From Acidobacteriota bacterium (GTDB lineage: Bacteria; Acidobacteriota; Vicinamibacteria; Vicinamibacterales; UBA2999), in contig JAKFYH010000022.1 in the NCBI GenBank assembly GCA_021730945.1, positions 1 through 64,000 of the forward strand: a stretch of 64,000 bases of DNA. Reading direction: 5' to 3'. Below are positions 1 to 64,000 of this stretch, one piece after another (position 1 is the first letter of the stretch; each line of letters starts with the position of its first letter). The notes below the pieces were generated by a model. The model was not told where the DNA came from and did not search any database. It saw only the letters and a program-made list of their open reading frames with translations. A program made the position numbers and the translations under genes.

Positions 1-50
1 CGGTCGCCGGCCGGGAGTTTGAGCAACTCGGAAAGAGGGCTCGTTGGCAT
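1..50 (-). CDS. Start of cassette 3 gene, possible antitoxin (partial)
   Basis: An ATG at 50-48 opens a frame reading MPTSPLSELLKLPAGDR before it runs off the window. It lies 75 nt inside the third cassette, the usual spacing for a cassette gene. The residues resemble the N-terminus of the 'putative addiction module component' antitoxin family (PF09720/TIGR02574), whose members begin with a similar ELLKLP...R helix. Toxin-antitoxin cassettes are common in chromosomal integrons. Only 16 codons are visible and no clear Shine-Dalgarno is present, so the call is tentative. Confidence 0.4.
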   Translation of the reverse strand, partial: MPTSPLSELLKLPAGD

Positions 51-119
51 AACCGGATGGTCTCACGCTCGGCCGTGTTTCGGCAAACGCCTGGGCTTTT
101 GGTTTCGAACCGTTCAGCG

Positions 120-194
120 GTCTAACGGCCAGGCTTCAGCCGCGGCGGCGTCATCGTCACCCTCGCCGCCGTCGGCTGCAAGCCATGGTTGGGC
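120..194 (-). other. attC recombination site of cassette 2
   Basis: Read on the minus strand, the site starts with R'' GCCCAAC and ends with R' GTTAGAC. Between them the arms GGCTT-G-CAGCCG-A-CGGCGGCG and CGCCGCCG-CGGCTG-AAGCC pair perfectly except for a single G and a single A bulged from the 5' arm, around a 13-nt loop. Bulged bases in the R''-L'' arm are the signature that sets attC polarity, and they agree with the minus-strand direction of the cassette genes. R' does not match R'' because it belongs to the next cassette. Confidence 0.88.
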
Positions 195-729
195 CGCTGG
201 TTAGTTCTACTCCCGCCGAGACTTGGTCGCGACAACTGCACCGTTACCTCGGAGTCACGGGCCACGTCTTCTTGGTTGCTACCACGCCTGCCCGGAGGAT
301 CTGCTCGAGTACCACGATGTCGACGTCCGCGAGTTTGTTGATGTGCAGACATCCTCTGAGTCCGCCCTTGTGCTTGCCAAGTTTCTGCAAGAGGTCCGCC
401 TTGCCAGGGAAGCCAAAGACGTAAAACACCAAGTTCGCCTTGCGTGGACTGAAGCCGACGACACAACTCGTACCCGAATGTCCCGTCTCGTAGGTGTAGT
501 GATAAGTACCGAAACCAACGATGGTCGGGCCCCACATCTTCGCTTTCCAGCCGGTGATCTTCTCAAAGAGTTTCAGGAGCACTTTAGCGTCCTCCCGGCG
601 AGTCTCGTTCTCGACTCCGGAGAGGAAGCTACTAACGCTCGCCGTCGTCAGCTTGGTCTTGGCCATGTCGGTTGATGTATCTCTGGTCTTAGGGGTAATG
701 AAATAGCGACACGCGTCCTGACGGCCCAA
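126..729 (-). mobile_element. Integron gene cassette 2 (DUF1801 protein)
   Basis: The cassette runs from the TT of the R' in the upstream attC (729) to the G of R' in its own attC (126), about 604 bp. It carries one gene in the cassette direction with 63 nt before the start codon and its attC directly after the stop. One gene plus one attC is the standard cassette form. Confidence 0.8.
244..666 (-). CDS. DUF1801 domain protein (cassette gene)
   Basis: A protein of 140 residues, compact and soluble, with no signal peptide or membrane segment. The pattern of an N-terminal helix (SVSSFLSGVENETRREDAK), then WGPTIVGFG and a beta-rich core ending in VFYVFGFPGK, fits the DUF1801/YdhG-like fold, a small SRPBCC-adjacent family of unknown biochemical role. 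The ATG at 666 is chosen over the ORF-track start at 729 because the extra 21 codons would lie in the attC/cassette junction. It is the only gene of cassette 2. Expression would depend on the promoter in attI or on an internal one. The function is unknown, although the family often appears as a stand-alone accessory gene. Confidence 0.75.
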   Translation of the reverse strand: MAKTKLTTASVSSFLSGVENETRREDAKVLLKLFEKITGWKAKMWGPTIVGFGTYHYTYETGHSGTSCVVGFSPRKANLVFYVFGFPGKADLLQKLGKHKGGLRGCLHINKLADVDIVVLEQILRAGVVATKKTWPVTPR

Positions 730-783
730 CGGTTCGGTTCAGCGGCGGCGCGTGTCGCCGTCCGCTGCAACCGATTGTTGGGC
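724..783 (-). other. attC recombination site of cassette 1
   Basis: A 60-bp site, close to the classical 59-base-element size. On the minus strand R'' GCCCAAC and R' GTTGGGC are exact complements. The arms CGGTT-G-CAGCGG-A-CGGCG and CGCCG-CCGCTG-AACCG pair, with one extrahelical G and one A in the 5' arm, the same layout and nearly the same bases as the attC at 120-194. The unpaired central spacers are AAT and AACC. Near-identical attC architecture in successive cassettes is typical of chromosomal integrons. Confidence 0.9.
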
Positions 784-1365
784 AGCCAGCGCTGCTGCCC
801 CGAAACGGTGGTCAGGATCTGTCGAGCGTGCGACCTGCGCCGAGGCCCAACGATCGTACGGTGTCCGTCCCGTCGCGAACATGGCGACGAGCCACCACAC
901 GGGACCGACCAACGCGACAGCCGCAGGTCCCCAAGCCCATGGCGGGAACCCTCCTTCACCCGAAAACGTCGCCTGCTGGGCCAAGGTGTGGCCGCATTCC
1001 CATGGCACGAACTTGACAGCGTTTCGAAGGAGCGCGGATCGCAATGAAAGACGCTCTCCGGTTTCTGTCGACACGACCAGTCCAAGAACTCGCTTGCCGA
1101 GCGATGCCCGCAACGTCGAGCTTTCGCAGAGCGCAAAATAAAGTGTGACCGGTCCAGTCATCGTCAGAAGGCCGATGGCTTGCGCCGTCCAGGGATTCTC
1201 CGGCCGCGGGGGGTTGCCATTGGTTGCAATCATCACCGCGGCGAAGAGCATGCCGCCCCAGAGAACCACGACCAACCAATCCAGCGCGAAGGCCAAGGAA
1301 CGGCGCACAGCAATGGTTCGTTCGTTTTTCATAGATGATCGTGAAGCATGGAACGGTCTGCCCAA
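730..1365 (-). mobile_element. Integron gene cassette 1 (RDD protein)
   Basis: The first cassette after attI spans from the TT of GTTGGGC (1366-1360) to the G at 730. Its start sequence is complementary to the R'' of its own attC at 724-783, which independently confirms both ends. It carries one gene in the cassette direction. Confidence 0.8.
739..1332 (-). CDS. RDD family membrane protein (cassette gene)
   Basis: A protein of 197 residues with three to four hydrophobic segments: an N-terminal one containing LDWLVVVLWGGMLFAAVMI, a second near AIGLLTMTGPVTLYFAL and a third near AAVALVGPVWWLVAMFA. The order Arg...Asp...Asp, SLGKRVLGL and TPYDRWA matches the RDD family (PF06271), small membrane proteins of uncertain role, some linked to ion or metabolite exchange. 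The ATG at 1332 is preferred to 1389, because the longer start lies in attI on the other side of the recombination point. The C-terminus reaches into the attC, which is common for cassette genes. It is the cassette closest to the attI promoter and so probably the best expressed. Confidence 0.78.
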   Translation of the reverse strand: MKNERTIAVRRSLAFALDWLVVVLWGGMLFAAVMIATNGNPPRPENPWTAQAIGLLTMTGPVTLYFALCESSTLRASLGKRVLGLVVSTETGERLSLRSALLRNAVKFVPWECGHTLAQQATFSGEGGFPPWAWGPAAVALVGPVWWLVAMFATGRTPYDRWASAQVARSTDPDHRFGAAALAAQQSVAADGDTRRR

Positions 1366-1366
1366 C

Positions 1367-1558
1367 AAGTAGTCGGCAGAACTACCCATTCCTCCGCCAA
1401 CCCTGACGAGCGGAGTCTAGTGCCCTGGCGAGTTGCCGTCAAACACCTGGCAAGCCTTACCAACCACTCACCTTGGCGGTAACCCGCCCCCTTGGCTTGA
1501 AGCAGATAGGCTGATCGGCATATTTCGATAGATTGACGATGGAGCGCGGCCTAGTCTG
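1367..1558 (-). other. attI zone between intI and cassette 1
   Basis: About 190 bp without a plausible gene lies between the intI stop codon and the first cassette crossover point (TTGTTGGGC, 1368-1360). By position it must hold attI. The inner integrase-binding boxes cannot be defined by eye. The zone also carries a sigma-70-like promoter reading into the cassettes. Confidence 0.65.
1414..1442 (-). promoter_or_regulatory. Candidate cassette promoter (Pc) inside attI
   Basis: On the minus strand TTGACG (1442-1437), a 17-nt spacer and TAGACT (1419-1414) form a good sigma-70 match pointing into cassette 1. The predicted transcription start, near 1407, lies about 75 nt before the RDD start codon. 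In class 1 integrons Pc sits in intI or attI. Here intI faces the other way, so a promoter located in attI is what the layout requires. Confidence 0.6.
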
Positions 1559-2557
1559 CTACTCTCGCCCGCCGTGTCCACCCTGGTCCAACGGACTCCG
1601 GACTCCACGGCCGCCCTGATTCAACACATGGGTATAGATCATCGTCGTGCTCACATCACGATGACCGAGCAGCTCCTGGATCGTGCGAATGTCATACCCC
1701 GACTCCAGCAAGTGCGTCGCGAATGAATGCCGCAGGGTATGACAGGTTGCTGGCCTCGCAATCCCGGCGACCCGCGCCGCCTCCTTGACCGCCCGCTGGA
1801 CCACCGACTCGTGCAGGTGGTGCCGCCGCTTCTCCCCGGATACCGCATCCACGTAGTGCCGGGTGGCGCGAAACACCCACTGCCACGGCCACTCGAATGG
1901 CGCATTGGGGTACTTCGACCGCAGGTCGCCCGGCAGCGCCACACCGCCGCATCCCGCCGCCAGATCATCAGCGTGTTGCGCCTTCATCACCCGCAAGTGG
2001 TCCTCAAGCGGCCGGCGCAACCTGTCCGGAAGCATCGTGACCCGGTCCTTGCCCCCCTTGCCGTCGCGCACCACCAGCTCGCGGCGATCGAAATTGAGAT
2101 CCTTGACCCGCAGCTCAACGCACTCCTGCAGCCGCAGCCCCGCGCCGTACATCAGCGAGGCCATGATCCAGACGGGGCCATGCAAGCGGGCCAGCACCGC
2201 AGACACCTCCGACCGCGACAGCACGACCGGCAGCCGGACCGGCCGTTGCGCCCGGACAATCGTGTTCATCCATGGCAGCTGCCGGCCGAGCACCGCCGAG
2301 TACAGAAACAACACAGCGCTAAGCGCCTGGTTCTGCGTGGAGGCACTGGACCCCCTGGCGACCGCGAGATCCGATAGAAACGCCGTGACCTCGGCCTCAC
2401 CCATCTCCCTCGGATGACGCTTGCCGTGGAACAGGATGAATCGCTTGATCCACGAGATGCAGGCTTCCTCGGTCTTCGAACTGTAATGACGAAGCCGGAT
2501 GGCGGCCCTGACCTGATCCAGCAGTCGCGGGGCACTTGTCGACGATGGGGCTGACAT
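1559..2557 (-). CDS. intI: Integron integrase IntI (tyrosine recombinase)
   Basis: A protein of 332 residues. The N-terminal SAM-like core-binding domain (residues about 10-95) is followed by the catalytic domain with Arg in GAGLRLQE (about 141), Lys in GKGGKDR (about 169), HTLR (about 273), GHR (about 299) and the nucleophile Tyr in MIYTHVL (about 308). The insert [18 protein letters not shown] (about 212-229) is the additional domain found only in integron integrases and separates IntI from XerC/D. The enzyme inserts and excises cassettes by attI x attC and attC x attC recombination. It is encoded in the same direction as the cassettes, as reported for Treponema and Planctomycetes integrons. 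The frame is intact with all catalytic residues, so it is likely active. No LexA box was recognised upstream. Confidence 0.93.
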
Positions 2558-2629
2558 GCCGACGACCCTGCGAATCGCGTGCCGTCACGTCCCAGCAGGA
2601 GGCACGCGATCCAGCCCGCCGGTAGATCG

Positions 2630-2672
2630 CAGAATCTGCGGCGTCGGTAGCGCGAGACGCCGGCAGATTCTG
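2630..2672 (-). terminator. Long inverted repeat after the MBL gene
   Basis: CAGAATCTGC-GGCGTC (2630-2645) pairs with GACGCC-(G)-GCAGATTCTG (2656-2672), a stem of 16 pairs with one bulge and a 10-nt loop, beginning one base after the stop codon of the upstream minus-strand gene and before intI. No T-run follows, so an intrinsic terminator is not certain. It could also stabilise the mRNA 3' end or insulate intI. Confidence 0.4.
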
Positions 2673-3458
2673 CTAGGGGGTCACCACCCAGGATGGTCCT
2701 TCACGCCTCGCCCTCTCCTCGCCTTCGAGCTTCACCAAGTGCGCCAGCACGCTCTCGCGGGCCATGGGCTGCAGCGCCGGTGCCAGATTCCTGTAGATGC
2801 GATCGGTGATCGCCGCCACCGTCGCCAGGCGGTCCGCGAGGGCCGCCAGCACCTGCTCCTCGCGCTGACGCCGATGATCAAGGTAGTGTTCGATGAGCGC
2901 CAGCGGCTCCTCAATCACCGGCCCATGCGCCGGCCACGCACGCGCTGGCGAGAGTTGCCGGAGGCGCTCGAGCGAAGCCAAGTAGCCGGCCAGGCTGCCA
3001 CCGGATGAAGCGGGAATAAACACCGTGGTTCCCAACTGAAGCAAATCGCCGACGAACACCGTCGCCGTATCCTCGTGCCACAGCGCAATGTGGTCCGGTG
3101 AGTGACCCGGCGTGTGCAGGATCACCAGCGGTCCTGCGCCGGTCGGAACCGGCTCGTTGTCGGCGAGCGGCTGCCAGGCCACCTCGCCATCGCGCCCGGG
3201 CCACGGCACCTTGCTCAACGTCGCCGACGGCCAGCGGGCACGGATCGCCGGCGCGCCAGCGGCATGATCGGAGTGTGCGTGGGTCACGATCACGTCGGCC
3301 GGGCCCGCCGGCACAGCCGCGCCGATGGCATCGAGATGGACATCGTGGCCGACACCAGCATCGATCAACAGCGGCCGATCGCCTGGAATCAGGTAGGTCC
3401 AGTTGCCGTCGCCGGTGTAGGGACCGGGATTACCCGCGTGCAGCAGGATGGGTTTCAT
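2673..3458 (-). CDS. Metallo-beta-lactamase fold hydrolase (LACTB2-like)
   Basis: A protein of 261 residues. The zinc motif THAHSDHAAG, a downstream His in TPGHSPDHIAL, Asp in FVGDLLQLG and His in WPAHGPVI give the complete metal-ligand set of the metallo-beta-lactamase superfamily. A C-terminal helical tail with winged-helix-like character (about 200-261) is typical of the LACTB2/RNase-like hydrolase subgroup. The ATG at 3458 (MKPILLHAG) is favoured over 3494 because the family begins close to this strand and the extra residues have no family character. It overlaps the end of the MFS gene by 29 nt, so the two are probably co-transcribed. The substrate is unknown: a thioester, a phosphodiester or an RNA end are all possible. 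Confidence 0.82.
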   Translation of the reverse strand: MKPILLHAGNPGPYTGDGNWTYLIPGDRPLLIDAGVGHDVHLDAIGAAVPAGPADVIVTHAHSDHAAGAPAIRARWPSATLSKVPWPGRDGEVAWQPLADNEPVPTGAGPLVILHTPGHSPDHIALWHEDTATVFVGDLLQLGTTVFIPASSGGSLAGYLASLERLRQLSPARAWPAHGPVIEEPLALIEHYLDHRRQREEQVLAALADRLATVAAITDRIYRNLAPALQPMARESVLAHLVKLEGEERARREGPSWVVTP

Positions 3459-4605
3459 GGCGCAGGCGCGACAGCCCGACAAACGACACCGCAAACGCGA
3501 TCAGCATGAACCCCGACGCGCTGACGTACGGGGTGGTCATGCCATAGGCATCATAAAGATACCCGCCCCAGGCCGGGCCAATCACCCGGCCCAGGCTCGA
3601 CAGCGACGAGGCCAGGCCGAGAATGCCGCCCTGGTCGTTGGGGTCCGACAGCCGCGACACCATCGAGGTGAGCGATGGGTTGTTGAAGCCCATGCCGAGC
3701 GCGAGCACGCCGAGCGCCACCAGCAAGGTCGGCACGCTCCAGGCAAAAGGCACCAGGCCAATGCCCAGGGCGATGCAGAAGATCGCGATCGGGATCAACC
3801 GTGGCTCGCCGATCCGCTTCACGACCTGGTGCACCAGTCCACCCTGGACCACCGCCAACACCAGGCCGATGAAGGCAAACAGGAACCCAATCGAAGTTGA
3901 AGTGAAGCCGTATCGCGCCTCGCTGAACAGCGCGAAGGTCGCCTCGAAACTGGAGAACGCCGCCGTGACCAGGAAATAGAGCACCAGCAGCAACACCAGC
4001 GACGGCCTGGCCAGGGCGTGCCTGAACGCCTCAATCCGCCCCAGGCTCCTGGTGGCGGTCGAGACCGTGCGCGACTCGGGCAGCAGGAACCAGGCGCCGA
4101 TGAAGTTGGCCAGGCACAGTGCCGACGCGAACCACATGGGCGCTTCGGCGCCAAACCGGCTCAGCAGGCCGCCAATCGCCGGTCCAAAGATAAAGCCGAG
4201 CCCGAACGCCGCGCCCACCATGCCCATGCCGCGCGCGCGGTTCTCCGGCGTCGTCACATCGGCAATATAGGCCTGCGCGGTCGGGATGTTGGCGCCGGCA
4301 ATGCCGCCGATGATGCGGGCCAGGAAGATCAACGGCAGCGACGTGGCCAGCGCCAACGCCAGGTACGACAGGCACGACCCCATCAACCCCAGCAGGATGA
4401 TCGGCTTGCGCCCAATCTTGTCGGACCACCGGCCCCAGATCGGTGAGAACACGAACTGCATCAGCGAGAAACTGGTGCTCAACAGGCCCACCGCCAACGC
4501 CGACGCACCATACGACTCGGCATAGAACGGCAGCAACGGAATGATGATGCCGAAACCCAGCAGGTCGATGAAGACGGTGACGAAGATGATGACGAGAGGG
4601 GACAT
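3430..4605 (-). CDS. MFS transporter, TetA-like drug/H+ antiporter family
   Basis: A protein of 391 residues with about twelve transmembrane helices. Motif A, GRWSDKIGRKP (about 58-68), follows helix 2, and the antiporter motif C-like GLGFIFGPAIGG (about 134-145) lies in helix 5, the pattern of the 12-TM drug:H+ antiporter 1 family that includes TetA. The N-terminus (MSPLVIIFVTVFIDLLGFGIIIPLLP) has the Asp in helix 1 conserved in TetA-type exporters. It probably exports a hydrophobic compound using the proton gradient. The substrate cannot be read from sequence. It overlaps the downstream hydrolase gene. Confidence 0.85.
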   Translation of the reverse strand: MSPLVIIFVTVFIDLLGFGIIIPLLPFYAESYGASALAVGLLSTSFSLMQFVFSPIWGRWSDKIGRKPIILLGLMGSCLSYLALALATSLPLIFLARIIGGIAGANIPTAQAYIADVTTPENRARGMGMVGAAFGLGFIFGPAIGGLLSRFGAEAPMWFASALCLANFIGAWFLLPESRTVSTATRSLGRIEAFRHALARPSLVLLLVLYFLVTAAFSSFEATFALFSEARYGFTSTSIGFLFAFIGLVLAVVQGGLVHQVVKRIGEPRLIPIAIFCIALGIGLVPFAWSVPTLLVALGVLALGMGFNNPSLTSMVSRLSDPNDQGGILGLASSLSSLGRVIGPAWGGYLYDAYGMTTPYVSASGFMLIAFAVSFVGLSRLRHETHPAARG

Positions 4606-4611
4606 TAAGTA

Positions 4612-4668
4612 GGTGCTTGGGTGCTTGGGTGCTCAGGTGCTCAGGTGCTCGGGTGCTTAAGTGCTGGC
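4612..4668. repeat. Nonamer tandem repeat (GGTGCTTGG-like)
   Basis: Six or seven imperfect copies of a 9-bp unit, GGTGCTTGG / GGTGCTCAG, fill the space between the MFS start and the end of pcs and encode the last codons of pcs. The unit resembles the GGTGCCTAG/GGTGCCAAG repeats at 11181-11260 and 16233-16275. Confidence 0.75.
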
Positions 4669-5345
4669 CGGCGGCTGTGAAGCCAGAACGACAACAGAAA
4701 ATAGTAGACCGGAAACACCAGCGACAGCAGCATCCAGGGGCCGTCGGTGGCCGGCAGGCGCCACACCATCACCAGGAACAACGCGGCCCAGCTCGCTCCC
4801 AGGACCAGCGTCGGCACTTTCAGCGTTGCCGTCCGCGAGGGATACACGTAGCGGACCGGCACGAACACCAGCACCGCCAGGCTCACCAGCACGACGGCGT
4901 TCACCGCCGGGCTCAGCTGCCACAGATAGAGATAGACCACGACGATGTTCCAGTACGAGGGGAAGCCGGTGAAAAAATGATCGTCGGTCTTGACCTTGGC
5001 GTCGACGCGGGCGAACCCGTAGGCGCTCGACAACAACATCGCCGCGCACACCGCAAATGGCGCCAGCACCAGCCTGGCCTGCCACACAATCAGCACGGGC
5101 ACGAACACGTAGGTCAGGTAGTCGACGATGTCGTCGAGGCGGGCGCCGTCGAACTCGGGCAGCCGCTCCTTGACCTTGAGGGCGCGCGCCAGCACGCCGT
5201 CGGTGGCATCGACCAACGTTGCGATCATCAGATAGATGAACGCGGAGCGGAAATCGTGGGCGAAGGTCACGCCGGTGGCGAGTAACGCAATCACGGCCCC
5301 GGAGGCGGTGTAGGCGTGCGCGACCCACGGCAGGATCGGCGCCAC
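4641..5345 (-). CDS. pcs: Phosphatidylcholine synthase (Pcs)
   Basis: A protein of 234 residues with about eight membrane segments. The CDP-alcohol phosphatidyltransferase signature DGVLARAL...GARLDDIVD (D-G-x2-A-R, then G-x3-D-x3-D) lies near residues 50-80 and is followed by YLTYVFVPVLI, characteristic of the Pcs branch, which condenses CDP-diacylglycerol with choline to phosphatidylcholine and CMP in the cytoplasmic membrane. The GTG at 5345 is chosen because it starts one base after the thyX stop and gives the family length of about 240. The ORF-track start inside thyX would add 43 residues without family character. Phosphatidylcholine synthesis by this route needs choline from outside; no choline importer is in the window. 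Confidence 0.83.
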   Translation of the reverse strand: MAPILPWVAHAYTASGAVIALLATGVTFAHDFRSAFIYLMIATLVDATDGVLARALKVKERLPEFDGARLDDIVDYLTYVFVPVLIVWQARLVLAPFAVCAAMLLSSAYGFARVDAKVKTDDHFFTGFPSYWNIVVVYLYLWQLSPAVNAVVLVSLAVLVFVPVRYVYPSRTATLKVPTLVLGASWAALFLVMVWRLPATDGPWMLLSLVFPVYYFLLSFWLHSRRPALKHPST

Positions 5346-5346
5346 G

Positions 5347-6894
5347 TCAGAGTCGGCGTTCAGCGTTCGGGAACGAATTCCACACCGGGACGCCGCAGAA
5401 ATGCGTGCCCTCGGTGCATCGCGGCGACACCACCTGGTTGCGCAGCACGCAGGGCGGACCCAGGTGCCGGCCAAGCTGGGGGTGAATCGCCTTGACCTGG
5501 CTGATCTCGTCCATCGACGCGAGGTAGATCTCCTCCTGCGCGTTGAAGCAGGTGCGCAGCGTCCACTTGTGCTGCAGCGCGATGAACGATCCCGACTCCA
5601 CCAGACGCAGTGCCTTGGAATTGGGCACGACGTAGAGGGCGTACTCCAGGGGAACGCCGAGGGCCAGCAGCTTGTTCTTCGCCGTCCAGGCGTCGGCCAT
5701 GGCCTGCTCGTAGACGGCGAGCGCCGCCGGATTCTGGCGGATCAGGCGGGGGGTGATGTAGTCGGGCGCCGAAGTATCGGCCAGTGTCATCATCGGCCGC
5801 GAGGCCGGCACCATGCGGTGGCGCTGGTCCTGTGAATCGGCGGTGTGACTCAGCTTCTTCTCAAACACGTAGCTGGCGTGGTTGAGCGTGCGCATCATCG
5901 GCGAGTGATACGCCACGTCGAGCATGTCCACGCGATAGGGATTGCGCGCCGGGTTCATCACCCGGTCGATCGCCTCTTCATCGCCCATCTCCACGGTGGT
6001 GATGCCGAAGGTGGCGCGCACGGCATCGGCCACCACGCGCTCGGCACCGGCCGACCAGTCGCGCAGGCGCGAGACCCGGCCCTGCAGCCGGCGATCGAAC
6101 TCGGCGGCAAAGGCGTCGCCCGACGCGCGGGTGTTCGGGAACTGCAGCTCCGGCATCGACTCGCGCGCCAGGGTGTCGAGGCCAATCTTCTCGAAGAACA
6201 TCGGGTCGACCTCCTTGACCAGGTCAACCATCGCGCCGATCACCATGGCGGCTTCGTAGGGCACGTCGCCGGCATTCAGCATGCGATACAGCCGGTGCAG
6301 CACGATGCCCGAGACGGTGTGTACCATCGAGGTGAAGGCGCCGATCGGAATGACGTAGCGAGCGGTTTCGATCGACTTCTTCTCAGCTTCGCGCTCGACC
6401 GCCTTGAGCCGCGCCGCCGAATTGGTCGGACGGACGTAGCGCAGTTGCTTCAGGATTGCCCAGGCGTCGTCTTTGAGCAGGGCCGAGAGGGTCGCGTAGG
6501 CGTCCCATGCCTTGAGTACGGCCTGCTCGTAGACATCCAGCGCTTCGCCGGTGATCGGCGGCACGAAGGCGCGCGGTTCGTTGAGCTTGACGTAGCGTTG
6601 GCTGGACTGCTCGGAGTTGTAGAACGGATACGAGTGCAGGACGCTCCATACCAGCTGGCGCGAGATGTTTTCGAGGCCGAACTCGAAATGGGCGTGCTGG
6701 AAGACCGTGTGGTGGCCGCCTTCGAAGGTCAGCGGCCCAATCGAGTCGCGTTGCTTGTCGGTGATCTCGCTGCGCTCGATGACGCGCGGCGAGTAACAGG
6801 TGCGGGCGGCGGCAATCGCCCCGTCGTACGGCACGGCGGGCGACGACAGCAGCGTGACTTTGGGCGGCGCGGTGGCGAGGGCGGCGGTCTGCAT
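5347..6894 (-). CDS. thyX: Tandem-domain FAD-dependent thymidylate synthase (ThyX)
   Basis: A protein of 515 residues, about twice the usual ThyX length of 220-250. Two ThyX-like halves are visible. The first (about 10-235) has RQLVWS...YNSEQSSQRYVKL, aligning with the RQ...NExSxRYxKL part of the motif but lacking RHR. The second (about 285-490) has DQRHRMVPASRP, keeping RHR...S. The enzyme uses methylene-tetrahydrofolate, FAD and NADPH to make dTMP. ThyX works as a homotetramer with active sites at subunit interfaces, so a fusion in which each half supplies part of the site is plausible. The ATG at 6894 is used. A TATAAT box lies 51 nt upstream (6951-6946). The gene is followed directly by pcs. 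Confidence 0.85.
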   Translation of the reverse strand: MQTAALATAPPKVTLLSSPAVPYDGAIAAARTCYSPRVIERSEITDKQRDSIGPLTFEGGHHTVFQHAHFEFGLENISRQLVWSVLHSYPFYNSEQSSQRYVKLNEPRAFVPPITGEALDVYEQAVLKAWDAYATLSALLKDDAWAILKQLRYVRPTNSAARLKAVEREAEKKSIETARYVIPIGAFTSMVHTVSGIVLHRLYRMLNAGDVPYEAAMVIGAMVDLVKEVDPMFFEKIGLDTLARESMPELQFPNTRASGDAFAAEFDRRLQGRVSRLRDWSAGAERVVADAVRATFGITTVEMGDEEAIDRVMNPARNPYRVDMLDVAYHSPMMRTLNHASYVFEKKLSHTADSQDQRHRMVPASRPMMTLADTSAPDYITPRLIRQNPAALAVYEQAMADAWTAKNKLLALGVPLEYALYVVPNSKALRLVESGSFIALQHKWTLRTCFNAQEEIYLASMDEISQVKAIHPQLGRHLGPPCVLRNQVVSPRCTEGTHFCGVPVWNSFPNAERRL

Positions 6895-7045
6895 GGAAAA
6901 TGGCAGTCCGCCATGGCGCCTGGTGCCAAGGGCGGAATGCACGCAATTATACGCGTTCGCGCGCGGCGGCCGGCGGCCGAGCTAGTGGTAATATCCGGCT
7001 GGCTCCGCCGGGATGCGCTTGGCGGACACAACCTAAGGAATCACC

Positions 7046-7441
7046 ATGGCACGCCTGATTGGAACCGTCGCATTGGCGCTCCTGCTTTCACCCCTCGCGG
7101 CCTCAGCCCAGCTCGCCCCGGCCGACGCCGGCAGCTTCATGGGCATGTGGGCGCTGACGCTCGACGGCCCCCAGGGCGCGTTTGAGCAGGCCCTGACGTT
7201 GAAGGACGAGTCGGGCAAAGTGGTCGGCGAAATGAGCAATGAAATGCAGCCCGAAGTTCAGAAGGTGACCGACATCTCGAAGGACAAGGACAGCCTGGTC
7301 CTGAAGTTCGCCGGCAACTTCCAGGGCAACCCGTTCGACGCGATGATCACCATGACGCCGGACGGCACCGACAAGGTGAAGGTGTCGTTCGACATCAACG
7401 GCGGCCAGTTCTCGATGAGCGGCACCGGCATCAAGAAATAA
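7046..7441 (+). CDS. Small secreted protein of unknown function
   Basis: A protein of 131 residues. A clear Sec signal peptide (MARLIGTVALALLLSPLAASAQ, cut after ASA) precedes about 108 residues rich in alternating strands: GMWALTLDGPQGAF, AMITMTPDGTDKVKVSF and FSMSGTGIKK. This looks like a small beta-barrel or lipocalin-like fold, but no family is recognised. AAGGA lies 9 nt before the ATG, a normal ribosome binding site. The gene stands alone between divergent thyX and convergent def. Related small exported proteins are common in soil bacteria, and the function is unknown. Confidence 0.7.
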   Translation: MARLIGTVALALLLSPLAASAQLAPADAGSFMGMWALTLDGPQGAFEQALTLKDESGKVVGEMSNEMQPEVQKVTDISKDKDSLVLKFAGNFQGNPFDAMITMTPDGTDKVKVSFDINGGQFSMSGTGIKK

Positions 7442-7458
7442 GAGGCGCGCCTCCCGGC

Positions 7459-7548
7459 GGGAGGGCACTCCTTGTCGGGAGAGCACCCCTTGTCGGGAGG
7501 GCACCCCTTGTCGGGAGGGCACTCCTTGTCGGGAGGGTGCTCCTTGTC
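7459..7548. repeat. 18-bp tandem repeat, five copies
   Basis: Five head-to-tail copies of GGGAGGGCACTCCTTGTC (with C/T and G/A variants) plus a partial sixth lie between the secreted-protein gene and def. The same 18-mer occurs four times inside hpnC at 16896-16967. Confidence 0.9.
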
Positions 7549-7557
7549 GGGAAGGTT

Positions 7558-8106
7558 CTAGTCGTCGTCCTCGTCGTCGTCCTTGTCTCGGCGCGCGTGG
7601 TAGCGCGAGTACTCCTCGAGATAGGTGAGCGACTCCAGCGACTTCATCCGGTCGAAGAACAGCACGCCGTCGAGGTGGTCTGACTCGTGCTGGACGACGC
7701 GGGCCGGGAAATCCTTCAGTTCCAGTTCGAACCGTTTGGCGGTGCGGTCGAGGGCCGAGATCCTGATGTGCTGGGCCCTCGGCACGCGGCCGCGCACATC
7801 GGGGATGCTGAGGCACCCCTCCCACCCTTCAACCTTGAGGTCGCCGACCACGGTGATCTCGGGGTTGATGAACACGGTGGCATCGCCCTCGCCCTGGCCG
7901 TCGGCGTCGAGCATGGCGACAAAAATCCTCAGGCTTTCGTGCACCTGTGGCGCCGCGAGGCCGACGCCCGAATACTCGAACATGGTGTCGATCAAGCTGT
8001 CGATGAACTCCTGCACGGCAGGCTGCTTGACCTCGAGCTTGTCGACGGTCCGGGCCTTGGCGCGCAGGACGGGGTGGCCCATCCGGGCGACTTTCAGGAT
8101 CGACAT
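7558..8106 (-). CDS. def: Peptide deformylase
   Basis: A protein of 182 residues. The three deformylase motifs are present in order: GVGLAAPQV (motif 1, about 48-56), EGCLSIP (motif 2, about 95-101, with the metal-binding Cys) and QHESDHLDG (motif 3, HExxH, about 139-147). It removes the N-formyl group from new polypeptides using Fe2+ in the cytoplasm. An acidic tail, DKDDDEDDD, is unusual but outside the catalytic core. A TATAGA box ends 8 nt before the ATG, so the mRNA is probably leaderless. It shares the 24-nt promoter space with the divergent NUDIX gene. Confidence 0.95.
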   Translation of the reverse strand: MSILKVARMGHPVLRAKARTVDKLEVKQPAVQEFIDSLIDTMFEYSGVGLAAPQVHESLRIFVAMLDADGQGEGDATVFINPEITVVGDLKVEGWEGCLSIPDVRGRVPRAQHIRISALDRTAKRFELELKDFPARVVQHESDHLDGVLFFDRMKSLESLTYLEEYSRYHARRDKDDDEDDD

Positions 8107-8114
8107 ACGAGAAT

Positions 8115-8122
8115 TCTATACT
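8115..8122. promoter_or_regulatory. Overlapping divergent -10 boxes, def / NUDIX
   Basis: TATACT (8117-8122, plus strand) ends 8 nt before the GTG of the NUDIX gene, and TATAGA (8120-8115, minus strand) ends 8 nt before the def ATG. The two -10 boxes overlap. Either transcript would start at or beside its start codon. Confidence 0.5.
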
Positions 8123-8130
8123 GTTGGAAA

Positions 8131-8706
8131 GTGCCGCACGCCCACGACCTCAATCCGCCGTACAAGTTCTGTCCGGTTTGCGGCAGCCCGCTTGAGCCGC
8201 GTGTCCTGAAAGTCACCGAGCCGAAGCGGTTGGTCTGCATGAGCGCCGCGTGCGGATTCGTATTTTATCTGGATCCCAAGATCGCCGTCGGCACCATCAT
8301 CCGTGTCAACGAGGGCCGGCAGATCGTCCTCGTGAAGCGGGCGATCGAACCGGGCTATGGCAAGTGGGTGTTCCCCGGCGGCTACGTCGACCGCGGCGAA
8401 GAGGTCACGCTGGCGGCCATGCGCGAGGCGCGCGAAGAGACCGGCCTCAATGTGCGGCTCGATCACCTGATCGACGTCTACTCGTACGCCGGCCGCGCGC
8501 CGGTGATCATCGTCTATGCCGCCACCAAGATTTCCGGCGAGCTGGTGGTGGACGATGAGGGCCTGGAGGCGCGTGAGTTCGATCTCGATGCCATCCCGTG
8601 GGATGACCTGGCGTTTCGCAGCACCAGCGAAGCCCTGCGCGATTACCTGGCGGGCAAGGCGCCGTCCGAGCGAGGGCCAGGAGGGCGGAACTTCAGTTCC
8701 GCCTAG
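8131..8706 (+). CDS. Zinc-ribbon NUDIX hydrolase
   Basis: A protein of 191 residues. An N-terminal zinc ribbon (CPVCG...C...C, about 11-35) is followed by a NUDIX box, GGYVDRGEEVTLAAMREAREETG (Gx5Ex7REUxEExGU, about 86-108). Zinc-ribbon NUDIX enzymes are close to NADH pyrophosphatase and to ADP-ribose or nucleotide-sugar pyrophosphatases; the SQPWPFPxS motif that marks true NudC is absent, so the substrate is open. The GTG at 8131 is chosen: the longer ORF-track start (7687) runs through def on the other strand, and a TATACT box ends 8 nt upstream. Its stop shares the CTAG at 8703-8706 with the convergent amidase gene. Confidence 0.8.
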   Translation: MPHAHDLNPPYKFCPVCGSPLEPRVLKVTEPKRLVCMSAACGFVFYLDPKIAVGTIIRVNEGRQIVLVKRAIEPGYGKWVFPGGYVDRGEEVTLAAMREAREETGLNVRLDHLIDVYSYAGRAPVIIVYAATKISGELVVDDEGLEAREFDLDAIPWDDLAFRSTSEALRDYLAGKAPSERGPGGRNFSSA

Positions 8707-9878
8707 TCTCCGGGCGTGCCCGGCAGCAGCGGCTCCAGGTCCAGCGCTTGCGCGCCGTTCTCCGTGCACACGGCGTACTGCGTCTCCCCTGCCCGATACA
8801 TGGCCACGCCGGCGTACTCGCCGCGCTTGTTGAGCGCGAAGAAGCGGATGTTGAAGTTGGGGTTGCCCTTCGAATTCAATAGCCGCGCCTCGACGGTGTT
8901 GGCCCTGATGCGCTTCAGCGCTTCCATACCGGCATCCTTCGGCGACATGCCGCGGCGCATCGACTCAACGATCAGGAACGACGACAGGTTGTAAAGGTTG
9001 GCTTCACCGCGGCCGGTGGAGCCGGCGGCGCCGACTTCGTTGTCGACGTAGAGGCCGGCGCCCAGGATCGGCGAATCGCCGGTGCGCCCGGGAATCTTCC
9101 AGGCCAGGCCGCTGGTGGTGGTCACGCCACAGATGTCACCGTTCGGACCAATGCCGTCGCAGTTGATCGTGCCCCAGAAGCTGCCTTCGGGAATCAAGCC
9201 CTCCTCCACCATGGCCAGGCCGGCGGCCAGCCCGCGCGCCTGCCACGCCGCCTCGGCGCCGGGATCTTTCTCGTGTTTCGGCTTGGGCTTGCGTTCGTCG
9301 CCGTTTGGATCGAGCCAGTGCTCGGGATCCACCCGCCGCTTCCATTCCCGCCAGAGGCGACGCGAGGTCTCGGTGTTGAGGTCGTCCTCAACGGTGAATC
9401 CCATGTTGCGGGCGAACTGCTGGGCGCCGGCGCCGACCAGCAGGTGATGGTCGGTGTACTCCATCACCGCCTTGGCCACGAGCGACGGCGTGCGCACGCC
9501 TTCGAGGCAGGCGACCGCGCCCGCGCGCTTCTTCGGCCCATGCATGCACGACGAGTCGAGCTCGATGACCCCGTTCGCGTTCGGCAAGGCGCCGTAACCA
9601 ATGCCGGTTTCGAGCGGGTCGAGTTCCGGGATGTTGACGCCGGCAATCAAGGCGTCCAGCACGTCTTGCCCTTCCGTGATCAGTCGGAAAGCGCGTTGCA
9701 CGGCGTTCTCGCTGCCGCCGTTCTTGAACTCCCATCCCGAATAGTCAGAGATCACGACCGGGCGCACCCCGCGCAAAACCGCGGGCGCCTGCGGCGACGA
9801 AGGAGCTTGGGCGAGTCCCGACAACGGGACGGCAGCGGCCAGGGAAGCGGACTTGACGAAGTCGCGGCGGCTAATCAT
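8703..9878 (-). CDS. TAT-exported N4-glucosaminyl-asparaginase family amidase
   Basis: A protein of 391 residues. It starts with a twin-arginine signal, [25 protein letters not shown], so the folded enzyme goes to the periplasm. The body matches the N-terminal-nucleophile asparaginase 2 / glycosylasparaginase family: a proenzyme that cuts itself before a Thr, seen here as DICGVTTTSGLAWKIPGR (Thr near residue 250), with GRTGDSPILGAG and GAAGSTGRGE downstream forming the substrate pocket. It would hydrolyse asparagine-linked N-acetylglucosamine or beta-aspartyl peptides. The ATG at 9878 is preferred to 9965 because it starts exactly at the TAT signal. It overlaps the end of the glycosyltransferase gene. 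Confidence 0.88.
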   Translation of the reverse strand: MISRRDFVKSASLAAAVPLSGLAQAPSSPQAPAVLRGVRPVVISDYSGWEFKNGGSENAVQRAFRLITEGQDVLDALIAGVNIPELDPLETGIGYGALPNANGVIELDSSCMHGPKKRAGAVACLEGVRTPSLVAKAVMEYTDHHLLVGAGAQQFARNMGFTVEDDLNTETSRRLWREWKRRVDPEHWLDPNGDERKPKPKHEKDPGAEAAWQARGLAAGLAMVEEGLIPEGSFWGTINCDGIGPNGDICGVTTTSGLAWKIPGRTGDSPILGAGLYVDNEVGAAGSTGRGEANLYNLSSFLIVESMRRGMSPKDAGMEALKRIRANTVEARLLNSKGNPNFNIRFFALNKRGEYAGVAMYRAGETQYAVCTENGAQALDLEPLLPGTPGD

Positions 9879-11732
9879 GCCGAGAGAATAGCCCAAACGA
9901 GGCCGGCTCCGACGTGCGGTGCCGGCGAAGGGCATTTCTCTCAGCCGGCGAAATCTGCAGCACACGCGCCTGGGGCGTCTCGAGCAGCGGTGTCACCTGC
10001 AGTCCGTCACGCTCGATCGCGCGCGGCAGCCACGATCGCGAACTGCCGATCGGATACTCCTTGAAGACGTCGACGACGATCACGCGATCGGGGAGCGTGC
10101 CGTCCGGATTGGGCGTGAACAGATCGCCGGGCCCGAACGCCGCCGTCGCGCCAGTGTAGACACCTGCCAGGGTGCCGTCGGCCAGCTTGACCAGGAACCG
10201 CTCGCGGACAAAGTCGTCCAGCGCCAGCCATCGGTCAACACGGCCCACCAGCAGCAGGCAGGCCAGTTCGTCGGTGCAAGCAATGCGGTCGCTGGGCTGG
10301 ATAGCCGTGCGCACATCGTCCATGCCGGGGATGCTGATGGTCGGCCGCGCTGCCTCCAGCCGTGCCGCCACCATACCTTCTCCGCGCCATTGATCGAGTC
10401 CCACCGCCAGTGCGGCCAGGCCGACCACCGCGTGGGCGAACCTGCGGGCCAGGGGCGATCCCGGCGGGAGCTGGTGGCTGACAATCGCGTCGAGGTCGAT
10501 GGCAATCGCCGCCATCATGAACGCCACCGGCAAGAGCAGATAGTTACTGGTGATGCCGGAGTCGATCGCGCCAAACCACAGCACCCAGCAGATCCACAAC
10601 AGGTGCACCGCCCGCTCGTGCGGCCGCCACTCACCACCGGCGCCGGCAAGTCGCGCCACCAACAGCCCCAGCGCAACGGTCGTGGCCATCGGATTCGCCG
10701 TGGCGAGGTGCCGCAACATGTCGAGCGGATAGGTCGAGCCCTCCGACAGGATGCGCAGGACCACGTCGACGCTCAGCAGGCCGGCGTTGGAGGCCCGGGC
10801 AATCGAGAAGGCCAACACCATGACGGCTCCGCACGATGCGATCACGGTGGTGAGCGCTGCGCGCCGAGGCAGCAGCAACCACCCCACGACCGCGGCCACC
10901 AGGAGCACGCCGTACTGGCGCGGCGCCGGCGTCTCGAAGAGGTTCAGCACCTGCCACAGGAAGAATCGCCGCACCATGGTTTCGCCGCGGACTGGCTCGA
11001 GGGCGTGCAACACGAACAACAGCGCCTGGGCAACTACCAGGCCGCAGGCGATAGCGGCGGTGGCGATCATCCACTTGCGTCGATCGACGCGCGGGCCGAG
11101 CATGGCGCACAACAGCGGAATCGCGGCCAGCGTGAATGCCAGCTCGTGGGTCAGGCGCGACATGGCGGCCAGAAAGGTAAGGGTGCCAAGGGTGCGTACG
11201 GTGCCTAGGGTGCCAAGGGGTGGGGTGCCAAGGGTGCCAAGGGTGCCAAGGGTGCTCAGGATGGAGAGCACGGCCAGATACGACAAGAGGAACGGCGCAT
11301 AGAAGCGGCCGGTGGTGGCGGTGGTCCAGAACGGCAGGGACACCGCGACCAGCGTCGCTGCCAGTAATGCGGCGCGGTCCGTGGCGAGGCGGCGGACGAT
11401 CGCGAACACCAGCCACAGCGACGCCACGGCGCTCAGCAGGCTGAGCGCGCGGTAGGCTGGCAGCTCGGCGCCGCTAGCGGCGCGTGCGATCCAACTGGAA
11501 TAGGAATAGGCAAGGCCGCGATCGTAGAGCAGGCCGGAGGGCAGGCGCGGCAATCCGCCAGCCTGGATGCCGCCGACAGCGAAAACCGTGAACTCTTCGT
11601 CAACCGAATAGCCGGCACGCGTCAGTTGAGAGGCGCCGGCGATCAGGACAAGGGCGCCGAGGGCGATCAAGGCAACCCTGACGGGCTGCCGCCCGCCTTC
11701 GCGCCAAGCGCTCCGGCGGGCAAGCCACCCGA

Positions 11733-11736
<4 letters not shown>
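9871..11736 (-). CDS. Membrane glycosyltransferase of the PMT/ArnT type (GT-C fold)
   Basis: A protein of 621 residues. About ten to twelve membrane helices occupy residues 20-430, followed by a soluble C-terminal domain (about 440-610). An acidic pair in the first loop, [10 protein letters not shown], matches the DE/ED motif of dolichyl-phosphate-mannose transferases and ArnT-like lipid-linked sugar transferases. It probably moves a sugar from a polyprenyl phosphate donor to an envelope acceptor. The start is a GTG at 11736 in a GTGA overlap with fbaB. Residues [17 protein letters not shown] in a membrane-proximal region are encoded by an in-frame 9-bp tandem repeat, an unusual insertion. 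The acceptor is not predictable. Confidence 0.72.
11181..11260. repeat. In-frame nonamer repeat inside the glycosyltransferase
   Basis: About eight copies of GGGTGCCAA and variants lie within the coding sequence and give LGT tripeptides on the minus strand. An 18-nt block, GGGTGCGTACGGTGCCTA (11190-11207), is identical to 16245-16262 at the hpnC/hpnD junction. Confidence 0.85.
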
Positions 11737-12782
<1,046 letters not shown>

Positions 12783-12790
12783 GGGAAGCT

Positions 12791-12796
12791 AGTTTA
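12791..12796 (-). promoter_or_regulatory. -10 box of fbaB
   Basis: TAAACT on the minus strand lies 8 nt before the fbaB start codon, placing the transcription start at or next to the ATG. No convincing -35 was seen. Confidence 0.4.
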
Positions 12797-12799
12797 TCA

Positions 12800-12842
12800 C
12801 CAGGGCCACAGATGACGCAGATTACGCAGGCTACGCTGACGA
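12800..12842. repeat. GACGCAGATTACGCAG-type short repeats
   Basis: The spacer between thiI and fbaB holds CACAGATGACGCAGATTACGCAGGCTACGCTGACGAC, degenerate 9-bp steps of (GA)TTACGCAG. It enters the last codons of thiI (stop at 12831). Similar ACGAAGGACGCGAAGGAC steps occupy the thiI-hpnE gap at 14020-14042. Confidence 0.5.
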
Positions 12843-14012
12843 CAGGGACGATGGGTAGCGAAGGTGCTCCACCACAGTCCGGGCGGCGGCGTCCTTGACC
12901 ATGTCGGCGACCGGCAGAATAGCCTCCACCTCGTCTATCTGATGGCGTCGCGCGTGCGTCTCCGGGTGCCGGGGCGTGAACAGGGTGCAGGTGTCTTCGT
13001 CCGGCTCAATGGAGATCTCGAACGTCCCCAGCCGCTGCGCCTGCGCCATGATCTCTTCCTTGTCCATGCCCACCAGCGGCCGGAAGATCGGCAGCCGGGT
13101 GGCGCTGTCGGTGGCGGCAATGTTGTCGAGCGTCTGCGACGCCACCTGGCCAATCACGTCGCCGGTCACCAGCGCCTTGGCGCGCACGTCACGGGCAATG
13201 CGTTCGGCAATCCGCATCATGAACCGGCGATAGATCACCACCCGCAATTCACCGGGCACACTGAGCGTCACCTGCCGTTGCAGTTCCCCGAACGGCACCA
13301 TGAACAGCCGCGAGCGCAGTTGGTAACGCGTCAACACCGCAGCCAGACGGCGCGCCTTCTCCTGCGACACGTTCGACAGAAACGGCGCGCTGTGAAAATG
13401 AACGAAGGTCACGTGACAGCCGCGCTTCATCATGCGCCACGCGGCCACCGGCGAATCGATGCCGCCCGACAGCAGCGCCGTCACGCGGCCGGCCGTACCC
13501 GTCGGTAACCCGCCCGGACCCGGCTCCTTGTTCATGTAGAGGTACGCCTGCCCGGGCACGATCTCGAGGCTGATCACCAGCTCGGCATGATCAAGATCGA
13601 CCTTCCATCCGCGGGCGTGCCAGACCTTCGACCCCAGGTCGCGGGCCAGGTCGGGCGAGAGCACGGCAAACTGCTGGTCGGCGCGACGGACCCAGACGCG
13701 GAAACTCGACACGCTCTCGCGCGGCGGCAGCCGCGACACGATCGCCTCGGCCATGCCGTCGAAATCGAGCGGCACGCGGGTGGCCACCGAGTAGTTGGCA
13801 ATGCCAAACACCCGGCTCATGCGCTCGCGAATCTCGCCGGCGGTGGCCTCGCGACCGAGCACAACCTCGATACGCCCCATCGGCGTGCGGATCTCCTTCA
13901 CGCTCAGGCCAGCCAGCGCCATGTGCAGGTGACGCACGAGGCGGCCGATGAACCAAGGCCGGTTCTTACCCTTGAGGGCGATCTCCGAATAGTGCGCGAG
14001 AATTGATGTCAT
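12831..14012 (-). CDS. thiI: tRNA 4-thiouridine synthase ThiI (short form)
   Basis: A protein of 393 residues. An N-terminal ferredoxin-like plus THUMP RNA-binding region (about 1-165) is followed by a PP-loop ATPase domain with LLSGGIDSPVAAW (about 181-193) and the conserved tail DEDTCTLFTPRHPET. It activates U8 of tRNA with ATP and inserts sulfur. The C-terminal rhodanese domain of E. coli ThiI (482 residues), with its sulfur-carrying Cys456, is absent, as in Thermotoga ThiI, so sulfur must arrive from a separate carrier and a role in thiazole synthesis is less likely. It sits between hpnE and fbaB in a same-strand run. Confidence 0.93.
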   Translation of the reverse strand: MTSILAHYSEIALKGKNRPWFIGRLVRHLHMALAGLSVKEIRTPMGRIEVVLGREATAGEIRERMSRVFGIANYSVATRVPLDFDGMAEAIVSRLPPRESVSSFRVWVRRADQQFAVLSPDLARDLGSKVWHARGWKVDLDHAELVISLEIVPGQAYLYMNKEPGPGGLPTGTAGRVTALLSGGIDSPVAAWRMMKRGCHVTFVHFHSAPFLSNVSQEKARRLAAVLTRYQLRSRLFMVPFGELQRQVTLSVPGELRVVIYRRFMMRIAERIARDVRAKALVTGDVIGQVASQTLDNIAATDSATRLPIFRPLVGMDKEEIMAQAQRLGTFEISIEPDEDTCTLFTPRHPETHARRHQIDEVEAILPVADMVKDAAARTVVEHLRYPSSLSSA

Positions 14013-14042
14013 CTAGAAGGCAACCACGAAGGACGCGAAGGA

Positions 14043-15392
14043 CTAGTCTACGACCAGCGTGGCGGCGCGGTGGCCCGACACGGCCGCCGACTCAATCGTC
14101 GCCGGCAGGCCGGTGTCGATCCAGTCGCCGGCCAGCAGGAAGCCGGCAATCGCCGTCTCGGCTTGCGGCCGGCGCGGCGCATCAGGCGCCAGCGAAAACG
14201 TCGATCGCTTCTCCCGCACGGCCAAGCCCTTGCGCAGCACCGCTGCCCGGGCCGCGGGCAAGGCCGCCCGCACATCCGCCAGCGCCGTGGCGATCAGCTC
14301 GTCATTGGTCATCGACACAATGGACTCGGCACCACTTGAGATCAACGACAGGTGCGAACTGGCGCCGCCGACGATGGCGCGGCGATCGAACACCCATTGG
14401 AAGGCGCGGGCGGGAAGGCCGATCAGGGCCTCGTGCATCACCGGCCGATCGAACCACAGGTTGACGGTCACGATCGGCAGGCTGCCAAGCGCCGACGCAT
14501 CGGCAATGGTCGCGGCCAGCGCCGCCGGCGCCGGGTCAAACAGGCCGCCGAGCGCATGCCAGGGCACCGTCGAGATCACCACCGGCGCCGCGATGTGTTC
14601 GCCCCGCACGCGGACGCCGGTGACCCGCTCGTCCACGACTTCGACCTTGGCCGGCGCGTTGACCCGAACCTGATGCCCGCGATCCTGAAGCCAGCGCCGC
14701 GCCGGTTCCGCGTAGAGCTCGTCAAGTGGCACCGCCGGCATGACCAGCGAGGCGGCTGAAGGGTCGGGGCCGAACATCTGGGCCAGCACCGTCACGAAAT
14801 ACGACGCCGCCGCCTGGTCGATCGACTGGTTGAGCGCGGCCAGGGCCAATGGCTCCCAGAACAACTCGCACAGGCGCGGCGCCTGGCCATGACGGGTCAG
14901 CCACGCCCGCACGGTTTCGCCCGAGACGCCGGCGTCGGCAGCACGCGAGGACCCCGCCGCCGGCCGGTGCGGCGCGCCGCCACCGAGCGCGGCGCCGACC
15001 CGCAGAATCGACAGCCGCTCGCGCCACGACAGCGCATCCCACGCCAGCACACCCGCCAGCAGGTGCAGCGGCGACGCCATCGGCGGCAGCTTCAGCACCG
15101 ACTCGTGGCCGCGCCCGTCGATCATGGTCAGCGCGAGGCCCGCCTGCCAGCGCACCCGATCCGAGGTGCCAATCCGCGCCAGCAGCGCCAGGGTCTCGAT
15201 GTAACACCCCATCAGGATGTGCTGGCCGTTGTCGACGCGCTCGCCGGTCTCAGGATCGGTGAAGGCCGTGGCCCGTCCGCCCAGCCCGGGGCGCGCCTCA
15301 AGTACGAGCACGCGGGCGCCGGCCTCGGCCAACGCCGTGGCCGCGCTGAAGCCGGCTACGCCGCCGCCGATGACAATGACGTCGTGGATCAC
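14043..15392 (-). CDS. hpnE: Hydroxysqualene dehydroxylase HpnE
   Basis: A protein of 449 residues. A Rossmann FAD motif, VIVIGGGVAGFSAATALAEAGARVLVLEAR, opens the protein, with GLGGRATAF and DNGQHILMGCY typical of the squalene-associated FAD-dependent desaturase family, and a C-terminal FLLAGDWIDTGLPATIESAAVSGHRAA clamp. HpnE reduces hydroxysqualene to squalene, the last step of the bacterial HpnC-HpnD-HpnE route. The start is a GTG overlapping the hpnD stop (GTGA). The three hpn genes are in reaction order on one strand. No squalene-hopene cyclase is in this window. Confidence 0.93.
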   Translation of the reverse strand: MIHDVIVIGGGVAGFSAATALAEAGARVLVLEARPGLGGRATAFTDPETGERVDNGQHILMGCYIETLALLARIGTSDRVRWQAGLALTMIDGRGHESVLKLPPMASPLHLLAGVLAWDALSWRERLSILRVGAALGGGAPHRPAAGSSRAADAGVSGETVRAWLTRHGQAPRLCELFWEPLALAALNQSIDQAAASYFVTVLAQMFGPDPSAASLVMPAVPLDELYAEPARRWLQDRGHQVRVNAPAKVEVVDERVTGVRVRGEHIAAPVVISTVPWHALGGLFDPAPAALAATIADASALGSLPIVTVNLWFDRPVMHEALIGLPARAFQWVFDRRAIVGGASSHLSLISSGAESIVSMTNDELIATALADVRAALPAARAAVLRKGLAVREKRSTFSLAPDAPRRPQAETAIAGFLLAGDWIDTGLPATIESAAVSGHRAATLVVD

Positions 15393-16285
15393 GCCCGTGA
15401 GAACAAGCGGTAGCTGAGCGCCGAGAGCTGGCCGCGAGCCCAGATCGCCAGGGCAATCCGGGCACGCACCGCTTTCGGCACGCGAATCAGTTCGGAGAAC
15501 ACATCGTAGCCGCTCCGCTCGATACGCTGGAGGATCTCAAAGTAGATGCCGCCCATGATCTCGGCGGCGACGAGCCGGTGCGCGTCGGCGTCGGGTATCG
15601 CCTGCGCCGCGGCGGTGTAGAAATGACGCGCGCGCTGGCACTGATGCGCCAGCAGGCGGCGGATCGGCTCGGTGACGATGCCGGCCCGGAGGTCGGCCTC
15701 AGTCACACCGAACTGCGCGAGATCCTCTTGCGGCAGATAGACCCGGCCGGTCTTCAGGTCGACCGCAACGTCGCGAATGATGTTGGTGATTTGCAGCGCC
15801 AGGCCCAGGTTGAAGGCGTAGTCACGTGAACGCGATTCGCGGGCGCCAAAGATCTCGATGCAGATCAGGCCGACGGTAGAAGCCACGCGGCGGCAATAGC
15901 CGGCCAGCTCGTCGAAGGTCTGGTAACGCGTGTGCCGCAGGTCCATCTCGACGCCGTCCACCAGGTCGTCGAACGGGGCACGCGACAGCGAGAAGGCCGC
16001 CACCACCGGCTTCAAGTGCTGCCCCTGCGGCGTCAGCGGCGCCGCGGCGCCAAACAACCGGCCCACCTCATCGCGCCATCTCCCAATCTCCACCGCCGCA
16101 GTGCCCGCATCGGGCGCTTCGTCCACGGCATCATCCACGGCCCGGCAAAAATCCCAGACCAGGCCAATCGCCTGACGTTGCTCGGCCGGCAGGACCAGGA
16201 ACGAGTAGGAGAAAGAGGTGTCTCTTGCCAAAACCAGGTGCCTAGGGTGCGTACGGTGCCTATTGTGCCTTAGGGGTGATGCCAT
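15389..16285 (-). CDS. hpnD: Presqualene diphosphate synthase HpnD
   Basis: A protein of 298 residues from the ATG at 16285. The head-to-head prenyl synthase motifs are visible: FCRAVDDAVDEA (first Asp-rich motif, about 55-66), YCRRVASTVG (about 140), and NIIRDVAVDLKTGRVYLPQEDL (second Asp-rich motif, about 175-196). The enzyme condenses two farnesyl diphosphates to presqualene diphosphate. The N-terminal residues HRTHPRHLV are encoded by the nonamer repeat at 16233-16275, so the original start may have been altered; TTG codons further in are possible. The gene overlaps the hpnC end by 26 nt. Confidence 0.9.
   Translation of the reverse strand: MASPLRHNRHRTHPRHLVLARDTSFSYSFLVLPAEQRQAIGLVWDFCRAVDDAVDEAPDAGTAAVEIGRWRDEVGRLFGAAAPLTPQGQHLKPVVAAFSLSRAPFDDLVDGVEMDLRHTRYQTFDELAGYCRRVASTVGLICIEIFGARESRSRDYAFNLGLALQITNIIRDVAVDLKTGRVYLPQEDLAQFGVTEADLRAGIVTEPIRRLLAHQCQRARHFYTAAAQAIPDADAHRLVAAEIMGGIYFEILQRIERSGYDVFSELIRVPKAVRARIALAIWARGQLSALSYRLFSRA
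16233..16275. repeat. Nonamer repeat at the hpnC/hpnD junction
   Basis: GGTGCCTAGGGTGCGTACGGTGCCTATTGTGCC carries four degenerate copies of the nonamer. It includes GGGTGCGTACGGTGCCTA (16245-16262), identical to 11190-11207. It supplies the last codons of hpnC and the first codons of hpnD. Confidence 0.8.
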
Positions 16286-17213
16286 CGTGCCGACACCAGA
16301 GCGCCGTGCCAAACGCTATCACTATTAAGTCGCTTGTGCCGAGTGCCGGACGCGACGTGAACACATCAAACTCCGCCGCGGTGAGGCGATCGAGTATGCG
16401 TCGGCCGCCGAGCCAGGTGGCTCGCAGCTCGTAGCGCAGCCGGCCGCCCACACCGTCGCACACCACGCGGCCCTCGTCGAACAGCATCCGTGTGCGATCG
16501 CCGCACGCACGCATCGCGTGGGTCCACTCCGGCGTCATCTGCCGGCGGTCCAGCGCGGCGGGATCGGCGCCGGCGGCCCGCCACTCTTCCTCCGGTACAT
16601 AGAGCCGCCCCCGCGGCCAGTCGATGGCCAGGTCCTGCCAGAAATTGGTGAGCTGCAACGCCGTGCAGACGGCATCGGACGCGCGATCGAGCCCGGCATC
16701 GCGATAGCCGCTCAGGCGCAAGACCAACCGGCCCACTGGATTGGCCGAGCGCCGGCAATAGTCGAAGACGCCGTTCCAGGACTCGTAGCGCGTCGTCACC
16801 ACATCCTGCTTGAAGGCACTCAACAAGTCGTGAAACAGCTCGGCCGGGAGTTCGAATTTCGCCCGCGTGTCAGCGAGGGCACGAAAGATCAGGTCGGGAG
16901 GGCACTCCTTGGCGGGAGGGCACAGCTTGTCGGGAGGGCACAGCTTGTCGGGAGGGTACTCCTTGTCGAGAAACTGCTCGCCGTCGAGCCGGCGGCCCCA
17001 TTCATCGAGGAGGCGGAGCCGCTCGGCCGGCTCGCGGCCGGGCTCGTCGGCGAAGTCGTCCGCGGTTCGCGCGAAGGCGTAGATGGCCGCGACATGCGGC
17101 CGCAGCCGCGCCGGCATCAGCCGCGAGGCGACGGGAAAGTTCTCGTAGTGGGCTTCGGCCAGCCGCTGGCAGGCCGCATAGGCCTGTTGAAGTGCTGAAC
17201 CACTCGGAGTCAT
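16260..17213 (-). CDS. hpnC: Hydroxysqualene synthase HpnC
   Basis: A protein of 317 residues from ATG 17213 (MTPSGSALQQ). Squalene/phytoene synthase features: NFPVASRLMP, FARTADDFADEPG (first Asp-rich motif), YCRRSANPVGRLVLRL and LQLTNFWQDLAIDWPRGRLYVP (second motif). It converts presqualene diphosphate to hydroxysqualene. A run PPDKLCPPDKLCPPAKECPP near residues 90-108 replaces a normally short loop and is encoded by the 18-bp tandem repeat found also at 7459-7548. Both Asp-rich motifs are intact, so the enzyme is probably still active. The start is 40 nt downstream of pduO. Confidence 0.92.
   Translation of the reverse strand: MTPSGSALQQAYAACQRLAEAHYENFPVASRLMPARLRPHVAAIYAFARTADDFADEPGREPAERLRLLDEWGRRLDGEQFLDKEYPPDKLCPPDKLCPPAKECPPDLIFRALADTRAKFELPAELFHDLLSAFKQDVVTTRYESWNGVFDYCRRSANPVGRLVLRLSGYRDAGLDRASDAVCTALQLTNFWQDLAIDWPRGRLYVPEEEWRAAGADPAALDRRQMTPEWTHAMRACGDRTRMLFDEGRVVCDGVGGRLRYELRATWLGGRRILDRLTAAEFDVFTSRPALGTSDLIVIAFGTALWCRHDGITPKAQ
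16896..16967. repeat. 18-bp tandem repeat inside hpnC, four copies
   Basis: Four copies of GGGAGGGCAC(TC/AG)CTTGTC lie within hpnC. The period of 18 keeps the frame and gives a six-residue repeat, (D/A)K(L/E)(C/Y)PP. The unit is the same as at 7459-7548, 9.4 kb away. Confidence 0.92.
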
Positions 17214-17253
17214 GAAATCTGTGGCGAATCGGTGGCTTCGTCGGATCGGTGGC

Positions 17254-17793
17254 TCACCACTGGGTCTCGGCCACGCCGGCACGATGGTTGGCCGCCCGGG
17301 CGATGGTGAAGAGCAGGTCCGACAGGCGATTCAAGTACACGATCACCACCGGCTCGACCGCGTCGGCGCCAAGCAGCAACACCGACCGCTCGGCGCGGCG
17401 GCAGACCGTACGGGCATAGTGGAGGGCGGCACCGGCCGGGCACCCATCCGACAGGATGAAGTGCCTGAGCGGCGCGATCTCTTCATCCAACCGGTCAATC
17501 CAGCCCTCGAGCCGGGCAATGCTCGCCTCGTCTATGACGATCTTCTCCACCCGTTTTGCGATGCGGTGCGACGGGTCGGCCAGCCGGGCGCCCAACGCAA
17601 ACAGGTCGCGCTGGAGCGTGACGCACATGTCGTCCAGATCCGCCGGCAGCCCGGCGGCGCGAACCATGCCCAGGCAGGCCTGCACTTCGTCGACATCGCC
17701 GTAGGCAATCACGCGGGGATGGGTCTTCGAGACGCGGGTGCCGTCGAACAGGCTGGTGTCGCCGCTGTCGCCGGTCTTGGTGTAGATGGACAC
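17254..17793 (-). CDS. pduO: Cob(I)alamin adenosyltransferase, PduO type
   Basis: A protein of 179 residues. The PduO-type ATP-binding N-terminus MSIYTKTGDSGDTSLFDGTRVSK and the C-terminal helix signature CRRAERSVLLL are both present. It transfers the adenosyl group of ATP to cob(I)alamin to make adenosylcobalamin. The start is a GTG at 17793, and TATAAT (17806-17801) lies 7 nt before it, so the transcript is probably leaderless. It is the first gene of the minus-strand run that includes hpnCDE; no metabolic link to squalene is obvious, and the pairing is probably positional. Confidence 0.93.
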   Translation of the reverse strand: MSIYTKTGDSGDTSLFDGTRVSKTHPRVIAYGDVDEVQACLGMVRAAGLPADLDDMCVTLQRDLFALGARLADPSHRIAKRVEKIVIDEASIARLEGWIDRLDEEIAPLRHFILSDGCPAGAALHYARTVCRRAERSVLLLGADAVEPVVIVYLNRLSDLLFTIARAANHRAGVAETQW

Positions 17794-17800
17794 TGGTAGG

Positions 17801-17806
17801 ATTATA
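17801..17806 (-). promoter_or_regulatory. Perfect -10 box of pduO
   Basis: TATAAT on the minus strand ends 7 nt before the GTG start codon of pduO, the clearest example of a leaderless start in the window. Confidence 0.6.
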
Positions 17807-17856
17807 GGTGCGCGCCGGGACGAAAGTCGCGGGCGCTGGCACCACTAGCCTCACAC

Positions 17857-18528
17857 TTGCCGCCCAAACGCACGCTCCCACTCCCCGCGCCGCCCCTGAG
17901 GCAACGCTTCCGCCGCAACCTGCTCGGGTGGTACCGCCGTCATGGCCGCGACCTGCCCTGGCGCAACACCAGCGACCCGTACCACATCCTCGTCTCGGAA
18001 ATCATGCTGCAGCAGACCCAGGTCGACCGGGTGCTGCCGAAGTATCACGAGTGGCTGGGCAAGTACCCGAGTTTTGCCGTGCTGGCGGAAGCCACCCCGG
18101 CCGAGGTCGCCAGGACGTGGTATCCGCTCGGCTACAACATCCGGCCGAAGCGCCTGCAGTCAATTGCACAACAGGCGGTCGAGAAGTACGACGGCCGGCT
18201 GCCCTCGGATCGCAAGACGCTGCTGTCGTTCAAGGGCATCGGCGAGTACACCGCCGGCGCCGTGCGCAGCTTCGCGTTCCGCGAGCGCGCCGCCATTCTC
18301 GACACCAATGTCGCGCGCGTGCTGTTTCGCATCTTCATCGGCAAGGGCGACCCCAAGAGCCACGCGATGAAGAAGCGGTTGTGGGCGCACAGCGAAGCGG
18401 TGCTGCCGCACAAGCACGTATTCGACTTCAACCAGGCGCTGATGGACTTTGGCGCCATCCATTGCAGCGCGCGCAAGCCGAAATGCGCCACCTGCCCGAT
18501 GAAGAAGTTCTGCCGGTCAGCCGGCTAG
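17857..18528 (+). CDS. mutY: A/G-specific adenine glycosylase MutY, catalytic domain only
   Basis: A protein of 223 residues. LPWRNTSDPYHILVSEIMLQQTQVDRV carries the catalytic Glu and the adenine pocket, FKGIGEYTAGAV the helix-hairpin-helix, AILDTNVARV the catalytic Asp, and CSARKPKCATCPMKKFC the C-x6-C-x2-C-x5-C iron-sulfur cluster. It removes adenine mispaired with 8-oxoguanine. Typical MutY has about 350 residues; the C-terminal NUDIX-like domain that recognises 8-oxoG is missing, with the stop just after the cluster. The start is TTG, the only one available after an in-frame stop. A stand-alone MutT-like gene overlaps the 3' end on the opposite strand. Confidence 0.88.
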   Translation: MPPKRTLPLPAPPLRQRFRRNLLGWYRRHGRDLPWRNTSDPYHILVSEIMLQQTQVDRVLPKYHEWLGKYPSFAVLAEATPAEVARTWYPLGYNIRPKRLQSIAQQAVEKYDGRLPSDRKTLLSFKGIGEYTAGAVRSFAFRERAAILDTNVARVLFRIFIGKGDPKSHAMKKRLWAHSEAVLPHKHVFDFNQALMDFGAIHCSARKPKCATCPMKKFCRSAG

Positions 18529-18897
18529 CAGGGCAATCAAGGCGCGATCGGCGTCGGGAAATGGCAGGGCGGCCAGCGCGGCCCTCGGCACCCACCGCAT
18601 CTGCTGCCCCAGCATCGGCTGCGGCTCGCCGTCGAACTCGCAGCGATAGAAATGCAACTCGACCGTCTTGTCCGGATACGCGTGCATGACGCTGTGCACT
18701 TCGCCGCCGACGCGCGCCACGATGTTGAGCTCTTCGAGCAGCTCGCGCCTGAGGGCGTCCACGTGCGTTTCGTCGGCATCGACCTTGCCGCCGGGAAACT
18801 CCCAATGGCCGGCCAAGTGCGTGCCGGCCGGGCGCAGCGTCAGCAGAAACGCATCATCGCGCTCCATCACCGCCGCCACCACGACGACCGGTGTCAC
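18517..18897 (-). CDS. MutT-like NUDIX hydrolase
   Basis: A protein of 126 residues. The NUDIX box GGKVDADETHVDALRRELLEELN (about 36-58) and a preceding LAGHWEFPGGK match the MutT / 8-oxo-dGTP diphosphatase group, which cleans oxidised nucleotides from the pool. The C-terminal part (LGQQMRWVPRAALAALPFPDADRAL) also matches that group. The GTG at 18897 is chosen since it overlaps the upstream PHP stop as GTGA; the ORF-track start adds residues inside that gene. It converges on mutY and overlaps it by 12 nt. Confidence 0.82.
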   Translation of the reverse strand: MTPVVVVAAVMERDDAFLLTLRPAGTHLAGHWEFPGGKVDADETHVDALRRELLEELNIVARVGGEVHSVMHAYPDKTVELHFYRCEFDGEPQPMLGQQMRWVPRAALAALPFPDADRALIALLAG

Positions 18898-19919
18898 TTC
18901 GGCCCCGAAGGGCCGACTGCGACAGGCTGAATCCACGCCACCTTGCCATTCGATTCCAGCACCTTCGCGCGCACGTAGCCCTCGTCGCCCTTGAAGGCGT
19001 AGGTGGCCGACGGCGTCGACGCTTCGCTCAGCACCCGGCCCTGGCGGCCAATGAACTGGATGCGGTACTTGCTGGCGGTCTCGGCCTTCACCGCCAGCGA
19101 CAACCCGGTAGCGCTGGCGTCGACCGACAGCATCTGCACACCGGTCGATGAGTAGAACTCGCCGCGTTCAAGCGCTTCGACCAGCGCCCGGCCATCGAGC
19201 CTGGCGGCGCGCACGTAGACCCACCCCTTGCCGGGACGCGGCGCCATCGGGTCCTCCGGCCGTTTGAAGTAGTGCGCATCGTCCACGGCAATGCCGTAGA
19301 GCAGCTTGCCGCTCGACAGGATGCGGTCCCACGTGTCCTCGAGTCCGGGCACGCCGCCACCGCCGAGGTTGTTCACCGTCGGGTGGCCGTTAAACACCTC
19401 GAACAACTTCGTCCGCTGGACCTGCAGCAGCTCGTCGGGAGAAATGGCCCAGCCGAAGTTGGGATGGTTGATGCTGGGCACGCCGCCAGCGCCGCGGATG
19501 GCGTCGACCGAGCGTTGGACCACGTCGAGCACCGAGGAACCGCCCACTGGCGCCACCAGCCTCGACACCTCGAAGCCGTTGACGTGAATGGGCTTGTCGC
19601 CGTACCGATCGGTCACTTCCTCGCCCTTGATCACGAGGAACTTGTCGTCAGCGCCGTGCACGGCGTTCAAGCCATCGACGCTCGTCAGGTAGTTGTGATC
19701 GGTCAGCACCAGGAACTGATAGTCACGCTCCCGATACCACCGCACCACATCGTCCGGCGTCGAGTCGCCGTCACTGTTGAGCGTGTGCGTGTGCAGGTTG
19801 CCCTTGAACCAGCGGCCCTGTGGGTTGGGCGCAGTCTGCGCCAATGGCCTGGCGATGATGGCCCCGACCGACAAAGCGGCCAGCAGCAGGAGCACACGGG
19901 CCCTTGAGATCTGCGTCAT
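18894..19919 (-). CDS. Exported PHP-domain metal-dependent hydrolase
   Basis: A protein of 341 residues. A signal peptide (MTQISRARVLLLLAALSVGAIIARPLA) precedes a PHP domain with KGNLHTHTLNSDGD (first metal motif, about 39-52), LTDHNYL (about 72), GEEVTD (about 99), INHPNFGW (about 150) and AVDDAHYF (about 214), the usual His/Asp/Glu ligands for two or three metals. It probably hydrolyses a phosphoester in the periplasm. A C-terminal beta-sandwich segment (about 255-341) resembles those in related exported PHP proteins. The ATG lies inside the tandem repeat at 19911-20019. Confidence 0.83.
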   Translation of the reverse strand: MTQISRARVLLLLAALSVGAIIARPLAQTAPNPQGRWFKGNLHTHTLNSDGDSTPDDVVRWYRERDYQFLVLTDHNYLTSVDGLNAVHGADDKFLVIKGEEVTDRYGDKPIHVNGFEVSRLVAPVGGSSVLDVVQRSVDAIRGAGGVPSINHPNFGWAISPDELLQVQRTKLFEVFNGHPTVNNLGGGGVPGLEDTWDRILSSGKLLYGIAVDDAHYFKRPEDPMAPRPGKGWVYVRAARLDGRALVEALERGEFYSSTGVQMLSVDASATGLSLAVKAETASKYRIQFIGRQGRVLSEASTPSATYAFKGDEGYVRAKVLESNGKVAWIQPVAVGPSGPK

Positions 19920-20019
19920 CTGCGGCCCTGGAGACCTCTCTGCGTCATCTGCGTCATCTGCGGCCCTGGAGACCTCTCTGCGTAATCTGTGTCATCTGCG
20001 GCCCTGGAGACTTCTCTGC
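19911..20019. repeat. Tandem CTGCGTCATCTGCGGCCCTGGAGACCT repeat
   Basis: Three near-identical blocks containing CATCTGCGGCCCTGGAGAC, separated by CTGCGTCATCTG steps, fill the space between the PHP gene and ygfZ. They enter the first codons of the PHP gene. Confidence 0.8.
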
Positions 20020-20031
20020 ACCAATCGGCGT

Positions 20032-20889
20032 TCATCCTATGACGATCGCAATCACAGTGCCATTCCACACCACCGTGGCCTCCCCTCGGTGTTGGAAGTC
20101 ACGATGCACGTAGCCCAGGCCGACCACTGCCTCCCGAGCCGGCGAGAACACCGCGCTCGTCACGCGTCCAATATCGCGACTCGTCTCGGGGCCGGCGACG
20201 ACAATGCGGGCCCCGGCGAGCGGGACGATGGCCGCGGAGGGAACGGCGTGCCATCGCACCAGCTTCTTTGCCACTCGTCCGCCGCCGCGGTGTGTGACGC
20301 GCACGATCACTTCCTGCCCGACATAGCAGCCCTTGGTGAACGAGATGGCCCGGTCTTCGATTCCGGCCTCGAGCGGGATGGTCTCCTCGGTCATGTCGAC
20401 CAGGAAGCGGGGAATGCCGCGCTCGACGCGGACCACTTCGAAGGTGTCGAAGCCGATTTCCGGATAGGCCACGCCAGGCGGATGGCCGGTGTCGACGATG
20501 ATGTCGGTTAGAGCGCCGCCGGAGGGATCGCCGGGCGCGACTGCCGTCCACACGTCGTAGGCCTCGCGTTGGTCGAGCACCTGCGCATCTTCGGCAAAGA
20601 TCAGCCCGTCCAGCCTTTTGTGCAGCGACGCCGCGAGTGGGGCGGGAACGTCGAGTAAGAGCCGGTCGGGCCGGGCCACCACGTTCAGATCGCTGATCAT
20701 CCGGCCCTGGGGGGTGAGGTAGGCGGCGTAACGCGAGTCGCCGGGGGCCAGCGCGGCGACGTCGTTGGTCACCAGACCCTGCAGCCAGGTGCCACGATCG
20801 GCGCCGGTAACAGCCAGCACGGCGCGGTCGGTCCGCCTGACTACACCGCCGTTTGTCCGGAGGGCCCGGTAGCCGTCGAGGGAAAACAT
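20032..20889 (-). CDS. ygfZ: YgfZ/GcvT-like folate-binding protein
   Basis: A protein of 285 residues. The YgfZ signature KGCYVGQEVIVRVTHRGG (K-G-C-Y-x-G-Q-E, about 189-206) identifies the family of tetrahydrofolate-dependent iron-sulfur cluster repair proteins related to GcvT; the Cys is required for function. Upstream, WLQGLVTNDVAAL and YAAYLTPQGRMISDL are also conserved. It probably supports Fe/S enzymes such as MutY or lipoyl-related MiaB-type proteins; that link is inference. It is divergent from the secreted hydrolase, with 15 nt between the start codons. Confidence 0.9.
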   Translation of the reverse strand: MFSLDGYRALRTNGGVVRRTDRAVLAVTGADRGTWLQGLVTNDVAALAPGDSRYAAYLTPQGRMISDLNVVARPDRLLLDVPAPLAASLHKRLDGLIFAEDAQVLDQREAYDVWTAVAPGDPSGGALTDIIVDTGHPPGVAYPEIGFDTFEVVRVERGIPRFLVDMTEETIPLEAGIEDRAISFTKGCYVGQEVIVRVTHRGGGRVAKKLVRWHAVPSAAIVPLAGARIVVAGPETSRDIGRVTSAVFSPAREAVVGLGYVHRDFQHRGEATVVWNGTVIAIVIG

Positions 20890-20904
20890 GTTTTAAGCTG
20901 TCGT

Positions 20905-22581
20905 GTGACCCACACCCATCTTACCGGCGTTGTGCTCGCCGCCCTGTTGACGGCCACCGGTGCCGCCGGCCAAACGCCGCCACCCCCGCCGCCCAGCCAG
21001 GACGCCGGGGCGTCGTTCCTGGTGTTCTTCCGCTCCCAGCCGATCGGCCGGGAAGACGTGGCGGTCGTCCGTCAGGCGGAGGGCTGGACCGTCCGCGGAT
21101 CGAGCCGGCTGGGCCCTCCGATCGACATTACCTCGCGTACCGCCGAAGTGATCTACGACCCGCAGTGGCGGCCCAAGTCGTTGCTGATTGACGGAGTCGT
21201 GCGCGGGCAGGACGTGACGCTCAAGACCACCTTTGACGGCGCCAAGGCCGCCAACGTGATTTCGGTGCAGGGCGCGCCGCAATCGAAGGCCGATGCGGTC
21301 AGCGCGGATCCGGTGGTGCTGGCCAATTCGTTCCTGGGGTCCTACGCGGCGCTGGCTATGCGCCTGCGGGGCCTGAAGCCGGGTGCCGAGCTCAAAGCCT
21401 ACGTCGCGCCGCAGGCCGAGATCGCCATTCGGCTGGTGAGCGTAGCGTCACAACGCATCGACACGCCGCGCGCCGCGATCACGAGCAGCCTGTATTCACT
21501 GGTGTTCGTGAACCCGGCCCCGGCCGGCGAACTGCCGGTGCAGTTGTGGGCCGACGCCAATGGCAACCTGCTGCGACTGAGCATTCCCTCGCAGACGCTG
21601 GAGATGGCGCGCGAGGACATCGCCTCGGCGGCCTCGCGGACGGCGGCGTTCTCGCTGCCGGGCGATGAAGCGGTGACGATTCCCGGACTCGGCTTCAACC
21701 TGGCCGGCACCATCACCAAGCCCGCGAACGTCACCACCCCTCTGCCGGCGTTGATCCTGATCGGCGGGTCGGGTCCGACCGACCGCGATGAGACCGTGGC
21801 CGGCATTCCGGTGTTTGGCCATCTCGCCCGCGACCTCGTCGCCGCCGGCTTCATGGTCGTGCGCTACGACAAGCGCGGCGTCGGGCAGAGCGGCGGCCGC
21901 TCCGAATCGGTGACCATCGCCGACTACGCGGAAGACGCGCGGTCGGTGTTGCTGTGGCTCGAGAAGCGCAAGGACGTGGACAAGAAGCGGATTGGCCTGG
22001 TCGGCCACAGTGAGGGCGCGGCGGTGGCCATGCTGACGGCCGGCCGCGAGCGCGGCAAGGTTCGCGCCCTGGCATTGCTGGCTGGTCCGTCGACCAACGG
22101 CGCCGTCATCGTGCTCGAACAACAGAAGCATCTCCTCGCCCAGATGGCCATGGACGAGGCGCAGCGGGCCGAGCGCGTGGTGCTGCAGGAAAAGATCAAT
22201 GCGGCCGTGGTCTCGGGACAGGGCTGGCAGGACTTGCCGGAGGCGGCGCGCCGGGTGGCGGACACGCCCTGGTTCTATAGCTTCCTGACCTTCGACGCCG
22301 AAAAGGCGATGCGCGACACCCGTCAGCCAGTCCTGATCGTGCAAGGCGAGCTCGATACCCAGGTGAAGCCGTACCATGCCGATCGGCTCCTGGAGTTCGC
22401 CAAGGCGCGCAAAACCAAGTCTGCGGCAGAGATCGTGAAGTTGCCCGGCGTGAACCACCTGCTAGTGGCGGCCAAGACGGGCGAAGTGGCCGAGTATGCG
22501 TCGCTCGGGCCGGATGCCACGGTGGCGCCGCCAGTGGGCCAGGCCATTGGCGCCTTCATGACCAAGGCCCTGCGGGAGTGA
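20905..22581 (+). CDS. Exported alpha/beta hydrolase (serine esterase/peptidase type)
   Basis: A protein of 558 residues. A signal peptide (LTGVVLAALLTATGAAGQ) is followed by a beta-rich N-terminal domain (about 35-250) and an alpha/beta hydrolase domain: LILIGGSGPTDRDE (oxyanion region, about 288-301), GHSEGAAV (nucleophile Ser, about 371), QGELDTQV (Asp, about 479) and PGVNHLLV (His, about 514). This resembles exported acyl-peptidase or esterase proteins with an N-terminal sandwich. The GTG at 20905 is the start. It overlaps serB as GTGA. The substrate is unknown. Confidence 0.8.
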   Translation: MTHTHLTGVVLAALLTATGAAGQTPPPPPPSQDAGASFLVFFRSQPIGREDVAVVRQAEGWTVRGSSRLGPPIDITSRTAEVIYDPQWRPKSLLIDGVVRGQDVTLKTTFDGAKAANVISVQGAPQSKADAVSADPVVLANSFLGSYAALAMRLRGLKPGAELKAYVAPQAEIAIRLVSVASQRIDTPRAAITSSLYSLVFVNPAPAGELPVQLWADANGNLLRLSIPSQTLEMAREDIASAASRTAAFSLPGDEAVTIPGLGFNLAGTITKPANVTTPLPALILIGGSGPTDRDETVAGIPVFGHLARDLVAAGFMVVRYDKRGVGQSGGRSESVTIADYAEDARSVLLWLEKRKDVDKKRIGLVGHSEGAAVAMLTAGRERGKVRALALLAGPSTNGAVIVLEQQKHLLAQMAMDEAQRAERVVLQEKINAAVVSGQGWQDLPEAARRVADTPWFYSFLTFDAEKAMRDTRQPVLIVQGELDTQVKPYHADRLLEFAKARKTKSAAEIVKLPGVNHLLVAAKTGEVAEYASLGPDATVAPPVGQAIGAFMTKALRE

Positions 22582-23810
22582 CCGCGCCGAGCGCCTTGCT
22601 GATTCGGGTGACCGGCCACGATCGACCCGGCCTCACCCATGCCCTCACCACCATCCTCGCGCACTACGACGTGCGCGTTCTCGACATCGGCCAGGCGGTC
22701 ATCCACGACGGCCTGGCGTTTGGCATCCTGATCGAACTGCGGGAAGAACTGCGATCGTCGGCGCTGCTCACCGACCTGCTGCTCGCATCGCACCACCTCG
22801 GCGTCGAGGTCAAGTTTTCGGCCTCGACCTCAGAGGAATACGCGCTGTGGGTCAACGCGCAGGCCCGCCGGCGCTTCATCATCACACTGCTCGGTCCGGC
22901 CATCGGCGCATCGCACATTGCGCAGGTCTCGGGGGTGCTGGCCACCGCCGGCCTCAACATCGACCGTATTGACCGGCTGTCGTCGCGGGTGCCGCTGTCG
23001 AGAGACGATTTGCAGCCGCGCTTCTGCGTGGAGTTCACCGCCACCTCGCCGAGCGCCACCACCGTGGTGGACGAGGACATGGTGCGCACGGGGCTGGCCA
23101 CGCTCACCGAGGCCGGCGACGTCGACGTGGCGTTCCAGCACGACTCGATCTTTCGCCGCAACCGGCGCCTGGTCGCGTTCGACATGGACTCGACACTGAT
23201 CCAGGGTGAGGTGATCGACGAGCTGGCCGTGCTGGCCGGCGTGGGGGATGAGGTCCGCGCCATCACCGAAGCCGCGATGCGCGGCGAACTCGACTTCCAG
23301 GAATCGTTCCGGCGGCGCGTGGGCCTGCTCCAAGGGCTGCCGGAGTCGGCGCTGGCACAGGTGGTCGAGCAAGTCCCGCTCACCGAAGGCGCCGAACGGC
23401 TGGTATCCACGCTGCGTCGGCTTGGCTACAAGACCGCGATCCTGTCGGGCGGCTTCACATTCTTTGGCCGCGTGCTGCAGGCGCGCCTCGGCATCGATCA
23501 CCTGCACGCCAACACGCTCGAGCTGCGCGACGGCGTCGTCACCGGCCAGGTGATCGCGCCGATCGTCGACGGCGCCCGCAAGGCCGAGATGCTGCAGGCG
23601 ATTGCCGACAGCGAAGGCCTGAGCCTGGAGCAGTGCATCGCCGTGGGCGATGGCGCCAACGACCTGCCGATGCTGCGACTGGCCGGGTTGGGCATCGCCT
23701 TTCGCGCCAAGCCCGTCGTGCGCTCGAGCGCCCGCCAGTCCATCTCGTCGTTAGGCCTTGATGGGATTCTCTACCTGATCGGCGTGCGCGACCGTGATAT
23801 CGGCGTGTAA
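22578..23810 (+). CDS. serB: Phosphoserine phosphatase SerB with two ACT domains
   Basis: A protein of 410 residues. Two ACT domains (about 5-85 and 98-180) precede a HAD domain with AFDMDSTLIQGEVIDELA (nucleophile Asp), ILSGGFTFF (motif II), ARKAEMLQ (motif III Lys) and VGDGANDLPML (motif IV). It removes phosphate from phosphoserine, the last step of serine synthesis. The layout and length match the long actinobacterial SerB2 form, in which ACT domains bind serine for feedback. The GTG start overlaps the stop of the upstream hydrolase, so translation is coupled. Confidence 0.93.
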   Translation: MTAPSALLIRVTGHDRPGLTHALTTILAHYDVRVLDIGQAVIHDGLAFGILIELREELRSSALLTDLLLASHHLGVEVKFSASTSEEYALWVNAQARRRFIITLLGPAIGASHIAQVSGVLATAGLNIDRIDRLSSRVPLSRDDLQPRFCVEFTATSPSATTVVDEDMVRTGLATLTEAGDVDVAFQHDSIFRRNRRLVAFDMDSTLIQGEVIDELAVLAGVGDEVRAITEAAMRGELDFQESFRRRVGLLQGLPESALAQVVEQVPLTEGAERLVSTLRRLGYKTAILSGGFTFFGRVLQARLGIDHLHANTLELRDGVVTGQVIAPIVDGARKAEMLQAIADSEGLSLEQCIAVGDGANDLPMLRLAGLGIAFRAKPVVRSSARQSISSLGLDGILYLIGVRDRDIGV

Positions 23811-23811
23811 T

Positions 23812-23878
23812 CTGCGGCTGCCTGAATCCGCGTGAAATCTGCGGCTGTTTTCGAATCGCCGTCAAATCTGCGGCTTAC
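23812..23878. repeat. AATCTGCGGCT short repeats after serB
   Basis: Three copies of AATCTGCGGCT(G/T) are spaced about 30 nt apart, separated by GAATC(C/G)CGT-like steps. They fill the gap between convergent serB and the small membrane protein gene. Confidence 0.65.
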
Positions 23879-24183
23879 AGCCCGAAGTAGAACACCGGAA
23901 ACATCGCCACGATCGCTGCGGCCAGCTGCATCCCGAGGATTCCGATCGCCGCCAGCGGCACCTTTGGCAGCCACTTCACCGCGAAGAAGCCGATGATCGG
24001 CAGCTGGCCGGCGATCAGGAGCTGGAACAAGTGGGCGGCGGTGCCTTCGTCTTCGGCTGGCGGCACGCCGTTGGTGCCGGGGACGCCGTATATGCCCACC
24101 GCGCTCAGAACCAGCACCAGCGCCGCCAGTGACATCAGCAACGGGACCAGCGCGCTCGGCCGCTTCAACATCGCCAGGATCAT
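23875..24183 (-). CDS. Small three-helix membrane protein, function unknown
   Basis: A protein of 102 residues. Three hydrophobic helices are visible: LVPLLMSLAALVLVLSAVGIYG, HLFQLLIAGQLPIIGFFAV and PLAAIGILGMQLAAAIVAMFPVFYF. A short loop, VPGTNGVPPAEDEG, lies between the first two. An excellent ribosome binding site, AGGAGG, lies upstream of the ATG and TATAGT further up, so the gene is probably expressed. No family is recognised. It sits between convergent serB and the fused acyl-ACP synthetase. Confidence 0.65.
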   Translation of the reverse strand: MILAMLKRPSALVPLLMSLAALVLVLSAVGIYGVPGTNGVPPAEDEGTAAHLFQLLIAGQLPIIGFFAVKWLPKVPLAAIGILGMQLAAAIVAMFPVFYFGL

Positions 24184-24237
24184 GACGACCTCCTGCCGCC
24201 GACTATACTAGAAGTTCTTTACAACGCAAAGCACTGA

Positions 24238-26910
24238 CTAGGCCCGCCACATTTCCGCCACCCGTTCGCGCAGCTGAAGCGCGCTCTCGGCGGGGTCGGC
24301 CTGCTCGCCAAACATCATCGGCTCGCCGAACTGAATCGTCACGCGGTGGCCGCTGAAGGGCAGCACCAGCTTCCAGTTGAACGGCCGGTTGCGCGGCCAC
24401 AGGTCGTAGATCCCGTTGACCGCCACCGGCACGACCGGCACGCCCAGGTGTTGCGCGAGGATGGGCGAGCCCTTCTTGAACTTCCTCACCGTGCCATCAA
24501 TCGACCGCTCCCCTTCCGGGAACAGCACCAGCACCTTGCCGTGCGCCAGTCCAAAGGCACCGGCCTGCATCGCCGGCACCAGGTTCGAGTCGGCATCGAC
24601 CGGCACCAGGTTGATGGTGCGCGCCACCCAGCGCGTGAACGGCGTCTCGAAGTACTCGACCGCGCCCACGTAGAACAACTTGCGCCACACCCGGTAGGGC
24701 AGCACGCCGGCGACAAACAGCGGGTCGAGGTAACTCTGGTGATTCGGGCTGATGATGAACGCACCGCTCGCCGGCAGCCGGTCCAGGCCGGTCACGCGCA
24801 CCCGGCCGAGGGCCATCCGGACGATCTTCGACAGGACGAACATCAGCGGCGTCACGAGCGGCCGCCGCTCCAGCAGCCCGCCGAGTACCGGGTCGCTGGC
24901 CGGCGGCAGATCGCGCAGCAGCACCGCCCACGACTGGTCGCCCTGCTCAACCGCAGGCGCGACCGCGGCCCGGTTGTCGCCGGCCGGCCGTACCGCCTCG
25001 ACCAGTTGTTGAACGGTAAAGATCCCACTGGCCGTCGCGGGCGGCACTTTCACGCCGAAGCGCTGTTCCAGCTCGGTCAGCAGCTCGACCCGCTCCATCG
25101 AATCCAGGCCGAGGTCCAGTTCGAGATTGGCGTCCGGGCGCGCGCGCACGCCACCACGGACCCGAGCCTGCACGAGACCGGCAGCGACGCCCACGTGCGC
25201 GTCGGCCAGCCACGACTGGTGTTCGGCCGACGGCGGCGCGCCGGCGTCCTCGGCGGCCGCGGCCTGCCGCTCGCGCACCCGGCGCTCAACTTCATGCCGC
25301 TTGATCTTCTGGGTGGTGGTCCGCGGCAGCGGTTCAAACCAGATGTCGTAGCCGAGCACGCGCTTATGCGCCGGCAGGCCGACCGCCAGGCCTTCGATCT
25401 CGAAACGCAGGATGTCGCCGGCGTTGACGATCTTGCGCTCGCGGATCAGGTCCATGTTCGGCACGATCGCGGCAAACAGCCGTTCGGTGCTGGGACGGCC
25501 CGGGTCGGCCAGCCCCATCACGCAGATCTCCTTCACGTACGGCGACTGCCGGTAGTGCGTCTCGATCTCCTCGGGGTAGATGTTCTTGCCCGAGGCAAGG
25601 ACGATCATCTCCTTCTTGCGGCCGGTGATCTGCAGCCGGCCTTCCCCGTCCATGCGGCCGAGGTCGCCGGTCAGGAACCAGCCGTCCTGCATCACCTGCG
25701 CGGTCGCGTCTGGACGGTTGTAGTAGCCGGGCGTGACGATCGGTCCGCAAATGGCAATCTCGCCGTCGCGCCCCTCCGACTCGGGCGGCAGGATCTTGAT
25801 CTGGACGCCGGGCAGCGCCTTGCCCACCGTGTCGAGGTGCGCTTCGTCGGCGGTGTTGATGCTGGCCGCCGCGCTGGTCTCGGTCAGGCCATAGGCCTGC
25901 AGGATGGTGAAGCCCAGCGAGTAGAGATCGCGGCCAATCGCCGGATCGAACTTCGATCCGCCGGTCACAAGCAGCCGCATCTTGCGGCCCATGACGTTGT
26001 GCACCTTGCCGAACACCAGCGGTCCGATATTCCACCCGAGGCGCCGCAGCCGGAAATTCAGCGCCAGCAACGCCTTGAAGATCACGCGGGTGGCCAGTCC
26101 CGACTGCTGCACCTGCTGCATCACCCGCTGGTGGATCAGGTAGAAGAACTGCGGCACGCAGCAGAAGATGGTGATCTTGCGCTCGGAGAGCGCGCGAACC
26201 AGGTCGGTGGAGTTGATGGTCTCGAGATAGACCACGCGCGCGCCGACCGCGAACGGCAGCAGCAGGTTGGCCAACTGCGCCAGCGAGTGGAACAGCGGCA
26301 GCACGCCAAGCAATGCGTCGTGCTCGGTGAGGGTCACCACCTGGAACGCGGCATCACGTTCGGCCAGCAGGTTGGCATGGGTCAATACCACGCCTTTCGG
26401 ATCGGAGGTAGTACCGGAGGTGTAGAGGATCACCGCCGGTGCCGAGGGTGCGTACTGCGCCTCCGGTGCCAACGCAGTCGCCGTGCCCGGCGACGAGTGC
26501 ACATCGACGATGTCAATGTGTTCGTCGAGCAGGCCCGCATTGAGCGCCTCGATCACGACCGGCTTCAGACGCTCGCTGACAAACAGCAGCCGCGCGCCCG
26601 AGTCACGGACGATGGTCGCGACCTGCCTGGCGGAATAGTTGGTATCGAGCGGCACCGCGGTGGCGCCGGCCCGCAGAATCCCGAGGTAGACGCCGCACCA
26701 ATGGGCATCGTTATGCGCCAGGATGGCGCAGCGGTCGCCCGGCTGCACGCCGTTGGCCGCCAGCCACACGCCGTGCGCCACGGCCAGGTCGTAGAGTTGC
26801 TGATAGGTGAAGCGATCGACGCGGTCGGGGCGCTGCACCTCGATGGCGGCCCGCTTGCCGTGGCGCGCGACCGTGCCTGTGAAGACCGACCAGACGGTTG
26901 GGGGGGCCAA
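24238..26910 (-). CDS. Acyl-ACP synthetase / ACP / PlsC acyltransferase fusion
   Basis: A protein of about 890 residues with three domains: (1) an AMP-binding acyl-activating enzyme (about 1-545) with ILYTSGTTSDPKGVVLTHAN and GWFLTGDLGRMDGEGRLQITGR; (2) an acyl carrier protein (about 575-660) with LDLGLDSMERVELL, whose Ser takes phosphopantetheine; (3) a PlsC acyltransferase (about 690-880) with NHQSYLDP and FPEGERSIDG. Activation, carriage and transfer of a fatty acid to lysophospholipid would occur on one chain, similar in idea to the Aas protein but with its own ACP. The TTG at 26910 is preferred to the GTG at 26964: TAGAAT lies 7 nt before it, and it avoids a 5' overlap with the divergent gene. 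Confidence 0.86.
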   Translation of the reverse strand: MAPPTVWSVFTGTVARHGKRAAIEVQRPDRVDRFTYQQLYDLAVAHGVWLAANGVQPGDRCAILAHNDAHWCGVYLGILRAGATAVPLDTNYSARQVATIVRDSGARLLFVSERLKPVVIEALNAGLLDEHIDIVDVHSSPGTATALAPEAQYAPSAPAVILYTSGTTSDPKGVVLTHANLLAERDAAFQVVTLTEHDALLGVLPLFHSLAQLANLLLPFAVGARVVYLETINSTDLVRALSERKITIFCCVPQFFYLIHQRVMQQVQQSGLATRVIFKALLALNFRLRRLGWNIGPLVFGKVHNVMGRKMRLLVTGGSKFDPAIGRDLYSLGFTILQAYGLTETSAAASINTADEAHLDTVGKALPGVQIKILPPESEGRDGEIAICGPIVTPGYYNRPDATAQVMQDGWFLTGDLGRMDGEGRLQITGRKKEMIVLASGKNIYPEEIETHYRQSPYVKEICVMGLADPGRPSTERLFAAIVPNMDLIRERKIVNAGDILRFEIEGLAVGLPAHKRVLGYDIWFEPLPRTTTQKIKRHEVERRVRERQAAAAEDAGAPPSAEHQSWLADAHVGVAAGLVQARVRGGVRARPDANLELDLGLDSMERVELLTELEQRFGVKVPPATASGIFTVQQLVEAVRPAGDNRAAVAPAVEQGDQSWAVLLRDLPPASDPVLGGLLERRPLVTPLMFVLSKIVRMALGRVRVTGLDRLPASGAFIISPNHQSYLDPLFVAGVLPYRVWRKLFYVGAVEYFETPFTRWVARTINLVPVDADSNLVPAMQAGAFGLAHGKVLVLFPEGERSIDGTVRKFKKGSPILAQHLGVPVVPVAVNGIYDLWPRNRPFNWKLVLPFSGHRVTIQFGEPMMFGEQADPAESALQLRERVAEMWRA

Positions 26911-26917
26911 GGACCCG

Positions 26918-26940
26918 ATTCTATCCTCACCGGGTATGAT
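26918..26940. promoter_or_regulatory. Divergent -10 boxes between the fusion gene and Gfo/Idh gene
   Basis: TAGAAT on the minus strand (26923-26918) ends 7 nt before the TTG at 26910. TATGAT on the plus strand (26935-26940) ends 11 nt before the ATG at 26952. Both transcripts would have almost no 5' leader. Confidence 0.45.
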
Positions 26941-26951
26941 GGATTGCTCCA

Positions 26952-27971
26952 ATGCCTGCCCCACTCCGCATCGCCTTCCTGGGCTGCGGCTTCATCACCC
27001 GCGTGCACAGCCGTAACCTGCGGCGATTCAAGAGCGACATCGTCTGCGGCTACGCCAGCCGCGACAAGGCCAAGGCCGGCGAGTTCTGCGGCCGGTATCG
27101 CGGCACCGGCAGCTACGGCGACTACGCCGAGGCCATCAACGACCCAAACATCGACGCCGTCGTGGTGGCCGTGCCACCGAGTTTTCACCTCAACCTCACG
27201 CTGCAGGCGCTGGCCGCCGGCAAGCACGTGCTGGTCGAGAAACCCGCTTTCCCCACCATGGCCGACTACGAAGTGGTGAAGGAGGCGCGCGACCGCGCCG
27301 GCCGCGTCGTGCTGGTCGGCGAGAACGACCACTACAAGCCGCTCGCCATTACCCTGCGCAAGCTGCTGGCAGACGGTGTGATTGGCGACATGGTCTTCGG
27401 CCACTTCAGCAGCATCGTCCGGCGGCTGAAGGCGGCGGACGACTGGCGCAACGACGAGGCGATGTCGGGCGGTGATGCCTTCTTCGAAGAGGGAATCCAC
27501 TGGCTGCACCTGGCCGGCAGCCTCGGGCCGACGATCACCCGCATCACCGGCTTTCGGCCGGCGCCCGATCACGAGGGACCCGATCGCCGCGCCAAGAGCA
27601 TGATGGTGGCGTTCCACTATGACAATGGCGCGGTCGGCTCGCTCTACTACTCGCGCGAGATTCCGTCGCTGCTGAAGGGCCTGCGCCTGTCGAAGCTGTT
27701 CGGACGCAAGGGCATCATCACGTTTGAGTCGAACGGGATCGTCCTGCTCGCACGGGGCCAGGGCCTGCCGCGACTGATGTTCCCCGGCTTCCGCGACATC
27801 CGCGGCTACCAGGCGATGTATCGCGACTTCCGCCAATCGATCCTCACGGGCGCGGCTCCTGAGATGAGCCTCGAGCGCGCCATGGACGATCAGCGCTTGA
27901 TGGACCAGATCTATGCCTCGGCCCGGCCGGCCTCCGAGTCGCGGCTCCCGCGTCCCGATTCCCGGCCGTGA
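26952..27971 (+). CDS. Gfo/Idh/MocA family oxidoreductase
   Basis: A protein of 339 residues. An N-terminal Rossmann fold, IAFLGCGFITRVHSRNL, the EKP motif in HVLVEKPAF (about 92-100) and a C-terminal sheet domain with GDAFFEEGIHWLHLAG, carrying the catalytic His region, define the Gfo/Idh/MocA family of NAD(P)-dependent sugar or inositol dehydrogenases. The substrate is not predictable. It overlaps the GMC oxidoreductase start as GTGA, so the two oxidoreductases are probably co-translated and may act on the same sugar-like compound (inference). Confidence 0.85.
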   Translation: MPAPLRIAFLGCGFITRVHSRNLRRFKSDIVCGYASRDKAKAGEFCGRYRGTGSYGDYAEAINDPNIDAVVVAVPPSFHLNLTLQALAAGKHVLVEKPAFPTMADYEVVKEARDRAGRVVLVGENDHYKPLAITLRKLLADGVIGDMVFGHFSSIVRRLKAADDWRNDEAMSGGDAFFEEGIHWLHLAGSLGPTITRITGFRPAPDHEGPDRRAKSMMVAFHYDNGAVGSLYYSREIPSLLKGLRLSKLFGRKGIITFESNGIVLLARGQGLPRLMFPGFRDIRGYQAMYRDFRQSILTGAAPEMSLERAMDDQRLMDQIYASARPASESRLPRPDSRP

Positions 27972-29467
27972 CCATTCCGCCCTACGACCTCGTCATCATC
28001 GGGAGCGGCGCCGGCGGCGGCACCATGGCGCGGGCGCTCGCCGACACCGGCGTGAAGATCCTCGTGATCGAGCGCGGCGACTTTGTCCCACAGGAAGATC
28101 AGAACTGGGACCCTGACACGGTGTGGAGGCAGTTGCGCTATCGCGCCACGGAGACGTGGCTCGACGAGAGCGGCGCGGCGTTTCGGCCCTACACGCATTA
28201 CTGCGTCGGCGGGAACACCAAGTTCTGGGGCTCGGTGATGTATCGGCTGCGCCCGGAGGATTTCGGCGCGCTCGAACACCAGGACGGCGTCTCGCCGGCA
28301 TGGCCGATCGACTACCAGACGCTGGCGCCGTACTACGACCGGGCCGAGGCCATGTACTCGGTGCATGGCCTGGCCGGCTCGGATCCGACCGAGGGCCCGC
28401 GCGGACCCTATCCGCGGCCGCCGGTGCCGCACGCGCCCGTGATCGAGCGAATCGTGGGGCAGCTTTCGCAGCAGGGGCTGCATCCATCGCCGCTGCCGCT
28501 TGGGCTCCAGGACGGCTGCGTCCTCTGCGACACCTGCAATTCGTTCCCGTGCAAGATTCACGCGAAGAGCGATGCCGAGGTGTGCGGCGTGCGCCCGGCC
28601 GTCGCCAGGCCCAACGTCGATTTGTGGACCAACGCGCGCGCCCGACGGCTGATCACCGATGCCGCCGGCAAGCGCGTCGAGGCGGTTGAGGTCGAACGGG
28701 CAGGCGAAACTGTCCGGGTGGCGGCGCCGCTGGTGATCGTGTCGTGCGGCGCGGTGAACTCCGCGGCGTTGTTGCTGCGGTCGGCGACCGACAAGCATCC
28801 CGATGGCCTGGCCAACTCCTCGGGCCTGGTCGGCCGGCGTTACATGGCGCACCTGGCGACCATGATGCAGGGCTTTCACCCGTTGCGAGTCAACGACACG
28901 GTGTTTCAGAAGACCGTGGCGATTAACGACTTCTACCTGGCCGGTCCGGGCGGCCGCTACCCGCTGGGGCAGATTCAATCGCAAGGCCGGACCCACGGGG
29001 TGATGGCGCAAACCGTGGCGCCGCAGATCCCCTTGTGGGCGTATGCCGCCTGGGTGGCACGCGGCGTGGACTGGCTGGCGATGACCGAGGACCTCCCGCG
29101 GCCGGACAACCGGGTGACCGTGGATGCGAGCGGCCAGATTCGCCTGCACTACCAGCCGAACAATCTTCGCGCGCACGCCGCGCTGGTGGCGGAAGCCAAA
29201 CGGATGCTCCGCAAACTGGGCTTCTGGATGGTGATGACGCACTCGCACAAGTCGAAGAACACGACGCACCAGTGCGGGACGCTGGTGTTTGGCACCAGTC
29301 CTCGCGAGTCAGTGCTCGACACCTATTGCCGCACCCACGACGTCGACAACTTGTTCGTCGTCGATGCCTCCTTCTTTCCTTCGTCGGCCGCCGTGAACCC
29401 GGGACTGACCATTGTCGCGCAGGCGTTGCGCGTCGCCGATCACATCCGCACCACGGCGTTGCTGTAG
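27968..29467 (+). CDS. GMC-family FAD oxidoreductase
   Basis: A protein of 499 residues. The FAD dinucleotide fold LVIIGSGAGGGTMARALADTGVKILVIERG, the second GMC motif region YCVGGNTKFWGSVMYRLR (about 78-95), a Cys-rich stretch CVLCDTCNSFPCK (about 178-190) and the C-terminal LFVVDASFFPSSAAVNPGLTIVAQALRVAD identify a gluconate- or glucose-dehydrogenase-like GMC protein. The Cys cluster could bind an iron-sulfur centre, as in some large dehydrogenase subunits; this is inference. No signal peptide or gamma subunit gene is present. It is coupled to the upstream Gfo/Idh gene. Confidence 0.83.
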   Translation: MTIPPYDLVIIGSGAGGGTMARALADTGVKILVIERGDFVPQEDQNWDPDTVWRQLRYRATETWLDESGAAFRPYTHYCVGGNTKFWGSVMYRLRPEDFGALEHQDGVSPAWPIDYQTLAPYYDRAEAMYSVHGLAGSDPTEGPRGPYPRPPVPHAPVIERIVGQLSQQGLHPSPLPLGLQDGCVLCDTCNSFPCKIHAKSDAEVCGVRPAVARPNVDLWTNARARRLITDAAGKRVEAVEVERAGETVRVAAPLVIVSCGAVNSAALLLRSATDKHPDGLANSSGLVGRRYMAHLATMMQGFHPLRVNDTVFQKTVAINDFYLAGPGGRYPLGQIQSQGRTHGVMAQTVAPQIPLWAYAAWVARGVDWLAMTEDLPRPDNRVTVDASGQIRLHYQPNNLRAHAALVAEAKRMLRKLGFWMVMTHSHKSKNTTHQCGTLVFGTSPRESVLDTYCRTHDVDNLFVVDASFFPSSAAVNPGLTIVAQALRVADHIRTTALL

Positions 29468-29490
29468 CATGCCGGCAGGAGTGCAGGCGC

Positions 29491-29994
29491 ATGGCTGAAA
29501 CGGAATGGTGGCAGCGCGGACCGATCGAGGGCATCTCGCCTGCCGTCCAGCCGGTGGCGCACATCCTGCTTCAGGTGCGAGAGAGCGTGGACGAGATTGT
29601 GGCCGGGCTCTCCGAGAGCGAATGGAACGCGCGTCCGGGCGGCGTGGCCTCGGCGGCCTTCCATGTCCGCCACATGGCCGGTGTGATCGACCGGCTGTTC
29701 ACTTACGCCCGCGGTGAGTCGTTGACGCCGGAACAGTTGGCGACCAAGGCGGCGGAAGGCGCACCGCTCGTGGTGGCGGACGTGCCAGTGGTCCTCGGTG
29801 CGCTTGGCGATCAGATCGATCGCGCCATCGCCCAACTCCGCGCGCTTGACCCGGCAACCATCGGTGACTTTCGCGGGGTGGGACGGGCGCAGCTCCCCTC
29901 GACGGTGATCGGGTGCCTGGTCCACGGCGCCGAACACGCGATGCGACACGTCGGCCAGCTGGCGGTCACTGCCCGCATCGTGCGAGGCGCCTGA
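29491..29994 (+). CDS. DinB-like four-helix protein
   Basis: A protein of 167 residues. Four predicted helices carry the DinB/YfiT metal-site pattern: His in AAFHVRHMAGVIDRL (about 53-60), and HGAEHAMRHVGQLAVTARI (about 141-159) with two His three residues apart. DinB superfamily proteins include thiol transferases that use bacillithiol or mycothiol, and enzymes of unknown role. The ATG at 29491 is chosen over the ORF-track start because the latter lies within the GMC gene. The site is preceded by GGAG. The function is not assignable. Confidence 0.78.
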   Translation: MAETEWWQRGPIEGISPAVQPVAHILLQVRESVDEIVAGLSESEWNARPGGVASAAFHVRHMAGVIDRLFTYARGESLTPEQLATKAAEGAPLVVADVPVVLGALGDQIDRAIAQLRALDPATIGDFRGVGRAQLPSTVIGCLVHGAEHAMRHVGQLAVTARIVRGA

Positions 29995-30067
29995 ACCGGC
30001 GGAGCGCACCGGTGGCGGCCGCCTGTCGTGATGGTCAGGTCGCAGGGTTCTGGTGCAGACTATCGCC

Positions 30068-31909
30068 ATGTCTCCGATCATTAATCGCCGCGAGGCGATC
30101 GCTGCCCTTGCCGTCACCGCGGCATTACCCCTCTTGCCAGGTTGCGGCGGCGAGCCGGCGCCGCCAGCGGCTGACCCGCAAGCCGGCGCGCGCGCGCTGC
30201 TCGATGAGATTGGCGAGAACTACCTGAGGTTAGCGCCCGAAAGCGCGACCTCGCTCGGCCTCGACACCGGCGCCAGGGCCGCGCTGCGCTCGCAACTGGC
30301 CGATCGGTCCGCGGACGGCCAGCAGAAGATTGCCGCCCAGGTGCGGCAGGACCTCGAGCGGGCGCGGGCGTTCGACACGACCGGACTCGACCACGCGACT
30401 CGCACCAGTGTCGAGGTCGTGCGCAGCGCCTACGGCACGGCGCTCGAAGGCCTTGCACTGCCCTACGGCGACATCACCGTCGGCAGTTGGCGGAACACGC
30501 CGTACGTGGTGATCCAGAACGTCGGCGCCTATCTCGACCTGCCGCGCTTCCTTGACAGCGACCATCCGGTCACGAGCGCGGCCGACGCCGACGCTTACCT
30601 GGCCCGCCTGCAGTCCTATGCGAAACAACTCGATGGCGAGCTGGGCCGCATCCAGGCCGCGCGCGGCCAGGGCCTGGTGCCACCTGCGTTCCTGATCGAC
30701 AAGGCGCTGTCGCAAATGCGGCTATCGGCCAAGAGCGCCCGCGACGGCGGTTCGCTGGTCGAGTCGATCGCGCGGCGGACCAAAGGCATACCCGGCAACT
30801 GGGCCGAGCGCGCGCGCACCATCGCCGCGCAAGAGGTGGCGCCAGCCCTCGATCGGCAGATCGCCGAGCTCGAAGCGCAGCGCGCGGTCGCCAAAGACGA
30901 CGCCGGCATGTGGGCCCGTCCGAGCGGCGACGCGTTCTACCGATGGGCGCTCAAGGCGTCGACCACCACCGCGATGACGCCGGACGAAGTCCACGCCATG
31001 GGCCAGCGCGAGCTGCAAGAGCTGCACGCGCAGATGGACACCATCCTCAAGAGCCAGGGCTACACCAGCGGCACGGTGGGCGATCGCATGAAGGCGCTGG
31101 CGAAGGATCCGCGTTACCAGTTTGCCGACGGCGACCCGGGCCGCGCCGAGATCCTGGCGTTGATCCAGGAACGCCTCGCCTGGATCAGGTCCCAGTTGCC
31201 ACGGGCGTTCAACACCCTGGTCAATCCCAACATGGAAGTGAAGCGACTGCCTCCGGAAGAAGAGCCGGGCGCGCCCACTGCCTACGGCGGCGCCGGATCG
31301 ATCGACGGCAAGATTCCGGGCAAGTACTGGATCAACCTGAGGACGCCGGCGCTGCACAGCAAGTACAGCCTCGCCGACCTGACCTTCCATGAATCCATCC
31401 CCGGCCACATCTGGCAGGGTGAGTACACGCACCAGATGCCGCTCATCCGGCAACTGCTGGCGTTCAACGCGTACTCGGAAGGCTGGGCGTTGTACGCCCA
31501 GCAACTGGCCGACGAGCTCGGCGCCTATGACAACGACCCGATTGGCCGGCTCGGCTACCTGCAGGCCATCGCGTTTCGCGCCTGCCGGCTGGTGGTCGAC
31601 ACCGGCATTCACGCCAAGCGCTGGACCCGGGAACAGGGCGTGCGCTTCTTCGTTGAGGTGAACGGCTCGAATCCGATGGAGGTGGCCAGCGAAGTGGACC
31701 GCTATTGCTCCTGGCCGGGGCAGGCGTGCGGCTACAAGGTGGGCCACAGCGAGATCAACCGGCAACGCGAACGCGCAAAGACGACGTTGGCGGCGGCGTT
31801 TGACGGCAAGGCATTCAACGACGGGCTGGTGCTCGGCGGAAATGTGCCGCTCGACGTGCTCGGCAAGAACGTGGACCAGTACATCGAATCGGCACGACCG
31901 CGGGCGTGA
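30068..31909 (+). CDS. DUF885 lipoprotein, putative metallo-carboxypeptidase
   Basis: A protein of 613 residues. A signal peptide ends in the lipobox LLPGC (Cys about 26), after an RR pair (INRREAIAAL) that could allow TAT export, so it is anchored in a membrane. DUF885 proteins are distant relatives of M32/M3-type zinc peptidases: DLTFHESIPGHIWQGEY carries HExxxGH (about 440-446) and FNAYSEGWALYAQQL (about 466-480) carries the third Glu ligand. The ATG at 30068 fits the lipoprotein signal better than the GTG at 30053. It probably trims peptides in the periplasm. Confidence 0.8.
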   Translation: MSPIINRREAIAALAVTAALPLLPGCGGEPAPPAADPQAGARALLDEIGENYLRLAPESATSLGLDTGARAALRSQLADRSADGQQKIAAQVRQDLERARAFDTTGLDHATRTSVEVVRSAYGTALEGLALPYGDITVGSWRNTPYVVIQNVGAYLDLPRFLDSDHPVTSAADADAYLARLQSYAKQLDGELGRIQAARGQGLVPPAFLIDKALSQMRLSAKSARDGGSLVESIARRTKGIPGNWAERARTIAAQEVAPALDRQIAELEAQRAVAKDDAGMWARPSGDAFYRWALKASTTTAMTPDEVHAMGQRELQELHAQMDTILKSQGYTSGTVGDRMKALAKDPRYQFADGDPGRAEILALIQERLAWIRSQLPRAFNTLVNPNMEVKRLPPEEEPGAPTAYGGAGSIDGKIPGKYWINLRTPALHSKYSLADLTFHESIPGHIWQGEYTHQMPLIRQLLAFNAYSEGWALYAQQLADELGAYDNDPIGRLGYLQAIAFRACRLVVDTGIHAKRWTREQGVRFFVEVNGSNPMEVASEVDRYCSWPGQACGYKVGHSEINRQRERAKTTLAAAFDGKAFNDGLVLGGNVPLDVLGKNVDQYIESARPRA

Positions 31910-32036
31910 CGGCGACACCTCGTCTCGTCGCCGGCCTCCTGGTCCCGCTTGGCAGCGCCTTCGGGCGTTGGCAGGGCGCAGCCGGTTGCGCGCCGGGCCT
32001 TGGTCCTGCTCCAGCGAGCCCGCCGTCAATCAGCCG
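31910..32036. other. Convergent gap with no recognised signal
   Basis: About 127 bp between the DUF885 gene and the convergent lipoprotein gene. It holds imperfect GC-rich palindromes (GCGCCTTCGGGCGTTGGCAGGGCGC) but no T-run. No gene is seen. Confidence 0.4.
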
Positions 32037-33038
32037 CTAGCGGGTGAGCAGCGCGGCCCGATCGGTGAAACCGTCGGGCACCGCTGTCGCCGCGAACGCC
32101 TGCAGCTTGAGGTGGCTGTCGTCGACCATCTCGACCAGCAGGAACGCCGCCGGCCCAGGCGGAGGGAAACGCCCTGGAACGTTGACGGCACGATCCAGGC
32201 GGTAGAGGATTCGTCCCGACTCCTTCGACACGTCCACCGGTGGCGGGTCGCCGGGCGCGATGGTGAAGACCCCCACGACGCTGCCCAGCCCCAACGAGAT
32301 GAACACGCGCGACTGATCGTAGGTGTCGTACGCGAACGACGCTGCCGCCGTGTCGCCGAGGAACCAGTTGCCACTCAAGCGCCCGGCCACATCGAAGTCA
32401 ATGCGGCCGTCCAAGTTGGGCCCCAACGTCCGGACGCGCGCGTAAAGCTCGCTCCGCAGCGGCTCGTCGAAGTACTTCAAGGGCGCGTCGGTATGAATGG
32501 TGTCGGCCGGGTAGTGCCGTGGCACGAGCAGGTTCAGTGTCAAACCCTCGTTCCTGACGCCCAGGTCGATGGCATAGGCGTCGCCAGTCGTGCCCAGCCG
32601 TTGCCCGGCGGTCACCGTCGATCCCCGGGTCAGTGGCGCCGAGAGGATCAAGTGGTCGAGATAGTAAGTGAACGTCGAGGTCTGGCGGATGAAGAGCTTG
32701 GTCTCCTGCCCGACGCCGCCGAACACCGTGGTCACCGTGCCGTCGCCCGGCGCGAAAAAGTCGGTGCGCCTGGCCGCGAACGACTCGCCCGCGTCCGGAT
32801 TTGCAAAATAGAAATATATGTGGTCGGTCGGGGTTGTGTGACCCGGTGGATTCAGGTTGCCGAGCGGCGTAATCCAGCGGATGGCGGCGGGATCGATCGG
32901 CGACGTCCGAAACGTGAGCGTCCCGGCCGGCGCGCTGTCGATGCCGGACGAACTGGGTGCGGTGGGCGAAGGCGAACGGCCCGAGCCACACGACGCCACC
33001 AGCGCCACCATCATCGGCAGGCAGAGCCGCCGCAGCAT
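32037..33038 (-). CDS. Lipoprotein with degenerate M23/LytM-like domain
   Basis: A protein of 333 residues. The lipoprotein signal MLRRLCLPMMVALVASCGSG (Cys about 18) is followed by PPGHTTPTDHIYFYF and APGDGTVTTVFG...YYLDHLILSAPLTRGSTVTAGQRLG, which resembles the LytM/M23 beta-barrel (VxApxdGtV...YxHL...GxxVxaGqxiG). The normal zinc ligand set is not complete, so it may bind rather than cut peptidoglycan. The ORF continues upstream to 33224, but those codons derive from a truncated copy of the PPOX gene, so ATG 33038 is used. The copied segment also brings a promoter. Confidence 0.62.
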   Translation of the reverse strand: MLRRLCLPMMVALVASCGSGRSPSPTAPSSSGIDSAPAGTLTFRTSPIDPAAIRWITPLGNLNPPGHTTPTDHIYFYFANPDAGESFAARRTDFFAPGDGTVTTVFGGVGQETKLFIRQTSTFTYYLDHLILSAPLTRGSTVTAGQRLGTTGDAYAIDLGVRNEGLTLNLLVPRHYPADTIHTDAPLKYFDEPLRSELYARVRTLGPNLDGRIDFDVAGRLSGNWFLGDTAAASFAYDTYDQSRVFISLGLGSVVGVFTIAPGDPPPVDVSKESGRILYRLDRAVNVPGRFPPPGPAAFLLVEMVDDSHLKLQAFAATAVPDGFTDRAALLTR

Positions 33039-33096
33039 GTCCAGGCGCGGCTCACGACTGGTGACCTCGGTGCTGAATTTGTCCTGGTATGTCGGC

Positions 33097-33224
33097 AGCC
33101 GGCCATCGTCTTCCACCTTGGCGCCAGTGGCGCGGAAGCCGCACGGCCTCAGCTGCTCGTTGCAGGTCCCGACATGGATGCCGGGGCCGGATTGTAGAAA
33201 CTCGCCCAGAATCGCGTCGACCAT
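33097..33224 (-). pseudogene. Truncated 5' copy of the PPOX gene
   Basis: The first ~42 codons (MVDAILGEFLQSGPGIHVGT...) match the start of the PPOX protein at 35162-35620 (MIDEILAEFLQSGLGIHVGT...) residue by residue, and the match continues into the promoter. After KVEDDGR the similarity stops. The frame stays open into the lipoprotein gene. This is a partial duplication, with about 2.4 kb between the copies. Confidence 0.8.
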
Positions 33225-33238
33225 GCCGGGGAGTCCCG

Positions 33239-33267
33239 AGTATAGCCCGTTAGGATCTTCTCAAGAA
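33239..33267 (-). promoter_or_regulatory. Duplicated promoter upstream of the PPOX remnant
   Basis: TTCTTG (33267-33262), 17 nt and TATACT (33244-33239) on the minus strand. The block is nearly identical to the promoter of the intact PPOX gene and now reads towards the lipoprotein gene. Confidence 0.55.
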
Positions 33268-33361
33268 TCTGCGCGAGCGATTCGGATTCGGCCCGCTTTT
33301 TGCGCCGTCCCGCTGCCCGCGCCGTGCGCATGCGGATCGCCTAGGATGCTGTTATCGACGA

Positions 33362-33380
33362 CGGACCAGAATCTGGTCCG
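33362..33380. promoter_or_regulatory. Perfect 19-nt palindrome, operator candidate
   Basis: CGGACCAGA-A-TCTGGTCCG is an exact 9-bp inverted repeat around one base, placed directly before GGAGAAAC and the ATG at 33398. It could be a repressor site or a hairpin that masks the ribosome binding site. Confidence 0.5.
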
Positions 33381-33397
33381 CTGTTTGGAGAAACAAC

Positions 33398-33793
33398 ATG
33401 CCGGCAGACTACGTGATCGACGTCGACGCGGGCGCGGTCATCAGCCGCGCGTGGGGCGTCTTGACCGATTTCGATCTCCTCGATCACCAGCGGCGGTTGG
33501 GCGCTGATCCGGCCTTCAAGCCCGGCTTCAATCAGTTGTTTAACTTCAGCGACGTCACCCTGGTTGAACTCACCGCCGAAGGCATCCGCACGCTGGCCGA
33601 ACGAAACCTGTTCCGCGCCGGCGCCCGCCGCGCCTTCTTGGTGCACCCGGGCGCGCTCACCATGTTCGGCTTGCTGCGGATGTTCGAGATCCTGACCTCG
33701 CAGTATCCCGACGAACTGAGGGTTGAGTTCAACCACGTCGATGCGGCTCGCGAGTGGCTCGGCCTGCCCCCCAGTGGTGGCGGTCACCCCTGA
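33398..33793 (+). CDS. SpoIIAA/STAS-like domain protein
   Basis: A protein of 131 residues with the alternating strand-helix pattern of the SpoIIAA-like (STAS) fold: YVIDVDAGAVISRAWGVLTDFDLLDHQ, FNQLFNFSDVTLVEL, RRAFLVHPGALTMFGLLRMFEILT and RVEFNHVDAAREWLG. Proteins of this type sense ligands or act as partner-switching antagonists, but the phosphorylatable Ser of true anti-anti-sigma factors is not evident. GGAGA precedes the ATG. It lies between the two PPOX copies, convergent with the regulator gene. No partner anti-sigma kinase is nearby. Confidence 0.6.
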   Translation: MPADYVIDVDAGAVISRAWGVLTDFDLLDHQRRLGADPAFKPGFNQLFNFSDVTLVELTAEGIRTLAERNLFRAGARRAFLVHPGALTMFGLLRMFEILTSQYPDELRVEFNHVDAAREWLGLPPSGGGHP

Positions 33794-33797
33794 GGGG

Positions 33798-35165
33798 CTA
33801 GTCCCGCGCCATCAGCTCCAGCGCGCCGGACACCGCCAGGGCAAAGCGCCCGCGACCCTTGGGCACCAGGCGAATGGCGCCGCCCTTCTGATCGAGACGG
33901 CGCCGCAACAGCAACAGGCGCGTCTCCAGGTTGTCCTTGAAGCCGGGCAGGTTGAGCGACTTGTCCAGGCGCAGCTCGCGATTGGTGAACTCGACGCGGC
34001 CCTCGCGCTGATAGGTCTCCAGCAGCTTCCACAAAATACGCGCCGGCAGGCTGCGAATCAGGTACTCGCCGTCGAGCATCACCACTTCCTCGTCGCGGTG
34101 GTAGATCAACTCGTGCCGGGTTCCCGAGCCGGCCGGAGCCGTGTCGACCGGCGCCGCCTCCGGCTCGGCCTCGTCGCCGCGCAGTTGCATGTTCTGGATC
34201 GCAACCGCCAGATACGACCCCAGTAGCTCGATCGCGGTCTTGTCTTCCTCGTGGAAGCGATAGGGCGTCTCGCTCTCGATGCACAGCACGCCGACCAGTT
34301 CGCCCCGCACCATGAGCGGCACACCGAGCTGGCTGGACGGATTGTCGAGCCCCGGCAACGGCACGCGTCGCTCGTCGGAACACCAACCCTTTTCCTCGGC
34401 GCGCCGCTTGGCCGCGTAGGCATGCAACATGCCCCGCAGCAGGCCGGAGATCCGGATCGGCTTCCTGGCTTCGGCCACCAGGCCGATGATGCCCTCACCG
34501 AACTGGACCTCGGCGCCGGCGCCGCTCTGCGGATAGCCTCGGCTCGCGATCATCACCAGCGTGCCTGGCTTCTCGCTGGCCAGCGCAATCATCGAGTGGC
34601 TGAAGTTGAAGTGCTGCTTCAGCCCCACCACGATCGAGTCGAGCAGGTGCTCGAGGCAATCGGCGGTATTGATCTGCTGCGACAGGTCCTGCAGCGCCTT
34701 CATGGTAAACACCGGGTCCGGCGGCCGCGCGCGCAGCGGCGGGGCCGAGCGGTCAGCCTGGCCGTCTTCCTCGGGGATCGGATCCACCGACTCCACCGTA
34801 TAGATGTCGGCGGCCAGCAGCTTGAAGACTCCCTTCATGCCGCAGTACGAGGCAATCGCCTCGATCCGCCAGTGCATGGCGTCGAAGATCGGCCCCGATA
34901 TTTCGGAGCGGTCGAAGGTCACCCGCAACGCCCAGCCCTGCGCCGTGTCGGGGTCGGTAACGTGCACCACCGCGTGCGGGTTCTCGGCAATGTTGCGGCG
35001 ACTCTTGTTGAAAAACTGGAACGAGAGCGCGACATGGGTGGCATCGACGTACTCCACGTGGCTCAGGAACGCGGCGTTGGGCGTGCCATCGGCGGCGCAG
35101 GTGTAGAGCATGGCCGGGATGATGCCCTGGAAGCATGACGTGAGCCGCTCGAGTCCGAGGCTCAT
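33798..35165 (-). CDS. PPOX-GAF-winged-helix one-component regulator
   Basis: A protein of 455 residues in three parts. Residues about 1-125 form an FMN-binding split-barrel (PPOX) domain: IIPAMLYTCAADGTPNAAFLSHV and HVALSFQFFNKSRRNI. Residues about 160-320 form a GAF domain: DSIVVGLKQHFNFSHSMIALAS...LGVPLMVRGELVGVLCIES. Residues about 355-450 resemble an OmpR-type winged helix: VMLDGEYLIRSLPARILWKLLET...RELRLDKSLNLPG. It would sense a flavin- or small-molecule ligand and bind DNA. The ATG at 35165 overlaps the upstream PPOX stop (ATGA), so the two are made together. Target genes are unknown; the cytochrome genes start 570 bp away on the other strand. Confidence 0.72.
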   Translation of the reverse strand: MSLGLERLTSCFQGIIPAMLYTCAADGTPNAAFLSHVEYVDATHVALSFQFFNKSRRNIAENPHAVVHVTDPDTAQGWALRVTFDRSEISGPIFDAMHWRIEAIASYCGMKGVFKLLAADIYTVESVDPIPEEDGQADRSAPPLRARPPDPVFTMKALQDLSQQINTADCLEHLLDSIVVGLKQHFNFSHSMIALASEKPGTLVMIASRGYPQSGAGAEVQFGEGIIGLVAEARKPIRISGLLRGMLHAYAAKRRAEEKGWCSDERRVPLPGLDNPSSQLGVPLMVRGELVGVLCIESETPYRFHEEDKTAIELLGSYLAVAIQNMQLRGDEAEPEAAPVDTAPAGSGTRHELIYHRDEEVVMLDGEYLIRSLPARILWKLLETYQREGRVEFTNRELRLDKSLNLPGFKDNLETRLLLLRRRLDQKGGAIRLVPKGRGRFALAVSGALELMARD

Positions 35166-35620
35166 GGCAGCGCCGCCCCGGCGTCGGGACCCGGCGTCTG
35201 GTTGAACACCGCGGTCACCTTGACGCGAACGGCCCGGCACGGAAATACCCGCCACGAACTGGTGGCAATGCCGGGCAGCCCAATACCGTCGAGTTGCGCC
35301 AGGAAGCCGGCCCACTGGGCCCGCGCCAACGCCTCCTCGTCGGGATTGGCGTCCCACGAAAACATCATCAGGCCCTTGACCTGTGCCGCACGGTCGTCGG
35401 CCGGCCGGGCCATCGAAACCGCGATGCGGCCGTTGGTGCGAAGGTTCTCGAATACGGCGGGAGCGGCCGACTTCGGCACAAACACCACCACGTGCCGGCC
35501 ATCGTCTTCCACCTTGATGGCGGTGGCGCGGCAACCGGCGGGCAGCAGTTGTTCGTTGCGGGTCCCGACGTGGATGCCCAGGCCGGATTGAAGAAATTCG
35601 GCGAGAATTTCGTCGATCAT
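35162..35620 (-). CDS. PPOX-type FMN-binding split-barrel protein
   Basis: A protein of 152 residues. The pyridoxamine-5'-phosphate-oxidase-like fold is suggested by GIHVGTRNEQLLPAGCRATAIKVEDDGRHVVVFVP and NLRTNGRIAVSMARP, with SSWRVFPCRAVRVKVTAVFNQTPG at the C-terminus. Family members bind FMN, F420 or heme. The ATG at 35620 is preferred to 35635, which would lie ahead of the predicted transcription start. It is co-translated with the PPOX-GAF-winged-helix regulator. The first ~42 codons are duplicated at 33097-33224. Confidence 0.75.
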   Translation of the reverse strand: MIDEILAEFLQSGLGIHVGTRNEQLLPAGCRATAIKVEDDGRHVVVFVPKSAAPAVFENLRTNGRIAVSMARPADDRAAQVKGLMMFSWDANPDEEALARAQWAGFLAQLDGIGLPGIATSSWRVFPCRAVRVKVTAVFNQTPGPDAGAALP

Positions 35621-35637
35621 AGGGACGGAGGTCATCG

Positions 35638-35666
35638 AGTATAGCCGGTTAGGATTTTCTTAAGAA
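35638..35666 (-). promoter_or_regulatory. Promoter of the PPOX-regulator operon
   Basis: On the minus strand TTCTTA (35666-35661), a 17-nt spacer and TATACT (35643-35638). TTCTTAAGAA is also a 10-bp palindrome over the -35, a possible operator. The block is conserved in the copy at 33239-33267. Confidence 0.6.
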
Positions 35667-35737
35667 TCTGCTAGTAAGGGATTAGGGTTCGGCGGCCGTG
35701 CTGCTTCGTCCAAGAGGATACGGAGACAGACACGACC

Positions 35738-36328
35738 ATGAAAAAGACCGACCTCGTTGTTAGCAGCCTCGTCATCGCCGCCGCCGTCATCCTCACCAGC
35801 GTGCTGGCGGTCGCCAGCGTCGGCGCCACCGCAACCGGGCAATCCGGCAGCAGCGCGAGCATCACCCGTGGCAAATACCTTGTCGAAGTCATGGGCTGCC
35901 ACGATTGCCACACCCCATGGAAGTTGGGGCCCAAGGGCCCGGAACTGGACATGTCGCGCGCGCTCAGCGGTCATCCCGAAGAGCTGACCATGCCGGCCGC
36001 GCCGGCCTTGCCGCCCGGTCCGTGGATGATGTCCGCGGCCGCCACCATGACCGCCTGGTCCGGGCCCTGGGGCGTCAGCTACACCATGAACCTCACGCCG
36101 GACAAAGAGACCGGCCTGGGCGACTGGACGCTTGAGCAGTTCATCGCAACGATGAAGACGGGCAGGGACCGCGGCAAGGGCCGCGCACTGCTGCCGCCCA
36201 TGCCCTACTTCAACCTGGCCAAGCTGAGCGACGAGGACATCGCCAGCCTGTTTGCCTACCTGCAGTCGCTGCCGCCGATGCGCAACCGCGTGCCGCAGCC
36301 GGTCGACCCGCCCGACAGCAGCCAGTAG
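35738..36328 (+). CDS. Exported mono-heme c-type cytochrome
   Basis: A protein of 196 residues. An N-terminal membrane/signal segment (LVVSSLVIAAAVILTSVLAVASVGA) is followed by GKYLVEVMGCHDCHTPW with one CxxCH (Cys about 54) and LPPMPYFNLAKLSDEDIASLFAYLQSLPP, where Met is the likely axial ligand. The arrangement matches small cytochromes of the alcohol-dehydrogenase/caa-type donor group. It would carry electrons in the periplasm. It is followed after 56 nt by a diheme cytochrome gene on the same strand, and the pair is probably one operon. Confidence 0.82.
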   Translation: MKKTDLVVSSLVIAAAVILTSVLAVASVGATATGQSGSSASITRGKYLVEVMGCHDCHTPWKLGPKGPELDMSRALSGHPEELTMPAAPALPPGPWMMSAAATMTAWSGPWGVSYTMNLTPDKETGLGDWTLEQFIATMKTGRDRGKGRALLPPMPYFNLAKLSDEDIASLFAYLQSLPPMRNRVPQPVDPPDSSQ

Positions 36329-36384
36329 CAACCTTGCCTGGAGGGCGCCACTTCGGTGGTGCCCGCAATGGCCGGAGACGAACC

Positions 36385-37458
36385 ATGACACCCAATTGGC
36401 TCTTGGCCGGCGCCCTGTTGGCGCTCTTCGGAGCAACCGGTTTCTCGCAGGTCCGGGCGTTGGCGCCGGTGGCGCCGCGCCTGCTGTCAGAGTCCGGCTT
36501 GTATGCGGGCAAAGGCACGCGGGTTGTGGACCGCCGCAACCGCGCCTTTGCTCCGCAGTATCCGCTCTGGAGTGATGGCGCCGCCAAGCGCCGCTGGGTG
36601 CGCCTGCCCGAAGGCGCGCCCATCGACATCAACAACCTCGATCGCTGGGACTTCCCGGTCGACACCCGCTTCTGGAAGGAGTTCGCATTTGACGGACATA
36701 AGGTGGAAACGCGTTTCTTGTGGAAGGTAAGTGACCACGGATGGGTGTTCGCGTCGTATGCCTGGAACGACGAGCAGACCGAGGCAACGCTGGTCCCGGA
36801 TTCGGGCCTTCCCGATGCGGCGGCCATCACTGACGGCAAGCGGCACAGCATTCCATCGGTGATGGAGTGCCGTGCGTGCCACGACTCGGCGCGCACCGAG
36901 GTCCTCGGCTTCAACGCATTGCAGCTGTCCGACGATCGCGATCCGAACGCGTTGCACGCTGAGGCGCTGGCGCCCGGCATGGTGACGCTACGCACGCTGG
37001 TCGCAGAAGGCCTGGTCTCGCCACGGCGCACCGGTCTCGCGTCAACCCCGCCGCGCATCGCCGCCACCGCGCCCGACACCCGCGCCGCGCTCGGCTATTT
37101 GTCGGCCAACTGCGGCAACTGCCATAACCGGGAGAGTTCGCTTGCTTCGCTGGGCTTGTCGCTCACCTACGAGTTGAACCCATCGGCATCAACCTGCGCG
37201 CCCGCGCTGGCCACGGCGATCAACCGCAGGGGGCATTGGGTGGTGCCGGCCCACCCGGAGACGTCGCGGATCATCAACCCCGGCCGGCCCGAGCTGAGCT
37301 CGCTCATCGCCCGGGTTCGCTCGCGGCGTCCGTTGTCGCAGATGCCGCCGATCGGCACCGTGGTGCCGGACCACAAGGCCGTGGAACTGCTGACACGCTG
37401 GGTGGCTGCCCCTCCCGAAGAGTGGATGCAGCTGGCCGCTCGTTGCGCCGGCAGTTAA
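36385..37458 (+). CDS. Exported diheme c-type cytochrome (SO2930/HNE_0200-like)
   Basis: A protein of 357 residues. A signal peptide (MTPNWLLAGALLALFGATGFSQVRA) precedes the body. APQYPLWSDGAAKRRWVRLPEG is the hallmark segment of a family of cytochromes annotated as SO2930 or HNE_0200 type. Two heme motifs are visible: CRACH (Cys about 162) and CGNCH (Cys about 243). A C-terminal region, RRPLSQMPPIGTVVPDHKAVELL, has a Met-Pro-Pro candidate ligand. GGAGA lies before the ATG at 36385; the longer ORF-track start is rejected. The redox partner is unknown, perhaps the preceding mono-heme protein. Confidence 0.78.
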   Translation: MTPNWLLAGALLALFGATGFSQVRALAPVAPRLLSESGLYAGKGTRVVDRRNRAFAPQYPLWSDGAAKRRWVRLPEGAPIDINNLDRWDFPVDTRFWKEFAFDGHKVETRFLWKVSDHGWVFASYAWNDEQTEATLVPDSGLPDAAAITDGKRHSIPSVMECRACHDSARTEVLGFNALQLSDDRDPNALHAEALAPGMVTLRTLVAEGLVSPRRTGLASTPPRIAATAPDTRAALGYLSANCGNCHNRESSLASLGLSLTYELNPSASTCAPALATAINRRGHWVVPAHPETSRIINPGRPELSSLIARVRSRRPLSQMPPIGTVVPDHKAVELLTRWVAAPPEEWMQLAARCAGS

Positions 37459-37460
37459 TA

Positions 37461-37991
37461 ATGGAGCGCATGAAAGCGCGCTCCTTCAGCCACGTCGGCA
37501 TCACCGTTCGCGACTTCAACCAGTTCGTGCGCTTTTATTGGGACGTGTTCGGCTGCCCGCTCGTGGGCGTCTCCGACACGCCCTCCGATCGCGTGCGCAG
37601 CTTCTTCGGCGTCGATTCTCCGGCACCAAGTTGCAAGATCGGCTGGATCCGCGTGCCGGGCGGCGCCGTGCTCGAGATCTTCGAGTTTCAGCCGCAGCAG
37701 CCGCTGGTGCAGGGACCCTGGAACCGGGTCGGCCTCACGCACTTCAGCCTCAACGTGCGCAACACGCAGAAGTGGTACGACTACCTGGTCAGCAAGGGCG
37801 TGGAAGTGGTGTCGAAGCCGGAGAAATCACCCCGCGGCCACACGTTCTTCTTCGCCAAGGACTGCGACGGCAACCTGATCGAGCTGATGGACCTGGGCTT
37901 CATGCACTACGTGCTCGACTGGGGCGGCCCGCTGGGCGGGTTTCTGTTTCGCCGGGGTATGTACAAGAAGTACTACGAACCCAGGAGCTAA
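37461..37991 (+). CDS. VOC (glyoxalase-fold) family protein
   Basis: A protein of 176 residues. Two beta-alpha-beta-beta-beta modules carry a metal site: His in SFSHVGITVRDFNQFVRFYWDVF (about 11), His in GLTHFSLNVRN (about 94) and Glu in GNLIELMDLG (about 143). This is the glyoxalase / extradiol dioxygenase / fosfomycin-resistance fold. The substrate is unknown. The gene begins two bases after the cytochrome stop, so it is likely co-transcribed with the cytochromes. The ATG at 37461 is used; 37470 is also possible. A strong bidirectional terminator follows. Confidence 0.8.
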   Translation: MERMKARSFSHVGITVRDFNQFVRFYWDVFGCPLVGVSDTPSDRVRSFFGVDSPAPSCKIGWIRVPGGAVLEIFEFQPQQPLVQGPWNRVGLTHFSLNVRNTQKWYDYLVSKGVEVVSKPEKSPRGHTFFFAKDCDGNLIELMDLGFMHYVLDWGGPLGGFLFRRGMYKKYYEPRS

Positions 37992-38033
37992 ACAGGAGGG
38001 GAAGAGATCGAGAGCAACTCTTCCTCTCCTGTT
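37991..38033. terminator. Bidirectional terminator between VOC and PqiA-like genes
   Basis: AACAGGAGGGGAAGAG (37991-38006) pairs with CTCTTCCTCTCCTGTT (38018-38033), 15 of 16 bases matching, around an 11-nt loop. It lies exactly between two convergent genes and could end both transcripts, although T-runs are short. Confidence 0.7.
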
Positions 38034-38039
38034 CTTCGG

Positions 38040-38546
38040 TCAGGGCGTCGATGTCCGGTCAGGCGGCGGCACCGACAGGAACTGGAAGGCCACGTTCGAT
38101 ACCAGGCAGTACCCGACGAAGTAGTAGAAACCGGCACCGATCACCGCATCGAGATTGTCGATCGCCTTGGACGCCATGAAGGCGATGAAGACACCGACGG
38201 CAAACACGTCGGCCATCGCCCACTTGCTGATCGACCGCACGAACAGGTACAGGCGATACCTCAGGGCCGGCGCCTTGATCGCCAGGATGACGCCGAGGAT
38301 GGCCGCCTTGATGAACGGCACGATGATGCTGAACAACAGGATCAGCCCGGCGACGAAGTAGTTGCCGGTTTCGTAAAGGCTCTTCACCGCCTGCATGACG
38401 TTCTGCGTCTGGCGGAAGATCTCCATGGGCTTGTTGCCGAAGGGGACCGAGGCCACAATGGTCAGCGCCGGTTGCGACAACCCGGGGATCAGCAGGCCGA
38501 GGGACACCAGTGTCAAGCCAACCGCCACCTTGTTTCGCGTTGTCAT
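38040..38546 (-). CDS. PqiA-like (paraquat-inducible protein A) membrane protein
   Basis: A protein of 168 residues. Four membrane helices and the segment RSISKWAMADVFAVGVFIAFMAS match the PqiA domain of intermembrane transport complexes, which shuttle lipids between membranes with MCE-domain partners. Full PqiA has two such domains; this has one, and no zinc ribbon or PqiB gene is adjacent. TAGATT ends 6 nt before the ATG, so it may be leaderless. It starts inside the divergent glycosidase gene region, with start codons only a few bases apart. Confidence 0.72.
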   Translation of the reverse strand: MTTRNKVAVGLTLVSLGLLIPGLSQPALTIVASVPFGNKPMEIFRQTQNVMQAVKSLYETGNYFVAGLILLFSIIVPFIKAAILGVILAIKAPALRYRLYLFVRSISKWAMADVFAVGVFIAFMASKAIDNLDAVIGAGFYYFVGYCLVSNVAFQFLSVPPPDRTSTP

Positions 38547-39508
38547 CCCGGCAATCTAGCACAAGCATACGCATCTTCGCGGTGCTCGCGGTACTCGCGG
38601 TGCTGGCCGCGCGGTCGGCTGACCGGCCGCTGGCACAGGCCCAGGTCGCCCAACCCTACGCGGGCGTGACCGCCATCGACCGCTGGCTGGACTCGCCGCG
38701 GCGGGTCCACCTCCACATCGCGCAGATCGACCTGGCAACACCAGGGCTGCGCTTCAAGCTGTCGCCGCCGGCCGGCGATCGCGAGACGATCCGGCAGTCG
38801 ACGCTGGCGTTCCTCCGGCAGGAAGGCGCGCAGTTGGCGATCAACGGCCACTTCTTCCTGCCCTTCCCCTCCACCGACCGCACGGCCTGGGTCATCGGAC
38901 TCGCGGCGTCTGAAGGCCGCGTGTACTCCGCGTTTGAGTCGCCGGAGCAACGCTACGCGCTGGTCGTCGACGCCCCGGCGCTCAACCTCGACCGCGACAA
39001 TCGGGCGACGATCGTGCGCCGCGATCCGGCGCAGTCCGACGGACGTCATGTGCTCGAGCCCGTCACCCTGTGGAACGTGATTGCCGGCTCCTCGCAGATC
39101 GTCACCGGCGGCGCCATTACGGTCCCGGCTTATCGGGATGCCGCCCATCCTGATGCGTTGCTGGAACCCGGTGGTCCCAACGCCTACTCCAACGCCAAGG
39201 CGTGGGGCGATGTAGCCACCGCGCGATCAGCCATCGGCTTGTCGCGCGATCGCCAGACACTCACGTTGTTCACGGCTGATGTCCGTGGTGGCAGCGATGG
39301 CTTGCGGCTGAGCGAAGTCGCGGCGCTGCTCGCCGCCGACTACGGCGTGTGGGACGCCCTCAATCTCGATGGCGGTGGATCAACTTCCCTGGCGATGGCC
39401 GACCCGGTTACCGGTGAGGCGCGGCTGGTGAACACCTCGTCCGACCGCCCGGACGGACGCGAAGTTGCCACCAGCCTCGCCGTGTTCGCACCCAGGCGTG
39501 CGCCCTAG
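38540..39508 (+). CDS. Exported phosphodiester glycosidase (NAGPA) family protein
   Basis: A protein of about 322 residues. An N-terminal hydrophobic segment is followed by the NAGPA fold (N-acetylglucosamine-1-phosphodiester alpha-N-acetylglucosaminidase): GAQLAINGHFFLPF (about 95-108), TLTLFTADVRGGSDGL and DALNLDGGGSTSLAM (about 278-292). The enzyme would hydrolyse a sugar-phosphodiester outside the cytoplasm. The start is unresolved: TTG at 38540 gives a signal peptide with positive charges, GTG at 38582 a shorter one. The signal AVLAVLAVLA is encoded by a GCGGTGCTC nonamer repeat (38575-38615). Confidence 0.75.
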   Translation: MSSRQSSTSIRIFAVLAVLAVLAARSADRPLAQAQVAQPYAGVTAIDRWLDSPRRVHLHIAQIDLATPGLRFKLSPPAGDRETIRQSTLAFLRQEGAQLAINGHFFLPFPSTDRTAWVIGLAASEGRVYSAFESPEQRYALVVDAPALNLDRDNRATIVRRDPAQSDGRHVLEPVTLWNVIAGSSQIVTGGAITVPAYRDAAHPDALLEPGGPNAYSNAKAWGDVATARSAIGLSRDRQTLTLFTADVRGGSDGLRLSEVAALLAADYGVWDALNLDGGGSTSLAMADPVTGEARLVNTSSDRPDGREVATSLAVFAPRRAP

Positions 39509-40689
39509 CGTTTTGCCAGGTAGACCTTCGACTGCTGTCCGACCAGGTCGAGCAGGTTGCCCATGGCCAGGTTGACATCCACCAGGTGGAGGCCCCAGTC
39601 CGCCAACGGCTTGGCCCGCATGCCCAGGTCGCCGACGATGTCGTCAGCGCGGGGATCGGCGGGATCGCCGTGCACGGTGACCTCCAGATATGTGGCGTGG
39701 TCGTTGCTGGCGCACCTGGCCGTCAACAGACCGGGGACACTGACGAAGGGCGTGTCGACGGTCTTGCCGGCCGCCCACGGCGCGGCCGGTGTCGTGCCGG
39801 TAATCGTGCGCCCGCTCGCCGAGAGATAGGCATGTAACGGAGCGCTGCCTTCCCCTAGTGTCACGGGATTGGTGCACGAACCCGACATGCCCGCGGTGCC
39901 CGCCTTGCCAAAGCGCGTGTTGACCGGCGGCAGCACGTCAGCGCGGAACGCCGAGTAGTTGACGACGCAGCCGATCTGTCCGGGCTTGCGGCACAACGGA
40001 ATCACCTTGAGCGCGCCGCCGGCGTCCTTGCCGGCCGGCACTTCAAACGTCGCGCCAAGAATCAACGCCGACACCAACTGCTTCTGCACCGGCCTGCCCT
40101 CAATCTCGTCGCGCAGCAGCGCCGTCAGGATGAACGACCCCTGCGAGTGGCTCACCAGCACGACGCCGCGCCCCTGGTTGTCACGCTGCAGGTAGGTCCG
40201 CCACGCATCGCGCACATCGTCGTACTGGACGCCGCGGTCGAACGAGAAGCGGGGACCGGCCAGTTGCTTGCGCAGCCCGGCGAGGGTGAGCTGTCGATAG
40301 ATCGGCGCAAAGGGACGGCACTTGGAGGCGAACCGCGCAAACTGCTGCGCCACGACATTCAGCTCCGCCGGGTCGGCGTTCATGTCGCTGTTGTCGGTCG
40401 GGTCGGTGGAGATGGTCGGGTAGACGTAAAAGCAATCGATCGGCGCCTTGGGATCAGCCGCGAACGTCTCGCGCGTCATGGTGCCGTCAGCGGCGACGAC
40501 CGTCGTGGTCAGGTCGATGTCGCAGGCGTCGCCCTTGCGGCCCGGTCGGCACAACCAGTTCTTGTCGTCGGCGTAGTCGTTGGGCGATGCGGCCACCGGC
40601 GCCTGCGCGGCCGGCGCCTGCGCACGGAGGGGACCGGACATTGCCAGGCCGGCGAACACGAGCAGCGCGAGGAGCGGGCGTCGAATCAC
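39505..40689 (-). CDS. Exported DUF3089 alpha/beta hydrolase
   Basis: A protein of 394 residues. The signal peptide is MIRRPLLALLVFAGLAMSGPLRAQA. The DUF3089 family pattern is seen in NWLCRPGRKGDACDIDLTTTVV (about 44-65), FYVYPTISTDPTDNSDM (about 88-104) and the nucleophile elbow VLVSHSQGSFIL (Ser about 180). Late in the chain lies HLVDVNLAMGNLLDL, where Asp/His could complete the triad. Members are exported lipase-like proteins without known substrates. The stop shares the CTAG at 39505-39508 with the convergent NAGPA gene. Confidence 0.8.
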   Translation of the reverse strand: MIRRPLLALLVFAGLAMSGPLRAQAPAAQAPVAASPNDYADDKNWLCRPGRKGDACDIDLTTTVVAADGTMTRETFAADPKAPIDCFYVYPTISTDPTDNSDMNADPAELNVVAQQFARFASKCRPFAPIYRQLTLAGLRKQLAGPRFSFDRGVQYDDVRDAWRTYLQRDNQGRGVVLVSHSQGSFILTALLRDEIEGRPVQKQLVSALILGATFEVPAGKDAGGALKVIPLCRKPGQIGCVVNYSAFRADVLPPVNTRFGKAGTAGMSGSCTNPVTLGEGSAPLHAYLSASGRTITGTTPAAPWAAGKTVDTPFVSVPGLLTARCASNDHATYLEVTVHGDPADPRADDIVGDLGMRAKPLADWGLHLVDVNLAMGNLLDLVGQQSKVYLAKR

Positions 40690-40737
40690 GGAAGCCTCCC
40701 TTGTCAGGCCCGGATGTTAATGCATTTCGGGCGGTGC

Positions 40738-40743
40738 TAGACT
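40738..40743 (+). promoter_or_regulatory. -10 box of the c'-like cytochrome gene
   Basis: TAGACT ends 8 nt before the ATG at 40752, suggesting a leaderless mRNA. The upstream hexamer at the -35 position (TGTTAA) is weak. Confidence 0.4.
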
Positions 40744-40751
40744 GCCGCCGC

Positions 40752-41210
40752 ATGAGGATCCTGACCCTGGTGCTCCTGGCCGGTGCGACGGCGTTGGCGC
40801 AGGCTCCGGCCGCCCCCACGCCGGCGCCGCAACGGCCGCCGACCCGCAACATCGGCACCATGAGCGACTTGATGGTGAAGATCATCTACCCCGCGTCGGA
40901 CGCCCTGTTCTACATCGAATCGCGCACGCCGGCCACCGACGCCGAGTGGTCCGCGCTTGAGGGCCAGGCGTTGCTGGTGGCGGAGTCGGCCAACCTGCTG
41001 ATGCTGCCCGGACGGGCCCGCGACCAGAAACAGTGGATGGCGGATGCGCGGCTCATGCTCGATGCCGGCGCGGCGGCGGTCAAGGCGGCCAAGAGCCGGA
41101 ATGTGGAGGCGATCGCCGCGCTCAGCGATCAACTGCTGGAGTCGTGCACGTCGTGCCACAAGCACTATCGTCCCGGCTACGGCAAGCCCGCTCCTCCCCT
41201 CAGGGACTGA
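40752..41210 (+). CDS. Exported cytochrome c'-like heme protein
   Basis: A protein of 152 residues. A signal peptide (MRILTLVLLAGATALAQA) precedes a four-helix bundle with a C-terminal heme motif LESCTSCHKHYRPGY (CxxCH, about 132-136), the arrangement of cytochrome c' and c556. These bind NO or CO or carry electrons in the periplasm. The ATG at 40752 is chosen because the ORF-track start lies within the divergent DUF3089 gene. The 3' end overlaps the convergent PepSY gene by 11 nt. Confidence 0.82.
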   Translation: MRILTLVLLAGATALAQAPAAPTPAPQRPPTRNIGTMSDLMVKIIYPASDALFYIESRTPATDAEWSALEGQALLVAESANLLMLPGRARDQKQWMADARLMLDAGAAAVKAAKSRNVEAIAALSDQLLESCTSCHKHYRPGYGKPAPPLRD

Positions 41211-42663
41211 ACCTGCCCGCGTAGCGCCGCAGCCGCAAGTAGGCCTGCCACATGGCGGTGGCGCTTACGAACAGGCCGCCCAGGCTCAAGCCGATCACGA
41301 CCAGGTCCCACAGCGGCCGCCGGTAGTAGAGAAACGGAAAGTCCAGGCTGTGCAACCCGTGATACAGCCATCGATTGACGCGGCTCAGGCGCTCTTCCTT
41401 GCGGACGATGGCGCCGAGACGGGGATCGAGGTAGAGCCACGTGCGTTGCGGATCACGATAGCGCACGCGCAGGACCGGCAGGTCCAACTGGCCGTCGCGA
41501 CGGTAGTAGTACGCGTCGTACTCGCTCATCCAGTAAACGCCCTCAATGGGCACGCCAGGCATGGCGTCGTGCGCGGCGCCGAGCATGCGATCGGCATTGA
41601 AAGCGGCATCCGGCCCCTGTGCTCTTGTATCGAGCGCCACCAGGCCCGCCGGTGCGCGCAGGTAGTGTTGCCCGTGAAAGCGAATAATCTCGACCTGCTT
41701 CGGCTTGGCGAACCCGAAGGCATCGAGTCCTCGCTGAAGGGCAGCCAGCGTCACGTCGGCGGGCCGCAGCGGTCCATGCGACACGCCCTCGCGCTGCGCG
41801 CGCGTGGGCGCGGTACTCGGGCTCCAGTTCCACGGGTCCATCGACAACAGGCCGCTGAACACCCACGCGATGGTGGCGACGCCGCAGACCAGGCCCGCAT
41901 AGTGGTGCCGGCGCGTGACACCGGCATACGGCGTCCGGTAGTGGCGGTCTTTCAACCTGAAGCGGCGGAAGGGCGAAAACCGCCAGATACCCCAGGAGAA
42001 GCCGGCCAGCGCCGTGACGGTTCCTGCCAGCGACAGGCCGATGACAAGGGCGGACCACAGCGCCGGTTGCCGGCGCAACGGCGCAAAGTAGAGCCAGTGT
42101 GGAACGGCGCCAAGCCAGCCCCACCGCCGTCCGCTCGCAGTGGTCTTCATCACGACGTCGCCACTGCGCTCGGCCACGTACAGCCGCGTTGCTTCGCCAT
42201 CGTCCACCGCAATCCGGTGGAGAGGCAGTTGAGTGCGAACACTGAACGTCCACTGGTCGGGCGCCTCGATCCTGGCGTCGTAGTGAAGCCCGTGGCCGGG
42301 CGACGCGAACGATCGGGCGATGCTGAGGGCGCCGGCCGCCGTGAGCGGGGTAAGCGCCTCGCCGGTGTCGGCGAACACCGTCCGCGCGCCCACGTCGGTC
42401 GTGACGTGATAAACCGGCCGGCCGTCGAGCATGGCCAGGGTCAGCCGCTGCGCCTCGGCCGACACCACGCCTGGGCCAATCGTGACGGCGGCGCTGTCGA
42501 TCGGCGCCAGCGCCGCCAGCCGCTCGGCGGGATCGAGCGCCGGCATCCGCACATAGATCATCACCAGGCCGGATGCGAACCAGACAGCGAACACCGCACT
42601 CAGGGCGATCCCCAGCCACCGGTGCGTATAGACGAGCGTCCGCACGACCCGGTGGCGGCTCAC
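41200..42663 (-). CDS. PepSY-associated membrane protein
   Basis: A protein of 487 residues. About four membrane helices (THRWLGIALSAVFAVWFASGLVMIY, ALWSALVIGLSLAGTVTALAGFSWGIW, HYAGLVCGVATIAWVFSGLLSMD and LWDLVVIGLSLGGLFVSA) flank two periplasmic PepSY-like domains. The pattern matches PepSY-associated TM proteins, often annotated as iron-uptake or siderophore-reductase membrane components. His residues near helix ends could bind heme. The neighbouring cytochrome c' gene converges on it. The ligand is unknown. Confidence 0.78.
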   Translation of the reverse strand: MSRHRVVRTLVYTHRWLGIALSAVFAVWFASGLVMIYVRMPALDPAERLAALAPIDSAAVTIGPGVVSAEAQRLTLAMLDGRPVYHVTTDVGARTVFADTGEALTPLTAAGALSIARSFASPGHGLHYDARIEAPDQWTFSVRTQLPLHRIAVDDGEATRLYVAERSGDVVMKTTASGRRWGWLGAVPHWLYFAPLRRQPALWSALVIGLSLAGTVTALAGFSWGIWRFSPFRRFRLKDRHYRTPYAGVTRRHHYAGLVCGVATIAWVFSGLLSMDPWNWSPSTAPTRAQREGVSHGPLRPADVTLAALQRGLDAFGFAKPKQVEIIRFHGQHYLRAPAGLVALDTRAQGPDAAFNADRMLGAAHDAMPGVPIEGVYWMSEYDAYYYRRDGQLDLPVLRVRYRDPQRTWLYLDPRLGAIVRKEERLSRVNRWLYHGLHSLDFPFLYYRRPLWDLVVIGLSLGGLFVSATAMWQAYLRLRRYAGRFSP

Positions 42664-42818
42664 GTCACCTCACGGGCTTCCTGTTCCGCACGAGTCGCTG
42701 ATGGTCCGGCCCGGCCGCCCGCATGGGGTGAGCTTGTATCACAGGCCGGCCGGTGTCGTTTACACTGTCATGGCCTCGCGGCCAGGGAGGTTTCTGGCGC
42801 CGGCGACACCAACACCGC
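42664..42818. other. Divergent intergenic region
   Basis: About 155 bp between the PepSY gene and the FHA gene. It has an AT-richer stretch, GTTTACACTGTCATGG, possibly a promoter for the FHA gene, and no other feature was recognised. Confidence 0.35.
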
Positions 42819-43157
42819 ATGTGGACACTGCAATCGATCGATTCTGCCGACGCTAACTGGAACTTCCGTCTGTTGCCGGGCACGCTCAAGACCATGGGCC
42901 GGGCGCCGGGCGTGGACTTTGTCGTCGACGCCGCGCTGGTCTCTCGCGTCCATTGCCGCCTGACCCTGAGCAACGGCAACGAGCTGCTGCTCGAGGACCT
43001 CGGCAGCACCAACGGCACGTTCGTGAACGGGAGTAAGGTCACCAAGACCACGCTCCATGACGGCGACAAGCTGACCGTCGGCCGTGTGGAGTTCGTGGTG
43101 AACACCGATTCGCCCGGACAGCGGGCTGGCCACCCGAAGACGACCTGGACGACGTAA
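42819..43157 (+). CDS. Single-domain FHA protein
   Basis: A protein of 112 residues, almost entirely one FHA domain: TMGRAPGVDFVVDAALVSRVHCRLTL (G-R, then S-R-x-H) and LEDLGSTNGTFVNGSKV (STNGTxVNG). FHA domains bind phosphothreonine peptides. The protein has no second domain, so it is an adaptor. No intact Ser/Thr kinase is in the window; the only kinase-like protein (45160-45693) lacks catalytic residues. The ATG at 42819 is chosen to exclude codons outside the domain. Confidence 0.85.
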   Translation: MWTLQSIDSADANWNFRLLPGTLKTMGRAPGVDFVVDAALVSRVHCRLTLSNGNELLLEDLGSTNGTFVNGSKVTKTTLHDGDKLTVGRVEFVVNTDSPGQRAGHPKTTWTT

Positions 43158-43170
43158 AGGGCGGGGCCGG

Positions 43171-43830
43171 CTAGCGGCCGGCCAGGTACTCGAGCACGAA
43201 CGGATTGCTGCGCCTCTCCTGGCCAATCGTGGTTTCAGGTCCGTGCCCCGAGTACACGATCGACTCGTCCGGAAACGCGAACAGCACCTCTGTGATCGCG
43301 CGCATCAGCACGTCGTAGTCGCCACCCGGCAGGTCGGTGCGCCCGATGGAACCCGCAAACAGCGTGTCGCCGACAAAGAGCGCCGGCGCCCCTTCGGCGT
43401 CGCGCCTTGACACCGCCAGGCACACGCCGCCTGGCGCGTGACCCGGCGTGTGGTGAACCATCACCACGTAGTCGCCAAAGGAGATGGATTCCTGGTCGGT
43501 ATAGTGCCGATCGACCGGCGGCGGCTGCTCCACCTGCAACCCGAACATCGCGCCCTGTTGGGAGGCGTTGTCGTAAAGCTGTTGGTCAGCCTGATGCAGG
43601 TAAATCGGCACCTTCAGCCGGCGGCGCGCCTCGGCCACTCCCGAAACATGGTCAACGTGCGCGTGGGTCAGCAGGATGGCGCCGACCTTCAGATGCTGCT
43701 CCGCGATGAACGCCAGCAAGTGTTCAACTTCGTCGCCGGGGTCGATGTAAACGGCCGCCCGGGTCCGCTCGCACCCCAGCACATAGCCGTTCTTCTGAAA
43801 CGGCCCTTCCGCGGCAACCCCAAGGATCAT
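43171..43830 (-). CDS. Metallo-beta-lactamase hydrolase, glyoxalase II/YcbL type
   Basis: A protein of 219 residues from the ATG at 43830 (MILGVAAEG). LLTHAHVDHVSG, HHTPGHAPGGVCL, FVGDTLFAGSIGRTDLPGGD and YSGHGPETTIGQE give the complete HxHxDH...H...D...H set of the hydroxyacylglutathione-hydrolase-like branch, and the GRTD motif is typical of YcbL-type enzymes. It probably hydrolyses a thioester. The start at 43845 lies over the predicted -10 box TATCCT, so 43830 is preferred. The GTG of the divergent receiver gene is 17 nt away. Confidence 0.85.
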   Translation of the reverse strand: MILGVAAEGPFQKNGYVLGCERTRAAVYIDPGDEVEHLLAFIAEQHLKVGAILLTHAHVDHVSGVAEARRRLKVPIYLHQADQQLYDNASQQGAMFGLQVEQPPPVDRHYTDQESISFGDYVVMVHHTPGHAPGGVCLAVSRRDAEGAPALFVGDTLFAGSIGRTDLPGGDYDVLMRAITEVLFAFPDESIVYSGHGPETTIGQERRSNPFVLEYLAGR

Positions 43831-43835
43831 TGAAT

Positions 43836-43842
43836 TAGGATA
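43836..43842. promoter_or_regulatory. Overlapping -10 boxes, MBL / receiver pair
   Basis: TAGGAT (43836-43841, plus) ends 6 nt before the GTG at 43848. TATCCT (43842-43837, minus) ends 6 nt before the ATG at 43830. The two boxes overlap almost fully in a 17-nt gap. Confidence 0.45.
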
Positions 43843-43847
43843 CAAGG

Positions 43848-44198
43848 GTGGTCATCGTGGCGGTGGACGATCTGATGTTTGCCTCGCGGATTTCGAGCGC
43901 GGCCAAGGCGCTCGGCGTGCCGATCGCGTTTGCTCGGTCGCCCGAGGCGATCGTCGAGGCGGCCCGCACCAAGGCGCCGCGCCTGGTGATCCTCGACCTC
44001 AACAGTCTGAAAGTCAGGCCGCTCGAAGCGGTGGCCGCGCTCAAGGCCGACGCCGCGCTCGCGGCCATTCCCACCGTCGGGTTTGTTTCGCACGTGCAGA
44101 CCGAATTGATCGGCGAGGCGCGCCTGGCCGGGATCGATCAGGTGCTGGCCCGCTCGGCGTTCGTCACCCAGTTGCCGCAATTACTGCAGGGCTCATGA
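43848..44198 (+). CDS. Receiver-like single-domain protein
   Basis: A protein of 116 residues. The (beta-alpha)5 pattern resembles a response-regulator receiver: VIVAVDDLMFASRISSAAKALG at the first strand, APRLVILDLNS with an Asp at the phosphorylation position (about 50) and IPTVGFVSH after the fourth strand. The acidic pair is reduced to DD at the start and the Lys of the fifth strand is not obvious (VLARSAF), so phosphorylation is uncertain. The GTG start is 17 nt from the divergent MBL start. It overlaps the dehydratase gene as ATGA. Confidence 0.6.
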   Translation: MVIVAVDDLMFASRISSAAKALGVPIAFARSPEAIVEAARTKAPRLVILDLNSLKVRPLEAVAALKADAALAAIPTVGFVSHVQTELIGEARLAGIDQVLARSAFVTQLPQLLQGS

Positions 44199-45163
44199 CA
44201 CTGCCAACCGTTCTCGACATCTACGATGCCCGGCGCCGGCTCGAGCCGCACCTGCGGCCGACGCCCCTGATGCAGTCGCACTGGCTGTCGTCGATTGCCG
44301 ACGGCGAGCTGTTCCTGAAGCTCGAGTCGCTCAACCTCACCAGCTCCTTCAAGATCCGCGGGGCGCTGAACGCGGCGTTGCGGCTGGTCGAGTGCAGTCC
44401 GTCCGGTGCGTCGCCGCAGTTGGTCACGGCGTCGGCCGGCAACCACGGGCGGGCGCTGGCCCTGGCGGCGGAGCAACTGGGTCTGGCCTGCGTGGTCTTC
44501 ACCGCGGCGACCGCGCCCGAGGCCAAGAAGAACGCGATTCGCCGTCACGGCGCCGTGCTGCACGGCGAGTGCGAAGATTACGATGCCGCCGAGCAGCAAG
44601 CCCGGGACTTCGCCGCCAACGAGGGCGGCATCTACATCTCGCCCTACAACCATCGGGACGTGATTGCCGGCGCCGGCACCATCGGACTGGAGATCGTCGA
44701 ATCGTTGCCGGCGCTTGACGCGATCGTGATTCCACTTGGCGGCGGCGGCCTGGCCAGCGGCGTCGGGCTGGCGATCAAGGCCGCGGCGCCGCGCGTCACG
44801 GTGGTGGGGGTGGAGGTGGAGGCATCGTCGCCGTTCACCCTGAGCCTGGAGGCCGGGCGCATCACCGAGATCACGCCGCGGCTGTCGCTCGCCGACGGCC
44901 TCACCGGCAATCTTGAGCCGGACACCATGACCTTCCCGCTGGTCAGGCAGGTTGTCGACTACGTCGTGACGATCAGCGAGGACGACCTGGTCCGGGCGAT
45001 GAAGGGCCTGGCGACCGAAGAGCGGCTAATCGTGGAAGGTGCGGGTGCTGCCGCGACCGCCGCCGTCATTGCCGGCAGGGCGTCGGCGCCTGGGCAGCGC
45101 GTCGTCAGTTTGGTGACCGGCAGCAACGTCGACCTGCCGAAGTGGCTGTTCCACGTCAGTTAG
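44195..45163 (+). CDS. Threonine/serine dehydratase (PLP, TdcB-like)
   Basis: A protein of 322 residues. Fold-type II PLP enzyme: SSFKIRGALNAAL (Schiff-base Lys about 53), TASAGNHGRALALAA (phosphate/cofactor loop) and IPLGGGGLASGVGLAIK (Gly-rich loop). The length and the absence of a C-terminal ACT-like regulatory domain point to the catabolic type. It would convert threonine to 2-oxobutyrate or serine to pyruvate; serine racemase is an alternative. The ATG overlaps the upstream receiver stop. The stop shares a TTAG with the convergent kinase-like gene. Confidence 0.86.
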   Translation: MTLPTVLDIYDARRRLEPHLRPTPLMQSHWLSSIADGELFLKLESLNLTSSFKIRGALNAALRLVECSPSGASPQLVTASAGNHGRALALAAEQLGLACVVFTAATAPEAKKNAIRRHGAVLHGECEDYDAAEQQARDFAANEGGIYISPYNHRDVIAGAGTIGLEIVESLPALDAIVIPLGGGGLASGVGLAIKAAAPRVTVVGVEVEASSPFTLSLEAGRITEITPRLSLADGLTGNLEPDTMTFPLVRQVVDYVVTISEDDLVRAMKGLATEERLIVEGAGAAATAAVIAGRASAPGQRVVSLVTGSNVDLPKWLFHVS

Positions 45164-45693
45164 CCCTGTCGGCCGCGCAGGCGCGCCGCCACTGATGCCG
45201 CCGATTCCGCCGGATCCAGTTCAGGCGTGGCGCGCCCGACCAACGCCGCCAGCAGTTCGCGCAACTGCCTGACATCGATGGCCTCGGTCGATGCGGTCGC
45301 GTGCACCAGGTCGAGCTTGGACTTGCCCTTGGCGGTCAGCAGCACCGTATCGACAGTGATGGCGCCGTGGCACAGGCCAAGCGCATGCAGTTCCGCCACG
45401 CCGTCGGCCACCTCGGCCACGATCTCGGATGCCCGGCGAATGTTGAACGGCTGACCACCCATGATCAACCTGAGGCTGCGACCCTGCACGAACTCGCAGG
45501 CGGCAAAGGTAGCCGCACCGTTGCGAAAGATATCGAAGACCGTGAGCAGCGCGGGATGAAAGAGGCCGCGCAGGCGTTCGTCGAGGCCGGCGACCGGCCG
45601 TAACATGACGGTCTGCGCCGTCTGCATATCGCGCGCCTTGACGGCGGCGCCGGGCGGCGCCAACTCGAGCGGCTGGTAGCGGTTGGCAATCAC
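45160..45693 (-). CDS. Kinase-like protein lacking catalytic residues (pseudokinase)
   Basis: A protein of 177 residues. The sequence follows the Ser/Thr kinase fold from the N-lobe (MIANRYQPLELAPPGAAVKARDMQTAQTVMLRPV) through the hinge (FVQGRSLRLIMGGQP) to the catalytic-loop position ELHALGLCHGAITVDTVLLTAKGK. Where active kinases have HRDLKPxNIL, it has CHGAITVDTVL, so the catalytic Asp is absent, no DFG is seen and the N-lobe Lys is not obvious. The C-lobe after the catalytic loop is largely missing. It probably binds rather than phosphorylates. The start is a GTG directly after the SDR stop. Confidence 0.62.
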   Translation of the reverse strand: MIANRYQPLELAPPGAAVKARDMQTAQTVMLRPVAGLDERLRGLFHPALLTVFDIFRNGAATFAACEFVQGRSLRLIMGGQPFNIRRASEIVAEVADGVAELHALGLCHGAITVDTVLLTAKGKSKLDLVHATASTEAIDVRQLRELLAALVGRATPELDPAESAASVAARLRGRQG

Positions 45694-46410
45694 TCAGGTC
45701 TTGGCCGGCTGCGATGGGCGAATCTCGACGCGGCTGGGCAAGCTGCGCGCCGGGTGATCGAGCACATCAACAATCGCCTGGGCAACGTCGGCCGGCTGCA
45801 GCTTCCAGTCGGCGCCGGTGCTGCTCTGGCGGCCGGAAAACCCGGTCGCCACCGAGCCGGGCAGGATGTAGGTGACCCGGATGTTGTCGGGCCGCAACTC
45901 CTGCATCAGCGCCTCGCTGAAGGCGTTGAGTCCGGCTTTCGACGCGCAGTAGGCGGCGCCGCCGACAAAGGGATTCTTGCTCGCCAGGCTGCTGATGTTG
46001 ACGATCCATCCGCCGCCCCGCTGCCGCAGCACCGGGATGGCGGCCTTGCAGCAATTGAAGACGCCGGTGAGATTGGTGCCGATGATGCGATCCCACTCTT
46101 CATGCGGCATCTCGCTGACCGGCACGCCGACGCCGACACCGGCATTGTTGACCAGGGCGTCGATGCCGCCGAATCGCGCCGCGGCGGTCCGCACCGCCAC
46201 TTCGGCCGAGGCCGGGTCGCGCACGTCGCAGACGATGCCGGCCACCCGGCCGGGATCGCCGCACGCGGTGACCAATGTGTGCTCGGCCCGGACCACGCCG
46301 TCGGTGGAAGTGCCGGTCAGGGCCACCTGCTCGCCGCGAGCGAGCAGCGCCTCGGCCAACGCGTAGCCAATCCCTCTCGTGCCGCCGGTGATCAAGGTGA
46401 CGCGCGCCAT
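45694..46410 (-). CDS. Short-chain dehydrogenase/reductase (SDR)
   Basis: A protein of 238 residues. Classical SDR motifs: VTLITGGTRGIGYALAEAL (TGxxxGIG, about 8-14), VNNAGVG (NNAG, about 84), IVNISS (Ser about 135) and YCASKAG (YxxxK, about 148-152). It reduces or oxidises a carbonyl/hydroxyl with NAD(P)H; the closest known members are 3-oxoacyl-ACP-reductase-like. The ATG at 46410 is used; the ORF-track start is within the divergent gene. An 18-nt gap separates its start from the divergent MDH-like gene. The pseudokinase follows without any gap. Confidence 0.88.
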   Translation of the reverse strand: MARVTLITGGTRGIGYALAEALLARGEQVALTGTSTDGVVRAEHTLVTACGDPGRVAGIVCDVRDPASAEVAVRTAAARFGGIDALVNNAGVGVGVPVSEMPHEEWDRIIGTNLTGVFNCCKAAIPVLRQRGGGWIVNISSLASKNPFVGGAAYCASKAGLNAFSEALMQELRPDNIRVTYILPGSVATGFSGRQSSTGADWKLQPADVAQAIVDVLDHPARSLPSRVEIRPSQPAKT

Positions 46411-46428
46411 GCCTATAGAATAGTCCTC

Positions 46429-47277
46429 GTGTCGACGGTCGCCATCATCGGAGCGGGGGAAATCGGCGGGGCGCTGGCCCGCCAACTCGCCGCCCTCGAC
46501 CTGGTCTCGCGAATCGTCCTGGTCGACGATCTGGGCGCGGTCGCGGCCGGCAAGGCCCTGGACGTGGCGCAATCAAGCCCCGTGGATCGATATCACACGG
46601 CGATGTCAGGCACCAACGACATCGCGGCGGTGGCCGGGGCGGCCGTGATCGTGTTCGCCGATCGGGCCGGTCAGCCGGGCGGCGAATGGCCAGACGAGGC
46701 CGGCCTGACCCTGCTGCGGCAGGTGGCGGGGCTGAACCAGGTGGCGCCGCTGCTATGCGCCGGGCCCGGGCAGGGCCGCCTGATCGAACGCGGCGTCAAC
46801 GAACTCGGCCTTCCGCGTACGCGGCTGTTTGGCACCGCCGCCGAGGCCCTGCGTGCGGCGGTCACGGCGATTACAGCACTCGAGGCCGAGGCATCGCCTT
46901 CTGATATTTCGCTGTCGGTGTTGGGACGTCCGCCGCAGCAGGTGATCGTGCCGTGGGACGAGGCGGCGATTGGCGGCCGGTCGATCCCGAAGGTGCTGTC
47001 GGCGGCGCAACTGGCGCGGCTCGATGCGCGGGTGGCGCGACTGTGGCCGCCTGGCCCCTTTGCGCTGGCGTCAGCGGCCGCACGCATCCTGCGCACCGCC
47101 ATCACCCGCGCGCCGCGCGTGCACATGGCGGTGGTGGCGGTGACGCGGGCGGAAGGCACGCCTGGGCGCTCGGCCATCATGCCGGTCACCCTTCAGCCCG
47201 CGGGCATTGCCGCAATCGTCGAACCGGCGTTGTCGTCGCGCGACCGCGTGCGCTACGACACCTCGATGTCGGGTTAG
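46429..47277 (+). CDS. Malate dehydrogenase-like protein without catalytic His
   Basis: A protein of 282 residues. VSTVAIIGAGEIGGALARQLAALDLVSRIVLVDD is a clear MDH/LDH NAD fold, and GKALDVAQSSPVDRYHT matches the next MDH segment. Where MDH has LGxHGDxMVP, this has LGRPPQQVIVP, so the His-Gly-Asp triplet is gone, and the mobile-loop Arg pair (GxPRxPGMxR) is replaced by DRAGQPGGEWPDE. Malate oxidation is therefore unlikely. It may keep NAD binding. The start is GTG, with TAGAAT 7 nt upstream. Its role could be regulatory or scaffolding (inference). Confidence 0.7.
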   Translation: MSTVAIIGAGEIGGALARQLAALDLVSRIVLVDDLGAVAAGKALDVAQSSPVDRYHTAMSGTNDIAAVAGAAVIVFADRAGQPGGEWPDEAGLTLLRQVAGLNQVAPLLCAGPGQGRLIERGVNELGLPRTRLFGTAAEALRAAVTAITALEAEASPSDISLSVLGRPPQQVIVPWDEAAIGGRSIPKVLSAAQLARLDARVARLWPPGPFALASAAARILRTAITRAPRVHMAVVAVTRAEGTPGRSAIMPVTLQPAGIAAIVEPALSSRDRVRYDTSMSG

Positions 47278-47281
47278 GGCG

Positions 47282-47944
47282 TCAGGCTACTCCGGACGAT
47301 TCGCCGGGCGGTTGGGCGAAGACCGCCGACACCTGGTCGATCAGCGCGTCCTCCACTTCGGGAATCGGGACCACCCGGCCAAGTTCGGCCGCCAGTGACG
47401 TCACCGCCTTGTCGGCGATGCCACACGGAACGATCAAGTTGAAGAAATCCAGGTCGGTGGTGACATTGAAGGCGAAGCCATGGCTGGTGACCCACCGCGA
47501 GATGCGGACGCCGATGGCGCCGACCTTCGCGTTGCCCAACCAGGCGCCGCTCATCCCCTTGACGCGATCGGCAGTGAGACCGTAGCCGGCGCACACGCGG
47601 ATCATCACCTCTTCGAGGTCGCGGACGTACTTGTGCACATCGCGCCGATGGGGATTGAGGTCGAAGATTGGGTAGCCGACCACCTGACCGGGGCCGTGGT
47701 AGGTCACATCGCCGCCACGTCCGGTCTCGAAGACCTCGACCCCTCGCGCGGCGAGCAGCTCGGGCGCGGCAAGGATGTGCCGGCGCCCATCCTTCTTCAC
47801 GCCAATGGTGAGGACGTGCGGGTGCTGGAGCAGGAGCAGCGTGTCGGGAATGCGGCCGGCCTTGCGGTCGTCCACCAGCGCGCGCTGCAGATCGAGCCCG
47901 TCCGCATATGAGACGAGCCCGAGCCTGCGAACGTCGATCATCAC
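47282..47944 (-). CDS. lipB: Octanoyltransferase LipB
   Basis: A protein of 220 residues. LipB signatures: RGGDVTYHGPGQVVGYPIFDL (about 76-96), KVGAIGVRISRWVTSHGFAFNV (about 140-161, with the catalytic Lys) and the acyl-acceptor Cys in IVPCGIADKAVTSL (about 172-185). It moves octanoyl from ACP to lipoyl domains, the first step of lipoate assembly. It overlaps the stop of the E2 gene (ATGA), whose lipoyl domain is a direct substrate, so its position in the lpdA-E2-lipB operon is meaningful. Confidence 0.95.
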   Translation of the reverse strand: MMIDVRRLGLVSYADGLDLQRALVDDRKAGRIPDTLLLLQHPHVLTIGVKKDGRRHILAAPELLAARGVEVFETGRGGDVTYHGPGQVVGYPIFDLNPHRRDVHKYVRDLEEVMIRVCAGYGLTADRVKGMSGAWLGNAKVGAIGVRISRWVTSHGFAFNVTTDLDFFNLIVPCGIADKAVTSLAAELGRVVPIPEVEDALIDQVSAVFAQPPGESSGVA

Positions 47945-49224
47945 ACCTGCGACGAATCGAAGGTCTCGATGCCCTTCTTGACGTCGGCCATGAACTGATC
48001 GGCCACCGCGCCGTCAACCAGCCGGTGGTCGTAGCCCAGGGTGAGGAACCCCATCAACCGGATCGCAATCGCATCGTCGATCACCACCGGCCGCTTCTCG
48101 ATCGCGCCGACACCCAGAATGGCCACTTGCGGCTGATTGATGATCGGCAGGCCGAACTGGGCGCCGAAGTTGCCGGGGTTGGTGATGGTGAACGTGCCGC
48201 CATGCACTTCCTCGGGACTCAGCTTCTTCGCGCGCGCGCGCTCGGCCACGTCCTGAATCGCCTTCGACAGCCCGAGCGTGTTCTTTTCGCCGGCCGCCTT
48301 GACGACCGGGACGATCAGGCCCTGCTCGAGCGCCACGGCGATCCCGAGGTTGATGTCGGCGCGGTAGATGATGTTGTCGCCGTCGATCGACGCATTGATG
48401 ACCTTGTGCCGCCGCAGGCAATCGACCACCACCTTGGCGATGAACGAGGTGAAGGTGAGCCTGGCGCCCGACCGCTCGTACTCCTCCTTCTTCGCCTTCC
48501 GGATCTGGTCGACACGCGAGTAATTGACCTCGAACACCGAGTAGACGTGCGCTGAGGTGCGCTTGCTCACCACCATGTGCTCGGCGATCTTCTTGCGCAT
48601 CACCGACATCGGCACGACTTGATCGCCAGCCCCTCGGACCACAGGGGGCTGATCCTGAGCGAGCGGTGCGCTCGCAGGGCGAGCGGACCGCGAGTCGATG
48701 GACGGCGTGCTTCCACCTTTCTCGATAAAGCCCAGGATGTCCTGCTTGGTGACCCGGCCGCCAAGGCCCGTGCCGTGGATGCGGCCAATGTCGACGTTGT
48801 GTTCCTTGGCGATGCGGCGGACCAGTGGCGACGACTTCTGACGCTCGCCGTCCTCAGGCGCTGCCGCCGCAACCGGCCCGCCGGCGCCCGCCGGCACGGG
48901 GACGGGGGCGGCCGTTGAGGGCGGCGCAGCCGCAACCGGCGCTGCGGCCACGGCAGTCACCGGCGCCTGGGCCGCAACCTGCTCGCCGGCCACGCCAATC
49001 GTGGCGACGACGCTGTTCACTGGAACCGTCTCGCCTTCCTTGACGGCAATCGCCACCAGCACACCCGCCGCCGGTGACGGAATCTCGGCGTCGACCTTGT
49101 CGGTGGAGATCTCGAACAGCGGCTCATCGCGGTCGACCGCGTCGCCGACTTTCTTGATCCAGCGGACGATGGTGCCTTCGGCAATCGACTCGCCCATCTG
49201 GGGCATGACTACGGGTGTTGACAT
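47941..49224 (-). CDS. 2-oxoacid dehydrogenase E2 (dihydrolipoyl acyltransferase)
   Basis: A protein of 427 residues. Lipoyl domain with EISTDKVDAEIPSP (Lys about 43); Ala/Pro-rich linker; peripheral subunit-binding domain SSPLVRRIAKEHNVDIGRIHGTGLGGRVTKQDI (about 131-163); catalytic domain ending YDHRLVDGAVADQFM (about 398-412). It transfers an acyl group from lipoamide to CoA. The E1 partner is not in the window, so pyruvate, 2-oxoglutarate and branched-chain forms cannot be separated. The second linker (SIDSRSARPASAPLAQDQPP) is encoded by a dispersed repeat (48651-48699). Confidence 0.92.
   Translation of the reverse strand: MSTPVVMPQMGESIAEGTIVRWIKKVGDAVDRDEPLFEISTDKVDAEIPSPAAGVLVAIAVKEGETVPVNSVVATIGVAGEQVAAQAPVTAVAAAPVAAAPPSTAAPVPVPAGAGGPVAAAAPEDGERQKSSPLVRRIAKEHNVDIGRIHGTGLGGRVTKQDILGFIEKGGSTPSIDSRSARPASAPLAQDQPPVVRGAGDQVVPMSVMRKKIAEHMVVSKRTSAHVYSVFEVNYSRVDQIRKAKKEEYERSGARLTFTSFIAKVVVDCLRRHKVINASIDGDNIIYRADINLGIAVALEQGLIVPVVKAAGEKNTLGLSKAIQDVAERARAKKLSPEEVHGGTFTITNPGNFGAQFGLPIINQPQVAILGVGAIEKRPVVIDDAIAIRLMGFLTLGYDHRLVDGAVADQFMADVKKGIETFDSSQV
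48651..48699. repeat. Dispersed repeat in frame in the E2 linker
   Basis: TCCTGAGCGAGCGGTGCGCTCGCAGGGCGAGCGGACCGCGAGTCG is palindrome-rich and resembles the TCGACTCGC...GCTCGCTCAGGA-type dispersed repeat known in other genomes. It lies in the flexible linker, so the protein fold is probably undisturbed. Confidence 0.55.
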
Positions 49225-49287
49225 AATTGCTTCTCAGATCTCGCCTTCGACCTCAGGAACCAGGGCTCAGGACTTGGGTCCTGGATC
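49225..49287. repeat. CAGGA-rich short repeats between lpdA and E2
   Basis: CCTCAGGAACCAGGGCTCAGGACTTGGGTCCTGG is a run of degenerate CAGGA(C/A) steps with internal dyad symmetry (CCAGGGCTCAGGAC / GGGTCCTGG) in the 63-bp spacer. Confidence 0.4.
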
Positions 49288-50733
49288 TTACAAGTGAATC
49301 GCGGCGCCGTGAGCGGCGTGCGCGGCTTCGCCCACCGCTTCCGACATGGTCGGGTGCGCGTGGATGGTCCTGATCAGCTCCTCGACCGTCACTTCCATGC
49401 GAAGCGCCATCACCGCCTCGGCAATGAGTTCGGTCGAGCGCGGGCCGATGATGTGCACGCCCAGGACCTCGTCGTATTTCTTCTCAGCGACAATCTTCAC
49501 GAAGCCGTCGGTCTCGCCCGCCATGCGGGCGCGCGCCAGGGCGCGGAACGGGAAGGTGCCGACGCGCACGTCGTGGCCCTGTTGCTTCGCTTGCGCTTCA
49601 GTCAGGCCGACGCTGCCGATCTCGGGTTCGGTGTAGGTGCAGCGCGGCACGTGGTCGTAGTTGATCGGCTGCACGGCGTGGCCGGCAATCCGCTCGGCGA
49701 GCACAATGCCTTCCATCGACGACACATGCGCCAACTGGTAGTGCGGTCCGCCCATCGTGATCACGTCGCCAATCGCGGAAATGCCCGGGACGCTGGTTTT
49801 GAACAGTGAATCGACCACCACGTAGCCGCGGTCCATCTTCACGCCGAGGGCCTCGGCGCCCAACCCCTCGGTGACCGGGCCGCGGCCGGTGGCCACCAAT
49901 AGGAGATCGTAGCTCAGCTTCTGCGACTTGCCCGCGGTCTCGACCTCAAGCTCGACGCCCTTGGCGCCGGTCCTGGCGGCGGTGACCTTCGAGCCGGTCA
50001 GCACCTTGATGCCGCGCTTCTTGAAGGTGCGCTCGAGTTCCGCCGACACGGCCTCGTCTTCGCCCGGCACCAGCCGCGGGAGCAGTTCGATCACGGTGAC
50101 CTCGCTGCCATAGCTCTTGAAGATCGAGGCAAACTCCACGCCCACCGCGCCGCTGCCCATGATGGCAATCGACTTGGGGACGTAGGGGAGGTGGATGGCC
50201 TCGTCGCTGAAGATGATCTTCTTGCGATCGACCTCGATGCCGGGCACGCTGCGCGGCGCCGAGCCGGTGGCGACGATAATTTCCTTGGTGGCGGTGAGGG
50301 ACTGCGTCGCGCCGCCCTGCCCTGAGCCGGTCGAAGGGTCGTGCAGCGTCACCTCGACGCCCTGCTTGCCGGTCAGGCGCGCACTGCCCTTGATCCAGTC
50401 GATCTTGTTCTTCTTGAAGAGCATCTCGATGCCGCCGGTGAGACCCGACACCATCTTGTCCTTGCGCGCATGCACGGCCACCATGTCGATCGACACGCCG
50501 GCGGGGTCGATGCCGGTCAGGCCCCACTCCTTGGCACTTTGCGCCACCTTCAGGGCATGGGCGTGTTCCAGCAGCGCCTTGGTCGGGATACAGCCCCAGA
50601 TCAGGCAGGTGCCGCCGAGCGCCTTCTGCCGTTCGACCACCGCGACCTTAAGGCCAAGCTGCGCGGCGCGAATGGCCGCGACGTACCCGCCCGTTCCCGC
50701 TCCCACCACCACGACGTCGTACTCGTTCGCCAT
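49288..50733 (-). CDS. lpdA: Dihydrolipoamide dehydrogenase (E3)
   Basis: A protein of 481 residues. FAD fold DVVVVGAGTGGYVAAIRAAQLG, redox disulfide GGTCLIWGCIPTKALL (CxxxxC, about 41-46), NAD fold IAIMGSGAVGVEFASIF, GPVTEGLG/AIGDV FAD loop and C-terminal HAHPTMSEAVGEAAHAA (His-Glu pair). It reoxidises dihydrolipoamide of the E2 with NAD+. The ATG at 50733 starts at the FAD strand; the ORF-track start adds unrelated residues. The loop HDPSTGSGQGGATQSL (about 129-144) is created by a dispersed repeat inserted in frame. Confidence 0.95.
   Translation of the reverse strand: MANEYDVVVVGAGTGGYVAAIRAAQLGLKVAVVERQKALGGTCLIWGCIPTKALLEHAHALKVAQSAKEWGLTGIDPAGVSIDMVAVHARKDKMVSGLTGGIEMLFKKNKIDWIKGSARLTGKQGVEVTLHDPSTGSGQGGATQSLTATKEIIVATGSAPRSVPGIEVDRKKIIFSDEAIHLPYVPKSIAIMGSGAVGVEFASIFKSYGSEVTVIELLPRLVPGEDEAVSAELERTFKKRGIKVLTGSKVTAARTGAKGVELEVETAGKSQKLSYDLLLVATGRGPVTEGLGAEALGVKMDRGYVVVDSLFKTSVPGISAIGDVITMGGPHYQLAHVSSMEGIVLAERIAGHAVQPINYDHVPRCTYTEPEIGSVGLTEAQAKQQGHDVRVGTFPFRALARARMAGETDGFVKIVAEKKYDEVLGVHIIGPRSTELIAEAVMALRMEVTVEELIRTIHAHPTMSEAVGEAAHAAHGAAIHL
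50316..50340. repeat. CCCTGAGCCGGTCGAAGGG element inside lpdA
   Basis: The sequence CCCTGAGCCGGTCGAAGGG (50320-50338) matches a known short dispersed element (CCTTCGACAGGCTCAGGG-type) seen in many GC-rich genomes. On the coding strand it reads DPSTGSGQ. It sits in a surface loop of lpdA. Confidence 0.6.
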
Positions 50734-50796
50734 AAAGAACACTTCCCGATCTGAATGCCGCGCCCCTCTGCAATGGGCCGGTGCCACCGCAGCCGT

Positions 50797-50835
50797 TGGC
50801 GCGGGCCTTGGCCCGCCGAAGCCTTCGGCAAAGGC
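50797..50835. repeat. Palindromic GGGCCTTGGCCCGCCGAAGCCTTCGGC block
   Basis: Two adjacent palindromes, GCGGGCC-TT-GGCCCGC (50801-50816) and GCCGAAG-CCTTCGGC, lie between lpdA and the small membrane protein gene. The block looks like a dispersed palindromic repeat or a transcription boundary; no T-run is present. Confidence 0.5.
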
Positions 50836-50909
50836 GGCAACCCCTCAATGTCGCTCGGAATTGAACGGAAGGTCAAGCGCCGATGCCCAATCGCGCCGGT
50901 CTCTATTTG

Positions 50910-51128
50910 TCACCGTTTGAGCTGCGTGAGCGGCACAAACGTCTCCTGGGGTCTAGCCGCGACCGGCGCCGGCGGGTCGACCTTGGCCCTGAGCTCGCCG
51001 TGGTCGAACTTGAGCTGCCAATACATCTCGGTCATCTGCGCCAGTTGGCGAGCCGTCCGCCGCGAGTGCCCGTACGCCACCACCGCCACCACCAACGCCA
51101 CAAGCGCCACGATCCAGGCCCCAGTCAT
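50910..51128 (-). CDS. Small single-pass membrane protein, unknown
   Basis: A protein of 72 residues from the ATG at 51128. One N-terminal helix (MTGAWIVALVALVVAVVAYGHS) is followed by an amphipathic helix (RRTARQLAQMTEMYWQLKFDHGELRAKV) and a Pro-rich tail. The topology is that of small anchored coiled-coil proteins. The ORF-track start at 51227 is within short repeats. No family is recognised. It is divergent from the sigma-54 regulator gene. Confidence 0.5.
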   Translation of the reverse strand: MTGAWIVALVALVVAVVAYGHSRRTARQLAQMTEMYWQLKFDHGELRAKVDPPAPVAARPQETFVPLTQLKR

Positions 51129-51132
51129 CACT

Positions 51133-51188
51133 GTGAACTTGGAACTTTCAGCCGAAACTGTCAACTGCCAACTTTCCACTTTCAACTC
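51133..51188. repeat. Degenerate AACTTTC/CAACTG short repeats
   Basis: GAACTTGGAACTTTCAGCCGAAACTGTCAACTGCCAACTTTCCACTTTCAACTC holds eight or so AACT steps, AT-richer than its surroundings, just upstream of the promoter of the sigma-54 regulator. Confidence 0.5.
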
Positions 51189-51196
51189 GCAGGTCC

Positions 51197-51202
51197 TATA
51201 CT
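51197..51202 (+). promoter_or_regulatory. -10 box of the sigma-54 regulator gene
   Basis: TATACT ends 8 nt before the ATG at 51211, implying a leaderless mRNA. Confidence 0.5.
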
Positions 51203-51210
51203 CCCTTCCG

Positions 51211-52593
51211 ATGTCGGCCCGCCGCAAAACCGTGTTGGTGATCGACGCCCACGACGAGGCGCGGGAGCGCCTTTCGCAGATCCTGCGGCGCGACTACCGG
51301 GTGATTCGGGCCACCTCGGCCGAGGGCGGCCTGGGCATGATGGATCGCGAGGACGTGGACGTGCTGGTGGCCGACATGCAGTTGCCGGCGCTCGGCGGCC
51401 TCGACCTGCTGCAGGTGGTCCGCGAGAACTTCCCGCTGGTCGAAGTGATCATGACCTCGGCCGGACCCGACGTCGACGCCGCGGTCAGCGCCATCAAGCT
51501 CGGCGCCTATCACTTCCTGACCAAGGACGCCGACCCCGATGTCTTCCGCGCGCTGGTCCGCCACGCCGGCGAACGCCAGGACCTCAATCGCCACGTCCTC
51601 ACGCTGCGCGACGCGGCCGACGATGCGTCGGCGCGCGAGTTCATCACCGGCCCCAGCACCGCGCTCAAGGGCGTGCTCGAGACGGTGCACAAGGTCGCCA
51701 AGCTGTCGGCGACCGTGCTGGTGCTGGGCGAGAGCGGCACCGGCAAGGAACTGCTCGCGCGCCTGCTGCACCGCGAATCGGTGAATGCCGAGGCGCCGTT
51801 TGTCGCCGTCAACCTCGCGGCCATTCCCCGCGAGCTGGTGGAAAGCACCCTGTTCGGACACGAGAAGGGCGCGTTTACCGGGGCGATTCAGCAGCGCATC
51901 GGCAAGTTCGAGCTGGCCAATGGCGGCACCCTGTTTCTTGATGAGATCGGCGACCTCAAGCCGGACCTCCAGGCCAAGCTGCTGCGCGCGATCCAGGAAG
52001 GCGAGGTGGAGCGGGTCGGCGGCACCCGCCCGGTGCGGACCAGCTTCCGGCTGATCGCCGCCACCCACGTCGACCTCGAGCGCGCAGTCAAGGATGGCGC
52101 GTTCCGCGAGGACCTGTTCTATCGCATCAACGTGATCCCGGTCCGGCTGCCGCCGCTGCGCGAGCGCATCGAGGACCTGCCGATCCTGGTCGACTTCTTC
52201 ATCCGCCGCTACAGCGCGCGGTTCCACAAGCCGGTGCGCGGCATCGCCGAATCAACCCTGCGCATGCTGTCGCACTACTGGTGGCCGGGCAACATCCGCG
52301 AACTCGAAAACCTGGTCGAGCGGCTGGTCGCGGTGTCCGATCATGAATTCATTACCGATGAGGACCTGCCGTTCGAGTTCCACGTCGTGGAGCTCGATCG
52401 CACCAAGTCGGACACCAGCCTGCTCGATCGCGCGCTCTCGACCTTCGAGCGCAACTTCCTGGTGCGGGCCCTTGAACGCAACGCCTGGAACGTGACGCAG
52501 ACAGCACGCTACCTGGGCGTGCCCCTGAGCACGTTGAAGTTCAAGATGGAACGGCTGGAGATTCGGGAGCTGGCGAGGAAGATCAAGAAATAG
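51211..52593 (+). CDS. Sigma-54-dependent response regulator (NtrC family)
   Basis: A protein of 460 residues. A receiver domain (about 7-120) with Asp in VLVADMQLPALGG (about 55) is followed by an AAA+ domain (about 145-370) with GESGTGKELLAR (Walker A), GAFTGA (sigma-54 contact loop) and LFLDEIGD (Walker B), and a Fis-type helix-turn-helix at the end (NVTQTARYLGVPLSTLKFKMERLEI). It remodels the RNA polymerase-sigma-54 complex after phosphorylation. The Lys of the receiver is present (LTKDADP). No histidine kinase gene is adjacent, so it is an orphan. The ATG at 51211 is used. Confidence 0.92.
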   Translation: MSARRKTVLVIDAHDEARERLSQILRRDYRVIRATSAEGGLGMMDREDVDVLVADMQLPALGGLDLLQVVRENFPLVEVIMTSAGPDVDAAVSAIKLGAYHFLTKDADPDVFRALVRHAGERQDLNRHVLTLRDAADDASAREFITGPSTALKGVLETVHKVAKLSATVLVLGESGTGKELLARLLHRESVNAEAPFVAVNLAAIPRELVESTLFGHEKGAFTGAIQQRIGKFELANGGTLFLDEIGDLKPDLQAKLLRAIQEGEVERVGGTRPVRTSFRLIAATHVDLERAVKDGAFREDLFYRINVIPVRLPPLRERIEDLPILVDFFIRRYSARFHKPVRGIAESTLRMLSHYWWPGNIRELENLVERLVAVSDHEFITDEDLPFEFHVVELDRTKSDTSLLDRALSTFERNFLVRALERNAWNVTQTARYLGVPLSTLKFKMERLEIRELARKIKK

Positions 52594-52622
52594 ATCCCCC
52601 GCCAGTCCGCGGTGAGACGCGC

Positions 52623-52928
52623 TTACTTCGGCGGCTTGGGAAGAATGGCGTCCTTCAGCTGCTTGACGATGCGCGCCTTGACCACCGTCTTGGGCGCGAT
52701 CTCAATCGGCTGGCCGGTCGCCGGGTTGCGTCCCGTGCGCGCCTTCCGGTGTTGCACCACCAGCTTTACCATGCCGGGGATCACGAACTCTCCGGTTCGC
52801 TTTAATTCCTTCTCACACAGCATGGCCAGTTCGTCGAAAAATTCACGCGACTGCGTGCGCTTGACGTCGAACCGTTCAGCGAAGTGCGAAAAGAGCTCCG
52901 ACTTGCCCATCCTCCGGGCTTCGTCCAT
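52623..52928 (-). CDS. HU/IHF-family DNA-binding protein
   Basis: A protein of 101 residues. The HU fold is visible: helical N-terminus MGKSELFSHFAERFDVKRTQSREFFDELAML, then GEFVIPGMVKLVVQHRKARTGRNPATGQPIEIAPKTVVKARIVKQLKDAI, with the DNA-intercalating Pro in NPATGQ. It bends or compacts DNA as a dimer. The ATG at 52928 is preceded by GGGGGA; 52910 is also possible. A strong sigma-70 promoter lies upstream. Confidence 0.92.
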   Translation of the reverse strand: MDEARRMGKSELFSHFAERFDVKRTQSREFFDELAMLCEKELKRTGEFVIPGMVKLVVQHRKARTGRNPATGQPIEIAPKTVVKARIVKQLKDAILPKPPK

Positions 52929-52961
52929 CGTGTCCCCCAGGGTCAGTGTTAAGCGGCGTGT

Positions 52962-52990
52962 ATGCTAACCCCGACCTTGGGGGCTGTCAA
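52962..52990 (-). promoter_or_regulatory. Strong sigma-70 promoter of the HU gene
   Basis: TTGACA (52990-52985), a 17-nt spacer and TAGCAT (52967-52962) on the minus strand. The -35 is perfect. The start point near 52955 gives a 27-nt leader with a ribosome binding site, unlike the leaderless genes elsewhere in the window. Confidence 0.7.
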
Positions 52991-53024
52991 TCGCCGCCGA
53001 TCCGAAGACTGCATCCTTTTGCCG

Positions 53025-53030
53025 TAGACT
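53025..53030 (+). promoter_or_regulatory. -10 box of queF
   Basis: TAGACT ends 7 nt before the ATG of queF, suggesting a leaderless mRNA and leaving no room for a preQ1 riboswitch. Confidence 0.45.
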
Positions 53031-53037
53031 GATCACC

Positions 53038-53388
53038 ATGTCTACCGCGTCGACCATCGAGACGTTTCCCAACCCGCGACCCGAACGCACGTTCGAGATT
53101 GCAATCGACTGTCCCGAGTTTACGTCGATGTGCCCGAAGACGGGACTCCCCGACTTTGGCGTCATCCGTATCCGCTACGTGCCCGATGCCCGCTGCATCG
53201 AACTCAAGTCCCTCAAATACTATCTGCTGGAGTTCCGGAACAAGGGAATTTTCTACGAAGCGGCCACCAACCAAATCCTGGACGACCTGGTCGCCGCCTG
53301 CGCCCCCAGGAAAATGACCGTGGTCGGCGATTTCACCGCCCGGGGCGGGATCACCACCAAGGTGACCGCCGACTACACCCAGGGCTGA
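53038..53388 (+). CDS. queF: NADPH-dependent 7-cyano-7-deazaguanine reductase QueF
   Basis: A protein of 116 residues, the short unimodular type. The catalytic Cys lies in [15 protein letters not shown] (about 32), followed by [34 protein letters not shown], the QueF core that binds preQ0. It reduces preQ0 to preQ1 for queuosine in tRNA. No other queuosine gene is nearby. It converges on the MinD-like gene with 4 nt between stops. Confidence 0.94.
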
Positions 53389-53392
53389 GCTG

Positions 53393-54175
53393 CTACAGCT
53401 GGTGGCGGATTGCGGTGGCGGGATCGTGGTCCAGGGTGACCACCCCGGAGTCAGGCAGGCCGCAGATCGCCCGGGCAATGGCATCCAGCTGATGATGTAA
53501 CTCGGCCGGGGCCCGCAGCGCCGACACCGGCACGCCGGAGTTCACCGCCGAGGCCACCGTGCGGTAATCGCTGTTCACGCTGAAATCGATCGCCAGGCCA
53601 AGGACGCGCTCGATCTGCGCCGTCGACAGCACGCCGAACTCCGAGGCCCGATTGAGAACAATCTTCAGGCGCTCGCCCGACACCCCCGTCAGCCTGACGG
53701 CATCAATCAGCCGCTGCAGGTTGCGCAGACATGGCACGTCCGGGTTGGCCACCAGCATCACCATTTCCGACAACTGCAGGGCCATGGCGCCACACGCGTT
53801 GAGCGAATTGCCGACGTCGACAATCACGAAGTCGTAGAGGGCATTGAGCGAGCGCAGGATCTGCTCGATCGCCTCGACGTCGCGCGGCGCAGGCCGGCTG
53901 AACTCGTCACCCGCGGCCAGCACATGCAAGCCGCACTCGTGGTGCCCGAGATACTTGAACAGGGCGCCGTGGTCCATCCAGGCCAGCTGGTCGATGGCGT
54001 GGAGCACGGTATAGCGCGGCCGCAGCCCGAGAAACAACGCGACGTCGCCCGGACCGGTTCTCAGGTCGACGATGGCAGTCGGTTTGTTGGTGAGGCGGCG
54101 AATGTCGGCCGCGCCGTTCACGGCAAGCGTCGTCGTTCCAGTCCCGCCCTTCGTGCCGAGGTAGCTCACGATCAT
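53393..54175 (-). CDS. MinD/CpaE-like ParA-family ATPase
   Basis: A protein of 260 residues from ATG 54175. Deviant Walker A, SYLGTKGGTGTTTLAVNGA (KGGxGTT, about 8-15), switch II-like IVDLRTGPGDVALFLGL and DFVIVDVGNSLN (about 143) match the CpaE/TadZ subgroup of ParA ATPases, which place pili, flagella or secretion machines at the pole. No tad or flagellar gene is in the window, so the target is unknown. The ORF-track N-terminal extension (54176-54340) is rejected as the family starts at the first strand. It is divergent from a small ORF. Confidence 0.78.
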   Translation of the reverse strand: MIVSYLGTKGGTGTTTLAVNGAADIRRLTNKPTAIVDLRTGPGDVALFLGLRPRYTVLHAIDQLAWMDHGALFKYLGHHECGLHVLAAGDEFSRPAPRDVEAIEQILRSLNALYDFVIVDVGNSLNACGAMALQLSEMVMLVANPDVPCLRNLQRLIDAVRLTGVSGERLKIVLNRASEFGVLSTAQIERVLGLAIDFSVNSDYRTVASAVNSGVPVSALRAPAELHHQLDAIARAICGLPDSGVVTLDHDPATAIRHQL

Positions 54176-54447
54176 GACCCGGTAGACGCAACCCGTGTGC
54201 CAGAACGAGAAGGCCACGTTTCCCTTCCTGATAGCGGCGGGGGCCGCGCAGGTCGAACCCTGGCAATTGCACATCTGTAAGTGCTGGAACATGAATTGGG
54301 GGTCCTGGAGGCAAGCCTGGGCGGTTCGAAAGAGGGGCAATCACGCTAACTGACGCCAAACAGGCCGGGTTGTGCCTGCACCGGTATCCGGAGCGGCAGC
54401 GGCACGCGCCTTGCTCTACGGTGAGGGCAACCCCCCGACCAAGGAAC
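54176..54447. other. Divergent spacer, no clear gene
   Basis: About 272 bp between the MinD-like ATPase and a small ORF. The minus-strand frame continues open upstream of the ATPase (with a Cys-rich stretch CNCQGSTC), but no ribosome binding site or family supports it. No repeat or RNA was recognised. Confidence 0.4.
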
Positions 54448-54639
54448 ATGGCCAAACCCATTTCGCAACCACCCACGCGCCCCGCCAAGGACGAATGGGG
54501 CGTCTACGACCCGGAACAGGCCGGTCTCGCGGCACTGTTCGCCCGACTCGACGCCAGAAATCCAACCGTGAGCGAGCGGCCCAAGGCGGCCGCCACCGCC
54601 GTCGTCGCCGAACATCCGTCGCTGCGCGACACCCAATAA
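54448..54639 (+). CDS. Small conserved-looking ORF, unknown function
   Basis: A protein of 63 residues, below usual annotation cutoffs. It has AAGGAAC immediately before the ATG, and its stop is followed 26 nt later by a strong intrinsic terminator, which suggests a real transcription unit. The middle DEWGVYDPEQAGLAALFARLDAR is mixed-charge and likely helical, flanked by low-complexity Pro/Ala-rich ends. There is no signal peptide or membrane segment. It may be a small regulatory or adaptor protein; nothing indicates its partner. Confidence 0.55.
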   Translation: MAKPISQPPTRPAKDEWGVYDPEQAGLAALFARLDARNPTVSERPKAAATAVVAEHPSLRDTQ

Positions 54640-54664
54640 CCTCCGCCTTTCCTCCTCGTCCTTC

Positions 54665-54696
54665 CGGGGGTGCCGCGTGGCACCCCCGATTTTTTT
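54665..54696 (+). terminator. Intrinsic terminator after the 63-residue ORF
   Basis: CGGGGGTGCC-GCGT-GGCACCCCCG is a perfect 10-bp stem with a 4-nt loop followed by A and seven T. It is the clearest Rho-independent terminator in the window. Confidence 0.9.
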
Positions 54697-54706
54697 GAGA
54701 GCGCGA

Positions 54707-54712
54707 TAAGAT
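54707..54712 (+). promoter_or_regulatory. -10 box of the M14 peptidase gene
   Basis: TAAGAT ends 8 nt before the ATG at 54721, just downstream of the preceding terminator, again consistent with a leaderless mRNA. Confidence 0.4.
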
Positions 54713-54720
54713 CACGCGTC

Positions 54721-57318
54721 ATGCGAGCCCTTGCGACACGCCTCGTGCTTACCGGCGTGCTGTCGGCCTCCCTCGGCGCCCAGGCGGCGCCGCCGGCCGC
54801 GGGGATTCAGAGTCCCGAGTCGGCGTTTGGTTTCAGAATGGGGGCCGACCGCGAGCTGGCCGACTGGCCCGGCCTGCAACGCTACTTCGAAACGATCGCG
54901 GCCGCGTCGGACCGCGTCGAGATCGTGGACGCGGGGCCCACCACCGAGGGACGGCGCTTGATCGCGGCGATCGTATCGTCGCCCGAGAACATGGCGCGGC
55001 TCGAGCAGATCCGCGCCAATGCGATCCGGCTCGCCGATCCGCGGACGCTCAGCGAAGCGGAGGCCCTGGCGATTGCTGAACGGCAGCCCGTCATCGTCGC
55101 ACTCGGGATGAGCATTCACGCCACCGAGATTGGCGCGACGCAGGCGGCGCCGGAACTGCTGCACACGCTGGCGACATCGCAGGACCCAGAGGTGATGCGA
55201 TCGCTAGACGGCGTCGTGCTGATCCTGTTCCCTTCGCTCAACCCCGACGGCCACGTGATCACGGTGGACTGGTACCGCCAGTGGAAGGGCACCGAGTTCG
55301 AGGGATCGGGCATGCCGTGGCTGTACCACAAGTACGTCGGCCACGACATCAACCGCGATGCGTTCATGATGAACATGGCGGAGAACCGGTCGCTGGCGGA
55401 CTTCTTCTACCGCCGGTGGCATCCCCAGGTGTTCCTGTCGATGCACCAGATGGGGCCGCGCGGCGCGCGCTTCTTCGTTCCGCCCAACCTCGATCCGATC
55501 GACCGCAACTACGACCCGCTGGTCTGGCGCACCGCCGGCCTGCTCGGCCATGCCATGGCGCTATCGCTCGAGCAAGACGGCCGTTCCGGCGTGTTGCAGA
55601 ACGCGCTGTACGACTACTACTGGCCCGGCTACGAAGACTCGGCGCCCATCGGCCACAACACGGTCACGCTGCTCACCGAAGCCGCGAGCGTGCGCGTGGC
55701 GTCGCCAATCACGGTGCTGCCGGAGCAGTTGAGCGGCGGCCGCGGATTTCCAGACCACTCGCCCTCCACCACGTTTCCCAATCCCTGGCCGGGCGGCGAA
55801 TGGCGGCTTCGCGACATCGTCGACTACGACTTGTCGGCCGCGCGAGGCCTGCTGGGCGGCGCGGCGCGATATCGGGAAGACCTGGTGCGCAACTTCTACC
55901 GGATGGGCAGGCGGCAGGTCGAATTGGGCCGGCAGGGCGGCCCTTTCGCGTTCATCATCCCGCCCGGGCAATTCGACCCGCATGCGGCACGCAAGCTGGA
56001 GCAACTGTTAATCGACGGCGCGGTTGAAGTCCGGCGATCACTTGAGCCGTTCCGGATCGCCGAAACCGTCTATCCGGATGGCACCGACATCATCCTGATG
56101 GCGCAGCCCTTCCGCGCCTACGCCAAGACCCTGCTCGAGAGACAGGTGTACCCGGTGCGCCGCCTGGCGCCTGGCGCGCAAGTCGACCGTCCGTACGACG
56201 TGGCCGGCTGGACGCTGCCGTTGCAAATGAACGTCAAGGTGGATCGCATCGATCAGTACTTCGAGCCACCGGCCACCACGCGGCTCGATCGCGCCGTGAT
56301 CGCCCCGGCCAGGGTCTGGGGCGAGACCCGCAAGCCGTCGTTCTATCTCATCGATGGACGCGGCAACGGCGCCAGCCTCGCCATCAATCGGTTGCAGAAG
56401 GCCGGCGCGCGCGTGTCGTGGCTGGCGTCGGCACTGGCGGTCCAGGGCCACACCTATGAGACCGGCGCCCTGGTGGTGACCGAATCCACGGGCGTGCGCC
56501 AGACGGTCGATGCCGTGGCCCGCGACCTGGGCCTGAGGGTCACCGCCGTCACGGGCCGGCCGCCGCAGGACGCGCGGCCGCTGGGCGCTGCGCGCATCGC
56601 GCTGTACAAGCCGTGGGTCGAGAGCATCGACGAAGGCTGGACGCGGTGGCTGCTCGAGCAATACGAGTTCCCGTTCGCGACCATCACTGACGCCGACATC
56701 CGTCGCGGCGGCCTGCGCGCGCGCTTCGACGCAATCGTGCTGCCCGACGTGACCGCCGAGCGCCTGATCGCCGGACATCCCGCCGGCACCATGCCGCCCG
56801 AGTACGTCAGTGGCATCGGCGGCGACGGCACCGACAGGCTCCGGCAGTTCGTCGCCGAGGGCGGCACGCTGGTGGCGCTCGACTCGGCCAGCGCCTTCGC
56901 CGTGAACCTGCTGGCGGCGCCGGTGACTGATGTCACCAGCGGATTGTCCCCGGCCGAATATTTCTGCCCGGGCTCGGTGATCAAGCTGGAACTGGATTCG
57001 GATCCGCTGACCTACGGCGTGCCGGGCGAGACCGCCGGCTTCTGCGCGTTCAACAGCGCCTTCGACGTCGTGACGGCTTCCCCTTCGACTCCAGGTGCCG
57101 CCGCCTCAACGGCCCGCATCGTGGGACGCTACGCCAGGAGCGGTGTGCTGCTCAGCGGCTGGCTCGAGGGCGAGCGCGTGATCGCCGGCAGAGGCGCCAT
57201 GGTGGAAGTCAAATCCGGCCAGGGCCGCGCCATCCTGTTCGGATTCCGTCCGCAACATCGCGGGCAATCGCACGCCACGTTCCGACTGTTCTTCAACGCG
57301 CTGCACACAGCCCGCTAG
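54721..57318 (+). CDS. Exported M14-family zinc carboxypeptidase
   Basis: A protein of 865 residues. A signal peptide (MRALATRLVLTGVLSASLGAQA) precedes an M14 domain (about 45-330) with MSIHATEIGATQ carrying HxxE (His about 130), FPSLNPDGH and SMHQMGPRGARFFVPPN carrying the second His (about 241). The rest (about 420-860) includes a region resembling a class I glutamine-amidotransferase-like fold (VESIDEGWTRWLLEQYEFPFATI and GRAILFGFRPQHRGQSHATFRLFFNAL), seen in related long exported M14 proteins. It would trim peptides or muropeptides outside the cytoplasm. The ATG at 54721 is used. Confidence 0.85.
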   Translation: MRALATRLVLTGVLSASLGAQAAPPAAGIQSPESAFGFRMGADRELADWPGLQRYFETIAAASDRVEIVDAGPTTEGRRLIAAIVSSPENMARLEQIRANAIRLADPRTLSEAEALAIAERQPVIVALGMSIHATEIGATQAAPELLHTLATSQDPEVMRSLDGVVLILFPSLNPDGHVITVDWYRQWKGTEFEGSGMPWLYHKYVGHDINRDAFMMNMAENRSLADFFYRRWHPQVFLSMHQMGPRGARFFVPPNLDPIDRNYDPLVWRTAGLLGHAMALSLEQDGRSGVLQNALYDYYWPGYEDSAPIGHNTVTLLTEAASVRVASPITVLPEQLSGGRGFPDHSPSTTFPNPWPGGEWRLRDIVDYDLSAARGLLGGAARYREDLVRNFYRMGRRQVELGRQGGPFAFIIPPGQFDPHAARKLEQLLIDGAVEVRRSLEPFRIAETVYPDGTDIILMAQPFRAYAKTLLERQVYPVRRLAPGAQVDRPYDVAGWTLPLQMNVKVDRIDQYFEPPATTRLDRAVIAPARVWGETRKPSFYLIDGRGNGASLAINRLQKAGARVSWLASALAVQGHTYETGALVVTESTGVRQTVDAVARDLGLRVTAVTGRPPQDARPLGAARIALYKPWVESIDEGWTRWLLEQYEFPFATITDADIRRGGLRARFDAIVLPDVTAERLIAGHPAGTMPPEYVSGIGGDGTDRLRQFVAEGGTLVALDSASAFAVNLLAAPVTDVTSGLSPAEYFCPGSVIKLELDSDPLTYGVPGETAGFCAFNSAFDVVTASPSTPGAAASTARIVGRYARSGVLLSGWLEGERVIAGRGAMVEVKSGQGRAILFGFRPQHRGQSHATFRLFFNALHTAR

Positions 57319-57448
57319 GATCGCAGGAACTGCAACAGAGGCCAGGCGGCCATGCGGACAAAACTGCGCCGCTGCTGAACCCCACTCACACCTTCTCCAC
57401 CGGAAAACACGGATCGGCGCCGGGCCGCCAGTTTGCAGCTACTCCGGC
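57319..57448. other. Spacer before the helicase-methylase pair
   Basis: About 130 bp without a gene. No promoter matches strongly, and no attachment site or tRNA end was recognised that would mark an island border. Confidence 0.4.
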
Positions 57449-59767
57449 ATGCGAACCGACGACGTAGTGGTGGTCCGTGACGAGAGTTGGACGGTGGCCC
57501 GCACGGAGAACTTCGAGCACTGCACGATCTTCACACTGGATGGCTGCGGACCTGGTAACTGGGGTCGCCGCCTTCAGGCCATTGCCCCGTTCGACCACGT
57601 CACCCGCGCTCAGGCGGCGCCGCCCAGGTGCCGCAAGCGCGCCGCGGTCTTGCGCCGTGCCCTCGGCGTCATCGCCCAGGAGCAACCGGCGCTCGGGCTC
57701 TGGACCGCGGCTGATGCCCGTCTCGACCTGTTGGCGTACCAATTCGAGCCGGCGCTGTCGGTGCTGCGCGGAGCCACGCGCGTCCTGCTGGCCGACGCGG
57801 TCGGCCTGGGCAAGACTGTTCAGGCCGGTCTCATCCTGGCCGAACTCCAGGCCCGGGGCCTGGTCGAGCGGGCGTTGATCGTGTGCCCCGCCGGGCTTCG
57901 CGAGTCGTGGGCCGGCGAGCTGCGCGATCGCTTTGGCATTGCCGCTGCCGTGCTCGATCACTCCGCCATTACCGGCGACCTCCGGTTTCTGCCGGCCCAC
58001 GTCAATCCGTGGTCGGCCCATCGGGTGATCGTCGCGTCGATCGATTTCATCAAGCGACCGGAAGTGCTCGCGGCGGCCGAGGGCGTGGCGTTTGACCTGG
58101 TCATCGCCGACGAAGCGCACCACCTGACGCCCGACAGCGACCGCGCGCGCGCGGTGCATCGCCTCGCCACCCGCGCCCCCTGGGTGATCCTGGTGTCGGC
58201 GACGCCGCACTCTGGCGATCAGGCTGCTTTCGACTTCATGACTTCGATTGGAGCCCTGGGTGATCGGCTCACCGTGTTCCACCGCAGCCGCGCCGACATC
58301 GGGCGGCCCAGGAATCGACGGACGCGACGGGTGGCGGTAAGGCCGACCGCGGACGAGTCGCAGCTGCTGGACGCCGTCGACGACTACGCCCGCGCCATCT
58401 GGCACGGCCGCGGCCGCTCCGACTACGCAGTCCAGTTGGTGGCCATCACGCTCGCCCGTCGTGCGGCGTCAAGCGCCACGGCGCTTGGCCGCACGCTCGC
58501 GCGCCGGCGCGCACTGCTGTCGGGCAACGGCCCGGCGACACCGGCGCAGCCGGCGCTTCCCTGGGATGAAGTCGATGACGAGGATGGCGCCGAGCCGACG
58601 CAGTGGCTGGCCCAGCCCGGCCTGCCAGACGAGGAGGTCGAGCGGAGACGCCTGAGTGCGCTGATTGATCTGTCGCGCCGGGCGGCAGCCTGCTCGTCAA
58701 AGCTGGCACGCCTGCGGCGTTTCCTCGCCCGGGCCGGAGAGCCGGCGGTGGTCTTCACCGAGTATCGCGACACGCTGGAGGCCGCCGCGGTCACGCTCTC
58801 GGCGGCCTTCCGGTTGGGCGTCATCCATGGCGGCGTGCCCGCGCCGATCCGCCAGGATGTCGTCCGGCAGTTCGACGCCGGCTGCATCGACGTGCTGCTG
58901 GCGACTGACACCGCCGGCGAGGGGCTCAACCTGCACCGGCGATGCCGGCTGGTGATTGATCTCGAGCTGCCGTGGAATCCCCGCCGCCTTGAGCAACGCG
59001 TGGGCCGGGTTGACCGGCTCGGCCAGCAGCGCCGGGTCCACGCCCTTCACCTGGTTCATCGCGGGTCGGTGGAGGACCGGGTCTGGCGGCACCTCGAGCA
59101 GCGGCGCCGGCGAGCCACCGAGGTGCTGTCCGGTTGGGACGCGCCCACGGTCGACGACGTGGCGCGAACCATCTACGACGGCGTCGCCGCCCATCGGCCG
59201 TCGATCACCACCCCGTTCGCGACGCGAATGGACGGTGCGGACGACGAAGTGCGGCGCGTGTCCGGCCAGCGGCAGTGGCGGGCGCGCCTGGGCGTCGTTC
59301 GCCACGACACGGTCTTCGCCCGAGCGCGGCGCCCGTGGCAGTCCACAGCGGCCGCCGCCTTGTTTGAAGCGGTGCAGTTGGGTCCGCACGGCAGCGTGAT
59401 CGAGCGGCGCATGCACGCCCGCAAGATCCTGCTTCACGGTGTGCACACCGCGGCGGCCTGGCGGGAAGTGCTCTCGTCGCTCCTGAACGCCGGCGTGGAT
59501 GGCGGCGCGGACGCGCGCCTCACGGCCACGCGGCTGGCGGTGCTGGCACGGATAGATGCGGCGAGGACGCGGTTGGCGGCTCAGTCAGGGTTGCACCAGG
59601 GTTCGCTGTTCGAAGGGCGGGCGGACCATGCCGCTAACGCCGGGCGCGAACTCGCCGCCCATCTCGACCGCGCGCTGGCGAGGCGCGCCGAATCGCTGGC
59701 CGTCACCGACCTCGGTCCAGTCAACTCGCGGCTGGTAGCGATCTGGCCGCTCACATCAAGATCGTGA
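57449..59767 (+). CDS. SNF2/RapA-type helicase of a putative defence pair (DrmD-like)
   Basis: A protein of 772 residues. Superfamily 2 motifs: LADAVGLGKTVQAGLIL (I, about 113-129), VIADEAHH (II, about 216-223), ILVSATPHSGD (III, about 247-257), VFTEYRDTLE (IV), LLATDTAGEGLNL (V) and LEQRVGRVDRLGQ (VI, about 514-526), the last with the SNF2/RapA form. Motif Ia-like SWAGEL follows. No nuclease motif is seen; the C-terminal 200 residues are Ala/Arg-rich and helical. The closest known setting is DrmD, the SNF2 helicase of class 1 DISARM, which pairs with an adenine methylase. The methylase gene starts within its stop codon (GTGA). It probably translocates on DNA. Confidence 0.83.
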   Translation: MRTDDVVVVRDESWTVARTENFEHCTIFTLDGCGPGNWGRRLQAIAPFDHVTRAQAAPPRCRKRAAVLRRALGVIAQEQPALGLWTAADARLDLLAYQFEPALSVLRGATRVLLADAVGLGKTVQAGLILAELQARGLVERALIVCPAGLRESWAGELRDRFGIAAAVLDHSAITGDLRFLPAHVNPWSAHRVIVASIDFIKRPEVLAAAEGVAFDLVIADEAHHLTPDSDRARAVHRLATRAPWVILVSATPHSGDQAAFDFMTSIGALGDRLTVFHRSRADIGRPRNRRTRRVAVRPTADESQLLDAVDDYARAIWHGRGRSDYAVQLVAITLARRAASSATALGRTLARRRALLSGNGPATPAQPALPWDEVDDEDGAEPTQWLAQPGLPDEEVERRRLSALIDLSRRAAACSSKLARLRRFLARAGEPAVVFTEYRDTLEAAAVTLSAAFRLGVIHGGVPAPIRQDVVRQFDAGCIDVLLATDTAGEGLNLHRRCRLVIDLELPWNPRRLEQRVGRVDRLGQQRRVHALHLVHRGSVEDRVWRHLEQRRRRATEVLSGWDAPTVDDVARTIYDGVAAHRPSITTPFATRMDGADDEVRRVSGQRQWRARLGVVRHDTVFARARRPWQSTAAAALFEAVQLGPHGSVIERRMHARKILLHGVHTAAAWREVLSSLLNAGVDGGADARLTATRLAVLARIDAARTRLAAQSGLHQGSLFEGRADHAANAGRELAAHLDRALARRAESLAVTDLGPVNSRLVAIWPLTSRS

Positions 59768-62700
59768 TTGCCGGCATCGACGGCCCACTGGTGTCGCACG
59801 CCTATCTCGAGCAGCAGGTGTTGCCCTCGCTCGACCCGGTGACGACTGCGGCGTTCGAGCGGCAGGCGCTCAAGTGGTGGCGCGGCGTGACACGCCAGAT
59901 CGGTCCGACCGCGGGCGCCCGCCAGGTGTTCGATGTCGCCACGGCGCCGTTACTCAACAGCCTGGGCTACTCGGTCTCGATGGTCCGGCCGGCCGGGGGC
60001 GTGTTGGTGGCACTGGCCGCTTCAGGCAGCGGCGCCACGGTGCTGGTGGTGGCGATGCCCTGGGAAATGCGCGTCGACCTGGCCTGGCGCGAGGCGGTTC
60101 CAGACGCGGCAGGCGCCGAGGCGCAGTGGGCCCTGTTGACCAATGGACGGAGCCTGCAGATCGTGGATTGCGCCAGGCCGTGGGCAAAGCAGTCGCTGCA
60201 GTTTGAGTTCGCGTCACTGCTCGCCCAGCCGGGCGGCGCACCGCTGCTCTGGTCACTGGCAGGGGCACACGCCACCGGCGGCTCCGGGCCTCAGGCGCTG
60301 CGAGAACGGGTTGACGCCTCGGCCGCGCAAGCCGCACGCGTGTGTCACGCGCTCGGCGACGGCGTGCTCACGGCCCTGCCCGCCCTGGCCTCGTCTTTGT
60401 CGGCGGGCCGAGCGCCGACACGAGCGGCGGATCCCTACGACCAGGCACTCACCGTGGTCTACCGGGTGCTGTTCCTGTTGTTCGCCGAAGCCCGCGGGCT
60501 CGTGCCGACGTGGCACGCCGTGTATCGCGAGGCCTACACCATCGACGCACTCTGTCAACGTGCGGCCGGCGCCGGTCCGTCACGCGGCCTCTGGGCAGCC
60601 CTGCAAGCCACGGCACGGCTGGCGCATGCCGGCTGCCAGGCCGGTGACCTTGACGTCACGGCGTTCAACGGCCGGTTGTTCTCGCCGCGCCATGCCCCAC
60701 TCGTCGAGAAGCGACGCGTGCCGGACGAAGTGGTTCGTGCCCTGATCCTCGCACTGGCCACGGTCGACACGCCAGCGGGACGCCGGCGCATTGCCTATCA
60801 TGATCTCGGTGTCGAACAGCTCGGAGCCGTCTACGAGCGGGTCCTGGAACATGAGCCGGTCGCGACCCGGTCCGGCGTGGTGTTGCAGCGCACGTCGACC
60901 GAACGAAAAGCCACCGGCAGCTTCTACACCCCTCGCTCGATCACCGAGTTCCTGGTGCGGCGGACCCTGCACCCGCTGGTCGTGGACCGGCCGGCCCGCG
61001 ACATTCTTGGCCTGCGAGTAGTCGATCCCGCCATGGGCAGCGGCGCCTTTCTCGTGGCCGCCTGCCACTACCTGGCCGACCAGTGCGAGCAGGCCCTGCT
61101 GCGCGACGGTGAGTGGACGGCGAGGACGGTCTCACCAGCCGACCGCGCCGGTCTTCGCCGCCGGGTCGCCGAGCAGTGCCTGTACGGCGTCGACTTGAAT
61201 CCGACGGCCGTGCAATTGGCCCGCCTCTCGTTGTGGCTGACCACCCTTGCGGCCGGCAAGCCCCTGACCTTTCTCGACCATCACCTGGCCGTCGGCAACA
61301 GCTTGATTGGTGGCCGGCTCGCCGACCTGGCAAGTCCGCCTCGACGGGGGCGGCGGCACTCGCCGGCATCCCTGCCGCTCTTTGACGATGACGCGTTGAC
61401 GACTGCGGCAGAGCAAGTGCTGCCGGATCGCCTGCGCCTCGGCCTGGAGGCATCGGATTCGCTCCAGGCGGTTCGGAACAAGGAGCGGTTGTTCGATCGG
61501 CTGTCTGCGCCGGGCGGTCCATTCGCCAACTGGACCCGCGCCCTCGACGCGTGGTGCGCGGCGGCGCTGTGGCCCGGCGTCCCGCCATCACCCGCGGTGG
61601 TGACCGAGTGGCTGGCATCGCTGCTTGGCGGCGCCACCACAGTGCCGGTCGCGCAGTTGACGCGATCGCTGGCAGAGGCCGCTGCCGTCGCGGCCGACCA
61701 CTCGGTCTTTCACTGGGAGCTGGCGTTTCCCGAAGTGTTCTTCGACACCGCCGGCCATCGGCGCGGCGACGGCGGTTTCGATGCGGTGCTCGGCAATCCA
61801 CCCTGGGACATGCTGCGCGCCGACTCCGGATCGGCCGCCGCGCGCGGGGCCGATCGCCAGCGCGCGGTGCCGGTTCGCCGCTTCTTTCGCGACTCAGGCG
61901 TCTTCACCGCCCAGGGTCATGGCCACGCCAATCGCTATCAGTTGTTCGTCGAGCGGACCCTGCAGCTCACCAGGCCTGGCGGACGCTTCGGGCTCATTCT
62001 TCCCTCGGGCATCGGCACCGATCACGGCAGTGCGCCGCTTCGTCATCGGCTGTTCGATCGCACCGCGCTCGACACCTGGATTGGCCTCGACAACAAGGCG
62101 GGCATCTTCCCCATTCACCGCAGCGTCCGATTCGTCGTGATGGCCGCCACCAACGCCGGCCGGACCGACATGCTGCGCTTCGCGTCTGGCCTTCAGGATC
62201 CCGCCGTTCTCGATCGGTGTGCGAGCGACCCTCGCCACGACGAGGGCGCCCGGTGGCTCGGCGTGACCCGCTCCCGGCTGGCGGCGTGGGACCGCGAACA
62301 TCTGACGGTGCCGGCGGTGTCATCAGCGGACGACCTGGCCATCCTGACCGCCGTTTCGGCGATCGCGCCGCCACTGGGCGACGTGCGGGGATGGCACGCG
62401 CGCTTCGGTCGCGAACTGAACGCCACCGACGACCGGGCGCACTTCGTCCCGATCCCGCGCCGGGGTCGCGGGTCGCTGTTGCCGATCGTGGCCGGCAAGC
62501 ACCTGGCCCCGTTCCAGGTGCGCGATGACCTTGCGACCCTCGCCATCACCCCTCAAGCCGCCGGACGGCTGATCGATCCCGCCATCAGCTTCGCGCGCGA
62601 CCGCATCGGCTATCGCGATGTCGCCGGTGCCACCAACCGGCTGACGTTGATCGCCGGCCTCGTGCCCAGGAGCGTGGTGTCGACGCACACCGTGTTCGTG

Positions 62701-63066
62701 TTGAAGACGCCGCTCGACCGGCAGTCGCAGTGGTGCCTGCTTGGGCTGCTCAACAGCCTGATGGCGAACTTCCTGGTGCGGCTCAACGTCACCACGCACG
62801 TCACCACCGCGCTCATGGCGAGGCTGCCCGTACCCAGGCCGGCGATGGGCTCAGCGGCGTTTGCCGACATCGCGGCGCTGGCGCGGCGGCTGGCCGGCGC
62901 CGGCATCGACTCCGCGCCTGATGCCTACGCACGCCTGAACGCCATTGCCGCCCGCCTCTACGGCATCGGCGGCGACGACTACGCCCACGTCGTCGCCAGC
63001 TTTCCCCTCCTGCCGCCGGCGCTGCGCGATCGGTGCGTTGCGGCGGAGCGCGACCTGGCCGGCTAG
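59764..63066 (+). CDS. Large adenine-specific DNA methyltransferase (DrmMI/type IIG-like)
   Basis: A protein of 1100 residues. The methylase core has SFYTPRSITEFLVRRTL (about 387-403), SAM motif VDPAMGSGAFLVAACHYL (about 420-437), LYGVDLNPTAVQLARLSLWL and catalytic DAVLGNPPWDML (NPPW, about 671-682), the gamma-class N6-adenine type shared by Eco57I, PglX and DrmMI. The last ~350 residues probably recognise the target. An N-terminal region (about 40-150) ends in AQWALLTNGRSLQIVD, which resembles the LTNGxxWxLYD strand of type IIG nuclease domains, but no PD-(D/E)xK residues are evident. The GTG start is coupled to the helicase. Its stop shares CTAG with panE. Confidence 0.85.
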   Translation: MIAGIDGPLVSHAYLEQQVLPSLDPVTTAAFERQALKWWRGVTRQIGPTAGARQVFDVATAPLLNSLGYSVSMVRPAGGVLVALAASGSGATVLVVAMPWEMRVDLAWREAVPDAAGAEAQWALLTNGRSLQIVDCARPWAKQSLQFEFASLLAQPGGAPLLWSLAGAHATGGSGPQALRERVDASAAQAARVCHALGDGVLTALPALASSLSAGRAPTRAADPYDQALTVVYRVLFLLFAEARGLVPTWHAVYREAYTIDALCQRAAGAGPSRGLWAALQATARLAHAGCQAGDLDVTAFNGRLFSPRHAPLVEKRRVPDEVVRALILALATVDTPAGRRRIAYHDLGVEQLGAVYERVLEHEPVATRSGVVLQRTSTERKATGSFYTPRSITEFLVRRTLHPLVVDRPARDILGLRVVDPAMGSGAFLVAACHYLADQCEQALLRDGEWTARTVSPADRAGLRRRVAEQCLYGVDLNPTAVQLARLSLWLTTLAAGKPLTFLDHHLAVGNSLIGGRLADLASPPRRGRRHSPASLPLFDDDALTTAAEQVLPDRLRLGLEASDSLQAVRNKERLFDRLSAPGGPFANWTRALDAWCAAALWPGVPPSPAVVTEWLASLLGGATTVPVAQLTRSLAEAAAVAADHSVFHWELAFPEVFFDTAGHRRGDGGFDAVLGNPPWDMLRADSGSAAARGADRQRAVPVRRFFRDSGVFTAQGHGHANRYQLFVERTLQLTRPGGRFGLILPSGIGTDHGSAPLRHRLFDRTALDTWIGLDNKAGIFPIHRSVRFVVMAATNAGRTDMLRFASGLQDPAVLDRCASDPRHDEGARWLGVTRSRLAAWDREHLTVPAVSSADDLAILTAVSAIAPPLGDVRGWHARFGRELNATDDRAHFVPIPRRGRGSLLPIVAGKHLAPFQVRDDLATLAITPQAAGRLIDPAISFARDRIGYRDVAGATNRLTLIAGLVPRSVVSTHTVFVLKTPLDRQSQWCLLGLLNSLMANFLVRLNVTTHVTTALMARLPVPRPAMGSAAFADIAALARRLAGAGIDSAPDAYARLNAIAARLYGIGGDDYAHVVASFPLLPPALRDRCVAAERDLAG

Positions 63067-63998
63067 GACTTCACCGGCCCCGATTCCCACGCCTTGAGCA
63101 CCGCGTAGAGGGTGGCCGTGATCGGCACCGGGACACCGAGCTTCTGGGCGCGGCGCACGGCCGCGCCTTGCAGCGCCTCGACCTCGATGCGCTTGCCTTG
63201 CTCGAGGTCGATCAACAACGACGACCGCGTTGTCGGCGGAATGTGGTCCATGTATTGCTTGAGCGTCGCGAACCGATCGCCGGAAATCTCAACGCCCTCC
63301 GCCTTCGCAATCGCCGCGATCTCGCGCGAGGTGGCGTAGAACATTTCCTGGACTTGCGGGTACTTCCACACGTGGCCGATCGCCAGGCGCGAAGCGCCGG
63401 TAAATCCCGAGAACGCCACCAGGTAGACGAACTTGTCCCAGATCGGCACCCGCGCGTCGGCCACCGGCGTCACCTGGATGTCGGCGGTGGCTAGAACGTC
63501 GGCGATGGCCTGGACGCGCGGCGAAATCAGGCTGCGATCGCCAAACACCTCGCCGAAGATGATCGACCGATGCACGCCGGTCTGCACGATTAGCCCGGGC
63601 CCCTCGAGCGCGGTGGCGACATAGGTCGTGCCGCCGAGCACATGGCCTTCCCCGGCCACCGCGGCCACTTCGTTCACGCTGTCGACCCCGTTCTGGAGGG
63701 TCAGCACAACCGTGTCGGGTCCGATCATCGGCACCAGCATCGGCAACGCGGTGGGGTTGTCATAGGCCTTTACCGAGACAAGGACCACATCAACGGGGCC
63801 GACCTTCGCCGTGTCACTTTCGGCACCGGCCCTCACCTCGAAATCGCCGAGCTTGGCGCTCTGGACCCGCAGGCCGGACTTGCGAATGGCCTCCAGGTGC
63901 GCCCCGCGCGCGATGAACGTCACCTCCTGCCCCGCGCGGGCCAGTTTCGCGCCGAAGTAGCCGCCGACAGCACCCGATCCCAGAATGGCGAACTTCAT
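63063..63998 (-). CDS. panE: 2-dehydropantoate 2-reductase family protein
   Basis: A protein of 311 residues. NADP fold MKFAILGSGAVGGYFGAKLARAG, conserved LTLQNGVDSVNEVAAV (about 100-115), the catalytic Lys in DARVPIWDKFVYLVAFSGF (about 188) and SSLLIDLEQGKRIEVEALQGAAVRRA (about 262-287) are the ApbA/PanE signatures. It reduces ketopantoate to pantoate in coenzyme A synthesis; paralogues with other 2-keto substrates exist, so the gene symbol is tentative. The gene is complete, with its ATG two bases from the window end. It converges on the methylase gene. Confidence 0.88.
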   Translation of the reverse strand: MKFAILGSGAVGGYFGAKLARAGQEVTFIARGAHLEAIRKSGLRVQSAKLGDFEVRAGAESDTAKVGPVDVVLVSVKAYDNPTALPMLVPMIGPDTVVLTLQNGVDSVNEVAAVAGEGHVLGGTTYVATALEGPGLIVQTGVHRSIIFGEVFGDRSLISPRVQAIADVLATADIQVTPVADARVPIWDKFVYLVAFSGFTGASRLAIGHVWKYPQVQEMFYATSREIAAIAKAEGVEISGDRFATLKQYMDHIPPTTRSSLLIDLEQGKRIEVEALQGAAVRRAQKLGVPVPITATLYAVLKAWESGPVKS

Positions 63999-64000
63999 TG

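What the first reader, a model, noticed from the sequence alone, without database searches (positions are those of the whole stretch)
57449..63066. Compact SNF2 helicase plus adenine methylase pair, possible new defence system
A RapA/SNF2 helicase and a large N6-adenine methylase are fused at the translation level (GTGA) and flanked by housekeeping genes. The pair resembles DrmD and DrmMI of class 1 DISARM, but drmA, drmB and drmC are absent on both sides within the window. It could be a DISARM remnant or a self-sufficient two-gene system in which the methylase protein supplies target recognition and the helicase the translocase.
Basis: partly seen in the sequence, partly recalled or inferred. 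Interest (0 to 1): 0.75.

Follow-up and report, generated by a model that had tools for sequence, protein, structure and literature searches.

The report
Lineage-core SNF2 translocase plus adenine methylase
Two adjacent genes, a DNA-tracking motor and a DNA-marking methylase, look like half of a known bacterial immune system but have been inherited together, at a largely stable place on the chromosome, across most of one order of soil and water bacteria (probably Vicinamibacterales), without the immune system's other half.

Summary
A RapA/SNF2 translocase (57449-59767) and an Eco57I/PglX-type m6A methylase (59764-63066) overlap by GTGA and lie between housekeeping genes. The DISARM-remnant reading is not supported: the helicase scores 275 bits against the DrmD cut-off of 610, the methylases form their own clade, and the genome has no DrmA/DrmB, only a housekeeping MrfA helicase. 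Methylase orthologues occur in about 93 of 149 genomes of the order (Acidobacteriota, probably Vicinamibacterales) and in none of the sampled genomes of the phylum outside it. The helicase lies directly upstream in the 28 loci examined. The site is shared by many families, the pair tree follows rpoB (8 of 13 splits), and relatives without the pair show a clean deletion or methylase remnants there. Catalytic motifs are invariant and dN/dS is 0.2-0.35, yet these are the fastest-evolving genes of the block. No nuclease active site was recognised. Best reading: a vertically inherited version of the helicase-methylase unit of class 1 DISARM and ARMADA, working without their YprA-type helicase and nuclease. 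Genome marking is likely; whether the role is defence or regulation is undecided, and I slightly favour policing of unmarked DNA.

The parts
57449..59767 (+). RapA-like SNF2 translocase, 772 aa: N-terminal small beta-barrel (about 1-50), SNF2 ATPase core (about 90-560; Walker A GLGKT, DEAH, motif VI), RapA-like C-terminal domain with the LF-containing motif (QxGLFDR in most relatives)
   Evidence: Pfam, alignment A2 with invariant motifs, AlphaFold2 model pLDDT 81.9, best PDB match RapA E 1e-25
59764..63066 (+). Eco57I/PglX-type m6A DNA methylase, 1100 aa: N-terminal domain with PD-(D/E)xK-like layout but no conserved catalytic residues (about 45-175), helical part, methylase core (DPAMGSGAFL 421-430, NPPW 678-681), target-recognition region (about 865-1030)
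   Evidence: Pfam, alignment A1, AlphaFold2 model pLDDT 84.7, best PDB matches BrxX/PglX and CamA
59764..59767 (+). GTGA overlap of the helicase stop codon and the methylase start codon
   Evidence: sequence; overlaps or short gaps at the junction recur in relatives (some values there depend on the start codon chosen)

Best explanation
The pair is an ancestral, vertically inherited two-gene module, near-core in one acidobacterial order (probably Vicinamibacterales). It is a diverged form of the RapA-like helicase plus PglX-like methylase unit that class 1 DISARM and ARMADA also use, but it works without their YprA-type helicase, DrmB and nuclease. Shown: two intact, co-inherited, constrained enzymes with no recognised nuclease active site. 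Inferred: the methylase writes m6A at an asymmetric sequence whose identity has changed slowly across the order, and so marks the chromosome. Inferred and least certain: the translocase loads at unmarked sites or stalled methylase-DNA complexes and tracks along unmarked DNA, clearing bound proteins or polymerases or exposing the DNA to host nucleases, which gives a mild innate barrier to foreign DNA rather than classical restriction.
For: Methylase orthologues in about 93 of 149 genomes of the order, helicase directly upstream; none among sampled genomes of the phylum outside the order. Recurring chromosomal site plus clean deletion and remnants at that site. Pair follows rpoB (Mantel r 0.755 and 0.727; 8 of 13 splits shared, shuffles mean 0.28, maximum 4). 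Helicase and methylase distances correlate at 0.93. Motifs invariant; dN/dS 0.20-0.35. Own clade beside DISARM and ARMADA-like methylases. No DrmA/DrmB. Policing role: in ARMADA the Walker residues of the RapA-like helicase and NPPW of the methylase are needed for phage defence (PMC12458937); the pair evolves faster than its neighbours and is lost repeatedly.
Against: No experiment, methylome or expression data. Near-core synteny and vertical inheritance are unusual for a defence system. No effector nuclease. The tested ARMADA needs all four of its genes, so two of them alone may not defend. Some families keep the pair at a different site.
Confidence: 0.45

Rival explanations
1. A core epigenetic system. 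The methylase is an order-wide m6A writer comparable to CamA, CcrM or DnmA; the RapA-like motor clears RNA polymerase or nucleoid proteins so that sites can be methylated, or reads the mark. The role is gene expression or chromosome maintenance, not defence.
For: Near-core, vertical, largely syntenic distribution. No recognised nuclease. Recognition region relatively conserved: mean identity 0.51 against 0.39 in the DISARM control. Structural matches to CamA and RapA. Precedent: B. subtilis DnmA (YeeA), flanked by a helicase gene yeeB and a nuclease gene yeeC, methylates GACGAG, affects promoters and did not restrict DNA uptake (PMC7261158).
Against: Repeated loss, including within the window's genus, and faster evolution than all neighbours tested. 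The nearest relatives belong to defence systems.
Confidence: 0.35
2. A degraded DISARM: DrmD and DrmMI left after loss of drmABC, now without function.
For: Best library hits are DrmD and DrmMI; decayed copies exist at the same site in G103 and G055.
Against: Curated DrmD score 275 against a cut-off of 610. Genuine DISARM in the same order scores 1068 and 1353 bits and co-exists with the pair in G005, G018 and G110. Separate methylase clade. Invariant catalytic motifs and dN/dS 0.2-0.35.
Confidence: 0.04
3. The pair is the operonic part of a DISARM/ARMADA-like system whose YprA-type helicase is encoded elsewhere, namely the MrfA-like helicase of the same genome.
For: ARMADA and DISARM use a YprA-type helicase with this helicase-methylase pair. 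An MZB-bearing helicase was found in 23 of 25 genomes searched; in G000 it is an 817-aa MrfA-type protein.
Against: MrfA-type helicases are common DNA-repair proteins and no linkage to the pair was seen. Presence of MrfA in pair-less relatives was not compared.
Confidence: 0.12

Closest known systems
Class 1 DISARM (DrmD + DrmMI with DrmA, DrmB, DrmC)
   Same: Helicase-methylase gene order and protein families; some DrmD proteins share the C-terminal LFD motif
   Different: No DrmA, DrmB or DrmC; helicase 772 aa against about 1070, methylase 1100 aa against about 1340; scores far below genuine members; lineage-core instead of patchy
ARMADA (RapA-like helicase ArmA + PglX-like methylase ArmB + YprA-like ArmC, in type II also ArmD; PMC12458937)
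   Same: RapA-like helicase gene directly followed by PglX-like methylase gene
   Different: No YprA-like or GajB-like gene beside the pair in any of the 28 loci; ARMADA-like loci L146 and pTA78 carry a DruE/YprA-like gene; separate methylase clade
DnmA-YeeB-YeeC of Bacillus subtilis (PMC7261158)
   Same: Nuclease-deficient type IIG-like m6A methylase encoded beside a helicase gene
   Different: No YeeC-like nuclease gene; methylase gene follows the helicase gene instead of preceding it; relationship by sequence not tested here
BREX PglX/BrxX and the BrxHII helicase; orphan methylase CamA
   Same: Best structural matches for the methylase are BrxX/PglX (E 3e-17) and CamA (TM-score 0.70 on the target); RapA-like motor architecture as described for BrxHII (PMC12839542)
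   Different: No BREX partner genes seen beside the pair; the methylase carries an N-terminal domain and a motor partner that the CamA chains (about 550 residues) lack

Membership tests
Class 1 DISARM | SNF2 helicase scoring above the curated DrmD cut-off | tested here: not met
   275.5 bits against a cut-off of 610; genuine DrmD in L144 gives 1068 bits to the PADLOC model
Class 1 DISARM | drmA, drmB and drmC present | tested here: not met
   None in the window; the only DUF1998/MZB protein of the genome is an MrfA-type helicase. Control L185 has all three
Class 1 DISARM | DrmMI-type adenine methylase | tested here: inconclusive
   Same superfamily (336 bits) but a separate clade
ARMADA | YprA-like helicase in the operon | tested here: not met
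   No such gene beside the pair in 28 loci
[quoted passage not shown]
Type IIG restriction-modification | Active PD-(D/E)xK nuclease in the methylase protein | tested here: not met
   No D, E or K conserved on the strands at residues 70-100 in 21 orthologues; the fold assignment of this domain is by inspection only
Core orphan adenine methylase (CcrM, Dam or CamA type) | Near-universal vertical presence in a clade | tested here: met
   About 93 of 149 genomes of the order, with losses: near-core, not universal
Core orphan adenine methylase (CcrM, Dam or CamA type) | One fixed methylation motif with effect on expression | not testable with these tools
   Only indirect: recognition region relatively conserved
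Anti-phage defence system | Reduces phage or plasmid success | not testable with these tools
   Needs experiment

The most novel reading that the evidence does not exclude
The pair is a core epigenetic machine of a bacterial order: an m6A writer paired with its own SWI2/SNF2 remodeller, inherited vertically and not used for restriction, evolved from the same unit that DISARM and ARMADA use for defence.
Probability: 0.3. Interest if true: 0.85.

Novelty: new variant of a known kind. Interest (0 to 1): 0.6.

Why it matters
Helicase-methylase pairs recur in DISARM, ARMADA and BREX-related systems, but what the pair does by itself is not clear. Here selection appears to have kept the pair alone over an order-wide radiation, which makes it a natural minimal system in which to test that. 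It is also a case of a defence-type module that became near-core and vertically inherited, either as innate immunity or as an epigenetic regulator. No paper describing it was found in the searches made.

Tried and rejected
DISARM remnant: rejected. ARMADA: no YprA-like neighbour. Link to 7-deazaguanine DNA modification through the neighbouring QueF (53038-53388) and the weak DpdE similarity: rejected as synteny, because QueF stays in pair-less genomes and is the genome's only strong QueF match. A third gene: a small PF13366 ORF follows the methylase in L021, L022, L025 and L178 but not in the window or most loci. A first rpoB comparison used wrongly picked ORFs and gave no correlation; it was replaced, which selects rpoB by a known motif. 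Paper searches for the pair in Vicinamibacterales found nothing.

Full report
WHAT IS THERE. Window 57449-59767 (+) encodes a 772-aa SNF2-family protein and 59764-63066 (+) a 1100-aa Eco57I-type adenine methylase; stop and start overlap as GTGA. The neighbours are an M14 peptidase, QueF, an HU protein, a sigma-54 response regulator and a ketopantoate reductase. The methylase is the only Eco57I-family protein found in this genome.

NOT DISARM. PADLOC ranks DrmD and DrmMI first (247 and 336 bits), but a genuine class 1 DrmD and DrmMI from the same bacterial family (L144) score 1068 and 1353 bits. The curated DrmD model gives 275 bits against a cut-off of 610. The only DUF1998/MZB protein of the genome is an MrfA-type helicase, so no DrmB is present and no DrmA was seen. 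In a tree with nine methylases from loci with a DrmD above the cut-off and seven ARMADA-like or other methylases, the 21 pair methylases form one group with SH-aLRT 99; the tree is unrooted and comes from a short search. Controls behaved as expected: L185 holds drmD, drmMI, drmA, drmB and drmC; L146 and plasmid pTA78 hold a DruE/YprA-like gene beside their helicase-methylase pair.

DISTRIBUTION. In 149 genomes of the order, 101 have a methylase hit at E<=1e-20. Leaving out seven genomes with only distant relatives and one with only a remnant (G103), about 93 have an orthologue, most of them 40-50% identical and full length, some cut by contig ends (counted by me from the table). The helicase search places the partner directly upstream on the same strand. 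In a phylum-wide sample, matches at E<=1e-60 lie in the order except one (G219), a distant methylase without the helicase beside it. The genome-contig scan found 131 relatives; the best 78 loci carry acidobacterial titles apart from a few (Cyanobacteria, Acidimicrobiia, Bifidobacterium, Gemmatimonadaceae) that are probably mislabelled. The other relatives were not shown, and the scan reaches near relatives only. By contrast, DrmD above its cut-off occurs in 12 of 297 genomes of the phylum sample. The order name is inferred from record titles and the size of contig G003 (7,480,314 bp).

VERTICAL INHERITANCE. In 28 loci the pair sits in recurring contexts: response regulator, HU and QueF on one side and often ketopantoate reductase on the other. 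In a minority of families the flanks differ. Distances among 16 genomes correlate with rpoB (Mantel r 0.755 for the methylase and 0.727 for the helicase, P about 2e-4) and with each other (0.93). The pair tree shares 8 of 13 splits with rpoB, against a mean of 0.28 and a maximum of 4 in 2000 shuffles. Relatives without the pair show loss at the same site: in G077 of the same genus the M14 and ketopantoate reductase genes lie about 120 bp apart; G103 keeps a 186-residue and G055 a 71-residue methylase fragment; G088 is empty.

CONSTRAINT. Methylase motifs I and IV and helicase motifs I, II and VI are invariant or nearly so. Within the genus dN/dS is 0.27-0.35 (helicase) and 0.20-0.25 (methylase): purifying, but higher than most neighbours (0.02-0.24), and protein identity is the lowest of the block. 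Synonymous distances near 1 make these ratios rough. The recognition region (865-1030) has mean identity 0.51 in the family against 0.39 in the DISARM control, while the methylase core has 0.55-0.63 against 0.49-0.54. This suggests, but does not show, a slowly changing target sequence.

STRUCTURE. The methylase model (pLDDT 84.7) matches BrxX/PglX, CamA, M.BseCI and type IIG enzymes. Residues 45-175 have the strand and helix order of a PD-(D/E)xK domain, but no acidic or lysine residue is conserved on the relevant strands, so a nuclease there, if the fold call is right, is dead; that call is by inspection. The helicase model (pLDDT 81.9) matches RapA best, with an N-terminal small beta-barrel and a C-terminal domain. 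In six genomes (G094, G125, G065, G143, G137, G089) the C-terminal domain, with its QxGLFDR motif, lies in a separate ORF between helicase core and methylase, which looks like a gene fission.

MECHANISM. Shown by sequence: two intact, co-inherited enzymes without a recognised nuclease. Inferred from the family: m6A marking at an asymmetric site. Undecided: whether the motor polices unmarked DNA or remodels DNA for methylation or expression. For defence speak kinship with ARMADA, whose Walker and NPPW residues are essential (PMC12458937), fast evolution and repeated loss. For regulation speak near-core synteny, lack of a nuclease and the DnmA precedent (PMC7261158). I put policing slightly ahead (0.45 against 0.35).

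LIMITS. No experiment, methylome or expression data. Most genomes are metagenome-assembled. Family names are hidden codes. No sequence comparison with DnmA was made. Whether other lineages hold stand-alone pairs was sampled only lightly.

Noticed in passing
L038:6917-9308; L198, L199, L200, L202, L178: In six genomes of one family the helicase is split into a core ORF of about 575-625 aa and a separate 190-250 aa ORF with the QxGLFDR motif, just before the methylase. It looks like a natural gene fission; a frameshift was not excluded in each case.
   Followed up: partly
L146:1231-13423; L150 and L197 (Thermus aquaticus pTA78): ARMADA-like loci in which PADLOC labels the RapA-like helicase DpdE, the methylase DrmMI and the YprA-like helicase DruE; library labels of these systems overlap.
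   Followed up: partly
L021:13750-14091; L022:5778-6050; L025:6693-7070; L178:12644: A small PD-(D/E)xK (PF13366) ORF directly follows the methylase in some relatives but not in the window.
   Followed up: partly
window 53038-53388: QueF gene that stays close to the pair's site in many families and remains in genomes that lack the pair; the only strong QueF match in the genome.
   Followed up: yes
L043, L073, L080, L098: Record titles such as Cyanobacteria, Bifidobacterium breve, Acidimicrobiia and Gemmatimonadaceae on contigs carrying the pair; at least L080 appears to be a mislabelled acidobacterial genome.
   Followed up: partly
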